Assembly (NCBI GenBank): GCA_017506865.1
Contig: JAFCMP010000517.1
Coordinates: 558,001 to 622,000, forward strand
DNA from: Tribonema minus
Lineage: Eukaryota; Sar; Xanthophyceae; Tribonematales; Tribonemataceae
DNA: 64,000 bases
Reading direction: 5' to 3'
Each line of letters opens with the position of its first letter. Position 1 is the first letter of the stretch. Below, in pieces: positions 1 through 64,000 of this stretch. The position numbers and the translations under genes are program-made. The notes below the pieces were generated by a model. That model was not told the DNA's origin, did not search any database, and saw only the letters and a program-made list of their open reading frames with translations.

Positions 1-1815
1 ACGTGCCTGGCCGAGGTTCTCTTTCTTGCGTGTTCAAGCAAACGATCTACAGTGTGCCCTGATGCTATCCGTATCCCCATGTTCCAATATCCCCTGCTGC
101 TGCCCAAAGCCGTATCCTCACCACACGCGACTCCGCAGCTCCTGCTCACAGCCAGCATCTCCCATCCCCTTGCTGCCTGATGCACCCTCGCCACCATCAG
201 CGCCACCGCGAGCGCTGCCGCACCTCTCGGTGCTAACGAGCAGAGTACTTCTGAATTCAAAGTATAACTGTGATCCAGGAGCTTACACCTGAGTGTCACC
301 TAGGGTTGCGATTGTAGCTAGAGTGAGTGCTGAGCTACTCCTGAGACCTTATTTAGGTGTACAAGACCCTGATAAGCCTTGCAGAAGCAATATAGGCCTT
401 GACAGCAGTTGTGCCAGTGGTGCCAGTTGTGCCTGGCCTCACTTGAATCCTCATTGACACTTCAATGGCGCCGGCAGTGTTCAAGTACTACATAAGGTCT
501 TTGCCCTGACGCACATTGCCCTGATGCACATCGCACGTGCAACAAGTACTGACCATGCTTTATAAGGCCGCATAACCAATCATGATCCGTCAAGGCTGCA
601 TGAACCGGCATTGACGCCATGAGGTAGTTTGGCAAACCGCTTGACCTCAAAGCAGCTTTGAAAGCTTCCCCGGGAAACAAAGACATGTTGCTGCTACGAT
701 GCTACAATGGAAAGACCACGATGATTTGCTTGACTCCTTCCAACCACAACTTCTTTCTCATATGAGTCAGCTCTAGTCTAGGCGCATCAACGTAGTGCTA
801 CCAAAGTAACACATTGCCGCTGTATCTGATCTGCTGGTGCCATTATTCTGCTGCTTCTTTCCTTGCTGCATGCAGAACATGAAAGGCATGATCGTGTTCC
901 CGCTGGTCCTGGACTGCCTCAACGAGTAAGTGCCAGTAACAAGGTTAGGCATTGACGGTGTGCATGTGGCAGCATGCAAAAAAACATGAGTTCGAGTGTA
1001 TATGGTCACACATTGCCAGCATGCTCTGCAATGCATGTTGCAGCTGCTTGCAGAATTATCAGTGAGCAGCAGAGATGGTGGGCACCTGCAGTAACCTTGT
1101 GAGACTAAGCATACATGCACGCCAGCGGTAGGGTGCTGTTGACTTCAGTGGTACTCCTCGATTTCTTGAACCTGTCAACATGCCACTGGTTGCTCTAAGA
1201 CTTGATGGTGATGCTTGAATGAACTGTGTGCATCACACCATGATGGTTGGTGCTTCAAAGTTGTCATCAAAGCACATTTCTGATATAGCAGTTGTAACAT
1301 CCTTTGACTTGACAATGTTGCACAAGCAAGTCAGACTTCCGCCCCGCACATGCAAAACCAAGCATACCCTTGACTTTCAAAAGCATGCGTCATGCCCATG
1401 CAGTGAGGGGAAGAGATGGCTGAGAGCCATGTGCAACGAGTGGCCAGTTGGCACTCAGCAGCGGCTAGACCCATTCAACAGGGCCGGGTGGAAGGCCAAG
1501 GAACAAGAGCTCTTCGCGTGCTTATGGCACATTCTGCTCACGCCTGTGCTCGCTAATAGATCGGTAAGTCACTGTGGCGCAGAAACATCTTGAAACGCTT
1601 GTGAATGTATGCACAGTTACCTTATTTTTGACAGTCAAATAGTGTGGGACTTGCGCTCTCTTGACCACTTCAGTTGAGCAGTACGCACTGTAGTAGGCCC
1701 GAGCATTATGATAAATTAATGCTTGACATATGCTATCACAAGACGCCTCAGGCAAACTATTAATGATGTGTCTAGCTTAGAGCATGGCATTGCATGCATG
1801 GTATCATAACAAAGC
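1..1815. other. No supported gene
   Basis: Only short open frames occur here, in several frames and on both strands, with no recognisable motif, consistent splice pattern or family similarity. The first 300 bases are Pro/Ser-rich when read on the plus strand and could be the edge of an exon from a gene starting outside the window, but nothing supports this. Confidence 0.5.
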
Positions 1816-2640
1816 TTGCACTCACCCCGCGCCGCGGCTCGCCCCCCTACGTGTTATTAAGCTTGTATCATGTCTGAACTTGACTCTCTCCACCTGCCAA
1901 CAATCGCCGCGCTGCATGTGCTGCGACACACAGCTTCGCTCACTGAGATTCCGCAGTCTTCTAATCTGAGGCAGGCAAGGTTGCCGGTGACGTTTGGTCA
2001 CCCACCCCGCGCTGCGGCTCGCCCCCCTACGTGTTTTTAAGCTTGTACCATGTCTGAACTTGACTGAATTAACCGGTAATCAGCCACCGCAACACGTGCA
2101 CTGCCACCAGCACCTGCGCTCACGAGGCCTCCAGATGTTGAAGTGTGCGGCAGGCAAGGCGCGAGCGTGAGCTGTTTGCACTCACCCCGCGCCGCGGCTC
2201 GCCCCCCTACGTGTTATTAAGCTTGCATCATTTCTGAACTTGACTCTTTCCACCTGCAGACAACCGCCGTGCTGCATGTGCTGCGACACACAGCTTCGCT
2301 CACTGAGATTCCGCAGTCTTCAAGTCTGAGGCAGGCAAGGTTGCCGGTGACGTTTGGTCACCCACCCCGCGCTGCGGCTCGCCCCCCTACATGCTATTAA
2401 GCTTGTATTATGTCTGAACTTGACTGAATTAACCGGTAATCAGCCGCTGCAACACGTGCACTGCCACCAGCACCTGCGCTCACGAGGCCTCCAGATGTTG
2501 AAGTGCGCGGCAGGCAAGGCGCGAGCGTGAGCTGTTTGCACTCACCCCGCGCCGCGGCTCGCCCCCCTTAGCGTTATTAAGCTTGTATCATGTCCGAACT
2601 TGACTCTGTCCACCTGCAAACAACCGCTGCGCTGCATGTG
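1816..2640. repeat. Dimeric satellite, 360-bp higher-order period (about 180-bp monomers)
   Basis: The phrase TTGCACTCACCCCGCG recurs at 1,816, 2,176 and 2,536, exactly 360 bases apart. Half-way between, at about 1,996 and 2,356, a diverged version starts with CACCCACCCCGCGCTGCGG. Each monomer then reads GGCTCGCCCCCCTA, a TTATTAAGCTTG-like block and TCTGAACTTGACT. The A and B monomers differ in their second halves, so the array is A-B-A-B-A', with the last unit cut off near 2,640. The copies differ by only a few bases. No protein is evident. Confidence 0.85.
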
Positions 2641-3139
2641 CCACCAGCACCTGCGCAGCAACTTTAGCCCTGACCCTAATCGTATCTCAACCCAACCGTT
2701 AAATCCTACGTAGGCAGCAGGCACGCGTTATGCGCAGTGGCCCTGCATGGACGGGGCATGCGCGCAGCATTGAGCCAGTGCACGCTGTGCGCAGTGGTGG
2801 TGCCGGTAACTTATTGAATACGCTCCCCATATTTGAGTAACCACTGGCATGGTATTCATGGCGCTGTCGCTCAGTCAAGGGGCTAGTAACCCTTTAACCT
2901 GCAGGCGGCAGGCTGCACACATGGCACGACCACCGTGACTGGAACCTTCAAGTTGGCAGCTTTGTACATCTATTGATGGTCTCTTGTACATGTTGAACAC
3001 AATGTTATACATATAGTTGCGGAAAGATGCACATCAGATATGGCACAATTCCAGTTGCTAGCTGATGCTGCATGCTCGGACCTCACTCTGGACCATGCAA
3101 ATGGCACAAAGCCTGACAGTACATCCGACTTAATGTTGC
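2641..3139. other. No supported gene
   Basis: Low-similarity sequence between the satellite and the first coding-like block. It contains a single CCCTGACCCTAA stretch resembling degenerate telomere repeat. Confidence 0.5.
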
Positions 3140-5326
3140 ATGGATGCACTGCAGGAGGACCGTGAAGCAAATAAGATCAGGGGAGGGCGCCTGAAGGCAG
3201 GGTTGGCAACCTCGTTAGGCGGTGCATTGGTAGATGAGCGGGATGTTTGTGCCAAGCTAGCGAACGTTTGCCGGTCAGCAGCTGTTTGCACCTGGGCTCT
3301 CAAGCAACCGAGCACAACAGTGGAGGAGGTCAGAGGATCGTTAACGCTTCGACTGAAAGAGCGAATGCAGATGCTCGTGGACGTGATTGGTGCCCCTGCC
3401 ACGGAGGAGTCTTCCGCTGCTGCCGCACATGCACACAGGAGAGGGGCAGCTGACGCAGCACCACTGGAACATGGGGGGGATCATCAGGAGCATGGGGGCA
3501 CACAAGGGACGGCAGCGCAGCGGCGCCGCAAGAAGAAGATGAACATTGCTAAGTCTGTCAACCATCAGAGCAAGCACGTCCCGCGTGCCATTGTTGACTT
3601 TGGTGAGTGCTGTAGCCAGCGGATTGTCAGATGGTAGTTTGAAGCACGGACTTGTCAAGTTCATACTTACATTTTTGCGCAGCCTATAACACGACAGCAG
3701 CGGCGTCAAAGACCATGGCAGAGCTCAGGTTCACTGTAAGTGTGTAGCCCTGCCAGCTCCTCGTGTTCGTATTATGGAGCAAAGCTGAAGCTTTGCTGAT
3801 GTGGTCACATGCATGCACTTGCTTTATGGTACAAAACAATTGCGCATTATGTGTGCACCATTGATGTGTAGGCTCAAAGACGCTGACTTTTGAACTTCAA
3901 GTGAAGACCGCAGGACTAGTCTATCAGTGCAGCAAATATATTATTAGGCAATAACATTGTCAAAAGCATGGAAGTAAGGTGTACATGAACAGAGACTGCT
4001 TCAGCAATTGCACTAATGCTCAAACCACTGCTTCAGCCGTTAACTTAAAGTACTGCAGCTTTGGCGTGAACTCAAGTACACAGCAGCTTCGGCGAGAGTT
4101 CAAATGCAGTACATATTCACTCATTGCCATGCGAACATGTACTTCGAAGTACATGCATACACATCTGTCTGTACACATCTGCGCATCTCACCATGTACGG
4201 ACGGGGGATTTGTTGACCTTCTTTGCACAGGTAAGGTGCCAGACTCTTCCAACTGCGAAGCTGGTCACCAAGATAGCAAGGTCACCAACAAGTCAAGCTG
4301 TCACCGCAACGCCACTCAGCACTACATGAGGCGGCGCAACACAGCATTTGGCGTCATGACAAGTGCGGAAGGACAGGCTTACACGGCCATCAAGTACGAC
4401 ACAGCTAGCAGAGAGTCAAACAAAACGGAAGTACAGCCAGGTACCAAGCTGGTGGATCTGCTCAACAAATTTCCAGCACTAGTCCCCGGGTGCCCACCAC
4501 CAGCACCTACTGCACTGCTGTGCGGCCGCACCAGCTGGGCTCTACACCTTGCCCGCACCAGCAGCGTTCAGCCAGAGGTGGGCATGGTGACGGCGGCAAT
4601 GTTGCTTGGTGCATACCAGTACTGGTTTGCAAAGGTGGCAGGGCACTGGGTTAGCATCACCTACTTGCAGCCAATAGCGTACACGGTGCTTACTGGCAGG
4701 CTTGGCTTCTACAAAGGTGCCAGGCCCACTGTTGGGCTGCTTGCATACATCAAGCAGGATTACGGTGGGCAGCCTCACAGGGTGCATTACTGGGCGGGGC
4801 ATGATGTGCTCCTGCAGAGATTGGCTCTGACACAGGTGCACTTGACGCAATAGTTGGTGGAAGCGGCCCTGTAGATTGGTGCATCATGTGCCGTATCCTG
4901 TTTCTCTTCAGGCACACGCCAAATGTACCCATAGCCATGCAGCATTGTGCAGCTGCTCAGGCGAAAGAAGTGCACTGGGTTGCTGTACTGCCTTTCAAAG
5001 CGCACAAGACGCGCTCTACTCATGTGCAGGATGATGTGTCAGGAGAGTTTCCATATGCATTAGGCACAGCCATTGAGATCTTCCCCGTGTCCTGCATCAT
5101 GATGCATGTGCAGCTGATGCATCACTGCCACTACAGCAATGCTGGCGCTTGTCGGCCCATCAAAGGCAACAGCGGCCAAGACATCATGGGGCACAACAGC
5201 GCTGCCGCTGTTGAGGTGTACCTGTACAATTCTCACACATGCTATGAGGAAGAGTTAAAGCGCAAGCGAATCGCAGCGTTGCAGGCGCGCCTGGACACAG
5301 AATGTGAACATGGTGCAGCATTGTAG
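3140..5326 (+). CDS. Possible multi-exon gene of unknown function
   Basis: Three blocks read as coding and can be joined by GT-AG introns. Block 1 (3,140-3,602) starts MDALQEDREANK, is charged and ends in a basic QRRRKKKM stretch followed by PRAIVDF before a GTGAGT donor. Block 2 (3,683-3,735) continues in phase as AYNTTAAASKTMAELRFT before GTAAGT. A later frame (about 4,320-4,853, acceptor CTCAG) reads HYMRRRNTAFGVMTS and KLVDLLNKFPALVPG. A last block (about 4,913-5,326, acceptor CTTCAG) ends in a charged helix EELKRKRIAALQARLDTE and a stop. The join between the last two blocks is not clear. I do not recognise the family; a transposon-derived gene is possible. The phase-consistent first intron is the best argument that it is real. 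Confidence 0.35.
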
Positions 5327-7049
5327 TCTACGCTTGCCCTGTTGCAGTCGTTGTAAATGGAAGTATGTTTCACTGAGTCATGTTTTCCCAACACATTTTT
5401 CACAATGCAATTGGCCTGACCACATATTTGTCTGGGCACTTCTGTTGAGCTGTTGTTGCTGCAGCGGCAACCTCCTGCACATTTGTTCGCATGACAGTCT
5501 CACGCGTTCAAATGTGCATTTGTTCATTAGCACTGCACTTGCCGGGTGTACATGATTCAAGTTGAAAGTAGTATGCTAATGAGCCAAACAGCGTTTCAGC
5601 CACGGCAGCACTAGCACGCTCTGTTCATAATGCAATCCACCTCCGACGGTGGTGTCTACCAAGCTTGTTGATACGGCAGTGTCTACATTGCTTGTTGATA
5701 GTGCAGTGCACAGCATGTCCTCATGAGGGTCAAGAGGTGTATGCAAAATGCTGTGAGCGTCATGTCTTCTGCAGCCAGTGCTCATGACTGTTGATTTCTG
5801 CATGCGTCTTTTGTAAACTGGACTGGGATGCAGTGTTCATGCGCTAAACATGGGTAGCCTAAACTTCAACTCACAATGCAATGTGCAATGAGACGTGCCA
5901 TAGTCATTGTTGAGAACTCTATGTATATTAACCATCCAGAACTGCGGGCAAGGGGGATTATCACATGAAGCATGGTCCGTATGGCAATTGACCCTCAATG
6001 TGTGAGCGTTGTCCACAACGCTGCAGCATGTGCAACGCGCTATGTCGGTCTTTGTTGACAAACAGGACGGCAATGCGCTAGTGCTAACTTCAGGAAGCTG
6101 GTGATGTGTCAAGTTGTAAACATGACATTGGTTATTACTTCTGAAAACTGGTACGTTCACTTTTGTAGTGGACAGGCGGCGGTTTGAGCGCACAGGTGGC
6201 CAACAAATTCGCACAATACAGCCCAGCGTTTGCAAATTCACAATATCTATTATACTATTCCCCCGTGTTGAATGAGAGGTGCGCCTTAAAAACTGCACAT
6301 GGCATGCACATGTGCGTGTGTCCACACTCCCCATGTTGGCAGCATGTACGCACGCAGGAGTGGCGCACGCAGGCAGCGTTGCTGTATCACACAGAAGATA
6401 GTGCGCTAGACCGCCCCCCCCCCCCCCCCCCCCCCCGCGCGCGTCGCAGGCCGCGCTCGCAAGGCTGCCCGCATTTGCCTAGGACACTATTGCGGTGCTG
6501 CTTGGTAGGCGCGGCATCCCTTTGCAAGAGATGAGCTGCGCGCTCTACTGGGATGCCGCGCTGTTCCTGTCGCTGACCAATGCGGTGCGTGAAGTCTCGC
6601 AGGGGATGCCGGGCGGCGCGCGCGCGCCGGTGCGGCGGCCGTTGCATCGGAGGCCGAACGCGCTGTCTCATGTAGTGCGCGTATGCCAATGGCATCCGCC
6701 ACTATAAATACCAAAATTGAAGGGTTGCTTCCTATCTGAATATTTTGCCAACTGGGGAGCAGACTTGTGTGCTGTGGACGCGCTGCACGGTGACATGTCA
6801 TACGTACGCCAGGCACTTGTACACAAGACAAGCAGCATACAGGAACCTGATATATACAAGTAGCTTTCGTCTAGCTGGCTCTGGTTGTGGTGTCGTATAT
6901 TGATGCTTGTACCAAACAGCCAACACGGCTCTTGCTGGCCCTGCAACGCCTGCTATTTTGCCACATGCTGCAGACACACGGACGTAATTTAGCTGACTAG
7001 GTACCTGCTACAGCACTACATACGAGCAGGCGAAGAGCTGATGAGACCG
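5327..7049. other. No supported gene; C23 homopolymer at 6,414-6,436
   Basis: The stretch has only short frames. An uninterrupted run of 23 C lies at 6,414-6,436, followed by GCGC-rich sequence. A plus-strand frame at about 6,495-6,704 (GRRGIPLQEMSCALYWDAAL and on) looks mildly coding but has no partner exon or family. Confidence 0.45.
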
Positions 7050-7690
7050 CTTGACGACGTACTTGGCAAGTCTCTCACCTCGATCGCCTTGACGATTATC
7101 CACTATGAGACATCACTCGACCTCAGGAGTAGCACGGTACTGCCTCGGTGCTGCATCCGTTCCTTCTGCTGGCGCTGCATCCGTTCCTGCAAGTGCTCGC
7201 ACCAGCGCGCCATGCCAAGCTCAAGTTAAAAGCGCCACACCAAAGCCGGGCGAGGTAAATTTTGCTGCCGCACTGCTCTCACACCACACAGTGCGAGCAG
7301 CGATGTACACTACAACTGCTTTCAGTAACTGCTGTTGATGCAATGCGCGCTGCCACGCCACCGATGCACCAGCGACGTGCTGAACTCGCCATCTGCTCCA
7401 CGATGATTTGCTTCACGGCCACATCGTACACTGACGATGCTGTGCCGATACCCAGCGATGCATTCACCTCGGCACTTCTCACGAACTGGGAACCATCGCA
7501 GCCATGTCGCCGCCAACTTATGCTCGCACGAGTTGGCTGCAAGTTCTGCGACAAGGAAAGGTCGGCGATGTGGCCCCCGACCCCCCCCCTCGGAGTACCT
7601 GTGTAGACTAACTCATAGAATGGCAGGGAACATTGCAAGCAAAATGCACACTCCCCACACTTCGCTTGAATTAATTGGGTTGCCAATTGG
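7050..7690 (-). CDS. Uncertain minus-strand reading frames, unknown product
   Basis: The minus strand is open from 7,686 to 7,279. It reads through YTGTPRGGVGGHIADLSLSQ and a helical segment VYDVAVKQIIVEQMASSARR. Further along the same strand (about 7,215-7,080) a second frame reads MARWCEHLQERMQRQQKER with a short repeated ERMQ-R motif and then a stop. A splice between the two (acceptor TTTTAACTTGAG) is conceivable but not proven, and the plus strand is also partly open over the same bases. No family is recognised, so this is a candidate only. Confidence 0.2.
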
Positions 7691-9269
7691 CAAGCCGCCC
7701 AAACGTGTGCACTTTAAAAACAGCTACCGCACACATTGACAAACGAAACGGTTACAAGAAAGTTCAACTTGGCTCATGCTGAACGGTTCAGACCCTCTGG
7801 TGCGATTTTAAATCATTTCCCAACAGCACAGCATCATTGTTGGTGGTATCAGGAGTAACTTGAGAATGAAGGCAATCTTGCCTGGGGCGGACGTTACGTC
7901 ATTGACAGAGGCGAGCAGCATGCAACGTCTGTTATGTGGGCACGTCCAGTGTACCACGGTGTTTGCGCTGCATGCGCGCACATGTGTGCGCGACCATGCA
8001 TGTCATCGTCTATGTAAGGCATGCAGTCACCGACCCAAGCTTGGGAAGCAGGTGTCGATCCACAAGAGTTTGCCAAGGGCCTGCCTCAAAGGCTCTTTGC
8101 TGAGTCGTGGGCACGGATGCGCGCACCTGCCGAAAGCAACCGTTACACCATCGTGGTCACATGCACTGCGTGTTGGCGGCATGCCAGCTGTGTGGGCCGC
8201 AAATGCGTGACACACTGTGAGCCATTCACAGTCACGTGCACTTTATCACTAGGGCGTGCATGTTGCTGCGCGCAAATGACGCACCAGCAATCTTAAGACG
8301 AATTGTCATGAAACTCAGTATGACAGACCCAATATGTAGACATGTAGATTGCGCACTTTGCATTGCTGTATGCTACAACGTCCATAACAGCCCCGGCTGC
8401 AGATCGCCTCGAACACCAAATATTACCATGTGCGGCATGCAGTAGGCGTTTGGCACAAACCGTAACCTTACGTAACCTTCCGTTGCAACACCACAGGCGG
8501 CCTGTGTCACAATTGACTGACAATCATCGAAGTTCAATGCCGCAGCCTCATCAGCATGTGGCTCAATGACGCACTACACATACAGAGTCGCACGCATTGG
8601 AGCCTCACCAGCTAGACCTACTAGTAGCACGCACAGCCGACAAGGTTCACACACGGAATGCGCTCGTTATTAGAACAAGCAACACAGCACTACTGAGCAG
8701 CCTAAGCCTCTAAGTCAGCCAGCGCCTGGTGCCACATGAACACACTGTCAGCTGTCAAAATCACAGGCACATGCAAGCGAGACTCTAGCAGTGAGTGCAA
8801 AGATGTGTGCTGAAGCTTCCAGTGGTATAATCAGATATAGCAGATGTGCCAACAAAAGTACAACGTATGAACAGAGCACAGCAAACTGAAGTAGCAATGG
8901 CAGAAGGGGCATGTGCAAGTGTTTTGACAATCACCGTCCGCGTGTTGTTGTCATGGTCGTTGCAAGGAGGCCTCTCATGTCTCAATCGGTGCCTCCAAAT
9001 GTGTCAAGTGGTGTTCTGCATGCAACTGTGTTTTGCGACACCACCGTTGTGAGAACAAATGTCCGTCACCGCAACCAGAATCAATGTGCCCTGTAGTGCT
9101 GCCGTATGCAGTAACTTTGAAAGGCTGAGCACTCCACAGCTGTGACTACAAGCATCTACCTTCAAGTTGACGGTAAAGGCCAATGAGGGGAGGGGTAACA
9201 CACTCAGTCTGTAGCATCTGGCACTCGACGCCATGACCGCCGTTCGCGTGACCGCATGCAGTGCGCACT
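7691..9269. other. No supported gene
   Basis: Only short, mutually overlapping open frames on both strands, with no motif or splice pattern. Confidence 0.5.
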
Positions 9270-9887
9270 CTACGTTGCCGTCGCGGCGGCTGCGGCGGGC
9301 CTGATCCGTAGATCCCCCCTCACATAGAACACCGCTCCGTCGGCCACTGGCTTTGCAGCAGTGAGCCCCCCCAGCCACGCGCTCACTAGCACTACAGCAC
9401 AGCCGTTGATACCGGAACGGCCGCCGCGCCTGCCAGTGCCAGTGCCAGGCAGCTGCACCCGCATCCAGGGCCTCTTGCCCTGGCAGCAGCGCCCGTGCAG
9501 CATGATGACCTTGTGCCCCGCCACCTCGCACAGCTGCCCGTCAACCCACTCGTAGAAAACCCCGTCCAGCGCGCAGCGATCGAGCACCAGGCTCACCAGT
9601 AGGCGGTGGAAGTCTACGAGAATGCAGCGCTCGCTGGGTGCGGTAGCGGCACATGTGGGCCGTGCAACAAGCAGATCGCCAGGGTGATCCACCATGGCTG
9701 CAAACTGCTTGCGCGTGGACCATGCGGTGTTGCTGTCAGGGGGCTGCCAGTCTTGCAGTGCACTCAGCTGCGCCTGTCCGCTCGAGGATCTAGGCAGCTG
9801 CTCTGTAGTGAGGCAGACCCTACCCCCCTTCAACGTCGCGGCAGAGGCCCACATCATCCCCTGATGCATCGCATCTACTGGCGGCAC
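9270..9887 (-). CDS. Hypothetical protein or exon, minus strand (about 205 residues)
   Basis: A single open minus-strand frame begins at an ATG just inside the 306-bp tandem array and runs out of it. Its central part is well composed for protein: CILVDFHRLLVSLVLDRC, then DGVFYEWVDGQLCEVAGHK, then GRCCQGKRPWMRVQLPG. The C-terminal end is Ala/Thr-rich and less convincing. I do not recognise a family. The 5' end overlaps the repeat array, so the start is doubtful and it may be an exon of a larger or broken gene. The high GC of the region lengthens open frames by chance, which keeps confidence low. Confidence 0.3.
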   Translation of the reverse strand: MPPVDAMHQGMMWASAATLKGGRVCLTTEQLPRSSSGQAQLSALQDWQPPDSNTAWSTRKQFAAMVDHPGDLLVARPTCAATAPSERCILVDFHRLLVSLVLDRCALDGVFYEWVDGQLCEVAGHKVIMLHGRCCQGKRPWMRVQLPGTGTGRRGGRSGINGCAVVLVSAWLGGLTAAKPVADGAVFYVRGDLRIRPAAAAATAT

Positions 9888-11530
9888 TACGTACTGGGCT
9901 TCTCACTGACCAGTGCCGCCGCTACACTCGCTGTCGAGCGCGCTGCCATTGCGCCACGGAGACCGGTACTTCAACTTGGTGTACGACGCCTGCATGAGCA
10001 TCTGTACCCCCAGGTGTGACTGACGGGGGGGCGCTCCTTACAGCCAGCCAGCCAGCTCAGCTGCCGCAGCGGCGTCCGGCATACTGCAGCGCTTGCCCGA
10101 CCGTCGCTCAGGGCGTGCTGCCCGCCGCTGGGCGGCGCGCGTCGCGGCAGAGGCCCACATCATCCACTGATGCATCGCATCTGCTGGTGGCACTACGTAC
10201 TGGGCTTCTCACTGACCAGTGCCGCCGCTACACTCGCTGTCGAGCGCGCTGCCATTGCGCCACGGAGACCGGTACTTCAACTTGGTGTACGACGCCTGCA
10301 TGAGCATCTGTACCCCCAGGTGTGACTGACGGGGGGGCGCTCGCTACAGCCAGCCAGCCAGCTCAGCTGCCGCAGCGGCGTCCGGCATACTGCAGCGCTT
10401 GCCCGACCGTCGCTCAGGGCGTGCTGCCCGCCGCTGGGCGGCGCGCGTCGCGGCAGAGGCCCACATCGTCCACTGATGCATCGCATCTGCTGGTGGCACT
10501 ACGTACTGGGCTTCTCACTGACCAGTGCCGCCGCTACACTCTCTGTCGAGCGCGCTGCCATTGCGCCACGGAGACCGGTACTTCAACTTGGTGTACGACG
10601 CCTGCATGAGCATCTGTACCCCCCCAGGTGTGACTGGATCAGATGGGGGGGCGCTCGCTACAGCCAGCCAGCCAGCTCAGCTGCCGCAGCGGCGTCCGGC
10701 ATACTGCAGCGCTTGCCCGACCGTCGCTCAGGGCGTGCTGCCCGCCGCTGGGCGGCGCGCGTCGCGGCAGAGGCCCACATCATCCACTGATGCATCGCAT
10801 CTGCTGGTGGCACAACGTACTGGGCTTCTCACTGACCAGTGCCGCCGCTACACTCGCTGTCGAGCGCGCTGCCATTGCGCCACGGAGACCGGTACTTCAA
10901 CTTGGTGTACGACGCCTGCATGAGCATCTGTACCCCCAGGTGTGACTGACGGGGGGGCGCTCGCTACAGCCAGCCAGCCAGCTCAGCTGCCGCAGCGGCG
11001 TCCGGCATACTGCAGCGCTTGCCCGACCGTCGCTCAGGGCGTGCTGCCTGCCGCTGGGCGGCGCGCGTCGCGGCAGAGGCCAACATCATCACGGAGACTG
11101 CTGGCGGCACTACGCGCTGGGCTTCTCGCTTCTCACTGACAAGTGCCGGCGCCGCCGCTACTCTGAGGCTCTCTGTCGAGCGCGCTGCCATTGCGCCACG
11201 GAGACCAGTACTTCAACTTGGTGTACGACGCCTGCAGTAGCATCTGTACCCCGCGGCGTGACTCAGTCTGATGGGGGGGGCGCCCAGCCAGCCAGCCAGC
11301 CAGCTCAGCTGCCGCAGCGGCAGCGGCTGCGTCCGGTAGCGCTTGCCTGGCCGTCGCTCGTCAGTGCGTGCTGCCCGCCGCTGCGCGGCGCGCGTCGCAA
11401 CAGAGGCCAACATCATCACGGAGACTGCTGGCGGCACTACGCGCTGGGCTTCTCACTGGCAAGCGCCGGTGCCGCCGCTACTCTGAGGCTCTCTGTCGAG
11501 CGCGCTGCCATTGCGCCACGGAGACTGGTC
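9836..11530. repeat. Tandem array, about 306-bp unit, roughly 5.5 copies
   Basis: The landmark GTGTGACTGACGGGG occurs at about 10,014, 10,320, 10,628, 10,940 and, diverged, 11,257. Spacings are 306, 308, 312 and about 317 bases. The first four units are nearly identical; the last two carry small insertions and more substitutions, and the array fades out at about 11,530. Each unit holds CAGCCAGCCAGCCAGCTCAG, a GCGGCGCGCGTCGCGGCAG block, and CTGTACCCCCAG|GTGTGA, which resembles an acceptor and a donor around a 190-base exon-like block. The basic 306-bp period is divisible by three, so open frames recur in each unit, but every frame meets a stop within one unit. It could be a tandemly duplicated exon or a minisatellite. 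Confidence 0.85.
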
Positions 11531-11889
11531 GACATGACTGCCCCCTCCTCGTCTGCCAAGTGCTCCACTCCTCGAGTTCACCACGCGCCGCCTGGCGGCA
11601 TGTGGCAGCAGCTGCTTCAAGCTGCGCCTCCCCGCTCCAGGGCCTGCAGCAAGTCACTGCAAGTACGAGCTCAGCGGCTCTCGGGGGGGGGGGGGGGGGG
11701 CTGACAGGCGAGCTGAGCGCTGCCACACGTCCGTTTTCTACGACGGAAAACTTCAAGACCTACATAGCAGGAGAGTTAGCGGCCCCAAAGTTCACCAGCT
11801 CGCCGCATTGATATATCACGAGGTGACACAGCAGAGCCTGCCTCGAGCAGAGGGGGCGGTCGCCGGCATCTTGGCGCTGGGAGCCAGCC
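11531..11889. other. Leader region of the TMEM181-like gene; G18 homopolymer
   Basis: Sequence between the tandem array and the start codon at 11,890. It contains 18 consecutive G at 11,683-11,700. No clear promoter element is visible. Confidence 0.4.
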
Positions 11890-14800
11890 ATGGAGCACGA
11901 TGGATACAGCAACGTGCGCATAGAGGGTTCCGCCTTCTCCAAGCCGAGACTGCTGTGCTTGGGGCTGACATTTTTTGGAGCATTCATACTGCTGCTGGCG
12001 ATAGGAGCGGGCGGGCCGGACGTGTGGGTGGTGGAGGGCACCAATGAGAGCGCAACAGTGACTCTGGTAGCTGGATCCACTAGCAACCCCTTTGGCAAGG
12101 ATCGGACGATCAAGCAGGAGAACCAGATATTCTCGGTCAATTCCCGCATCAGCAAACCTGTCTTTGCTGGTATCAACACCACGGACACGGTGAGTTGCAT
12201 TCACCTAGTGATTTTTCACTCTGCCTTTTAACAATCTTCCATCATGATATGTCACATAGAAGCACCAAATTCAATAAACAGTGATAAACGGATCCTCTAT
12301 TTGCACAATGAATAGAAGCCCACATCTTAGGTACAGCTGTGTCAGAGGGATTGTTTCCTTTTGAGGTTTTGAAAGTCAACTCTGGACCCCACACAGGATG
12401 TTTGATTACGCCAGAAGGTGGCAGCTCTTGGGCAGTCAAGTCATGTGTTATTCTGTTCGCAGGATTATTGACTGTCATGCATTCCTCAACTGTTGGTCAC
12501 CCCCCCCGCCCCCGAGCCCTTGAACATGAAACCGTCAGCAAGGAGGTGTGCATTGCAATTGAAGTGTGCACAGCACTCGGACAACTTTGTTTTTGCATCG
12601 ATGATACCAGACATGCATTACCCTTAACCCCTGATGTCTACAGCCAAAGACTTAGACGCTCTGTGGTGTTCGCATTCTGCGTATTTAAAAGCACATAGCT
12701 GCATGCGATGGACGCACAGCGAGCTGGTTTGTCAAATCATTGCCCCCCCTGTGTCAAATCAGAGCAGGCGATCGTCAGCAGCCGCGGCTGCACATCAAGT
12801 GCTCACAGACACATACCCTGGAATAGCAGAGAACCAATGACATCATTCGATGCCACAGTGGCTGTGTCATGAGCCTGATGGAACTGCGCATACTGCAATT
12901 GAGGGGCTTTTGCCAGAGGCAAATGAAATGCAGTGCTGCGTGCAGGTCATAAAGCCTCATTGAGAAGGTGCATCTTGTAAGCAACTCAAGACAGTCTTGT
13001 ACAGTGCGCATTCTCTACTTGGCCATGGTTTATTCTGTCATACGCGTGATCTGTGTTACACTAGGTACTTTTGATGTATCTTGCTCGCACTTTGAATCGA
13101 CTTGGTTGCGTGGCTCAGCACTGGCGTTTCAAAATTCAATAGCAAACTGTCAATCTCTGTCCCCTGCTGGTTAAAGACGAAGTCAGCAGAGATGCCGAGC
13201 GCTGGGCATATGCCTGACTGAACCACATTTTTAATTCCTTTCATGTTTGCTATTGGACATGTTTCATAGGGTTTGATGAAGTAGTATGTTACAAATGCTC
13301 AACTGTCAACACACCGAGTGGCTCCAATGACGTGGACCAGAATAGGATGTGCTGCCCTTACCCTAATGCTCAGCTCCTGCCTGGGCTGCTCTCTCACCGA
13401 GCCAGGCACATATTGGAGCTATACACCTCTCCACTTGAGCTTCACTTGAAGTCAACTTGTGAGCTGATGCAACATAGTGGCATGCTGCAGTAAGATAGAT
13501 AATGAAGTCCGGTGCAGATCGATCTATATGGCTTTATTCTGCTAGTTTATAAATAGTCACGGTAAACGTCTTGTTGCTATTCACCGCTGCTATCAAGTCT
13601 CATTGCTGCCATTGAGAACGCTACCATCAATTCCCATTGCTGCCATTGTTTACAATCATACGTGAACATGTAGGTCATGGCTTTTTTTAATTACAAAATT
13701 GTTGACATTTCCACGGAATGCCTGATGCCTATGTATTACTGTATGCATTTGGTTTCTGATTCCATTACGTGCAGTTGTCAATTAACGGGTAATCATATGC
13801 ACCTGCGATTCAGCCTCAGCAAATGCAGCTGACTTGCAGTAGCTTCTGCTTGATGCGCAACATATTGTGACTCAGATGTTCATGGCAGGGATCACCGCTG
13901 AGCACCGCAATGGCATTCAGTACACTTCAAGTTGCTGACATGTTGTGTTGAAGTGCTGCTACAGTAGCACAAAACGCCAGCGCTAGCGCTCTTGTCCGCC
14001 ATTAGACTACTGCTACTAGGCAGCTACCTGTACACATATGACACTCAAGAATGCAGGAGTGCAGAAGGAGGGTGGCACTTTTCTGTGCATGACGCATGCT
14101 CTAAAATGCGCGATGTGACGGTTCATCGTTACATTATTCAAAGGACACAGGACACCCTCATGACTGCTGGAGAAACTGACTCTGCTTCTCTGTCACATGT
14201 CATTGTCCTTCGCTCACTGCAGCACATTTCAGCGACTCTGGGGCTGGAGTTGACGGTCACTGCGGACGGCAAAGACGTGGTGGACGGGGAGACCGTATAC
14301 AGGGACATACACTGCTACCCAGACGCGCCCTCGGAGAACGGCACGCAGTGGTGCTCGTGGTTTGACACGTACACGGTTGACCTCATTGACGCCACGCAGT
14401 ATGTCATCACGGGGTGGCTCATAGGGCCCGACTACTGGACGCTCTATCAGCTAAACGACACCGCGCTTCACACCGTGCAGCCGGCGTCGGTGAGAGTGGA
14501 GACGCAGGTCTGGTACGTCAACGACGCGTACACCAAGTTTGAGATGGGGTGGAAGTACTTCTTTGTCGTGGTGACGTTCGTCGCGGCGCTGCTGCCGCGG
14601 TGGGGGTACTACATGAAGCTGCGCACGACGCGCCGCAGCACGTGGAGCTTCCAGCAGAAGTGGACCCTGACCCTGCTCATAGGGCTCTTCTGGTTCAACG
14701 ACCCCTTCTTTGCGGCGCGCGTGTACAGTGAGGGGGGCACGCAGCTGGGCTTCACGGCCTTCTACATGCTGTGCGTCCTGGCCTTCATGTCCATGCTGCT

Positions 14801-15449
14801 GCTGTGGTGGCTGTGCGTGTTCTCGGACATGGTCCTCATAGGCGCGCGCGAGGGGGCGGGCGGGGGGCAGGGCTCAGCGCTGCAGCTGCACGGGCGCTGC
14901 TACTGGGCGCCCAAGGCCATACTCGTGGCGGGCATCACGCTGGTCAACGCGGGCGCGTACTTCTACTACCGCTACACCAAGACGGTGTCGCCGGAGTACG
15001 ACGGCGTGAGCGACGCCAAGACGCAGGCCAAGGTGTTTGCGGGGCTGCTGGGGACGCTCATGGCCGTCTACCTGGTGTGGCTAGCGGTTGCGATACTGCG
15101 CGGGTGCGTGTACGTGCAGCGCCTGTCGGCCGCGTACCAGTTCCTCTACTCGATCACCATGGTCACTTTCTTCATTAGCATAGTGGGAGTTTTCACGGCA
15201 GCATTCTATCCATGGTCGACCAGCGGCATCACATTCCTGGGGTTCCACGGTCTGTACAACCTCTACATTTGGACGTTAGCGTTTGCTTATGCGCCCACAG
15301 GCGCCGAGAGGCTCAATTTTGGAATAGGCATGTCTGATCGTGAGCTCATGTCGGTTTCTGCGCCAATGCCAGCAAAGCCCTTGTCGCTGGGGTTCAACAG
15401 CAATGGCGCTGGCAGGGCGTTCAGCCCGGACCGTGATTTCCACGTTTGA
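11890..15449 (+). CDS. TMEM181/Wntless-like multi-pass membrane protein
   Basis: Two exons, 11,890-12,189 and 14,223-15,449, joined in phase 0 across a 2,033-base intron (donor GTGAGT, acceptor CTGCAG), give 508 residues. The start is the ATG in CAGCCATGG. A short cytosolic tail is followed by a first membrane segment at about residues 22-43 (CLGLTFFGAFILLLAIGAG), then a lumenal domain to about 205 with N-glycosylation-like NES and NTT sites. A seven-helix block begins at about 209 (YFFVVVTFVAALLPRWGYY); its second helix has the LFWFNDPFF signature typical of the WLS-like transmembrane domain. The tail from about 455 is hydrophilic. This order, one helix, a lumenal domain and seven helices, is that of TMEM181 and Wntless, sorting receptors of the secretory pathway. 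Algae lack Wnt, so the cargo is unknown. The family call is by motif and topology only. Confidence 0.78.
12190..14222 (+). other. Phase-0 intron of the TMEM181-like gene (2,033 bp)
   Basis: Bounded by ACG|GTGAGT and CTCACTGCAG|CAC. It holds only short frames. A frame continuous with exon 2 runs upstream to 13,992, but its residues do not resemble the family and it lies before a good acceptor, so I treat it as intronic. Confidence 0.7.
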
Positions 15450-15770
15450 TCCACACAAATCATTGTGAACACATGTACATGAAGCACAGGGGTGTGTGCG
15501 TCTGTTGCACAATCTGTTTGCGCTTGTGCTTTCTTTGGCTGGCAACTTGCTTGGGCTTGAAGTTGAACTTGCTTTGAAGAGCTTGCTGTACACATAGACT
15601 ATCTATGTGCTGTGCATGGCACCACTTGTAGAGAGCACCGAACCAGGACAGCTAGTCATACGCCACGACATGTGTTGAAATGTGTTCGGTTGCTTGCCTC
15701 TGTGACACGAGTTTGTTCATGTAATGCCAATCCGTCCCAAATGATGGCAGCGTCAACGTTTGCTGACGAG
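15450..15770. other. 3' flank of the TMEM181-like gene
   Basis: About 320 bases between the stop codon and the start of duplication copy A. No gene or clear polyadenylation signal is seen. Confidence 0.4.
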
Positions 15771-16895
15771 GAGATCTGCAGGAGTGCCGTGCCCGGCTCC
15801 AAACTTCTGCATCCAAAAAGATACTACGCTGCCTGTGTGTTGACATGACAGCATGCGTAACGCCTGTACTCAGGATAGCATGCAGCTGCTGCCTTGCAGG
15901 CGTCCGGATCCAACAACTTTGCCGAGCACGGCCCCTCCAGCTCTGGTTGGTGCTGCAGCTGCTGCTTGCCCGCAAGTGCACTCAGGCCACATCTGCAGCT
16001 GCTGCTTGCCCGCAAGTGCACTCAGGCCACATCACCAAGAGCTGCGTTTTTTTAGCTCAAAAAATGAACTACCCGGCCATTCGCGCCAGCTCACACACCG
16101 CGTGGCAATCTGCCGGCTCCAATATGAAGTGGAATTCATATTGAATTAGATGAAGATGGCTAATGTCCCTGCGCAAAAGCGAACCGTTGCTATGCAGCAT
16201 TGTGCAGACTCAAGCAGCTATGCCAGCCCACCTACCATAGGCAGTGCTGCTGTGTGCAAGGCACAGACGGTGATGCTTCAGGCCAACCACCCGTCTCCTC
16301 CCGATCAATTGTGATCATTTTTTGATCATAGACGCGTCGTCTCGGGATGAGCTCGTGACGGCAAGGCCTTCTCGTCTCAAAAATGTCATCCTTTGGCCAA
16401 AGTTCCATTTGAAGCATGGCAGTGCGAGACGAGAGATCATTTGGAAGTGTGCGACTGCGAGAGTCTGTCAGCCAGCTGCACACTACACTTCCATCGTCTG
16501 CTGCTGCACAGCAGTACCGGAGAGTGTGGTGCACTGGGCCTTACCCCTGTGTGCAGCTGGCCAACACAGAACACCCTGCAGAAGTTGCCCTCCCGTCCGG
16601 CACAGCAACTAGACGTCATGGCATCCACCATCTTTGCAATGCCCGATGCAGCACAGCGACGCCACCAACAGCAAGGGATGATGCGTTCACGACAGCAGCG
16701 CTGTCGATGCCGGAATTGCGGCTACGAGTTCCTTGCCGACTCCAGCGACAGCCACTTCTGCTCTGGGGATTGCAGGTCAGTGAGGCCTCGGGAGTAGCAC
16801 AGCACACACCTCCCCGCGCGCGCTTGTGCGAGCGCACATGGGCACTAGCCCCAGTCCTCGCTACCTGTGGCTGATTATGTTCTGCAGCGTTCACT
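15771..16895 (+). repeat. Segmental duplication, copy A
   Basis: Closely similar to 21,911-22,988, in the same orientation. Similarity begins at GAGATCTGCAGGAGTG and ends at CTGCAGCGTTCACT; flanks differ. Copy A has an additional 40-bp tandem duplication (15,953-15,992 and 15,993-16,032, beginning CTGCAGCTGCTGCTTGCC) that copy B lacks, and lacks 4 bases near 16,385 that copy B has. Confidence 0.92.
16416..16775 (+). CDS. Small zinc-binding protein, copy A (partial gene)
   Basis: Exon 1 (16,416-16,523) encodes MAVRDERSFGSVRLRESVSQ and on to QQYRR before a GTGTGG donor. Exon 2 starts at 16,570 or 16,582 and runs to 16,775. It encodes a zinc-finger-like segment, RCRCRNCGYEFLADSS then HFCSGDCR (C-x2-C and C-x3-C pairs), before donor GTCAGT. 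The frames are supported by comparison with copy B: most differences in exon 1 and exon 2 fall at third codon positions of these frames and not of the alternatives. The 3' exon found in copy B lies beyond the duplication end, so copy A is either truncated or spliced to unrelated sequence (a possible acceptor is at 16,918). The family is not recognised. Confidence 0.45.
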
Positions 16896-18610
16896 TCTCC
16901 AGCATTGTCTGTGCAGCAGATGACACACTGGCTATCGTTGACCCAAGCACAGGTTGTGTTGTGGGAGCATCGTGGGAACGGTGCATGTGTGTTTGGCGCA
17001 GCCGCCGACGCCGCAAACAAGTCATTGCTGCGCCCCAGAGCACTGCACATTGGGGTGCGCGAAGGACACGCATACAGGTTACTGGTGAAGTTGACTTCCT
17101 TTTGCTTCGTGTGAAAGTCCTTGCTGTGAGTACTTGAAGTTGGCATGCCCTTTGCTGCATGTGAGTCCTTGCCTTTCTATTAGTAATTACAAGATCATGC
17201 CCGCGCGTTGATGCACGTGGTGCAATTGACCTCGTTGCGTTCATGCGAGCCAGTTGGAAAGGGCGCAGAAAGAGTGTGCGCATGCAAACTATGGTAGCAT
17301 ATCAAGTTGTAGTTTACCTATACAGTGAGCAAGCGTTTGCCATTGGCGCCAAGGCATACAGTTGTATAAGGCTTGCTTATCTGACAGCTCAGTCACGATA
17401 CAGATGTATGGCAGGTAACATCAGCCAAGCTCATGTGCGTCATTTCTTGTATATACACTGCATGTGCCATGCTGCAGGTCTCAACAAGTGCAAGATAAAG
17501 GCTGAAGTGACCAAGTGGGCCAAAGCATGCGGGTGACAGGCTACAAGGACTGCCTCTGGAAAATGGACAACATGCCTGTGAAGGTCAGTGTTAAAGGCAC
17601 AGCTGAGACCTTCCGCTAAAAAGGTCTTGACGCACAGGAAGCTGAGAGGGCCGTGATGATGATACAGAAGTGTCACAGTGCTACAAGGCATGACTTCTTG
17701 TGCACCTCCGCAACATGTGTGACTCACTTCCTTTTTAGCGTACCCGGTGCAATGGGTGCCAATGCTTGTTGGGACGTTTGAGCCCGCTGTGCATGGCAGT
17801 ACTCCCTGCATCTGGTCTCTGTCATGGGGTGTGCAAAGTACGTGTTCTTTGGATGCGCTCAGATCATGATGTGGATTACATGGCGCCTGACATCTTTTTT
17901 TTTTGTTGCTGCCGTGTGGGTTGCACAGGACCTGGCGTGGACTGTCACTGACGATGGCTGCGGATACTGCTTCCTTTAACGTGGCCTCAACACAAAGCAG
18001 TGGGCCCTGGAGCTTCTGATGAATCAATATGAGGAGGGCAAGCGGGCGCAGCAGCGCGTGGCTGTAGACGATGTCAACGGGGAGTGGCGATATGTGGACT
18101 TTGAACCTGCAGGAAAGCAGTCTTGAGCCCATGGCGCACAATTGTCGCAGCAGCCGAGTTCAGTGCCATATCGATAGCAGCGTGCACACGTTATTGGGGA
18201 CATCATTTGCAGGATTCACGAGCCAAAAGAGCTAGCCTGTGGTGATGAGGAGTCAGAAGGTTGTGTGCACATTGCGATCGTTTATGGCACATCCAAATTC
18301 TGGTGTGATTTCGCACATGCTTTGGCGTGCCTCCAACACTCATCGCTGTGTGCCCTCATACCTGCTGCACACGTGCCTTGCCCAAGTGAGGGAGGGTTGT
18401 CCAGCATAATGAACTTTGGGCACCATGAGGACAGTTCTGTGATGTCATTTCCTGCTTTGCTGCAGCGCTCTTGCTTGCCATCAACCACAGCTGTTCGATG
18501 ATCCACAAATACAAAGTTGCCTACGTCCGTGGCAATCAAATGTGCCTGGCACACTTCGAATTCAGTGCTGACTTTGATCCAGAAACATGTCAGTGTGCTT
18601 TTCTAGGGTT
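16896..18610 (+). pseudogene. Decayed coding-like segments, unknown origin
   Basis: Several plus-strand stretches have coding-like composition but are broken by stops or frame changes. Near 17,482-17,585, LNKCKIKAEVTKWAKACG is followed one frame over by VTGYKDCLWKMDNMPVK. Near 17,940-18,125, DDGCGYCFL, a stop, then TKQWALELLMNQYEEGKRA and VDDVNGEWRYVDFEPAGK. Near 18,190, GDIICRIHEPKELACGDEES. They could be exons of an unrecognised gene or remnants of a mobile element. The in-frame stop at about 17,978 favours decay. No family is assigned. Confidence 0.3.
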
Positions 18611-20985
18611 AGGTCTGCTGGAGCCTGTTCATGTACTCAGCTGACCTGCTTGCTGGCTGCGGTGCATGTATACACACGCAGCAGCGTTCAGTGTGGTGCT
18701 GTGTCTGATGGCGTACATCAAACACACAAATTTTCGTCGAATTTGCCATGCCATGCATAGGGATCCAGGACGATGACATGTAGCCCTCAAATGCTGCAGA
18801 ACACTCAGCCATGCCATCGGTTCCAGAAAGCTGAATCAAACGTGAGTGGCCGTTTCGGCGGTTAGGTCTTTCGCCAAAACTTCACGCAACTGCAACTGCA
18901 ACATGAAGTTAGGACTTGAAGAACCTCTCTGTGTGTCTCTGTGTCGCACAAATGGAAAGCAGGGATGGGCACCAGCAAGAGAGGTTCAGCACTCCTGGTA
19001 CGTCAGGCGACGAGTTCAGTTCAAGAGCCATTGTCGCGCTCGTGCTCCAAGCTAAGTGGACAAGGAGGCCACAGCAGGCACGCCAGCGCCTCGTTGTGTA
19101 AGATCACGTGCAGACCGGCGCATTAGTCAGAGGCATTCGCGGGTGGTGGTCGGCCTGATAAAACACCAGCAGTTGGCGCTCCTGCATTGCCTGAGCAGAG
19201 CGGAGCACAGCAGGTGATGTGTTTGTGCAGTGATCTTTTGAGACAGCAGCTGGGTGCTCTTCGCGAGAGACCGCGGCGGTGCATGTTTGATTGGCACACA
19301 CCCCGTGATGGTGACGTTTGTGACAGCGAAGCAGACTGTCCAAGTTGGCGCTCCAAAACGCGATTCGGTGTAGCTCTCTCCAGTGCACATAAGTAGTTCT
19401 CGGCGCTATTGAGCCGCTGGAGTTTGGAAGCTTAGCGACGTAGCTTACAGATCGTACATGAGCCCAGGACCCAATCCCACCAGCACCAAACGAAAAAACG
19501 ACTTCAGCGCAGGATACACTGTGCACAAGCTTTGGTGAAGGCAGATTGCCAAAATTGGGGGGCAGTGGTGGTGGCACAAGTATACACGTCATGGCCATGG
19601 GCATGTCGTCTTTTGCAGAATTTGCAGCAGAAACGGTGGAGAATGGAAGATGTTCAGCGATCACGTCGGTACTGGTGAATTGGGTGACAGCACAGCGATG
19701 GCGCCAGTGCTGGTGGGCACCATCTCGGTGGCAATGACAGCAGGTGTGAGCGCATGACGGAACGCAATGCTGCACGGGCTTGTCAAGCACGTCTGCTGGA
19801 GCAGGAGCCGCTGCAGATGTCCATGCATCTATCGAGCTCTCCACACATCAGAATTGCACTTATTGTCATGACAATCACCTTTTAAAGAAGTCTAGCCTCT
19901 GACTGTAGGACACAGTCTCCAGCGACTATTTAGCATGCTATCAACCAGACAGATCAAATACATCAAGAAGTTGCTGCAAATCCAACCACTTAGTCAGGTA
20001 GAAGCGATAGGCGCTTTTAGTGAGCACTTACTGCCGGCAGCAATGCTTCAATGATCAGCAACCGGTATCGATGCCTGCATGGGAATGTGTGCAGATGTGC
20101 CCCTGCAAAGTAGCCGCGGTGACTGTCTTTTGCGTTGATACAAATATGTGTAATTATTGATGTAATCGTGATCATTGCCAAATGATGTGATTGCTGCAAC
20201 TCATTGGCGGTAGTGCTGTCAAGTGCTTCGGTTTCATCACCTGCTGACAGTACAACAGTGCGGCTCACACGCGATGAGTTTCCTGATTCCCATTTCATGC
20301 AAGTATGCTCTACCAGTCTTCATCACATTGTTGTCGCATGTGCATGGCACAATGCATTGGCAGAACCAGCATGTTTATGCAGCATCATATCTCATGCCAC
20401 GATCACAGAGCTAGTATGTTGTCCATGGCACTTCTCACCCAACAAGTATACCTGCCCCGTGTCGAGCATGCGCTCAGCGTATAGGCTGCGTGCATGGGCT
20501 GCTAGATGAAACTTCTTGAGCAAGCATGCCATGAGGAAGCTATTGTGTAAGCTTCCAAGCATTGTGACTCATGCCAGTAGCATGCCTACATGCATTTGGG
20601 CAGGTTCAAGCTTTGAGTGTACACGGCCTGGGAGGGGGGGGGGGGGGGCTTGTTTGCTTAGTGTTCAGAAACGCAGCCACAAGGATTGAATTTCCAGGTT
20701 TAGAATGCAGCCTCAAACCACCATTGGATAAACAATACTGTGCTGTGCGAGCAGCAGTACACCAAACACCACTAGATCCCAGGCAAACATATTCCACTCA
20801 TTCGAGCAGGCATGGCTCTATGGAGCAAACAATGTGACGACCCTAGTGGCACTACTGTAGCAGCGACATCACCCCCCTCCCCGTGCTCCTAGCGAAGGCT
20901 CCGGCGCTCTTCCAGGGGGGTATCATGGGCTGACAGGAACATACAAAAGCGATACTTGGGATGTCTTGACTGCCTCCACTTTCTA
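18611..20985. other. No supported gene
   Basis: A 741-base minus-strand open frame (19,104-19,844) is His/Cys/Ser-rich without helix-like or domain-like segments, and I regard it as chance. A run of 15 G sits at 20,634-20,648. Nothing else is recognisable. Confidence 0.45.
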
Positions 20986-21440
20986 TGTCACTGTTGTTCG
21001 CATGGCCAGGCGCGTGCTCACTGCTACGCAGCCGTTATTCGCATGGCCAGGTCCGTGCAATGCACCAGCTGCCAGATGAGTGCACAAGGTGCACAAACGC
21101 CAGCCGGAGCGCAGGCGCGCATAGTGCGCCCGCCGCCCAGCAAAAGCGCCGGCGCACATTAGTGCGCCGAACGCCAAGCCACAGCGCACTGTGTGTTGCA
21201 CATGCCTGAAGCCAAGAACAGCATAGGCGCAGGTGATGCACCCCCGCCGCCAGAAAGCGCAGGCGCGCGCAATGCGCCTGGCACTGGAGCAGAGCGCAGG
21301 GGCATGCAACGTGCTGCCAAGCAGAGCACAAGCGCACTGATAGTGCCCCCTGCCGCACGTACAGAGCGCAGTTGCGCCTGCCTCAGATGCACAAACTGCG
21401 CCTGCCTCTGCGCTCAGCAGCGGCTGCTGCATTGCTGCTG
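20986..21440. repeat. Degenerate short repeats with GCGC dyads
   Basis: About seven imperfect copies of an AGCGCAGGCGCGCAATGCGCC-like word (for example near 21,108, 21,150, 21,257, 21,290 and 21,365) are separated by 30-60 bases. The word is partly self-complementary (GGCGCGC, then AT, then GCGCC). The minus strand is open throughout, but its protein is a degenerate Ala/Cys repeat, so it is listed as a repeat and not as a gene. Confidence 0.5.
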
Positions 21441-21910
21441 CTCGCTCCTGGTAGCACTTTCTGCCCCCCCTCAATGGCACCCTGACAAGCAGCGTGAAAG
21501 TGGGCTGTGCCCGCACAACGAGCACGTTACCACAAGCAATATAAAGTATGTTTCATTCATGAATGTGGTACACCTACAGTATTGGGGCACCTAGCTGAAG
21601 CAACTGGCTGAAACACAGAAGTTTTGAAACCTTGGTGAATACATCAGCACCAGCTCCAGGCATAAACTAACCGTTTGTACAAGAGGCTACTGCAGCACCT
21701 GCTGGCTGACAATCCTGAGTTCGGTGCCTTGCATTCAGTGACTTACATGCAAGATGGATTTTCAATTCAGTAGTACGTGGTGTACAAAGATCCTGTCCAC
21801 GACTCTGGTGCACTTTGCTGCCTAACCCTACCAAAGGGAAGGAATGAATCAATCACGACGGCAGCAATGAGCAGTGCGCATGCTGATTCATGCATGCAGC
21901 TGCTTCCGAT
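21441..21910. other. No supported gene
   Basis: Spacer between the GCGC repeats and duplication copy B. No motif is seen. Confidence 0.45.
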
Positions 21911-22988
21911 GAGATCTGCAGGAGTGGCGGCTCGAAGCTTCTGCATCCAAAAAGATACTTGTACTACGCTGCCTGTGTTGACAGGATGCTCAACCCCTGT
22001 ACGGGATAGCATGCAGCTGCTGCCTTGCAGGCGTCCAGATCCAACAACTTTGCCGAGCACGGCCCCTCCAGCTCTGGTTGCTGCTGCAGCTGCTGCTTGC
22101 CCGCAAGTGCACTCAGGCCACATCACCAAGAGCTGCGTTTTTTAGCTCAAAAAATGAACTACCCGGCCATTCGCGCCAGCTCACACACCGCGTGGCAATC
22201 TGCCGGCTCCAATTTGAAGTGGAATTCATATTGAATTAGAAGAAGATGGCTAATGTCCCTGCGCAAAAGCGAACCGTTGCTATGCAGCATTGTGCAGACT
22301 CAAGCAGCTATGCCAGCCCACCTACCATAGGCAGTGCTGCTGTGTGCAAGGCACAGACGGTGATGCTTCAGGCCAACCACCCGTCTCCTCCCGATCAATT
22401 GTGATCATTTTTTGATCATAGACGCGTCGTCTCGGGATGAGCTCGTGACGGCAAGGCCTTCTCGTCTCAAAAATGTCAGTCGTCCTTTGGCCAAAGTTCC
22501 ATTTGAAGCATGGCAGTGCGAGACGAGAGATCATTTGGAAGTGTGCGACTGCGAGATTCTGTCAGCCAGCTGCACACTACACTGCCATCGTCTGCTGCTG
22601 CACAGCAGTACCGGAGAGTGTGGTGCACTGGGCCTTACCCCTGTGTGCAGCTGGCCAACACAGAACACCCTGCAGAAGTTGCCCTCCCGTCCGGCACAGC
22701 AACTAGACGTCATGACATCCACCATCTTTGCGATGCCCGACGCAGCACAGCGACGCCATCAACAGCAAGGGATGATGCATTCACGACAGCAGCGCTGTCG
22801 ATGCCGGAATTGCGGCTACGAGTTCCTTGCCGACTCCAGCGACAGCCACTTCTGCTCTGGGGATTGCAGGTCAGTGAGGCCTCGGAGTAGCACAGCACAC
22901 ACCTCCCCGCGCGCGCTTGTGCGAGCGCACATGGGCACTAGCTCCAGTCCTCGCAACCTGTGGCTGATTATGTTCTGCAGCGTTCACT
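21911..22988 (+). repeat. Segmental duplication, copy B
   Basis: Partner of 15,771-16,895. Copy B lacks the extra 40-bp unit of copy A. An upstream short frame, MNYPAIRASSHTAWQSAGSN, is conserved in both copies and could be an additional 5' exon. Beyond 22,988 copy B continues into the intron and third exon of the gene, which suggests B is closer to the ancestral locus. Confidence 0.92.
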
Positions 22989-23322
22989 CCCTGCTAGCAA
23001 GCGTCTTCTGTAGCTGTGTCGCTTCCTCCAACCTGTTTTATTCACACTTATCGCCCTTTTGTATCTTTCCCACAGGATCACGGCTGTAATTAGAGGAGCC
23101 AACTATCCGGGCCTGCGCCCTGGCGTTTGCCGCTACGAGCCGAACCCACTATGTGGCGGCGGAGGCAGCCAGGAGGGCCCCTTGCAGCGAGAGGCGAGGA
23201 TCGTGCACCGACTTTCTGCTCCCAGCAGCAGCCCTAGCTCCGTCAGAAGCGATGAGTCCAGCGGCAGCAAGCCGGTGCCCGTGCCTTCTCCCAGGGCGCG
23301 ATGCCAACCAACCGCATTGTAA
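22510..23322 (+). CDS. Small zinc-binding protein, copy B
   Basis: Exon 1 is 22,510-22,617 (MAVRDERSFGSVRLRDSVSQ to QQYRR). Exon 2 starts at 22,664 or 22,676 and ends at 22,869, with the C-x2-C and C-x3-C zinc-binding pairs in RNCGYEFL and HFCSGDCR. Exon 3 starts at 23,076 after TTTCCCACAG and joins in phase 2 as R|ITAVIRGANYPGLRPGV, followed by a Ser/Pro-rich disordered tail (SAPSSSPSSVRSDESSGSK). The frame can end at the stop at 23,320-23,322 or splice at a nearby GTAAGG donor into GC-rich sequence open to about 23,590. Intron 1 would be only 46 or 58 bases, much shorter than others here, so that junction is the weakest. The finger is treble-clef-like (F/H-C-S-x-D-C), but I do not recognise the family. 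Confidence 0.5.
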
Positions 23323-23590
23323 GGCAAGGTACCGGTTTATCCAGCGTCCGGGCTTACAGAAGGCCAGCATGCCGGCTGCCTTATCATGCGCACGAGACCC
23401 GGCCTCGGTGCTATTGCCCATGGGCACCCATCGCTGCCAGCGGCAGGCCATCATACAGGCTGCCTTGGACGACAAACGTACAAATCAAGAGACCCAATTC
23501 AGCAGCTACAGGGGCGCGTCAGGGAGAGGTTGCGCGTGCTTCCCTCGTCCCCGCCCCTGGTACACCTGTGCAAAATCCGCACACAACTAG

Positions 23591-25271
23591 TGTGTTTCTG
23601 TTGTGTACCTGTAGACCATAGCAACCGCTGTAGCAGTAGCTATCAACCCTCTATGGGCCGTCGCACCCGGGCCCGCACGTCGCGGCCCGCCAATTTTGTG
23701 AGTCCTTGTGCAGTGGTGGGGTGTTGTGTGAGTTGTGCGCACACCCAAGATGATACTGGTTCTGCATAACTATTTTTCGGCATCAGGTGCCTCGAGTCCA
23801 TGACGCTTGCTGTCCCTCTAGCCGAAGTGTGTCCGTCTGCAAGCAATGATACATTTTTTTTCCGCCGCATACACAGCATGTTTGTCGCACATTGCCTGCC
23901 TTGCTCTGTCGCCGGTATGCTGGTGTTGGTATTCACAGTGGTCTGTCTGCGTTTGCACACAGCCTGCAATTCGCCATGCACTTGCAGCTTGACTTCGCAA
24001 TAGCTTACCTCGGATCGAGGTCCAGCTCCTGCCCCAAGATATTGTCCACTTGCCCTGAGCTGTGTTGCTCGCTTGTCGTTGGTTGGCTTGCTTGCCAGCA
24101 CCAATGTGCAACTTCTTCACATGCCGAGCACTGACACTTTTGTTGTCCTACGCTTTGTTGACTGCCAACCTTTGCATTCATGTGCATATCATGTTCAGTC
24201 AAGTGTTTGAACGGAGGTGAGTGTGAGCATTGATGGGCAGGCACGCGTGCACTGCTGACCGGCGTAGTCCGGCGGGTAGCAGGTGCCGGTGTAAATTTGT
24301 TTCCGCTGCACCCTTGACACACTTACATGTATACAAGTGTGCCAGGCCACATGCATCTGACATCACACGCTAATCTCTGGAATGCACGCCGTTTGTCGTT
24401 GCAGCGCTGTTGCACTGAAACTTTTCTGACATGGCACAAAGCAGCATGACCGCTGGCAAATGACATGACTGCTGTAAGAGCGACATACTTCTATGCTGTC
24501 TCCGCACATGCTTCATTTATGTCATATGGCGGTGCTTGCCTAAGTGTACTTTATAAGTAGCTTCTTTTGCGAACCATGGAAGTTTGCATCTTTCATGCTT
24601 GACTAAAAGCATCTTAAAAGCACCCTACGCACTTGATGCCGCAAACCCTGAGCAGCCCACTCGAGGGGCTGCTTGATGCAAGATCAAAGTACCTAACTTA
24701 CAGTGCAACTTTTGCGCACTGTGTACTTTGTATTAATCCTCGCACTGTGTAGTACCTCTTCATCCTTGCAGAGCACGTCAGGGAAGCCCCGGTGATCAGC
24801 ATGACGCTAACTACACTAACGTGCTTGCCACAGCTGTACAAGGGGTCTGTGTCTCGTCATGAAGTGACACAACGGTCAATGCGCAACATGTCAATGTCGT
24901 AAGCCTCGTCCGTCTGTCGTTGTCATTTGACTCCGCTATGAGGCTATTTACTTACATAAGAGTAAGCCACGTGGAGCTGCAGACAGAGAAGCGCATGGGG
25001 CCAATGCTGTGCTCTACGCACTGGCACCAAGCAGCTACCCACTTGGATCTCAAGGTACACCGTTGCACGCGTGATTGAACTCTATGGGGGTCCCTCCATA
25101 GCTTACATAGCTAAATGTCAATCCCCAGTAATGGCTACAGTGCACAGAGCATATGCCAATGTGAGTGCACGTCTCACTCATAGCTAACCCTAGCTGACCT
25201 AGTTTGACGCAAAAACGTGGCACCTCGACTTGCAATAGAGTTATACAGCAAAGCCGCTGCAGGCTGTAGCC
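23591..25271. other. No supported gene; upstream region of the plastid low-complexity protein gene
   Basis: AT-balanced intergenic sequence with short frames only. It presumably holds the promoter of the gene at 25,272. No TATA-like or other element stands out. Confidence 0.45.
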
Positions 25272-28200
25272 ATGCGCAGGACGTTGACAACGTCGGCGGT
25301 GGCACTGGCCATCGCTCAAACGGTACGTGCATCTACTGCTCAAGCTCCGCGTTCCTCTCTTGTCCCGGCATGCACCTCGATCAGGGCCTCAAATTCATGC
25401 ACGCGTTCCTTGCTCGCTGCTCTTACTGCTGCGCAGGGCAACTCCTTTCATGCACCGGCAGGCTCTTGCAACACCGCAAGCCGGCCGTCGGCATCGCGCA
25501 GCGTCAGCACACACGCTGGCTACGCAGCAAGATGCGTGCCATTGCGCATGACGTCCGAAGGCGGCGACTCAGAGCCTGAACCGAAGGCTAAGGAGGATGC
25601 CCCTCCTGCTGCTGTCAAAGTAGAGGAGGAGGTTATAAGCGCGCCTAAGGCTGCCAAAGCCGCTGCGCCGCCCAAATCCGCTGCTGCGCCCAAACCTGCG
25701 GCCAAGAAGGCGGCATCGAAGCCGGATCCACAGGTACGAAATGTGCTAGGTGGAAGTCCAGGGCTCATGCATTGCATGTCAGGCCTGGACGTGGAACTCA
25801 TGTGGTGCAATGCCTCAAATCCTCACCTTTGTTCATTCAGCCTGCATGCAACAAGTTAGCCATCACGCGTCGCTCAAGCAGAACATCCCTTGGATCTGGG
25901 CAGTTGATGTTGCTACAAGACTGTTTGGATCATGAAATGTATGTTTCCTCATTCTTCTCTTGATACTTTGACAGGGTCCACCCGTCAACGCTCTGCAGGA
26001 CTATATCAACTCCCTTAACCCTTTCCAGTACGTCGAGGTCGTCGACACTGGCGACAAGCCAGCTGCCAAGGCCAAGCCAGCTGCACCCGCGAAGCCTGCA
26101 ACCAAGGCCCCTGCTGCTGAGGTGCCCAGGCCCAAACCTGCAGCTGCGGCCACCGCTGTAGACTCCAAGGCGGAGGAAGAATCCGGCGCCGAAGTGGAGG
26201 AGGACATTGTAGAGAGCGTCAAGGAGATTCTGGACGAGGCGCAGGAACTGGAGCAGGCCGCTGAGAAGAAGGTCAAGGAGGAGGCGGCAGCAGCGGCAGA
26301 GGCGGTCAAGGAGGGCGTAGCTGGGGCGAAGGCTGCAGTCGAGGAGAAGCTGAAGCCGGCAGTGCAGCCCAAGGAGGAGGCCCTCGTGGAGAAGGTTAAG
26401 GCGGAAAAGCCCAAGGCTGAGAAGCTTGAGGCTGAGAAGCCAAAGGCGGAGAAGCCCAAGGCTGAGAAGCCCAGAGCTGAGAAGCCGGTGGCAGCCGCCA
26501 AATCTGCGCCAGCGAAGCCGGCTGCTGCCGTCAAGCCTCCCGCCGCCGCCAAGCCGGCTAAGCCTGCAGCAGCACCCAAGCCGGCAGTGGCGGTGCCTGC
26601 CAAGAAGCCCCAGGCACCAGCGGCGCCTCCCAAGCTGAGCGTTGCCAAGACTGCCAGCCCCGATGCGCCGCCCAAGGCTAGCAGGGTGGAGAAGGCGGGC
26701 GAAGCGGTTGCGGGGGCTGCAGGGGGCATCAGCAAGCTGCTGGGGGGACTGTTTGACGTCAAGGGCCCTGCGGCGGTGCGCGACCCTCAGACGGACCCCA
26801 CTGCGCGCGGGATGCTGAGCAAGGTATGCTGATTGTACTTGTCGCCATGACCTGCTGCTGACTCATCGTGAAACCACACCTGCTGGGACACGTTGTCGGA
26901 TGCTTCGAAGTACTTTGTTTGCCCCCTCATATGTGCACCAATCTGGAACCCCCGTGTCAGAATCCCAGCAGGGGGGTGGTGTGGTCAGCATCAATGATAC
27001 AGTGTGCGCACTGGAGTTCCACGTTCATCAGAATGCTGCATCAGAAAGCTACAACGAATCTGAGGTTATTGCAGCAGGCAGGACACTTGGGGTGTATATG
27101 GCCCCAGCACATGACCAGTATACAAAGTTGTGTTCCAGTATACATACTTCGAAGTAGTTGTGTTCTACGTGGCGCTGAGGATGCACCTGCAGCCACATTG
27201 CTGCCAAGGAACGCTTGTGCATACTCATCGAAGCACATGTAACTTTGTGCTTTCCTGACATGGAGCTGCATGCCTATCTCGTTACTGTTCAACACCTGGC
27301 GCAGTTGATCCTGACACGATTGTTGGCACAGTGATATTGTGGACTGAGCTGTGACCAGGTGATCACAGAGGGGGGGGGGGGGAGTGAAGCATGCAGGTGG
27401 CGTCTGGTTTTCAAGCTGGCGAGATGCATGTATCTGCCTTCACACACAACACTCTTGTCAATATGCTAGCAGTGTCACTGTAATAAAGTGGTTCATCTTC
27501 TTGCAAGACCTAAGCAATGACGCTCAGCAATGGCATTCCCTGTCTGCTCCATACACACCTGCGTTGTTCCTGCAATGTGGCCGCCGGTGCTATGAATTGA
27601 GGTGGGCCCCTACTGTATCTCAAGTAAACATGATTAATGCAAATGCTGCTACCGCATGATTCCAACCAAACTTCGATTCATGGTGTATGGTGTATGTGCA
27701 TGAGATTGTAACGTGATGATTGAAGTTGAAATTTGCAGCACAGCATGCAACCTTTCACACCCCCTTCTGGGCCTCACATGATCACTCTCCGCTGTGCTCG
27801 CTTCCATTTAGGCCAAGGGAGACTACAGCGGCAAGAACCTGCCGCCTGTAGACAAAGCAGTGCTCGACAAGGCCATGGAAGAGCGTGGCGGCGTGCTAAA
27901 TGAGGTGTTCTGGAAGGAGCAGTGGGCTGAGCTTGAAGAGGAGGCTGCCAAGGCCGCCATTGCAGCTCGCGACAAGGTTAAGGAGGCGCCCGAACCTAAG
28001 GTACGCAGCGTCATGTGTACGCACTCAAAGCTTGGGCGTGGAAATAAAGCACAATATAGTGAGTACATATATGAGGCACGGACTATCACTCCAAACCAAT
28101 GTAGGCGGCTGTACTCAGGCATGGCACTGGCCTGGTTTTCTGCTTCACCGCATCTTTTTTGCGGACCTAGCTGCTATCTACACGGGTTTGCTTGGTCTCA

Positions 28201-31200
28201 CCTTTTGTGGCCCGCGTGCAATGCGGCAATACATACCTCTACAACCATGTCAGGTGATGAGGCTGGCGTGTGCTGCGATCGTTTACTAAAAACTATGCGC
28301 AGTAACAGGTGGAAAAGTGCGAGTCGCCTGCAGAAGTTTATTGAATCAGTAAATGGAAGCGGTCAATGATGTTGCCCTGTCGTGCCACCAATGTTGTTCG
28401 TGTGGCGCAAAAAAAAAAAGTCATGATATTTGGTAACAGTCAGCCAGTCATGCAATACTCAATACCCATCAGTGCCTTTACCCATCAGTGCCTGGAAGCT
28501 GAATTCAGGCCAGTTGATGCATTACATACAAAAAGTGCCAAGTGAAGAGATGATGCTTTTTCTTCAATGTTTGTCTTCTGGCAAAGCGCTGTTGCTTGCG
28601 ATGACGGATGAAAATCTAGATTCAGGCCCACAATCAACAGCAACTGCTGTACTTGAAGTTCACCTTGAACTTTGAAGTTGATTTTGAACTTTGCAGTGCT
28701 CTGAAGTTGATCTTGTAATTTGCAGTGCTCAACCAGGACCACTTGCGCAAGCACTGCACATCAATCCGCTGCAGCGCCAATGCTATCACATGATTTTCAA
28801 CAACTGCTGAGATCAAATTAGTCTCTAGGGTGTCGCCAGTCAAGACACAATGGCTTGGGAGTGTGTGTGTGTGTTGCTGTGTCAAATGCTTGTTCCATGA
28901 TGGCTTTCAGTTGCGTTGGCATTCGCTAGACACTTTGAGCCATATTGGCGGTATGTACTGACAGAGTGTGCAGCGTAGTAGCCGCGGCAGCAGTGAGCAC
29001 AGAATTATCAACAACCTCAAGGTGAGGATTGATGCAGGAGGAGGCCTTGTCAGTTGCACTCATTCCAGTCACTGAACTCGTCACATTCAATGTAAGGGCA
29101 CTTGTAGATTGGGGAGCATACGGCCACTGAACGTCACAATAAGTGGAAATGGTTTGCTCACGTCTTGTGATCTCAGCAATCCCCTGGGGACCCCAAATGC
29201 AATTGAAGGTGAACATTCATCAGCCAGACAGCTCCCTTCTTGGTGAACTTCTGTGCTGTATCTGTACACGCTCACGTCACCCAGTGACTTACACCTTCAC
29301 TGTGCTCCCCTCTGCTTGTGCAGGCCGAAGCTCCGACCAAGACCGAGGCCACCACGCCCCCCAAGCCAGCAGCCGCCACGGAGGCGCAGCCTTCCACACC
29401 ATCGCTGGACATTGGCGGCATCTTTGGGGGTCTCTTCAAGCAGTCAGAAGAGCCCGCCAAGAAGCCGGCCAAGGCGCCCCCCGCTGCCCCCAAGCCAGCC
29501 CCCCCCGCACCGGTCGCTGAGAAGCCCAAGGCGCCCCCTGCGCCCGTGCAGGCAGTGGAGAAGAGCGCCCCCAAGGCTGCTGCCAAGGCTGAGGAGCCTG
29601 CTGGAGGCGGCCTGTTTGGGGGTCTGTCTGGTCTGTTTGGTGGTGGGGACAAGGCCGCGGCGCAGCCCAAGGAGAAGCCCGCAGCGGCGGCGAAGCCAGC
29701 AGGTGTGTGAATGACGCGCATTGTGCAGTGTGCAGTCGCTGGAGTACCTCGTGCAGGTGAATGTTGCAGTATACACGCGTGCAAGCAGTACTGAAAAGTT
29801 TTTGTTCAGGCTTTTATGTCTAGAAGGGGCTGGCTCAGGGTTAGGGTTAGGGTTAGTCTGGAAGGGGCTGGCGAACGCGCGCCAACAAGGAAGTAGGGCA
29901 CTTGTACGCTTCAGATCATGTCTCGTGGACGTGCCTGAACATGCATTTTTATGTTACACTTGCTTGTGCTATTGGTACCATAATGGGCGCGCTGTTCGTC
30001 ACGTCACCGCCACTGGCATGCATATGCACATCTGCCACATCATGTTTGTCAGAGAGTTGCGCTGGAGCAGGTTTGCAGTCTCAGACTCCTGGTATGCTGC
30101 ATTTCTTCCTGATGGAGGGCCTGTGCGATGATGCAAGTCCAATACAGACTGCTGAAAGCAGCAACGCGCTTCTGTGTTGAGAAACGAGTGAACCAAGCAT
30201 CATAGCTCGTTCTTCTTGAACTTTATCATTCGCAGTGACTGCATTAGTTTAAACTGCTTCGACATAGGTGACGAGCTGTATTGGAACTCGGTGTAAATTG
30301 AACTACAGCTCAGCATGAGCAGAGCAGATACCCTTCATCTGCAGGACTCTCTGCTCCATCACCTGTCTGTCCACATTAGCATCATCATTTGCAGTAGCAC
30401 CCCACGCATGAGCCAACCCTGTTTGAACTCTGTTGCAATTGTTTTCATCCACAAGCTTTGTCTTACTCCACTTGATGGTATATACGGTATGCACATGTGG
30501 TTACTTCAAATGTACCCTTCGTCCCCTTAACCTCCCTCAATCTCTTCTTTAACCTCGGCTCTACTTGTGCCTGTGGCATTCGTTTCTCCTTTCACAGCGG
30601 CCCCCACCCCGGCCCCCGTCCCGGCCCCCTCAGCCAAGGTGGTGGTCCCCCCTCGCGCCGCCCCCGCCCCCGTCAAGGCCGCCCCCCCCCTCGTTGAGAA
30701 CCCTTTTGCCAACATGTTTGGCAAGGCGGTGTATGACGACGAAGAGACCACAGTGCCCGTCAGGCGTGCAGAGCCCCCTGCGCCGGCCGCCAAGGCCCCC
30801 CCCGCACCCCCCGCGCCCACCCCCCCTGCGGAGGCCCCTAAGGCCCCCAAGTCCGAGGGCGGCGGCGGCTTCTTTGGGCTGTTTGGGGGCGGGTCCTCCT
30901 CCTCCAAGCCCGCGCCCAAGCCTGCGGCGGCGCCCAAGGCCGCGGCCCCTAAGCCGGCGGCGGCGGCGCCCCCCAAGCCTACGGCGCAGGCGCCCCCCAA
31001 GCCTGCAGCAACGCTCAGGGCGCCGCCCGCCAAGAAGGAGGCCCCCAAGGAGGCAGCCCCCCCCCAGAAGGCAGCACCGGCGCCGACAACGGGCGGGGGG
31101 ATATTCGGGGGGTTCTTTGGGGGCGGCAAGCCCGCCGCGGAGCCAAAGCCGGAGGCCGCGCCTACGAAGCCCGTCGCAGCCAAGCCAGTGGCTGCGGCCA

Positions 31201-34005
31201 AGCCCGCACCGGCGCGGTCGGTCAGGCCCCTGTTCGGCGGCAGCGCCGCGGCGCCCAAGAAGGTGGAGCAGGCAGCAACGCCCAAGGCGGCGGCGCCCGC
31301 GCCTGAGAAGCCTGCGGCCGGTGGGGGGGGGCTTGGGGGGTTCAACCTGTTTGGCGCAAAGAAGCCGGTGGAGAAGGCAGCGTCGGCAGTGTCGGCGGCG
31401 ACGTCGAGCGTGAAGGCGGCCGCTACGTCGCAGGCGGCGACGGCCAAGGCGGCGGCGGCGCGCACGCAGAAGAAGATGGATGACGCTTTCATCAAGACGG
31501 TGAGCACTGCTGTGTAAGGTTGCAGTCTCCAAGGGGGGGCGGGGGTTGGGCTGGTGAATCGCCAGTTTTTTAGCTTTATGTATTGCTTGTGTGTAGGATG
31601 AGCAGCTTGAGCCAGTGTATTGTGAACAGCGCGGGTGCGCAGGCACGAAGGCTTGGCAGCATCCTTCATGGGCGAAAAGCGCGATCTCGATCAGGACTGC
31701 ACTCTATGGTTGACCTGACATGTTACGTTTGTTGGTGTGTGTTGGCAGCCTGGTCACTATGGCCACCAGCCATCATATATTGCGCAAGTACGTTATGTTT
31801 GTATGGCAATGGAGTTGCTCGTGCTGGTCCGCGTCATATTCAGTGGCACGATGCTCACTGCCGCAGTCATCTGATTGTTCCAATCGCGACCCCTGTCATG
31901 TGATTGATATGCGGTCGCCAGGATGTTGTGTTTTTGTCTTTATCTTCCATGCACAGGATCAAGGATGCCATAGCACGCATTGCAATGGTGCTTGGCAGTA
32001 ACCTGCATGACCGCTTCCTGCCTGCAGCAGAGCGTTGCTGCGCTTTGGTTGCTGCCATTGCTGTGCAGCATCTGTACCACCCATCAGGGCATATTGCCCA
32101 TGCTGCATCGCAACACTGAAACATCCCTGCCGTACCTCTCTACATGCCCCCCTCCCAACAGGTCAGCACGCTCCTCAGGCGCGACCAGTCCAAGATCAAG
32201 CAGTTCCAGACAGTTACGGACCGTTTTCGCGGCGGCCTCATGGCCGCGCCCGCCTACTACACCGCCGTGGAGACCCTCTTTGGCCCTGCCAACGTGAGCA
32301 AGGTACTGCAGCCGCTGCTGGCCAGCCTCCCTGAGCAGGACAAGCGGCGCGCCCTGGAAGACGCCGTCAAGAAGGCAGATGCCGCCAAGGCCAAGGCTGC
32401 GGCAGCGGCTGCCGCGCCCAAGTCTGCGCCGACCAAGAGCGTTGCTAGCAGCGGCGGGGGCGGGGGGTTGTTTGGGTTTGGGGCGGCCAAGAAGGCGGCG
32501 CCGGCGCCTGCGGCGGGGGCGGTGGCCAAGGCGGCGGACCCGTTTGCGTTTGCACAGGGGAAGCTGAGCGCTGCCAACTACGACCTGTTTGTGGCGCGCA
32601 CCAAGCTGTTCGCCAGGGGGGGGATCAACGCGCGCAACTACTACGACACGCTCGAGGTGAGCCGAGCCGCCTTCTTATTTGAAGTATGCACAAGCACATA
32701 TGAAGTAATTGTTTGTATTGATACACTTTGTCACAAGGGACACGTCGATTCTGATAGTAAGCTTGACATGAACCATCGGGGCTTTTTCTTTTCCTTGCCC
32801 TAAGCGAGAATCAACAAAACGTACAAGCATGCCCAGACATTATCTACTGTTTGTTGTACGCGTGAGCACGTCGACATGAGTCGACAGATGCGCATCTGAA
32901 ACGTCAATGTCAGCCTCCACTCATGTTATACCTGCACCGTCACATGTGGTGACCGTTGCCTTGCTACTGAATGCAGCTGTGGCCATGTGTATATCAACGT
33001 CTTACACCTATGTAGCAGCTAGCAGCAATTGCATGGCGCCCATTGGTAATCCCTGAACAGCGCCTACTCCCCAAGACGACATCATCATGCGTGCGTTGCT
33101 CATACTTGTTTCATTTATCTCAGGCTGATAGTGTCCACATGGTCTGTGTGCTACGACAACTGCACTGTGTGCGTACAATAATCTGATCCGGCGCACACTC
33201 TTGGCTAGCCTAGACTACGACAACGCACAAATTCTGGCACGTTTTTGGAGCTGACTTGACTCTTTTGAATTACACAACAAAAATGAGCTATGCTTACTTT
33301 GAGTTTACCGCATCAACCGCCGCCTGAAACCAGCATATCCTAGAGCACATGTCGAGTGTTGACATTGCAGCATTTCAGCCTCTGCTGCTGAAGTTCTTCA
33401 AGTTGGAATAGTAATTCTCAATTTTTGTGTGTAGTGATCACCAGCAGCAAGTCAACGCACCGTGCTGATGACGTCGGAAGCTACTGAGCTACTCACCACA
33501 AGACAAATTTCAAGGATGGTGGCATTCAACCGCGCATGTATCTACTGCCATTGTATGTGACTGGACAAGTAGCTTTCCGGGTTTGGGCAAGCCTAACATA
33601 ACAGGGTTTGGCCAGGCTAACACTACCCATTGAAGTTTGCACAGAGTGTTGTTTTCTTGTTTTAGGAAGTACTTCAAGTACTCCCATGAAGCACCTTGGC
33701 TCCTGACCCAATCGCTCACATGGCCCACCTCTTGCAGCACAGCCTATCTGTGAGCTGAAATCAGCAATCTCGCTGTGCTCAGGTGGTTTATGCAGAATTC
33801 GCCCAATCGCCACAGCGCCATGTTTCAACCAACAAATAACGGCACACTGGCTCACTCCGCATTGGCTTGCTCTCGCCACAACGTCCAGACGCTCTTTGGC
33901 AAGGGCCCGAGAGGAGTCGGCGCCACCATCGGCAACGTCGTCAACGCGCTGCCCGCAAGCAAGGCCCGCCTCGTGGAGGACGTCTACAAGGGCCTCAACA
34001 AATAA
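25272..34005 (+). CDS. Plastid-targeted Ala/Pro/Lys-rich protein with repeated GLFG-like motifs (possible condensate or linker protein)
   Basis: Eight exons: 25,272-25,322, 25,437-25,733, 25,975-26,823, 27,812-28,000, 29,324-29,702, 30,598-31,499, 32,162-32,656 and 33,889-34,005. All phases agree and give 1,092 residues. Splicing out the first 114-base intron creates a signal peptide (MRRTLTTSAVALAIAQTGNS) followed by FHAP and a Ser/Arg-rich transit-like stretch, the bipartite signal of secondary red plastids. Most of the rest is disordered Ala/Pro/Lys. It is punctuated by Gly-rich aromatic clusters near residues 371, 495, 560, 626, 682, 758, 800, 836 and 990, for example GGIFGGLF, GFFGLFGGG and GGGIFGGFFGGG. 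Residues 400-462 form a charged helix. The C-terminus has two copies of an F-x-x-G, YY, TLFG, LP helical module (about 909-959 and 1,038-1,092). Function is unknown; multivalent stickers on a disordered chain suggest a scaffold. Confidence 0.82.
25323..25436 (+). other. Frame-preserving intron inside the presequence
   Basis: 114 bases (38 codons, no stop) bounded by ACG|GTACGT and CTGCGCAG|GGC. Retention would insert 38 Ser/Ala/Arg-rich residues between the signal-peptide core and the FHAP motif. I prefer splicing because it restores a classical signal peptide cleavage site before Phe. Confidence 0.6.
29837..29856 (+). repeat. Interstitial telomere-like repeat
   Basis: Three tandem TTAGGG-type units inside intron 5 of the plastid low-complexity protein gene. 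Confidence 0.85.
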
Positions 34006-35642
34006 GCACGCACACACACATGACAGGCTGTTGGCGTAACAGTTTTGCAGATAGGGGTAGCACATCCCTGAGCATTGCTGGTGAGCTGAGCGCTGCTGCA
34101 GTGCAGAGCAGTGGGGGGGGGAGAGGAGGGGAGCGGGGATGCGAGGGGGACACAGCATAGTGCAGCATCTGGGTGAACTGCAGGCAGGCAGTTCAGTTCC
34201 GCTCCAGCTGATCTCAGAGCGCAGGCATATGCTATCATTTTGGAAGAGGCATGGTAGAGCGCGAGTGTGATGTGTTGGCACCGCTAGAGCTGCTGGTACT
34301 GTTGGTGACACAGCAGCGCACGCAGCGCTGGTGCATAACATTCGCGAGGCCTGCTGCGGATCGGTGGCCTCGATTTTTAGTGGCTACGTCATGAGATGAA
34401 GGAGAGAAACATACAATTGAGTTGGATGACTCCACAAACACATTAGAAAGAGCCTAAGATTGACACAGAGGGTCCTTCTGATAGTGCACACCAGCTGTGG
34501 TCCAAGGCGCCTATTCTAAATGCGTACAACTCGAAGATACTGGTCTTCATACGCAGCTCATTCTTGTTTGTCGTCGCCCTCCATTGCCAAGCTACACTCA
34601 TTACAAAGCCGGCGTCTTTCCTGTGTCATTCTTCATGTGGCACCATAGCTGATGCACTCATCAGCAGGCCATGTTGAGGCTGCATGCATGCATGCTTGCA
34701 AAGACCTGGTGATGTTTGAGCACTGTTTGGCATTTGTAAAGTTTGTGTACAATGACTGACCTGAAATCAAGACCCATGTGATGTTTGAGCACTGTTTGAC
34801 TTTTGCAAAGTTTGTATGTGCCACTTGTGGGAGCCTTCGTCACCCAGATTCCCTCAACATGCACCTTGGCGAGGTCAGCTTCGCCCTTTTTGACGGCGGT
34901 TGGTTTGTCATTTTTTGCAACCGAGGCCGCCACCGCTGCCGCCCGGCACCTCTACCCCGTGCAAGTCCCCCGCATCGGAAACAACTTGAAAACGAGGTAC
35001 GGTACCTCACGTGACTTGAAAATGAGGGACCTCGGCCCCCAGACAGAAGGCACTATTGCAAACTGCAGCTCAAGCAAAACGCTGAGACCACCAGTAGAAC
35101 TCTTGCATGCAAGGTGCGTGTATTGCAGCACTGCAATGCACTGGAGTCAGGGCAGGCATGCATGAACTCAAGCAAGTCCAAACTTCTGTCACTCAGCCAA
35201 CTTCAATCAGTGACACCACACCGTGTGACAGTTTCACACTCGGAGTCTGACGTGCCGCCATCGCTGCACACTCCTAACTCAGCCGGCAAGCACGATGCAT
35301 GCTGCCATTGCTACCACTTGAGCGCGGCACATTAACAGCAGCTGTCACTTGCCTGCAAATGCATGGCATGCACAATGTGTTTTAATTTTTAACAGGCTGT
35401 CTTTCTGTTGCATCTTGTGCTTGCAGCGTTGACTCGATGGTAACAACTGGGGCAACTCAACTCGCTCTCATTTGTCAACAATAGCCACCTGATGTCAAGT
35501 CCATGAATGATCATCATCATCTTTGTCGAGTGACTCGCTGCTACGCACGCGCCATGCCTCGAAGATATAGCATCAGCCAGCGCGACGCGAGCACAAAGAG
35601 TCCTGCAACAGGCGCTGCTGGACTACGCACTCATCCGCAACC
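34006..35642. other. Intergenic; weak coding-like patch at 34,800-34,995
   Basis: A patch at about 34,800-34,995 is GC-richer and open on both strands (plus: TAAARHLYPVQVPRIGNN; minus: VAKNDKPTAVKKGEADLAK), ending near a GTACGG donor-like site. No partner exon is found. The rest has no recognisable feature and should include the promoter of the epimerase gene. Confidence 0.4.
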
Positions 35643-38600
35643 ATGAAGTCTCAGGCTGTTCTGGCTGTGCTGCTGTGTGGCGTGAGCCAGTCGCAGGCCT
35701 TCCTGGGAACACCTCTGGCAGCCAAGCAGGCTGTTGCAAGGTCTACCGCGCTCCGCATGCAAGACGAGACGCAGGGATCGCTCTTCCACGAGGGTCAGTC
35801 AGTAACGATGCAACGCAACCACATGAGTAGCCTCGTTGCTGTCAAGCAGGTCTGGAAGCCTCAGCTGGAAAACATGCACACGACCGCGTTCTTGAATCCT
35901 GCTGGCGTTCTTGAATCTCGTCTAAAGAGGAGGGTGTTCTTGTTGTACTTCACACAAACGTAATAGAAGTCCCTGCAGTGCAGCCAGCCTGGTACAATGA
36001 CAGGTGCGTAGAGCACTCAACTGCAACAAGATTCGGCGGAAACGCCTCTTCAACTGCTGTTTGCATTGACTTATGCATACATTGACTTTGTGATGCCACA
36101 AAGCTGGCAGCAGAGCTTATGGAATTGGCACCTCATGTCAACGAGACAATACCCAGGCTTTGATCACAATGGCTGACAGTTCCTGCACCTCTCGGTCCAC
36201 AGACTTTGAGAACACCAAGGGTGTGGAAGTGGATGAGTCTGGTCCTCTGCGCAAGATCCTCCTCAACACGTCCACTGGCTGTGAGGCTGAGATCTACACA
36301 CTGGGTGCCTGTGTCACGTCCTTCACGGTGCGTATGGCATCGTGCAGTAGTTTTGGCTTTGTCATGTAATGTTCATGTATGCTCAGCAGCATGTATGAGG
36401 CTTGCAGCAAGGGGTGTCTGATCACTTTGGCTGGTACTTTCCGCATGCATCGGCATCGGTGAACAAGATACGTTTAATGTCCCAGAACTCATTTGTCCCC
36501 AAGCCATTTGTCTGCAGGCCGACAATGTTTTCAATCAGTGTTGATCTTAGTGTTAGTGACTTGGGAATGCTGGGCAGTGTTCACTGGGCTTGAAGATTGT
36601 TGATTTGAGACTGTTGCCTTCTGATATGGAGTTACTCCACGGGCTGCTGCGGCACATTACGGCGGCACCAATGAATGCTATGACTGCATGTTTACGCAAG
36701 TGTTGTCATGCGTGTCATGTCACCTGCGCATGTTCAGTCTCGATTTGAGCAACGCAATATGTTGAAAGGCCACACGAATGACGAGTAGAGCTGGAGTGCA
36801 TCTGTTCGGCGATACCCAGTTTATTGTAAATAAGGCCTGCCCCCCTGTTATGCCACTGCAGCTCTCCAGAGTGCACTTAAGGTGCAGCTTGCATTGCATG
36901 CCTGATGATCTCACTCATGCTACCCTGTGTACTGTGCTTTGTTACTGTAGGTGGACGGCTACGACAGTCTGTTTGTGAGGCCGGATGCAAAGCTGGATGG
37001 GTCTAAGCCTATATCGGGAGGCCTGCCGCATTGCTTCCCGCAGTTTGGGCCCGGGAAAATCCAACAGGTGACGACGACAGTGTTGCTATGATGCCATACA
37101 GGGGACATACACTTTGCGGTGCTACAAATTGAAGCCATTGCATATGGATGCTACATTACCCTGTACTTTGCCCCACCCAAGAGATACACACAGCTCTTTT
37201 AAGGTTTTTACGTATGCAGAAGTTTGTGTACACAAATACGCGTATGCTTGTTGCTGATATGCATAGAGAGAAGTACATGTACACACATACTTCTACACGT
37301 TTGCTCGTTGCTGAACGTGATACGTTGGCTGCATGCATGTAGTCTAGGCATTTCAACACCTACGCATCAACACCTACTCCTGCAAGCCATGGCCACAGAG
37401 CTTGTGTCACCAGCACCATCACATACTGGAATGAGACAGCCATACCTAATTATCAGCTGATGTTGAAGTTTGAAGTATCAAATACCCACTATCAGATGGA
37501 TGTCTTCATGAGAGCTTCCCCAAGTAAATCATGTATCACAGAGGGGCTTAAAGTTTGTTTGGCGGTTCACGGCCCGTTTGTACCGGCAGGGTATTGCGAC
37601 CGGCAGCAAAGTCAACTTTTGTATCGTTGCATCACATAAGCCAGCCGCAACGCAGAGTTATCACAAGGCTGAATTTGAATCTTCATCAATGCAGCACTGC
37701 ATCTGATTTGGCGGCCTCCCCACAACGGCTAGTTCGTGACTATCGCTGATGTACTTTTATTAATTTCGCTTCGCAAGGGTGTACATGTGTGCTTGCAGGC
37801 ATGCAGCTCCACTCCAGTGTGTGTTACCCTGAGCGCTCTCTTAATCATCATTGATCTGCTTATGGTTAGGGACGTAGGGTTAGGAACACACTGCTGTTCG
37901 CCTTCCACTACGTACGCGCGCAATGCAAATGAGGTTCTACTGCACAGGTGCACCGAATATGCAAGGCACAGTTGTGTCTGCTTTGCATCAGAATTGAGTA
38001 CCACAACTCAACCTTCAGCAAGTCACAGCAGAGAAGCACGTTACAGCAAAGATAAGCAGTGCATGTGCAGGCTCTGTATGAGCACTGCAAAGATGCCATC
38101 TATATCTTGGGGACAGCGCCTGCATGTATCACTTACAAATGGCACACTTCGAAGTACATGTACTGCATGAATGGGACTCATAAACCAGCTTTTGGCCAAC
38201 TGTCAACTGGCAGTACTGGTTGACGTAGTATCATGACTGTGTATTTAGGTGCTAAACCGCTTGAGCGCTTGCTGCCTGCATCTGCAGCACGGTTTCGCAC
38301 GCAACTTGGAGTGGGAGCTGGAGAGCAGCAGGCCTGGCGCATCCCCCTCTGTTACCCTCAAGCTCACGGAGAACGAGGAGACCCTGGCAATGTGGCCACA
38401 CAAGTTCCAGTGCCTGTACACTGTGACCCTCTCCTCCAGCATTCTGTGCACCACGCTCAAGGTACGTAAGCGTTGATGTGTATCACAGTCATGCACAATG
38501 GACAACATGAGCCGCATGGGGGCTGGTGGCTACAGTCATCGAATTGACTCACTGGTACAATATGTCTTGTCGTTGCCATGTGCATTCTAGTGGAATGGCG

Positions 38601-40734
38601 GCTTTAAGTAGCTAAATAAGTGCGCGATCGTCTCGTGCGTGACATGAGGTGATTGTCGTCACGACAAGATGTATGAGTAGTAGCCACTAAGTACTCCATC
38701 ATGTACAGGACCGGTCGTAAACGCGTGACCCTAAGTAGCAAATGCGGTCATGCAACAGTAATGGGCTGACCCTGTATGACGTACGCAGGCAGCTCTTCCA
38801 TAACTGCCACTTTACTAGCCTAGAAGCCTGCTGGTGGACCGGTGGTTTGGCAGAATGCACCCAGCGAGACAATGTGGACATGGGTATGCGTGGTGTCATT
38901 TTCCCTGTGTCAACTTCAACTTCCTTCCCCCATGGCAAAGTGAAAACAAGGCTACTGAGAACAGCGCATGGGAGGCAACAGTCAGAATTTGGGATGAATG
39001 GTGGTAAATTGTATGTGTAAGGTGCAATTGTGCACTATGTACACATCACAAACCATGCGTTCTCAACGGTGGCTTCTGCTGCTTGTCACAATCTGTACTT
39101 CGGCATCTGCATACTCTCGTCAGCCTAGTAAAACTTGTTCACGCTTTTGTGCATGATCTACATGTGCGAATACAACCCTTGCTTCTGCCATTCAACCATG
39201 TGAGCACTGCTGCATTGCTGAGCACTGCTGCTGGTTGAGCACTCATGGTGGGCACTGCCATGCTTCTGAGACGCGCATGTATTGCAAAATTACCGCGCAG
39301 CTCATCTTTAGTGGACCACTTTATGAGCAGCCCAGGCTTGACACGAACATGCATCATGCATACTAGCCCCTCCCCTCTCAAGTGTCTGTGGAGCTAGACC
39401 TTGCAGGTCTTCCAACACACCAAATACATGTCAGGTGCATCACGACATGTTGTCTTCAGAAATTATGACATAGAATTGCACTTGTGAGCCCGTCTTGCTC
39501 AAGCGCCGTATTGCTCAACTCTATCTTGCAGATCAAGAACACGGGCAACAGCGCCTTTGACTTCCAGACGGCGCTGCACAGCTACTTCCGCACTGGCGAC
39601 GTCGAGCAAACCACCGTGAAGAATGGCGCTTTCCTCTTTGCCAGCTACCTGGACAAGACCGCCAGCCCCCCTGCGGACAGCACCTGGAGCACAGGCGACA
39701 TCACCATCTCAAAGCCTGTGGACTACGTGTTCAGCGGCGTATCGGGGGAGGTCACAGTGGAGGACGCTGCTGCCAGGCGCAAGGTAAGACGCGCTTAATA
39801 GTGATGTTGCAGTCTCAAGGTGGGGTGGCGGTCACTGAAGCTCAAGTTGAAGTACAAGGTCGATATGATGTGACTTCGCTCGTATGGTCAAGTTGCAATC
39901 GACCTTCAGCAAAGGTGACCCGTAGGGCATTGCCATCAGGTGTAAGGTGGCGACTGTGAATGTACCGACACACTCATGTCCTCTAAAAAGACCATCGCAC
40001 TCGTTTGGTGGCGGGGACACTGCGCAAGAGGGCTTTGCGATGGGTGATGACAGGGAACTGTCAACAGCAGTACTTCACCTGCTGCGTCGTGCACTGGTCA
40101 GATCAACCTCTACAAGGAGAGTCACAACTTACAAGTTTGTCGTGTTTGAGGGATGCACGCAGTCACAGGGTTGTTGTTGTTATCTGATGTCGGCTGTTGC
40201 ACCGTAAAGAAACGCTCACGCTCTTCAACGGGTGCTGTTGGGAGCATGCAGGACGTGTGCTTCTGCCCTTCTAGTTGAAGCCCTTGCAATGTCAGGTTAG
40301 ATTTGCGGAAGTGAAGTTTGTTGGGTTACTTTGCATCATCGCTGTGCTAACTATCACCAGCACGCCTGTAATCATACCTTTGATTGATAATCTGCTTGCC
40401 TGCCGGTGTCCCTCTCGCACTGGCCTGAATGACTGCTCGCTCATTCGATTTCACCCAGCCATATGAACACTGACTCCAGACAGCCTCATCATTTGCGCCA
40501 TGCTCTAGATGCTGATGCCATTGCACTCCTCTCTTGTGCCATGTCAACCTTGTGCAGTTGAAGATCAAGAACCTGGCAGGCTACGAAGACACCATCATCT
40601 GGTCCCCCTTTGGTGACGACAACATGGGTTACAAAAACTTCATCTGCGTAGAGAGCGGCAAGGTCACTCCCCAGGTGCTGCAGCCTGGGGAAGAGTGGGT
40701 CGGCAAGATGGACCTGTCTCCCAGCTCACTTTAA
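35643..40734 (+). CDS. Plastid-targeted glucose-6-phosphate 1-epimerase (aldose 1-epimerase family)
   Basis: Six exons: 35,643-35,793, 36,203-36,327, 36,951-37,067, 38,288-38,461, 39,532-39,783 and 40,558-40,734. They join in consistent phase to 331 residues. The enzyme interconverts the alpha and beta anomers of glucose 6-phosphate. Family signatures are clear: GYDSLFVRPDA, PISGGLPHCFPQFGPG (about 112-127), HGFARN at 132 with the expected catalytic His, TALHSYF in exon 5 and NFICVESGKV with the expected catalytic Glu at about 305, then LQPGEEW near the end. The N-terminus is a signal peptide (MKSQAVLAVLLCGVSQSQA) followed by FLGTP and an Arg/Ala-rich stretch, a bipartite plastid signal with Phe at position +1. 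Exon 1 ends at GAGG|GTCAGT, the only good donor in the right phase. It is one of several aldose-epimerase paralogues usually present in algae; the plastid location is inferred from the presequence. Confidence 0.93.
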
Positions 40735-42003
40735 AACCACATTGGAATGTTGTGTTATGAATGGTCCCTTTGTGTATTAGAGAAACACATGTGCACCAGC
40801 GTGGAAAGCAACAAATACATGCAATTTTCTGCGTTTGCTCTTCAATGCGTGCGCCAGCATTGTTTCTCCTTCGATGCATCTGTTGACAGCTTTGTGCTTT
40901 TTACGTGTTGTGCTTGTTCAACTCCTAACATGTATGCCCTGCGAGATGCCATGCAACACCCTGCTTGGGGTGCATTTGACGGATTCAACTGCACTCTCTG
41001 CTGCCGCATATGTGAGCTGTTTGTGCGCACCATGCCGTGTGTGCATGTACGTTTGAATCAAAATTTTGCTTGCGGGCGCGAAAAAGCTCGTGCGTGCACT
41101 TGTACACATGTCAAAAAATGTCAGCACCTGGACGCACACTCCTGTGCATGCAACGCTAGCACGCAAACACAGCAGTAGCACTACCTGTTGTTGTGTACAC
41201 GGTGCTCTACCATAATGCCACAGTGCTCTGCCATAATGCCACATCACGTTGAGGCCAGCGAATGTAGCCACGTCTCGTGCGGTGCACGCTCTCTGTTGCA
41301 CATGCGGACATGCCGCATTACACGGGGCTACAAACATACCCTAAAGGGCAGGAAGTTTGGCTGGACGGATGGCAATTGCTGATGCTGCATGTAGTACTGC
41401 AGGGAAGGGCAGGGCATTGCTCACCTCTCATTGGCTGATCAGCAGTGCAGTACAGCGCATGTCCCTACAATCTGGCATTGAGGGCTGGGGTGGTACCAGC
41501 ATGGCAATCACAAGCTGTAAACGCATGCGAACATGCATAATTGGACGTGATCATCACATTGTGATGCAAGTCCTGCTGTCTCATTCATTGAAATGTAAAA
41601 GTACAGGTGCCGGGGCTAAACAACATTTGCAGTAGCATGCGCGCGCACATCACATGCACATCATGACAGCACAGGCAACATCCGACAAACCGCAAACAAA
41701 GTTAATGCGATGCAAAGCCGCGACAAAACAAAAACAGCACACACAAGGACCACATCAAAAGAATCTGATTGCAGAAGCTATTTACATTGAATGTTGCACC
41801 ATCACAAGAATGGGGGGCTATGTTGGGTGTAGGAGCTTGGGGCGGCGCGGGATGAGCACTTAAGCCCATCAGACCTACGCTGATGCCCCAGCTGCAACCC
41901 TGACGCAAGAATCAGACTCACTAATCACAGCAGACAAGAAGTGCTGGTGGTGGCTGGGGAGGTCACCGTGCAGCTGCTCTCGAGCATGTAACCATCCGTG
42001 GAT
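40735..42003. other. Convergent intergenic region
   Basis: Separates the 3' ends of the epimerase (plus) and actin (minus). It contains short frames only and a few duplicated short words (ATAATGCCACA near 41,212 and 41,233). The 3' untranslated regions of both genes must lie here. Confidence 0.5.
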
Positions 42004-44376
<2,373 letters not shown>

Positions 44377-45202
44377 GGTTGCTGCTGTGATCTCTTGCGC
44401 TGCCGCCTGTAGTGTCTGCTTCTCGTGTGTGTGTGTTGGCCGAGTGTGTGACGATGCATCAACTCACAGCTCTCTCCAATCGTTTGAATTTTTTGAAACG
44501 GCTGGGCCCATGGGGAGCGGGTGAGCCCGCTCGAGTAGAGCGGGTGAGGCTACAGAGGCTCTCTTTTGAGCCGCTGGGGGATGGTATCGCGCGGAAGTGA
44601 TGAGTAGCATGTGCGGGGAGTCAGCACAGCAATAGGCCACGAGTTGACTGCACCCAGTTCGTATCGCTGAACAACTTCCGCTTGCTTGTTCCTGCGGCTT
44701 GGCTGTATCCTGCTTGTAATCGTCAAAGCTGTTTTGCTTGTATGCCTAGCTGAAGTACGCGCAGCCTCTTGACAGATGCCAGTAACCCAAAGACTCAAAG
44801 GCTCAAACGAGCAAGGCAGGGCCCATTTGTCATGAGCAAAACGTTGGGGCGATTGCTGAACATGCGCGTCATCAGGCCAGGCTGCAGTTCAGGTGGCAGA
44901 CTCAACAACATGCTGCAGCTCTCTGCCACATTTTTCCGTTTGCATCTCTTAGATGATGTCAACACAATGTGACCTTTTCCCCTCGAATTTTGCATTTTGT
45001 GGTCGGGCAGAGTCGGGGCACACGCGGTGATTTGTGTGCGTGTGATAGTTCCTTCACGGTAGATGGGCGGTGGCAGGCAAGGTCGGCGTCCCTACATACT
45101 GTGTCCAATGCACGGTGCACACTGTTGGCAAGTGCTTCAAGTTGACGCGCCTTGTGTACCAAGCCTACTAAGCGTGCTTGCAGATGTCAAAATATCTAAG
45201 CC
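44377..45202. other. Actin 5' flank
   Basis: About 830 bases between the actin start codon (transcribed leftwards) and the retrotransposon. It should hold the actin promoter. No gene is visible, and I cannot point to a specific element. Confidence 0.5.
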
Positions 45203-45206
45203 TTAT

Positions 45207-45607
45207 TGTCACGGTTAGATGCGTAGTTTGGGAACAGTCCATGGGGAACGTTCTCAGTACTGCCGCACAGTTCTATGTCTCAATATACTTATCGTGTGGA
45301 ATTGTCCTAATTGTCTGCTATATGATGTAATAAGGTCTGTAGTTGCTGTAAATCAATAAAGTTGGACCTTGGTTGCTGTCTCACAAGGCCTGGGGTCCCT
45401 TGGACATAGGCGCAGTGCTCAACTGTTGAAGTTGAGTGCTTCAGGGGATCACAACCCAAATAACCAGGCAGCAGAGACGAACCAAGACCACCAACCAGCA
45501 ACGCAGGAGCCTTCTACTGAAGCAGCCCAACAACAACAACCCAAAGTAAGACCGTACCTTGCAGACCATTCACAGAATGATACTCTATATAGTACCAGCT
45601 TGTGTAA
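45207..45607 (+). repeat. 5' LTR
   Basis: 401 bases, TGTCACGG... to ...TTGTGTAA. It contains a polyadenylation-type AATAAA at 45,355-45,360. It is matched base for base by the 3' LTR except for one G/A difference and a missing 9-base GACCTTTGA segment near 45,440. Confidence 0.95.
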
Positions 45608-45609
45608 AC

Positions 45610-45625
45610 TGGCTCCGAAATCAGG
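45610..45625 (+). other. Putative primer-binding site
   Basis: TGGCTCCGAAATCAGG begins two bases after the 5' LTR. TGG is the complement of the tRNA 3' CCA, as expected for minus-strand priming. I cannot say which tRNA it matches. Confidence 0.55.
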
Positions 45626-46627
45626 CGAACCTGCATCTCCTTTCAACGCCTCGCACGCTCACAACACTCGTTCATCCATCCAATACTATCGCTCTACTCG
45701 TAATATTCCATTCTATCACTCGTCCAAAGCACACTTGCCATCGTGGTAGGGGACGCCCGCGCGATTCATTTTCACTTCAATTTCTACTTCATCTCCGAAT
45801 AGACCGAATAGCAACTTGTAGACCTGACTCGCAACATGGCAGCCTCTGGTCCAAGCTACTCTGAGCGCAGAGTATCTGTCATCCATGCATGCGTATGGTC
45901 GGCTTGTCCATCGCATGCGTCGTTGCAGCAACCGTGCCCTGGTTGCGTGTGGTTAACCCGAACCCGCAGCGTTGCCTCAGTCAACTTAGGAACTCTCGAG
46001 CGTGCAACCTCTTGAGTGTCCTGAATTATTAGGACAAGCATTGCAGCAACGTGGCGAGATTATGGGAGCTTGGTACGAGTGTTACGACACTCTATTCCAC
46101 GGGCTGAGCATGTCTTCGATGACTCCCCTCCTTGTTTCTCAGCGCTAGAGAACTGCCAAGCGTAAGCGCCCTGCTGTACACAGTGCGTCTTGAGAGGTTG
46201 AGTTGGCCTCTCTTGTTTGACTTTGCGCCATAGGGTCCTGCATCGTCTTGACCTCGTGAGGTGTGGCATGTAGACTGCCCGCAAAACAAGCTGAAACTCG
46301 CAATGCTACATCCTACGATGCTGCTGTTCCACGTGCGAACTGTGGGCCTCACCACTATCACACTTCAGAACAGTACTTGCAAGGCTCTACGCAGTGTTCC
46401 GGTGGGACGGTTTCACTGGTATCCTTACTTGAACCCAAATTGACAGCATTTCGTGTGTGCTGCCTCACACGTTTTCAACAGTGCCCCAATTGATATCACC
46501 CGCCATTTGCATGTGGCCTCGTGCTATCAGACGCATACACTCACAGCGTATGTAAGCCCAGCATTTATGGCAACTAGTTAGCGTGCCTTGCTAACCTCTT
46601 GCGTTGTATTTTGCTCGACGGGAACAG
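45626..46627 (+). other. Retrotransposon leader
   Basis: About 1 kb of untranslated leader between the primer-binding site and the gag ATG. No long frame; packaging signals would be expected here but cannot be identified by eye. Confidence 0.5.
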
Positions 46628-48643
46628 ATGGCCCACTCCAAAAGAGGGGGGAAGGGAAGGGGAGCCTCCAAGAGGGCCCCTGTCCCCTAGCCCGGCCAAC
46701 CCGATTATGAGCCCGAGTCCTCCGTGGACGACCCCGAGAACGACGACGGCGACGACGCCGCTGCCCCCGACCCCCTCGCTGAGGCTGTGGACGGGGCAGA
46801 CGCCGAGGACGCCGGCGACGACGAGAACAGCAACGATGCCGAAGAGGGCGGCGACGAGGACGCCGAGGCCCCCCTGCCGCCGCCCCCGCTTGACCTCCAT
46901 GTCGACTCTTTCGCCATGGCGACCATCGAAGAGATCCTCACCGGCCTGCACGACTGTGCAACCTCAGGGCTCGAGCGCCTCACCGGTGAGGCAGCTGATT
47001 GCACGGAACGCCTGAAAAGCCTCGAGACGTTGCAGGCTCATGCCAGACGCACGTCGCAGGGCAGCGCGGGCAAGGAGAGAGAAATTGCTAGGTACCAAGT
47101 CCGACTGTCTGCCGTGGAAATCGAACAGTTAACCAATGCCAGGGCTGATTTCGAGCTTCGCGCTGAACAGCCTCGCACGGTTCTGGCCGCGATCACGAGG
47201 GCCCGCGCCCGCGCCCAGCTGCTACGTGACACAACAGATGCAATTGATGTCGAGCGTCGCCTGCGCGCGTTTGCAAAGGACGAAATGCCTGCCATGCTGG
47301 CCTCGCCTGTTGGCCGCGCTCACCTTCGCAAGAAGGGGGAGTCGCGCGTCAATGACATTAACGGCGGTGGCAGTGCTGACAGCATTGCTGAGGGCCCTGC
47401 TGTGGTTCGTCCCCTAAACCCACGTGATTATTCCACTGCTAAAGACCTCGGACTGGTGAACCCCATGTCCAGGGTGGCGGGCGAATGCGGCGGCACCCTG
47501 GACGGCCTGCACGCGGCGCTGGTGGAGTCGGGCATTGACCCACGCGCTTACTCCACGGCCCTGGCTAAGGCGGCGCAAAAGGCGAACAAGGTGACCCCGT
47601 CTCTCACGATAGACGTGGGTGGCCGTGTCATTGGCTGGGTTGCCATGGACTACACGCAGCGCCGTGCAGCTCTAATCGCGCATTTCGATAACCCAACTGC
47701 TCAGGCTGATGCCGCGCGCGCATTTGCTACCCTCTTGCGCGCGCACCGTGAGAACCCGCGTGACTTCAACCTGCGACTGACGCGCCTCGGCCGCGCAGCT
47801 GGGTACAAGAACAACACGGACTACGTCCGATCTCGCTTCATCGAGAACTTAACCCCCGCTGAGCGCAAGGGTCTGAGCATCACTGTTGACAACGTGTACG
47901 CCGAGGCGCTTTCCGTGCTTGCCAGCAAGGCTCACAGCTTATGGAGCAACAGGAACGGCAAGGGCTCAGCAGACGACGCCAACTCGACTGACGCCAGCGT
48001 CTCCGACAGCGACTCATCCGGCACGCGCCGCAACCAGAGCAAGAAGCGCAAGGCGCGTTCCAGCAAGGGCCGCCGCGCCGTCAAGACAGCTGCTGCAAAG
48101 AAGACCGCGGCGACCACCGCCGCAGCGGCGGCTGCCGCCGCCGCCGCCGCGCCGATCCCCAGGCCGCAGGCGGGGCCGCCCCGCCGCTTTCGGGCCCCAA
48201 ACGCCCGCGGCTTGCCGATGCGCCCCCGTGACCCCTCGTGGTACTGCGAGAACGGCGACTGGCGCTGCCACAACTGCGAGTCGTGGGTACCTTCGGGCAT
48301 CATGCCGGCCTGGCACAAGGCGCAGCCGGAGTGCTCGGAGGCGGCCATTATCTTACACCAGGGCCGCCTGGACGCGCGCAACCGTGGCATGCGGCCTGCG
48401 GCGCCCCCCGGTGGCCCGATGCCGCAGCGCCCCCTCGCGGCGCCGCTGCAGTTCCGCGCCCCGGCGCCCCTTGCGCCCGCACCTCAGGCCCCGGCGCCGC
48501 GCGTCAACGCCGCGCGCCCGATCGGCGAGCTGAGCCGTGACGAGCTGGCGGCGTACATCATGACCCTGCCCCCATGTGAGAACACGCTTGATGCAGGCAC
48601 TGCAGCACCTGCCCTAGTTGCTGACGCCAGTAGGCGTGCCTGA
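46628..48643 (+). CDS. gag: Gag-like protein, interrupted by an early in-frame TAG
   Basis: The first ATG (46,628) opens a basic N-terminus, MAHSKRGGKGRGASKRAPVP, which meets TAG at 46,688. The same frame then stays open to 48,643; the next in-frame ATG is at 46,917. An acidic region follows (DDPENDDGDD...), then a capsid-like helical region whose end (DFNLRLTRLGRAAGYKNNTD, then FIENLTPAERKGL) resembles the retrotransposon Gag capsid C-terminus. Next come a Ser/Asp patch, a basic nuclear-signal-like KKRKARSSKGRRAVK, and a zinc-finger-like CHNC-x12-H-x5-C near 48,269-48,330. The tail is Pro/Ala-rich. Gag should assemble the particle and bind element RNA. The TAG is either a knock-out mutation or a suppressible stop. 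Confidence 0.8.
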
Positions 48644-51600
48644 CATACGCGTGTTGCTTGCTGCACTGATTGCCCCTGCGGCTACAGCACCTCCGTTGAG
48701 CGCTGCTGCACCTGTAGGTGATGAACGCATGCCTAGGGACGCGCTAGTACATGGTGCACTAGCCTCTCCCCCCAATATTGCCGATGTTGAAATGCTTGAC
48801 ACGTGCGTTGCCCCAGGCGGGGTAGATGCAGTTGTGCCATCAGCTGTTGATGATGCTTCAGGTATGCCCACTGTAGAGGCTGCCCAAAACGCCACCATGA
48901 GCGCCGACAATCTTGCAGTTTCGCTGACTGCAGCACCTGTTGTCGTGCCTGTTGGTGACCGTGCTCCACAGAGACCCCAGACCGTTGAGACGGCGCTTGG
49001 GACTGCGCGGTTAGTCGTCCACGCATCACTCTGCTGCGGCCTTGGAGGCTGGGACGAAGGACTAGAACAGGTAGGAAGAGCTGGGCTCGCGGTTAAAACT
49101 GCACTTGCCGTTGACAAGTGTAGCCGCGTTTGCGCAGCCTACAGCTCTCTTCACCCTGAAGTTGATAGTGTCATGCAGTCATGTCTTAGCGATCCTGCCG
49201 TTACCAAGGCACTGGTGACATTGGATCCTGACCTGACCACTATCTCCCCCCCTTGCACCGACTTTGCAAACGGTTTGCAGATGGAGGGCGAAGCCGCCCA
49301 AGTGACATTACTCGCCGCGCAGCTTATTATCAGGGCCAAGCTGCGCTGCGTGTTGATTGAGAACGTCGTCGCCATGCTCAGCTCCAAGATTTGGCGCCAG
49401 GCGCAGGCGCAGCTGCTGACGCACGGTTATTGCGTGTACATTTCCAAGCTCAAGGGATCGGACTTCGGTGTGCCTTGCCACCGTCGCCGAGTTTATGTCC
49501 TGATTGTGCGCACCGGCCCCTCTGTTGGGGCAGCGCTCGACCGTTTTGGCGCCCTTTTAAATGCAATTGAACGTGCCAGTCCGCAGACCTCTGTGCGTGC
49601 GTTTTTGCGCTGCCCTGAGACAACATTCTTTTGGAAGCCCCGTGCGAGGGGTTTCAAGGCCGTGTTTGACGCTGATGATTGCATGCCCAGCCCTGTGCGT
49701 AGACACCCAGGGAAGCCCCCACGGGACCTGCTGGCTCATGTGCCCTGTGTACTTGATGCTGGTCCAGTGGATGCCGCGCGCGAGCGGCTGTCGCTGAAGG
49801 AGCTTGCTGTATTGCTCACCTTCACAAAGCCATTGCCAACATGTGCCAGGGTTGAAGATTTGAAGTTGTGGCTTGTCAACATGGTTATGCCTCGCATGGC
49901 ATTCCACCTTGGCGTAGCGCTGCTGGGATCTGGTGTATTTGACTTGCCCCCGGTTGCTGAGCATGAGTGCTTGAACCCAAGAGGCCACCGCGTAGACCAC
50001 GACTGCACTGCACCCCCGCCCGAATGGATGGCAGTGAGTCAAGGCAAGCACATGCACGTCGCTGAAAACCCCCAGTCAGTTCGCATTTCGCGACTGCAAC
50101 TTGCGCAGTTTGAGACTGAGCGGTGGGACTACCAGCCCCCCACGTATGACCCCGAAATGGATGACTTACCAGACCTTGTGGACTCTGATGATGAGTCTGA
50201 AGCTGGTGACGTGCCAGAGCTCGTGGAGGACTCAGACAATGACTCTGACTCTGACAGGGCTGACTCGCATGACCTAGATACCGACGACCTGACCAGCCCA
50301 ACCCCACTTGAGCTGGCACGCCAACTAGGGTTAGGCAGTGCTAGGGTTAGCGCTATGGCCGCCGTACTGAGAGAGCTCGAGTCGGTGCAGCGCGCGCGCA
50401 ACCAGCACTCTGTGCTGCCCACTGACGCAACAAACACCGCAGGGGAACTGCCTGCCGCATTGCGCGCACCCATGCCTAATGAGCCACAGCGCTCATCGCA
50501 TGAAGCGCCCATGCCTAATGAGCCGCAGCGCTCATCGCATGAAGGTGCTACACACACTGAATTGCCCGCAGTAAAGGAACTACATGTGGCGTTGCGCGCA
50601 TTTATGCCCGATGAGCCGCAGCGCTCATCGCAGAAAGGCGCTACACAGTTTGAATTGCCCGCAATTGCCCGCGTGTCCGCTCCCAATGAGCCTGGACGTG
50701 CCTACGAACGTGTGATGCAGCCTACTGGAAAGCCCAGCAAACAGCGGTTCGGTACGCTGATTGCACGCACCCAGAAACATGGCCAATGGGCATTGAAGGA
50801 AGTTGAGTTTAAAGCCCTGCTGGACAGCGGCTCAGAAACTTCAATAATGTCAATGACACAAGCGAATGCTATTGCTTCGGGAGCAGTAGGCCCACTTGAA
50901 AAGCGGGACCACACGGTCATTGAACTTGCTGACGACTCTACGCTAGTCAAGATACAGGGTGTATTCCACTCCACTTTGCGGTTTGGAGACTTCCTCGTAC
51001 AGCACAAGTTTTATGTTGTGAATCTTGAGATTCCCGCCATTGTTGGTGGTGACTTCTTTGGCATGTACCACTCAACATTTAACTACGCCGAGATGACGTA
51101 TGCCCCGCTAGGCGCCAAAGGCCCTACGCTGCGCATGAGGGAACGCACCGACGCTGAAGGCCACCAGAAGGTCAGCTCAGTGCAGACCACTGGCAGGCAG
51201 ACACTGCTAGTGGGCGAAGCCAGTGGCCCACCACCGGCGCGCCGCGCAGTGAGTATGACAGAAGACGTGCTACTGCCCCCCAACTCGACTACTGATGTTG
51301 AAGTTGCACCCTTCCCCCCCATCATGGGGGTACAGCCTTTTGAAGCTGTGATTCGCCCCATTGACACACAGACACTGCTCGCCCTAGGCGACCGCGGTGT
51401 TAAAGTGGCTGAGAGTATGGTGATCGCTAGGCCCTGCTGTACTATGCAAGTACGCCTGGTGAACCACTCGCACCTGCCTGTTGTGGTACCCAGAAGCACC
51501 TTGTTAGGGGAGCTGACACCTGCTGATAAGGAAGACATCATTGAATTTGATGACGTCACGGAGCCGCTGCTGATGGACAAGCTGTTAGAAGCTAGTTCTG

Positions 51601-52214
51601 AGCTGCACCCTGACCCAGTCTTCAGAATGGCGTCGCTGCGCGCACTTCATACCTTGCGGACTCAGGCTGTCGCAGCCAACTCCGCTGGAGGTAAAGATGA
51701 GAACGCGTGCCCCGTTGCATCGGCCACTGCAAGTGCTCGAGAGTCAGTCCCAACTACCCGGACCACTCAAGAAGCGTGCACGGAAGAAGAACTCCGAGAA
51801 ATGCTGCCAAAGACTGGCGAGCTGTACGGTATTGCAAAAGATGGTCGCACCTACGCCGACCACCTTATGGATGTGATACTGGAGCACTCCACTGTCTTTG
51901 CCAAGGACCCCAAGAATCCCACAGTTACAAACCTGGCGGAGTTCGAAATTGACACTGGTGATGCCATGCCCATTGCTGAAAAGGCAAGAAGGTGGGCACA
52001 GAAAGAAGCAGAGTACATCATGGATCATGTGCGCGCCATGGCGGTGCGCAACCAAGTCGAGCCCTCCTCGGGCCCTTGGGCATGCAATCCTGTCTTAGCC
52101 AGGCAAGGTGACAAGATCCGCTTCTGTGTGGACTTTCGAAGGCTGAATGCGGTCACCAAGCGCGACTGCCGAGGCATTGGCAACATAGACGATATGATAC
52201 ACAAAATGAAGGGG
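48618..52214 (+). CDS. pol: Pol part 1: C5 cytosine DNA methyltransferase, aspartic protease, N-terminal reverse transcriptase
   Basis: This frame overlaps the 3' end of gag by 26 bases in the +1 frame and has no ATG before 48,729, so +1 frameshifting or reinitiation is likely. Domains: C5 methyltransferase (49,010-49,940), an acidic Asp/Ser stretch (50,150-50,290), short tandem repeats of the type PNEPQRSSHE (50,470-50,640), a retropepsin-like protease with catalytic ALLDSGSE at about 50,815-50,837, and the start of reverse transcriptase (KIRFCVDFRRLNAVTKRD near 52,115). The frame leaves the RT sequence at a GGGG run at 52,211-52,214, after which RT continues one frame over. The open frame runs on to 52,352 but is no longer RT-like. 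Confidence 0.9.
49010..49940 (+). other. C5 cytosine DNA methyltransferase domain within Pol
   Basis: Motif I SLCCGLGGW (49,026-49,052) binds S-adenosylmethionine. Motif IV carries the catalytic PPC (49,248-49,256) in TTISPPCTDFANG. Motif VI ENV is at 49,359-49,367, and motif VIII is VPCHRRRVYVL with HRRR at 49,479-49,490. A degenerate motif X, LVNMVMPRMAFHLGVALL, lies at about 49,872-49,925. The key catalytic residues are present and the domain is about 310 residues, the size of a compact bacterial or DNMT catalytic domain without regulatory modules. Expected activity is 5-methylation of cytosine in DNA. I cannot place it in a particular DNMT clade. Confidence 0.93.
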
Positions 52215-55200
52215 CCAAATACATATCCTCCATGGATATGGCTGGCGCCTATCATCAAGTGCCAATCAGAGGATGTGACAAGGAAAAGACCGCATTCAGA
52301 ACACCTGATGGAGGTCTGTGGCAGTACACCGTGGCACCATTTGGACTGGTGAACTTGCCTGCACAGTTCACCAGACTGATGCATGACGTACTGGGTGAGG
52401 AGACATTGAGCAGCTACGCATCGGTCTACATCGACGATGTATTGATATATGATCACACAATTGAGGAACACATTGCCCACATTCGTGAAGTGCTGAGGCG
52501 CATCAAGAATGGTGGCATGAGTGTGGCCAGGCACAAGTGTCTCCTCTTCAAGAATGAAATTAAGTTCTTGGGACACATTGTGGGGGCCAATGGCTTACGC
52601 CCAGACCCTGAGAAATTGAAAGCGATGATGGACATGAGCAACCCCACTAAAAATGGGAAGGCTGACAAGAAACTGGTGCAGACAGTGCTGGGCTGCTTCA
52701 ACTACTACCGCCGGTATGTGCGCGACTTTGCAGCACCTGCCGCACCGCTAGTTGAATGCACCAAGACGAATGCAGATATGATTTGGGATGCGCGCAGACA
52801 AAAAGCATATAATGGCTTGAAAGCAGCCATGTGCTCTGCGGAGCTAATAGCCCACCCAGACTTCAACTTGCCGTTTGTGCTGTACACTGACGCGTCACAA
52901 ACCGCATGCAGCGGCATACTGACACAATTCAAGCCTGTAAAGCAGTTGGCAGGGAATGAAGCTGCACCGGGCCCCGCACCGGGACGCCGGCGCACTGTTG
53001 AAGGGGAGGAGGTAAAGGAGGTGGTTGTGGGTTATTTTTCAAAAATTAACTCCGTACAAGATGCAAAGCTGGGGGCCACTGCTCTGGAATGCCTAGCAGT
53101 TGTCTTGTCCCTGAACCACTACCGCCCATATGTGTGGGGTATGCCCATCACAGTGGTCACAGATGCTGCAGCATTACGCTGGCTCTTGACATTGCAAGAC
53201 AACAGTGGAAAGCTCATGCGCTGGGCAATGCGGCTGCTTGAGTATGACATCTCAGTGCAGCACCGCCCGGGCCTCGCAAATTCAAATGCTGATGGCCCAT
53301 CACGGCTGCCTATGCAATCAGAGCTTGATACGCCACGCCTGTATGATCATGCCGACGAGCAATGGTCAGATGCCATACCATGCTACGAGGCGCCACCCTC
53401 GGGGGTTACGTTCACGGACGAACTCCCCAAGCAGCCCTCGGTCAAGGTTTCGGCCTTCCGAGGACGCATGGTGAGCACTGAGTACGGCGTGCCTTTTGAC
53501 TGCAACGAGCTAGCTATTGCAAGCGCCAGCGAGCACAACAGTCTTGCAGCGCGCCTTGCAAAGCTTTCAGTCAAAGAAACAATTGAACTGCTGGACGAAA
53601 CGTTTGATGAGACTTTGCGACAAGATGACGGGGGAACCCCATCTCTAGCACTACTCACACCTGCTACCATGGGTATGTATGCCAACGCGTGCATGGACGA
53701 GGCTAGAAGCACGTCTCATGACGGCAGTGCCGGCCAGCCCAGTGTAGCCAGACAGAGGGCAGCAAAGAAAGCGCGCACGGCTGCTAGCAGCGCTCAGCCT
53801 GAGGCCGCCACCCCTGGCAGCGCTCAGCTTGCTGACGCAATGAGCGCTGACGCAGAGCCGTCAGACCGCAGCAAGAAGCGCAAGATGCCGAGGCCCGCGC
53901 CAGCCCTCGTACAAGAGGTGATCGCAGGCCAGACCATGCCTACGCCAGCTATGCTGAGCAGGGAGGCAGTGATTGAAGTGCAACAGACCGATCCATTCTG
54001 CGCTGCCGTGCTGCGCGTGGTCCTAGGAGGTGCACTCCCCCAGGATAGCGAGCTGGCATTGCACCTGATGACAAATCAGGAATGGTACAATCAAGAAGAT
54101 GATGGCCTACTTGTACACTTTGCCACTAGTCACCCAAAGCGTGGCCAGGTGCTGAAGCAGTGGGTAGTGCCCAACAGCCTGCGCGCCCTAGTCTTGAGGT
54201 TGGGCCATGATGATGCCACAGCGAGCCATGCTGGCGTTGGCGCCACTCAACTGCGCATATTTGAGCGCTGGTTTTGGCCCAAAATGAACCAGGACATACG
54301 CGCATACGTGATTAGCTGCACCGCGTGCTTGGAGCGTAAAAAGGCTGGGACTGGCAAGGCCAAGCAAATGCTGGTGCCCCCCACGCGCTTACTCCAACGC
54401 GCGCACACTGACATCACCATGGCCTGTATTAAGTCCAGCGAGGGACATGTAGGCCTCATAACGGTGATGGATAGCCTCAGCGGCTTTGTGTGGATGTGCC
54501 CTATCAAAGACAAAACTTGCAAGACAGTTGCCCGCTTCTTGTTCAAAGTGTTCTTGGAGATGGGTGCGCTGTTTGAAGAACTGGTCTCAGACCAAGGAAA
54601 AGAATTCTTGAATGCGGTTGTGGCCGATTTGGTCACGATCTTCAAGGTGAAGAAGATTGACGCCAGTGCCTACCACCCCCAGTCAAATGGAGTGGCTGAG
54701 CGCATGAATGAGAGAATCATGGCAGCTCTGACGGCTTGGGTGAATGTCAAGCAAGACAACTGGCACGAGGGTGTTGAAGCCATACAGTACGCATTGCGCA
54801 GTACACCACGCGAGGGGACGGGTCTCACACCCTTCTTTTGCATGTATGGTCGCGAAGCGTCACTGCCATACGACGCTTTCATGCAAGATGACCGCCCGAG
54901 TGAGCTCAACGCGGAGATTGAGCGCAGAATCTCAAATCTGCGCTTAGCGCACCAGGTTGCCCACGACGCTTTTGAGCGCAAGGCAGAAAGAGTGTCACGC
55001 CACAATGAGGCCGTCAAGCGCGCGCAGCGCGTGCAAGTTGGGGACTTGGTCATGATACGAAAGGCCAATGAGAAGGGCCGCTCAAAGAAGCTTGACCCCA
55101 AGTTTCTGGGCCCCTGGGTGGTGATCACTGACGCCGGTGACCAAGGCCTGTCGTTCTCCTGTCGCATGATGGGCAGACGCATTCGCCGCACCCGTGCACA

Positions 55201-55828
55201 TGTGATGAATATGAAGCCGTTTCACTTGCGCCCAGAGCACCTGGAGGCCACTGACCCCCACGCGATGCTCACTGAGGAGCAACTGAAAGATGTCCCGCTC
55301 AACGAGTGGTTGTACCGCCTGGCGGACCGCCGCGCGAATGCCAATGGCTCGTGGGACTACCGTTGGGTGACCAGAGATGGATCCCTTAGCGGGTGGAAAA
55401 CTGAAGACGAGGCGCTCGAGTTGATCATGCCCTGGACGCTGGATGTGTTTCACGCGCTCTATGAGCTGCGCCGGGCTGATGACATGCCAGATTATGCCCA
55501 ACGTACTCCACGAGAGGACCGACGGGTAATGACCAAGGATGCTGCGCTGACACTGATTCCAATGGGCACTCAAGTCGTGCGCAAGCACCGTGAGAGCCTG
55601 CTGCAACATGTGACATACATATGGGGATCAGTGGCAGGGTACGCCGCGCCATACTGGCGTGTACGCTATGAAGACAGTGACTGGGAGGACTTCACAAAGA
55701 AGCAGCTTTTGGGTGCCATTGCCTTAGCAGAGTCAGTGCGCGCGCGCGCCACCGCTCTGGGCCGCGTATACTGGCCAAATTGTACGTGTCAGGATGGGAA
55801 CGGGCTGGAGCCGCGGAGAGCTGGTTGA
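52215..55828 (+). CDS. pol: Pol part 2: reverse transcriptase, RNase H, integrase, Tudor-like tail
   Basis: Continues RT as SSMDMAGAYHQVPI, with the catalytic YIDD at 52,427-52,438. RNase H follows with YTDASQ (Asp at 52,889), the ECLAVV Glu, the VVTDAAALRWLL Asp and HRPGLANSNADGPSR. A linker (53,400-53,960) contains basic nuclear-signal-like patches (SKKRKMPRP). Integrase has a zinc-binding H-x6-H and C-x2-C (GHDDATASH and SCTACLE) and a DDE core: AHTDIT (about 54,402), SDQGKEF (about 54,586) and VAERMN (about 54,692). A GPY/F-like LGPWVV near 55,108 follows. At 55,560-55,720 a Tudor-like module reads GSVAGYAAPYWRVRYEDSDW then EDFTKKQLL. The frame stops at 55,828 but family-like sequence continues in the next frame. 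Confidence 0.9.
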
Positions 55829-56069
55829 ATTCATGCCCCGCGCCAGCAAGTTCACGTTTCGAATTCGCTTCAATGGCATGCCGGCTCAGCAGTTGACTAC
55901 GGTCAAGCTGAGGCCTGACTACTACGTTGCGGCCAGCTCCGCTGAGGTGGGCAGCTGCCCCATGTCGAGCTGGAATTTATTGCTGACCACCGTTGGGAGC
56001 ACAGGTGCTGCCCAAGAGGTCATTGACATTGAAGTTGAAGATGAGACTGAGACACAGCTCATCACTTGA
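55773..56069 (+). CDS. Frame-shifted Pol C-terminal tail
   Basis: One frame over from pol part 2, an open frame reads TGQIVRVRMGTGWSRGELVE, then SKFTFRIRFN and TVKLRPDYYV, and ends in an acidic tail and TGA at 56,069. The beta-rich, SH3/Tudor-like pattern suggests it is the natural continuation of the Pol C-terminus, cut off by an indel at about 55,730-55,775. It could alternatively be a small separate product. Confidence 0.45.
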   Translation, partial: GQIVRVRMGTGWSRGELVEFMPRASKFTFRIRFNGMPAQQLTTVKLRPDYYVAASSAEVGSCPMSSWNLLLTTVGSTGAAQEVIDIEVEDETETQLIT

Positions 56070-56394
56070 AGTGACTGTTGCAGTAGCATGCTGTTGCATC
56101 GCTCCGATGAACACATGTTACAACTTTGAAGATGCGTCGCGTGAGACCAAGACTTGTGCCCGAGAGCAGCAAGTACGGCACGCGTACTCATACTGCCAGG
56201 CCCCCTTGTGACCCTGCCAAAATGGAGGACCGATCACATTTTGGGTAGCAGCCTGTTCATATGAGTTGAGGGTGACAATTGGTCAAAGCAGAATTACGTT
56301 TACATTTCTAACCGTTGTTTAATCACTGGTCAGCGTTGATCCCTGCCAAGTGTGCTCAGTGCATAGACGCGGTTCGCTCTAGTGCACAGAGCCT

Positions 56395-56406
56395 GAAAAG
56401 GGGGAG
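56395..56406 (+). other. Polypurine tract
   Basis: GAAAAGGGGGAG lies immediately upstream of the 3' LTR and is the expected primer for plus-strand synthesis. Confidence 0.85.
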
Positions 56407-56407
56407 T

Positions 56408-56817
56408 TGTCACGGTTAGATGCGTAGTTTGGGAACAGTCCATGGGGAACGTTCTCAGTACTGCCGCACAGTTCTATGTCTCAATATACTTATCGTGTGG
56501 AATTGTCCTAATTGTCTGCTATATGATGTAATAAGGTCTGTAGTTGCTGTAAATCAATAAAGTTGGACCTTGGTTGCTGTCTCACAAGGCCTGGGGTCCC
56601 TTGGACATAGGCGCAGTACTCAACTGTTGAAGTTGAGTGCTGACCTTTGATCAGGGGATCACAACCCAAATAACCAGGCAGCAGAGACGAACCAAGACCA
56701 CCAACCAGCAACGCAGGAGCCTTCTACTGAAGCAGCCCAACAACAACAACCCAAAGTAAGACCGTACCTTGCAGACCATTCACAGAATGATACTCTATAT
56801 AGTACCAGCTTGTGTAA
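56408..56817 (+). repeat. 3' LTR
   Basis: 410 bases, TGTCACGG... to ...TTGTGTAA, with AATAAA at 56,556-56,561. It is flanked downstream by TTAT at 56,818-56,821, matching the TTAT before the 5' LTR. Confidence 0.95.
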
Positions 56818-56821
56818 TTAT

Positions 56822-57626
56822 TGCACACGCTACAGTGTAGCTTCAGCAGCACCTGCAATGCAGCAACAAAAACTGCAGGGGCGTACGTACTGTGGAGGCG
56901 CCGGCGGGCGACCGCGCAGGCGCCGCTGCTGGCGGCCCAGCTCGTCCTCAACCGCATGCCGCCATGTGCATTCATTGCTCGCACCATGGAGGCCTCGGTT
57001 GAAGATGCGGATGCCAGCACCGGCGCGCCGCGCTCAGCGGCTGCCGTCAGTGGGCGCAGCCGTGCCAATTGCATTTCGGCGTGACAGCAGAGGGCGCCGC
57101 GGTCACCGGTCTGGCAGGCGTCATGCATGTACATTGCTATGGCATGCGTGAACATCGCCCGCACAAGCGGCAGCGCCACTGGCGGCACATATGGGTACTG
57201 CGAGCACAACCTGGCCTGGATCCTGGAATATCGCGATGTGCTGGTGGCAGTCGTACAGAGCACGCAATGCACACACTGCATGACATGCCAATGAGACGCG
57301 CTGCTGTGGCAGCATTTTGAAGTAGTCTGTGCGATTTCAACACGTACCGTACGTATGGACTTGTATTTATAAAGGCCCAAGGGAGGCCGGGTTGCCTATG
57401 CAATCGAAAAGCTTGCGTCAACGCAGCAGCCTAGTCTGCGAACCGTACAGTCTGAACAGGAAGAGGAACAACCGTTACGGCGGAATTCGCAAACCCTAAC
57501 TCTGTTCCCCGAACCCTGATCTCAACCGCTCCTGCTCGGGGTCCGCACCATTTGCGTGGTGGCGGTGGCGGGATGATCCTCTTGTAGCACCTGACATCCA
57601 GCATCTTCCTTGTGCAAGTCTGCACA
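56822..57626. other. Spacer between the retrotransposon and the aquaporin gene
   Basis: GC-rich and open in several frames on both strands between 56,880 and 57,300. A short plus-strand frame at 57,139-57,294 (GGTYGYCEHNLAWILEYRDV) looks coding-like, but no partner exon or family is seen. The last 200 bases should hold the aquaporin promoter and leader. Confidence 0.35.
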
Positions 57627-60600
57627 ATGCCGTCATCGTTTGCGCAGGAGTGGGTCGCCGAGATGTTTGCAATGACCATCTTCATTTGCATCGGCACTGG
57701 CGTGATCACCAACAAGGTGCTGCCCCGCACCAAGGGGAGCTCCTACGGCTTTGGCTTCATTGCCCTAGCGTTCGGATTGGTGAGTCATTGCCTTCCTTGC
57801 TGACCCAGCTGCAAGAATAAAATTGCCTCAGTGGCCTCGGCCTCGGGAACGGCAATTTAATTTTGTGCCCCAGTCATCATCAGCTTGATGTGCTGCTTTG
57901 CCTGATGTGTCCCTACTCTCGTGGCGTCCCCAATCTGACAGGGTTTGCTTGTAGCGGGAGGAATGTTTGGAGGCATCAGCGCTGTCATAAATCCCACCGT
58001 TCATCTGGCAAGGGTGAGTGCCAGTATCCTTGAACCTGCCAGTACCTTCCTCATTGTTGTTACACTCATGACTGCCCACGCACACATTGATCAGATCACA
58101 CCTACATTGCCATGGCCGCAGTCACAACCACAGCTGTGTCATTGTGGACTTGTCCTGCACCAAGTAGCTGCTTTCACAATGCATTGCTGATGTACATGCA
58201 TGCAGACGCACACTGCAGCGGCAGCAGCCATGTTGCCGCTTGGAAGCAGTGTCACCCGTGTTCGTGCTATTGCTCTCGCGCCGGTCGCCTCTTGCACATG
58301 TGGCCACACCGTTACGGCGGCGCTCAGCGATGTTGGAGACATGTCAGGTACCATCATGTGATGTTAACTCGAAAACGTAATGCCCCCATTCCACTACATA
58401 CACCTCTCCTTTACACAGGCGCTGAATGGTATTGTGAGCTGGAAGGAGGCTCTGCTGCTCATGTTGGCGGACTTTGTGGGCTCATTCCTTGGGGCGCTGC
58501 TCAATTACACCATCTACCTGGCGCACTTCAGTGTAGTCCCAACACCACCTGAGCCACCCAGCTGGACGGACCCATACGTCCGACCGCAGGATACGCAGAG
58601 AATGCACAGCGCCTTTGTGTCATTTGACGGCAATGCGCTTGGTGCTAACCGACCGCGTGCCGTTCTGCGCACTCAACAGGTGAGAGTGACTGCAAATGAG
58701 CATCACTTCCTATGTTTATCTTACGAGCTCCAGAGCGTGCTATTTGTTTGAAGGAGCAGCTTAGGTCACTCATTAGGAGTGGCAGTTGCGAGAGTTGATG
58801 CACTCTTCTGGTGGTCATTGAACGCGCTGCTGATGCCCATGGATTACCTGTGGGCCAGGGGCTTCTACTTTCGTTACTGTCTGCCACATTCAATATGTCA
58901 CATCTCACAATGATTGACTGCTGCATGCCCATGGTGCTTGTGAACTTCATCAAACGTGTACATGAGTGCGCATTTTGAGTTGACAAGAGCATGTCAATGA
59001 GGTGTGTGATACAACTTAAGTATGTGAATAGGGCCTTCAATAGGCATGCAGTTGACGATGCGTGATGCATCATGTTTGCATTCTCCATGTAGCACACTGC
59101 TCTTGAATGAAAGCATGGTGTGCATGGCAGCGGTAATGCATGCAATAATTTTGTGCTCTACCTGAAACATACTTCTAATCCAGCAACAAGCAGTGCAACC
59201 TGCACCTCCGCTTCATCATGGCCTGCATGTCAGTTGTGCTTTTCCGCTCATGTTTTGCATCTGGCTGCTGCCAATTTTGCAGCCAAAACATGTGGGCAGC
59301 GGAATGCTGGGCGACAGCGTGAGTGTGGGGGAAAGCTATATGCGGCCGGCGTTTGGAGTGGGCAGTGCACAATCTGGCAAGGTACGTATGCTTCTTGTGC
59401 AAGTGGTTAGCTGGACTGGTCTTTCAACTGAATTCATTAAGCCAGGCAGTGCGCGGTGCATATTGGCCTGTACAAGCGGCAGAGTGCAAGCTGGCTGCTC
59501 CTTCACCGGACGCTGACATGTGCAGGTGGCATCAGTCACACAGGCACTTAGGGTTAGGGTTAGGTTTGTGAAGCAGCTGCACAACGTTCTGCCCGAACAC
59601 CAGTATCAGCTTCGTGGGAATGGTATTGTGGATTTATCTGTGCCAAGGTTGATGCTTGGCTTTTCTTAGAATCATCACCTTTCAATAGCTGACACCATGC
59701 AAGTGCGGGGGTCCACTGACCGTTTCAGCCCCAGTTCCGTTTGCTGAGCTACTGTGAGGCAATGAGGCTGTGTGCGCGTTGCGCTGCTGTAACGCAATAA
59801 TGTTCTTGTGATGAAATGTGGGCATCCACATGCTACAGTGGGTGATGAATGGAGAACAAGAGTCATTGATCCATGATCGCTTCAACAGCTAGTTGGCATT
59901 GTATTTAAATGACTGCCGTATGCATCTGTACACAAGCCAATAGCACATGCGCTCCAGTGCTGCAAGGTCAGAGTAAGTGCACTGCACAAACACTTTTACT
60001 GTGCACTGAAGTTATGGCACCAGTCCTCGCTGCTGTCAACAGTTGCAGCAGATGCCTAATGAACCCAAGAATGCATGATGGAGAATGACCCATGAGTAGA
60101 CTCAACATTCGAGTCAATGGTGGCACTGGTGCCGCAACGCTTGAGTCTCGCAGACAGAGCTTCCCTCAGTTGTGCTGCATTGCACCCTCATGTGTGCTGC
60201 TCAGTGCACGTGTGTCGCATAAATCACATGCAACATAGGAATGAATGAATGATGGAACAGTACAGTTGCACAACCGCTTTGCTTGAAGGGAGTGCACTGC
60301 TGACATGACATAACACCTACTGTGACTCTGTTGCTGACTACATGCGCCATGTGTGTGAGTCAGGTGCGGAACTCACACGCCATGGGCGAGGCTCTGGTTG
60401 GGCGGCAGCCTTCTGCCACCATGAGTATGGCGGCTATTGCTGAAAGCGCTGAGGATGAGGAGTCAGGCAGCTATGTGGCACCCGCTTTTGAGGAGACGCC
60501 TGTGGCAACTACACGCAAGGTGATGAGGCATGGTGACTTTTGTTATGTTCAGACTGGGCGATGCGGCTGCTTCAGTTGATGGAAAGTTAATCCAGATTAT

Positions 60601-63600
60601 GTGAGCACAGGACTGGCGGCATTGCCCTTTGGCAAGTGGAGCTGAAGTCAGGGGTGTAGAGGCCTAGCCCTAGGGTTAGGCCTAGGGTTAAGCCTAGGTT
60701 AGGCCTAGGGTGTGTAAGAGTAGGGTGAGGATCAACCTAACCCTGACCCTAAGGCAGCATTTCTGCAGAGCTTGAGCTACAACGAATGAAGGCATGTTTT
60801 GTGATCTGTTGAGACGGTGACTTGAAAGCATGGGGCCTCCTTGTGTCATGCAGGTGATTCTGAAGTGACTTCACTAAGGTGGTTGCAAAATAGCCTGTTC
60901 CGCTCAGAAGGGATACGACAAGCCAACTAGTTGACCAGTCTACAGCAGCGCAGTAACCCTAACCCTAACCCAAACTCTATGGCAGCATTTCTTAGGGTTC
61001 GGAACACGTCCCTTTTGGACGGTACTTTTTGAACATGGGGTCGCGAAATGACCTACCTAAGTGATTTGTCGATATCCTGTTTCGCTCAGAAGCGATATGA
61101 TGAGGCATAATACTTCACCAGGCTACAGCAGTGCCTCGCGAAATGATGGACAATTTCTGCGTGGCTCGATTCAATAGCTATTGCACAGGTGGGTTTGGTT
61201 GTGAGCACTGCGGTGATGGCTGCTGTCATGAGTCTTGCTGATGATGCTGCAGATATTTTGCAGGCCACTGCGCAATGGCTTACGATGCTGGCATGTGTAA
61301 TCCTGGCGTTCGTGTGTTGTTTTGGTCAACACTCTGGGTTACTCTTTCACAGGTTGCTGCAGGTCTAGGTCAAAGTGCTTTGGTGAATGGCTGCAATTAG
61401 TCGTACGATGAAGTGCACAGAAACTCAGTGCAATGGCGCTGCAGGCATACTTGTTGCAAGCGCCTTACTTGCAGCTAGCGCTCCACAAGCGTGTGCACTG
61501 CCGCCGGGAATTTATTGAAGATACCGATGCTGGCACCCCATTACTAACGATGCCCCAGTTGCACATGCCCACATGCCTCTTGTAACCTCAAGACGCCGCT
61601 GCCGTGAGAACGCAGAGACTATCTAGGTGGTACTGTACTGCATCGCTGATCATATGCATGTTGCTGTGCTTTTTTGCAGGTCCTCACCTCGTTGAACGAT
61701 TCTTTCAGCAGTCACTCGCAAGAGGCCAATGACGACGGCCACGACCACCACCGTAAGGCATGGGCCAACCAGCTGCGATCAAAGGTTGTGAGCGTGCTGA
61801 CATCATCAGTGCAGCTCCACATAGAGAGTGGGGAGATCACCCAAGCTGCTGAAAGCGTGGCAAAGTGAGTGGCGCTGTCCAGACATAGGGAAAGGGTTAG
61901 GGCTTAGGGTTAGCGTTGGACTTTAGGGTTGGGGTTAGCGCAAAACTGGCCCCATTCTGCAAGTCCTTCTTCATGCCATGCGTCGGTGAAGCCTAAAGTC
62001 AGTGATTATACTCAGATGACCGCATGTTTGACTCTGGCTTGGGGACGTCAAACAAATGTAAGAGACATCAGGACGCTGCATTACCAGCTAGTTTGCGAGG
62101 TGGGTGTGCACAAGGTCCCACAATTTGCTGCTGTAGCAGAGCGGCCATGGTGCAAGGGCCACTCAAAGCCTTGTGTGTGTAGGGTGGCCGCCTGCAGGCA
62201 GCCGCAGCAGCACATTAAAGGTTGCGACATCAAGCCCCGTCGCCAACTCAGCTGCGAAGCATGTGTCTATTTTCAGCAAAGAAGGCGACCATATTGCAGC
62301 ATCGGTTTCGTCACTGCATCGGCAGCAGACGTCCCGACACAACATCAAAGTTGCTTGCAATGCCTACATGCAGGCTTCAGCCTTTCCTTGGAACACGTTT
62401 TTGTTGTATCCAGCAGGGTGCAGCTTAGAATCCAGCACCCTGCAGCTCTCTCCTGGCTTTGAACTGAAGGTGATTGATTGCAGAGCTGGCACGGTCATAC
62501 TGCTGGAGGGTGTGACCCATTTCACAGCAACAATCGTAACACCATAATCTGTGCAACGCGCATGCCTTATTGGTGCTGGCTGGACCAATCACAAGCAGGC
62601 CACCCCAATGACGCAGGTCTACTGCACCACGCAGCGGCGCTAGCGTTTTCTGGTGATACAGGGGCTCAGATCATCATATTTCAAAGTATTGATGGTATGG
62701 CGGTGACATGTATGGTGACATCTTGTTGCATCACTCACAACACCCATACGCTTTCTTGTCTGCTCCTGTGCAGGTCAGCGGGGCTGGCGGGTAGCAATGA
62801 TGCCTCGCAGCCGCTGTTGAGCGCTGCTGAGAAAGAGGCACAGTTGGCCTATGAGGGCGCCTTGGTACATGACCAAAACTGCAAGTTATCTGCCTTCTGC
62901 GGACGGCCAGCCATCTACATGAGGCCACTGAACTTTGTGAGTATATGGTAATGGTGTTGACTGGCTAGTACATTTTCATGGGGTGTTTCTGATGATCTGT
63001 GGCGAGTACCTGATGAGCGCCTCCAATTCAATTTGTAGGAGCAACTGACACACCCAGTTTGTCGTAGCGTGCGAGTATGCACAGGCACAATATCATTGTA
63101 TGGTGTGGATTTCCTTGTGCTGCCTCAACAGCGGACTGATGCATGTGCACGTGCAAGTGCAACGCCGGCAGCTGTTCTGATTTTTTATCGGGTCTGTCTA
63201 TCACATCACACTTATCACTTACATACAGTTATGCAGCCTTGGGTACATACCATTTAGATGCTTCCGCGTGATCCAGGGGCAGAACACCAGGCTGAGTGAG
63301 AGTGTGGCGTTTTAATTTTCAAGTGTCTGGAAGGTACATTCGGCATCAAGTGAACCGATGTGCCTCCCATCATGCAATTGTTGGTGATCAAACATGTTGC
63401 AGCCTCACTTTGTGTGGTCACTTTTTCTTCATTCCACAGCGGTATGTCTGCACGTGGTTTGCTCTGCCAGAAGCGGCCATTTCAGCTTAACATTTACTAA
63501 AGCCCGTCTGCTTTCACTATCAGCAAGTCTCATTGGCGATTTTGCCTTGCCTGCAGGGCATGACCCTTCTTGATGTGCTGGGCCATGTGAAGATGACTCT

Positions 63601-63907
63601 ATGCCTACTCAAACTAATTCAGAGCATTTGATGGCAAACAGGTCCTTTGCTCCATCATCGGGTCAACGTATGCGGCTGCAGGGCCTCACAGTTTGATGCA
63701 TGTAGCACAAACACTGCGGCAGCTGACAAGTGCAGTCAAAATCCTGCATGACAATGTGTGGCAGTGCTCGTTTAGTCAGCGCCCAGCATGACATTGACAG
63801 ATGTTTTGGTACTCACTTGTGCCGTGTGTTTGGTGTTGCAGTTGAACGAGACCATCGGCGCCTTCATCCTGTCCTGGTGCGCACTCATGATCAGGGAGCA
63901 GAACATG
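57627..63907 (+). CDS. MIP-family channel (aquaporin/aquaglyceroporin-like) with a long inserted loop; 3' end outside the window
   Basis: Eight exons are visible: 57,627-57,779, 57,942-58,013, 58,419-58,679, 59,283-59,381, 60,364-60,519, 61,680-61,864, 62,774-62,936 and 63,842-63,907. All phases agree (385 residues so far). Helix 1 is EWVAEMFAMTIFICIGTGVI and helix 2 GFGFIALAFGLLVA. The first half-helix reads GGISAVINPTVHLAR, with NPT in place of the usual NPA box (residues 68-70). Helix 3 is EALLLMLADFVGSFLGALL. Exons 4-7, about 250 hydrophilic residues, separate it from helix 4, NETIGAFILSWCALMI in exon 8. That loop (loop C) is normally only some 20-50 residues. Exon 8 ends in a GTGAGC donor, so helices 5-6 and the second NPA box lie beyond the window. 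The channel should conduct water or small neutral solutes; membrane location is unknown. Confidence 0.8.
59548..59564 (+). repeat. Interstitial telomere-like repeat
   Basis: TTAGGG repeats inside intron 4 of the MIP gene. Confidence 0.8.
60663..60752. repeat. Degenerate telomere-like cluster
   Basis: Mixed TAGGGTTAGGCC and CCTAACCCTGACCCTAA words on both strands, inside intron 5 of the MIP gene; partly palindromic (GGCCTAGGG). Confidence 0.8.
60954..60971 (-). repeat. Interstitial telomere-like repeat
   Basis: About three CCCTAA units (minus-strand orientation) in intron 5 of the MIP gene. Confidence 0.8.
61893..61939 (+). repeat. Interstitial telomere-like repeat
   Basis: Imperfect TTAGGG units starting about 30 bases after the exon 6 donor of the MIP gene. 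Confidence 0.75.
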
Positions 63908-64000
63908 GTGAGCATACACATGGCTGCTGTTTGAATGCAGAACATGGCATGCGCTCAGAACAGATGCATTAACAGATTGCAGCAGACTCAAAAGACGTAC

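Follow-up and report, generated by a model that had tools for sequence, protein, structure and literature searches.

A C5-methyltransferase encoded in the Pol of Gypsy-type LTR retrotransposons of the alga Tribonema minus

Tribonema minus, a xanthophyte, harbors Gypsy-type LTR retrotransposons whose Gag-Pol, according to comparison of copies and families, encodes a conserved, selected and catalytically equipped C5-methyltransferase (DNMT). The element analyzed here lies in a stretch of 64,000 nucleotides (the window) and belongs to a larger clade, referred to as type 1. A second Gypsy lineage in the same genome, type 2, carries a different DNMT at another place in pol.

Structure of the element in the window

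An initial sequence-only reading had proposed an LTR retrotransposon with a DNMT between Gag and protease, and our analysis bears this out. The element is 11.6 kb long, spans positions 45207-56817 of the window and was assigned to the Ty3/Gypsy type from domain order and Pfam matches. Its features are as follows:

45207..45607, + strand: 5' LTR, 401 nt, with TTAT just before it at 45203-45206
45610..45625, + strand: candidate primer binding site of the TGG type, two bases past the 5' LTR, proposed from the sequence
46691..48643, + strand: gag ORF, 650 aa, with a C-rich knuckle-like stretch
48618..52352, + strand: pol ORF, first part (DNMT, linker, protease, start of RT)
48993..49940, + strand: C5-methyltransferase domain, motifs I-X (PF00145 match at 49023-49514)
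50796..51059, + strand: aspartic protease (PR), matched weakly in Pfam by PF09668 (E 0.013, short of the cut-off), with PR similarity across families
52112..55828, + strand: pol ORF, second part, in another frame, with clear Pfam matches for RT, RNase H and integrase
52187-52582, + strand: RT (Pfam match)
52859-53245, + strand: RNase H (Pfam match)
54167-54343, + strand: integrase zinc domain (Pfam match)
54392-54655, + strand: integrase core (Pfam match)
55310..55423, + strand: weakly chromodomain-like block (profile against PDB chromodomain chains, E 0.02)
55616..55708, + strand: Tudor-like domain (PF21743, 20.1 bits, below the 27.2 cut-off)
55728..56069, + strand: ORF with the remainder of the conserved C-terminal region, in another frame, without Pfam match
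56395..56407, + strand: polypurine tract, read from the sequence ahead of the 3' LTR
56408..56817, + strand: 3' LTR, 410 nt, with TTAT just after it at 56818-56821

As in Gypsy elements, the direct LTRs have a target-site duplication (TTAT) on both outer sides, and the pol order is PR-RT-RNase H-integrase by Pfam matches, that of PR being weak. The LTR termini start with TG and end with AA rather than CA. The claim of near-identical bounding LTRs was accurate: they measure 401 and 410 nt and differ by one substitution and a 9-nt indel, which indicates that this family moved recently. The gag ORF gave no strong match in the Pfam search. The retropepsin placed by the first reading downstream of the DNMT is present, but with the weak Pfam match given above. 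The range proposed for the element, 48618..52214, turned out to be the 5' part of pol; the whole element is larger, since gag starts upstream, while RNase H, integrase and most of RT sit downstream in another frame. There are three reading-frame breaks (overlaps 48618-48643, 52112-52352 and 55728-55828). These breaks probably make the window copy defective, even though its LTRs point to recent insertion. Well apart from the element, the window also contains a 493-aa ORF (13968-15446) for a Wnt-secretion-factor-like (Wntless-like) protein.

The methyltransferase domain

Against PF00145, whose cut-off is 22, the domain scores 53.8 bits (E 2.7e-14). Motifs I, IV, VI and VIII are located in ORF 48618-52352 where they had initially been recognized, and motif II is present as well. 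Motif X is degenerate in type 1, again as first read, and motif IX is recognizable too. In all 12 aligned element sequences (10 of type 1, 2 of type 2) the catalytic Cys, the Glu of ENV and both Arg residues of motif VIII are kept. Three families have motif IV variants (TPC, APC and SSC), and motif I of one element (L016) lacks one Gly.

The AlphaFold model of the domain (pLDDT 83.5, pTM 0.84; residues of about 215-257, the target-recognition region, are unreliable) matches C5-methyltransferase structures with a best E of 1.8e-11. Against a viral structure library it comes closest to a siphovirus methyltransferase (E 2.1e-17). As a query, the single domain found no PDB chain at 1e-3. A 15-row profile, which took in two prokaryote-like sequences (P0006 and P0007), detected 50 PDB sequences at E<=1e-3, all named C5-methyltransferase. 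They include bacterial enzymes, DNMT2 and DNMT1-type proteins; none among the 50 matches of this profile is named DNMT3. Thus, the domain does align with C5-methyltransferases in both profile and fold comparisons. In addition, PHROGs annotates it as DNA methyltransferase (1.2e-19), and the NCBIfam dcm model matches at 1.5e-11, under its cut-off. By motifs and predicted fold we confidently regard the domain as a C5-methyltransferase, for which methyl transfer is predicted.

The substrate might be RNA (genomic RNA or primer tRNA, in a DNMT2-like manner) rather than DNA. DNMT2 structures rank among the best profile and fold matches, and RNA methylation was raised for SymbioLINE by de Mendoza et al. 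(PMC5890265). However, the nearest sequence relatives are DNA-methyltransferase-like prokaryotic and metagenomic proteins, and we consider RNA an improbable target.

Copies and families in the T. minus genome

With the window DNMT as a query, at least 108 matches were obtained in the 158-Mb assembly (108 scored out of 476 candidates), and 101 of these 108 have no internal stop. Their identity to the window DNMT falls into steps: 98-100% (8 places including the window), 58-67%, a single match at 54%, 47-49% and 40-43%. We read 15 other stretches of 9.9 kb each for domain order. The order DNMT-PR-RT occurs in 13 of these; accordingly, the domain is not confined to a single copy, the case that would have spoken for a chance insertion. 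One more stretch (L013) is broken up, yet both DNMT and PR are present. Similarity to gag was detected in 6/15 stretches, and the full order gag-DNMT-PR-RT/RH-INT in 5/15 (L009, L010, L019, L020 and L023), representing three identity classes.

At four of the eight loci of the window family (L002, L004, L006 and L007) the 4.1-kb stretch from gag to the PR-RT linker is a single open frame. In other families the longest open frame listed is 3,376 aa, not counting one of 6,208 aa at C311. The latter, seemingly a tandem fusion, was rejected and carries no weight because the stretch runs into N letters. L018 was considered as an element without Gypsy RT, in which a LINE-like RT comes after gag and DNMT. 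It was also rejected: it is 98.5% identical to L019 (4964 columns), and its LINE-like RT is read as a putative nested insertion. Two further families reached via Pfam (L059 and L060) have a DNMT that falls into the type-1 group, scoring about 250 bits against the type-1 HMM, with RT and RNase H downstream.

The reciprocal view was obtained with RT as a query (105 scored matches out of 618 candidates). A listed DNMT lies 2.5-3.4 kb upstream in 81 cases. Among the other 24, five start <3 kb from the contig start, and two of the remaining 19 were examined for DNMT. Of the two, L068 has a frame-split DNMT, whereas in L069 there is no DNMT at the expected place, suggesting that the DNMT may be dispensable.

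An artefact (contaminating bacterial DNA, or a single copy hit by a chance insertion) might be suspected given that the nearest relatives outside the elements are prokaryotic or metagenomic. However, the DNMT matches are spread over many contigs of the algal assembly, actin-like and Wntless-like ORFs are found on the window's contig, and the element is bounded by LTRs and the TTAT duplication. The present results already contradict this explanation, which we regard as extremely unlikely.

Selection and descent

The DNMT evolves under purifying selection, with dN/dS (NG86) mostly of 0.13-0.19 between lineages, as estimated from sequence pairs. The ratio is 0.13-0.15 for L009/L011 versus L010 and for L012/L013/L022 versus L014/L015. 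It is 0.17-0.19 for the window family versus L009/L011 (dS about 1.7, near saturation) and reaches 0.32 for the most distant pairs, L009/L011 versus L018. For close pairs (dS 0.04-0.10) it is 0.16-0.26. PR has lower values (0.03-0.04, L012-L014/L015). In the same pairs RT shows 0.04-0.05 (two RT pairs computed) versus 0.13 for the DNMT. Thus, the DNMT appears to be constrained, but less so than RT, and to evolve faster.

Starred groups of the DNMT and RT trees show no conflict. Starred in both are window+L009+L010, L009+L010, L012+L014 and L059+L060. The L009+L010 group of the DNMT tree takes in two metagenomic sequences (P0001 and P0008), and L016+L017 is starred in the DNMT tree and unresolved in the RT tree. 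Given this lack of conflict, the presence of the DNMT most likely predates the split of these families.

These data bear on the idea that the domain is a passenger kept for structural reasons, a polyprotein spacer that is catalytically dead or unimportant. Such a view might draw on the degenerate motif X, the variable motif IV and the absence of a visible DNMT in L069. It is at odds with the catalytic residues kept in 12/12 sequences, with the dN/dS values and with the presence of a DNMT in a second lineage as well, and we consider it very unlikely.

A second lineage with a different methyltransferase

Pfam matches also led to two elements (L061 and L062) of a Gypsy lineage with a different DNMT. 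Here the order is a protease-like DTGAS...IIG stretch, DNMT (PF00145 over 3-320), RT and RNase H. The protease-like motif was seen by eye in L105, without Pfam match. L061 also has an integrase match, and L067, which lies downstream of L062, has a chromodomain (PF00385, 5.5e-8). The type-2 DNMT query gave at least 125 matches (122 scored out of 393 candidates), at least 53 of which exceed 900 nt; merging leaves at least 91 places. Among the matches listed, a type-2 DNMT lies 1.5-3.9 kb upstream of RT in 58 of 64 cases with RT identity of >=61%. Near another 20 RT sequences of 36-37% identity no DNMT was found among the matches listed (type-1, type-2 and Pfam lists).

The two types share 21-27% identity in DNMT and 30-36% in RT, and the type-1 HMM reported neither L061 nor L062 at E<=1. 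The place of the domain differs too. The location between Gag and protease, as originally described, holds for the type in the window, but in type 2 the domain is between the protease-like motif and RT. In the AU test, types 1 and 2 as one DNMT clade were not rejected (p 0.433). For this reason we go no further than to say that the two DNMTs likely represent two captures.

Origin of the enzyme

To place the enzyme we used a DNMT tree of 44 sequences that included 12/35 bacterial and 4/8 viral loci fetched, and no eukaryotic DNMT1/3/5 sequences. Type 1 forms a single group (100/100). The metagenomic sequences P0006, P0007, P0009 and P0010 lie next to it (93/96), and the attachment of type 2 and of a group of Bacteroidota, Pseudomonadota and Bacillota sequences is by a weak branch only (75/89). 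Since the bacterial sequences were fetched with P0009-like queries, this sampling is biased. The close relatives of the type-1 DNMT are also metagenomic (P0001-P0005 and P0008, identity 61-72%); P0001 and P0008 continue beyond the DNMT into a stretch that looks protease-like by eye. A viral origin was considered and not adopted: neither the domain nor P0006 retrieved a relative when scanned against IMG/VR, and the A3 scan gave 8 loci at 25-32% identity. One phage record matches the domain at 25.6%.

We read the enzyme as probably of prokaryote/phage type, which does not imply direct transfer. The earlier suggestion of a separate acquisition in a secondary-plastid alga other than dinoflagellates or charophytes fits the host, T. 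minus. The kind of DNMT lends it support as well: none of the 50 PDB matches is named DNMT3, and the nearest kin are metagenomic or prokaryotic in a tree without DNMT3 or SymbioLINE sequences.

A probable reader domain

Past the integrase, type-1 elements have some 300 residues in common. The PTM/DIR17-like Tudor family (PF21743) matches six of seven type-1 C-termini (two of the seven, L013 and L058, being from one family) at E<=0.1, the best E being 1.9e-5. The match in the window is below the curated cut-off (20.1 versus 27.2 bits). The block ahead of it weakly resembles chromodomains (best E 0.02). For the C-terminal region, a model built from a single sequence reached a pLDDT of 35.6, too low to be of use, and was discarded. 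We consider a Tudor domain after the integrase probable in type-1 elements. In a limited search of the open literature we found no report of DNMT and Tudor in one polyprotein, although one may have escaped us. A methylation writer and a probable Tudor reader in a single polyprotein would suggest chromatin-directed integration.

Methylation trace and possible role

Among the eight close copies, transitions were observed at 246/18849 CpG site pairs and at 258/50612 other C/G site pairs (1.31% versus 0.51%), counted over 28 copy pairs that are mutually non-independent. This excess fits CG methylation of the copies, without saying by which enzyme. CpG o/e is 0.84 in the element versus 0.71 in the rest of the window, that is, there is no special depletion.

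With moderate confidence we favor the following overall explanation: type 1 is a Gypsy clade with a prokaryote/phage-type DNMT that would methylate cDNA or the insertion site, together with a probable Tudor reader. From general retroelement biology, the DNMT would travel in the Gag particle and be freed by the protease. The freed enzyme might then methylate cytosines of the new cDNA or of the insertion site, CG being a guess. Such a mark could disguise new copies as resident host DNA or set their chromatin, and the C-terminal reader might steer integration. T. minus is reported to have DNMT5, HELLS, a CDCA7-like protein and one protein in a clade annotated DNMT4, and to have lost DNMT1; DNMT5 is described as a maintenance enzyme in Cryptococcus (PMC10538959). 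In the description consulted, DNMT3 of T. minus goes unmentioned. Given this reported repertoire, host DNMT5 could copy a mark written by the element. Self-methylation by the element is thus a plausible conjecture.

Methylation of its own copies could also serve self-restraint, cutting expression and host cost and so favoring long co-existence. Many copies in several families, conserved catalytic residues and the CpG transition excess among young copies agree with this. However, the same evidence does not separate restraint from protection or targeting, and the window family moved recently; we view self-restraint as rather unlikely. A bolder proposal is that retrotransposon DNMTs (two captures, some 200 matched places) might be the genome's main source of new 5mC, which DNMT5 would copy and Tudor or chromodomains read. 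We would give it a low probability. If true, writer and reader would reside within one transposon, and it would be explained how a genome that lacks the customary de novo enzymes gains new methylation.

Repeated capture would argue that a methyltransferase benefits retroelements. It would also make the question of protection, stealth, targeting or self-restraint testable in T. minus, a culturable alga for which transformation has been reported (PMC7139823).

Relation to known systems

The class itself is known, as had been assumed: de Mendoza et al. (2018, PMC5890265) reported DNMT-bearing retrotransposons for dinoflagellates and a green alga. With the present elements a stramenopile alga joins this class; here the enzyme looks prokaryote/phage-type, not like DNMT3, and DNMTs occupy two pol positions in one genome. 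A limited literature search found no DNMT-bearing retrotransposon from this branch of life, although an unseen report is possible. What appears new is the host lineage, the type of enzyme, the presence of a second insertion site within one genome and the combination of a writer with a probable reader.

Among the closest counterparts is KnitGypsy-Dnmt3 of Klebsormidium nitens, described as having the LTR Gypsy domain set, a C5-DNMT in the Pol ORF and purifying selection on it (Ka/Ks < 0.2; PMC5890265). By that description, KnitGypsy has a Dnmt3-class enzyme and a DIRS-like repeat arrangement, whereas the T. minus element has plain LTRs and no DNMT3-named chain among its 50 PDB matches. Type 1 further differs, again by description, in host lineage, in the DNMT preceding the protease and in the Tudor-like domain. 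SymbioDIRS-Dnmt3 and SymbioLINE-Dnmt of Symbiodinium are likewise retrotransposons with many intronless DNMT copies. As described, they are set apart as DIRS (tyrosine recombinase) and LINE elements whose enzymes fall into the Dnmt3 class and one orphan class (PMC5890265). The LINE structure of SymbioLINE is unlike the T. minus element, in which LTRs and integrase are present. In yeast, SymbioDIRS enzymes were reported to perform de novo CG methylation, while KnitGypsy and SymbioLINE enzymes gave no detectable methylation, a result that its authors call inconclusive (PMC5890265).

Gypsy-10_Ec32 of Ectocarpus is a stramenopile Gypsy element with a C-terminal Tudor domain and a reported T. minus homolog; its description, our sole basis of comparison, mentions no C5-DNMT (PMC12477816). 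Finally, the DIRS elements with a Dam-like enzyme (PMC5890265) and Sola1-1_Ec32 with its ParB-MTase (PMC12477816) are mobile elements with a DNA methyltransferase as well, but are described as having adenine- or N4-type enzymes and belonging to other element classes.

Relatives of the DNMT-bearing elements

Two loci bear on type 1, the Ty3/Gypsy clade in which a C5-methyltransferase (DNMT) lies between Gag and protease. At L018 (C507:596400-606300 of the T. minus assembly), gag and DNMT of a type-1 element are followed directly and in frame by a LINE-like reverse transcriptase (RT), which we read as a nested insertion. The second locus, L069 (C323:451800-454300), holds a type-1-like element whose RT is at 66%; it has a stretch resembling a protease, and no DNMT was found at the expected place. 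It is possible that this element either lost the DNMT or represents a relative that predates its capture.

The assembly also contains a further Gypsy-like lineage, represented by 20 RT rows among the matches listed (for example, C292:7481-8698 and C214:55715-56932). Its RT is at 36-37% to that of type 2, the second DNMT-bearing Gypsy lineage, and its open frames reach 3455 residues. No DNMT accompanies these RT rows among the matches listed, and the lineage offers a natural DNMT-less control.

C5-DNMT genes outside the retrotransposons

Intronless C5-DNMT open frames not belonging to the elements occur at L052 (C223, around 937874-938371), L053 and L054; the Pfam match to PF00145 scores 131 bits for L052 and 116 bits for L053. 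The L052 frame is adjoined by one for a deoxynucleotide monophosphate kinase (PF21448, 2.8e-21), and the locus is possibly an endogenous viral segment. At L055 (C523:358815-359333), the C5-methyltransferase gene is split into exons, the last stretch ending with a GNSINV motif; going by this motif, we take the gene to be the host DNMT2.

Other features

An apparent open frame of 6208 residues at L057 (C311:9800-11400) was discarded, because the sequence there passes into a run of N. The window itself also contains:

50472-50663, short in-frame repeats of MPNEPQRSSHE-like units, within the linker between DNMT and protease
42440-43669, minus strand, actin-like host open frame, seen by eye
13968-15449, plus strand, Wntless-like host open frame (PF06664 on protein P0027)
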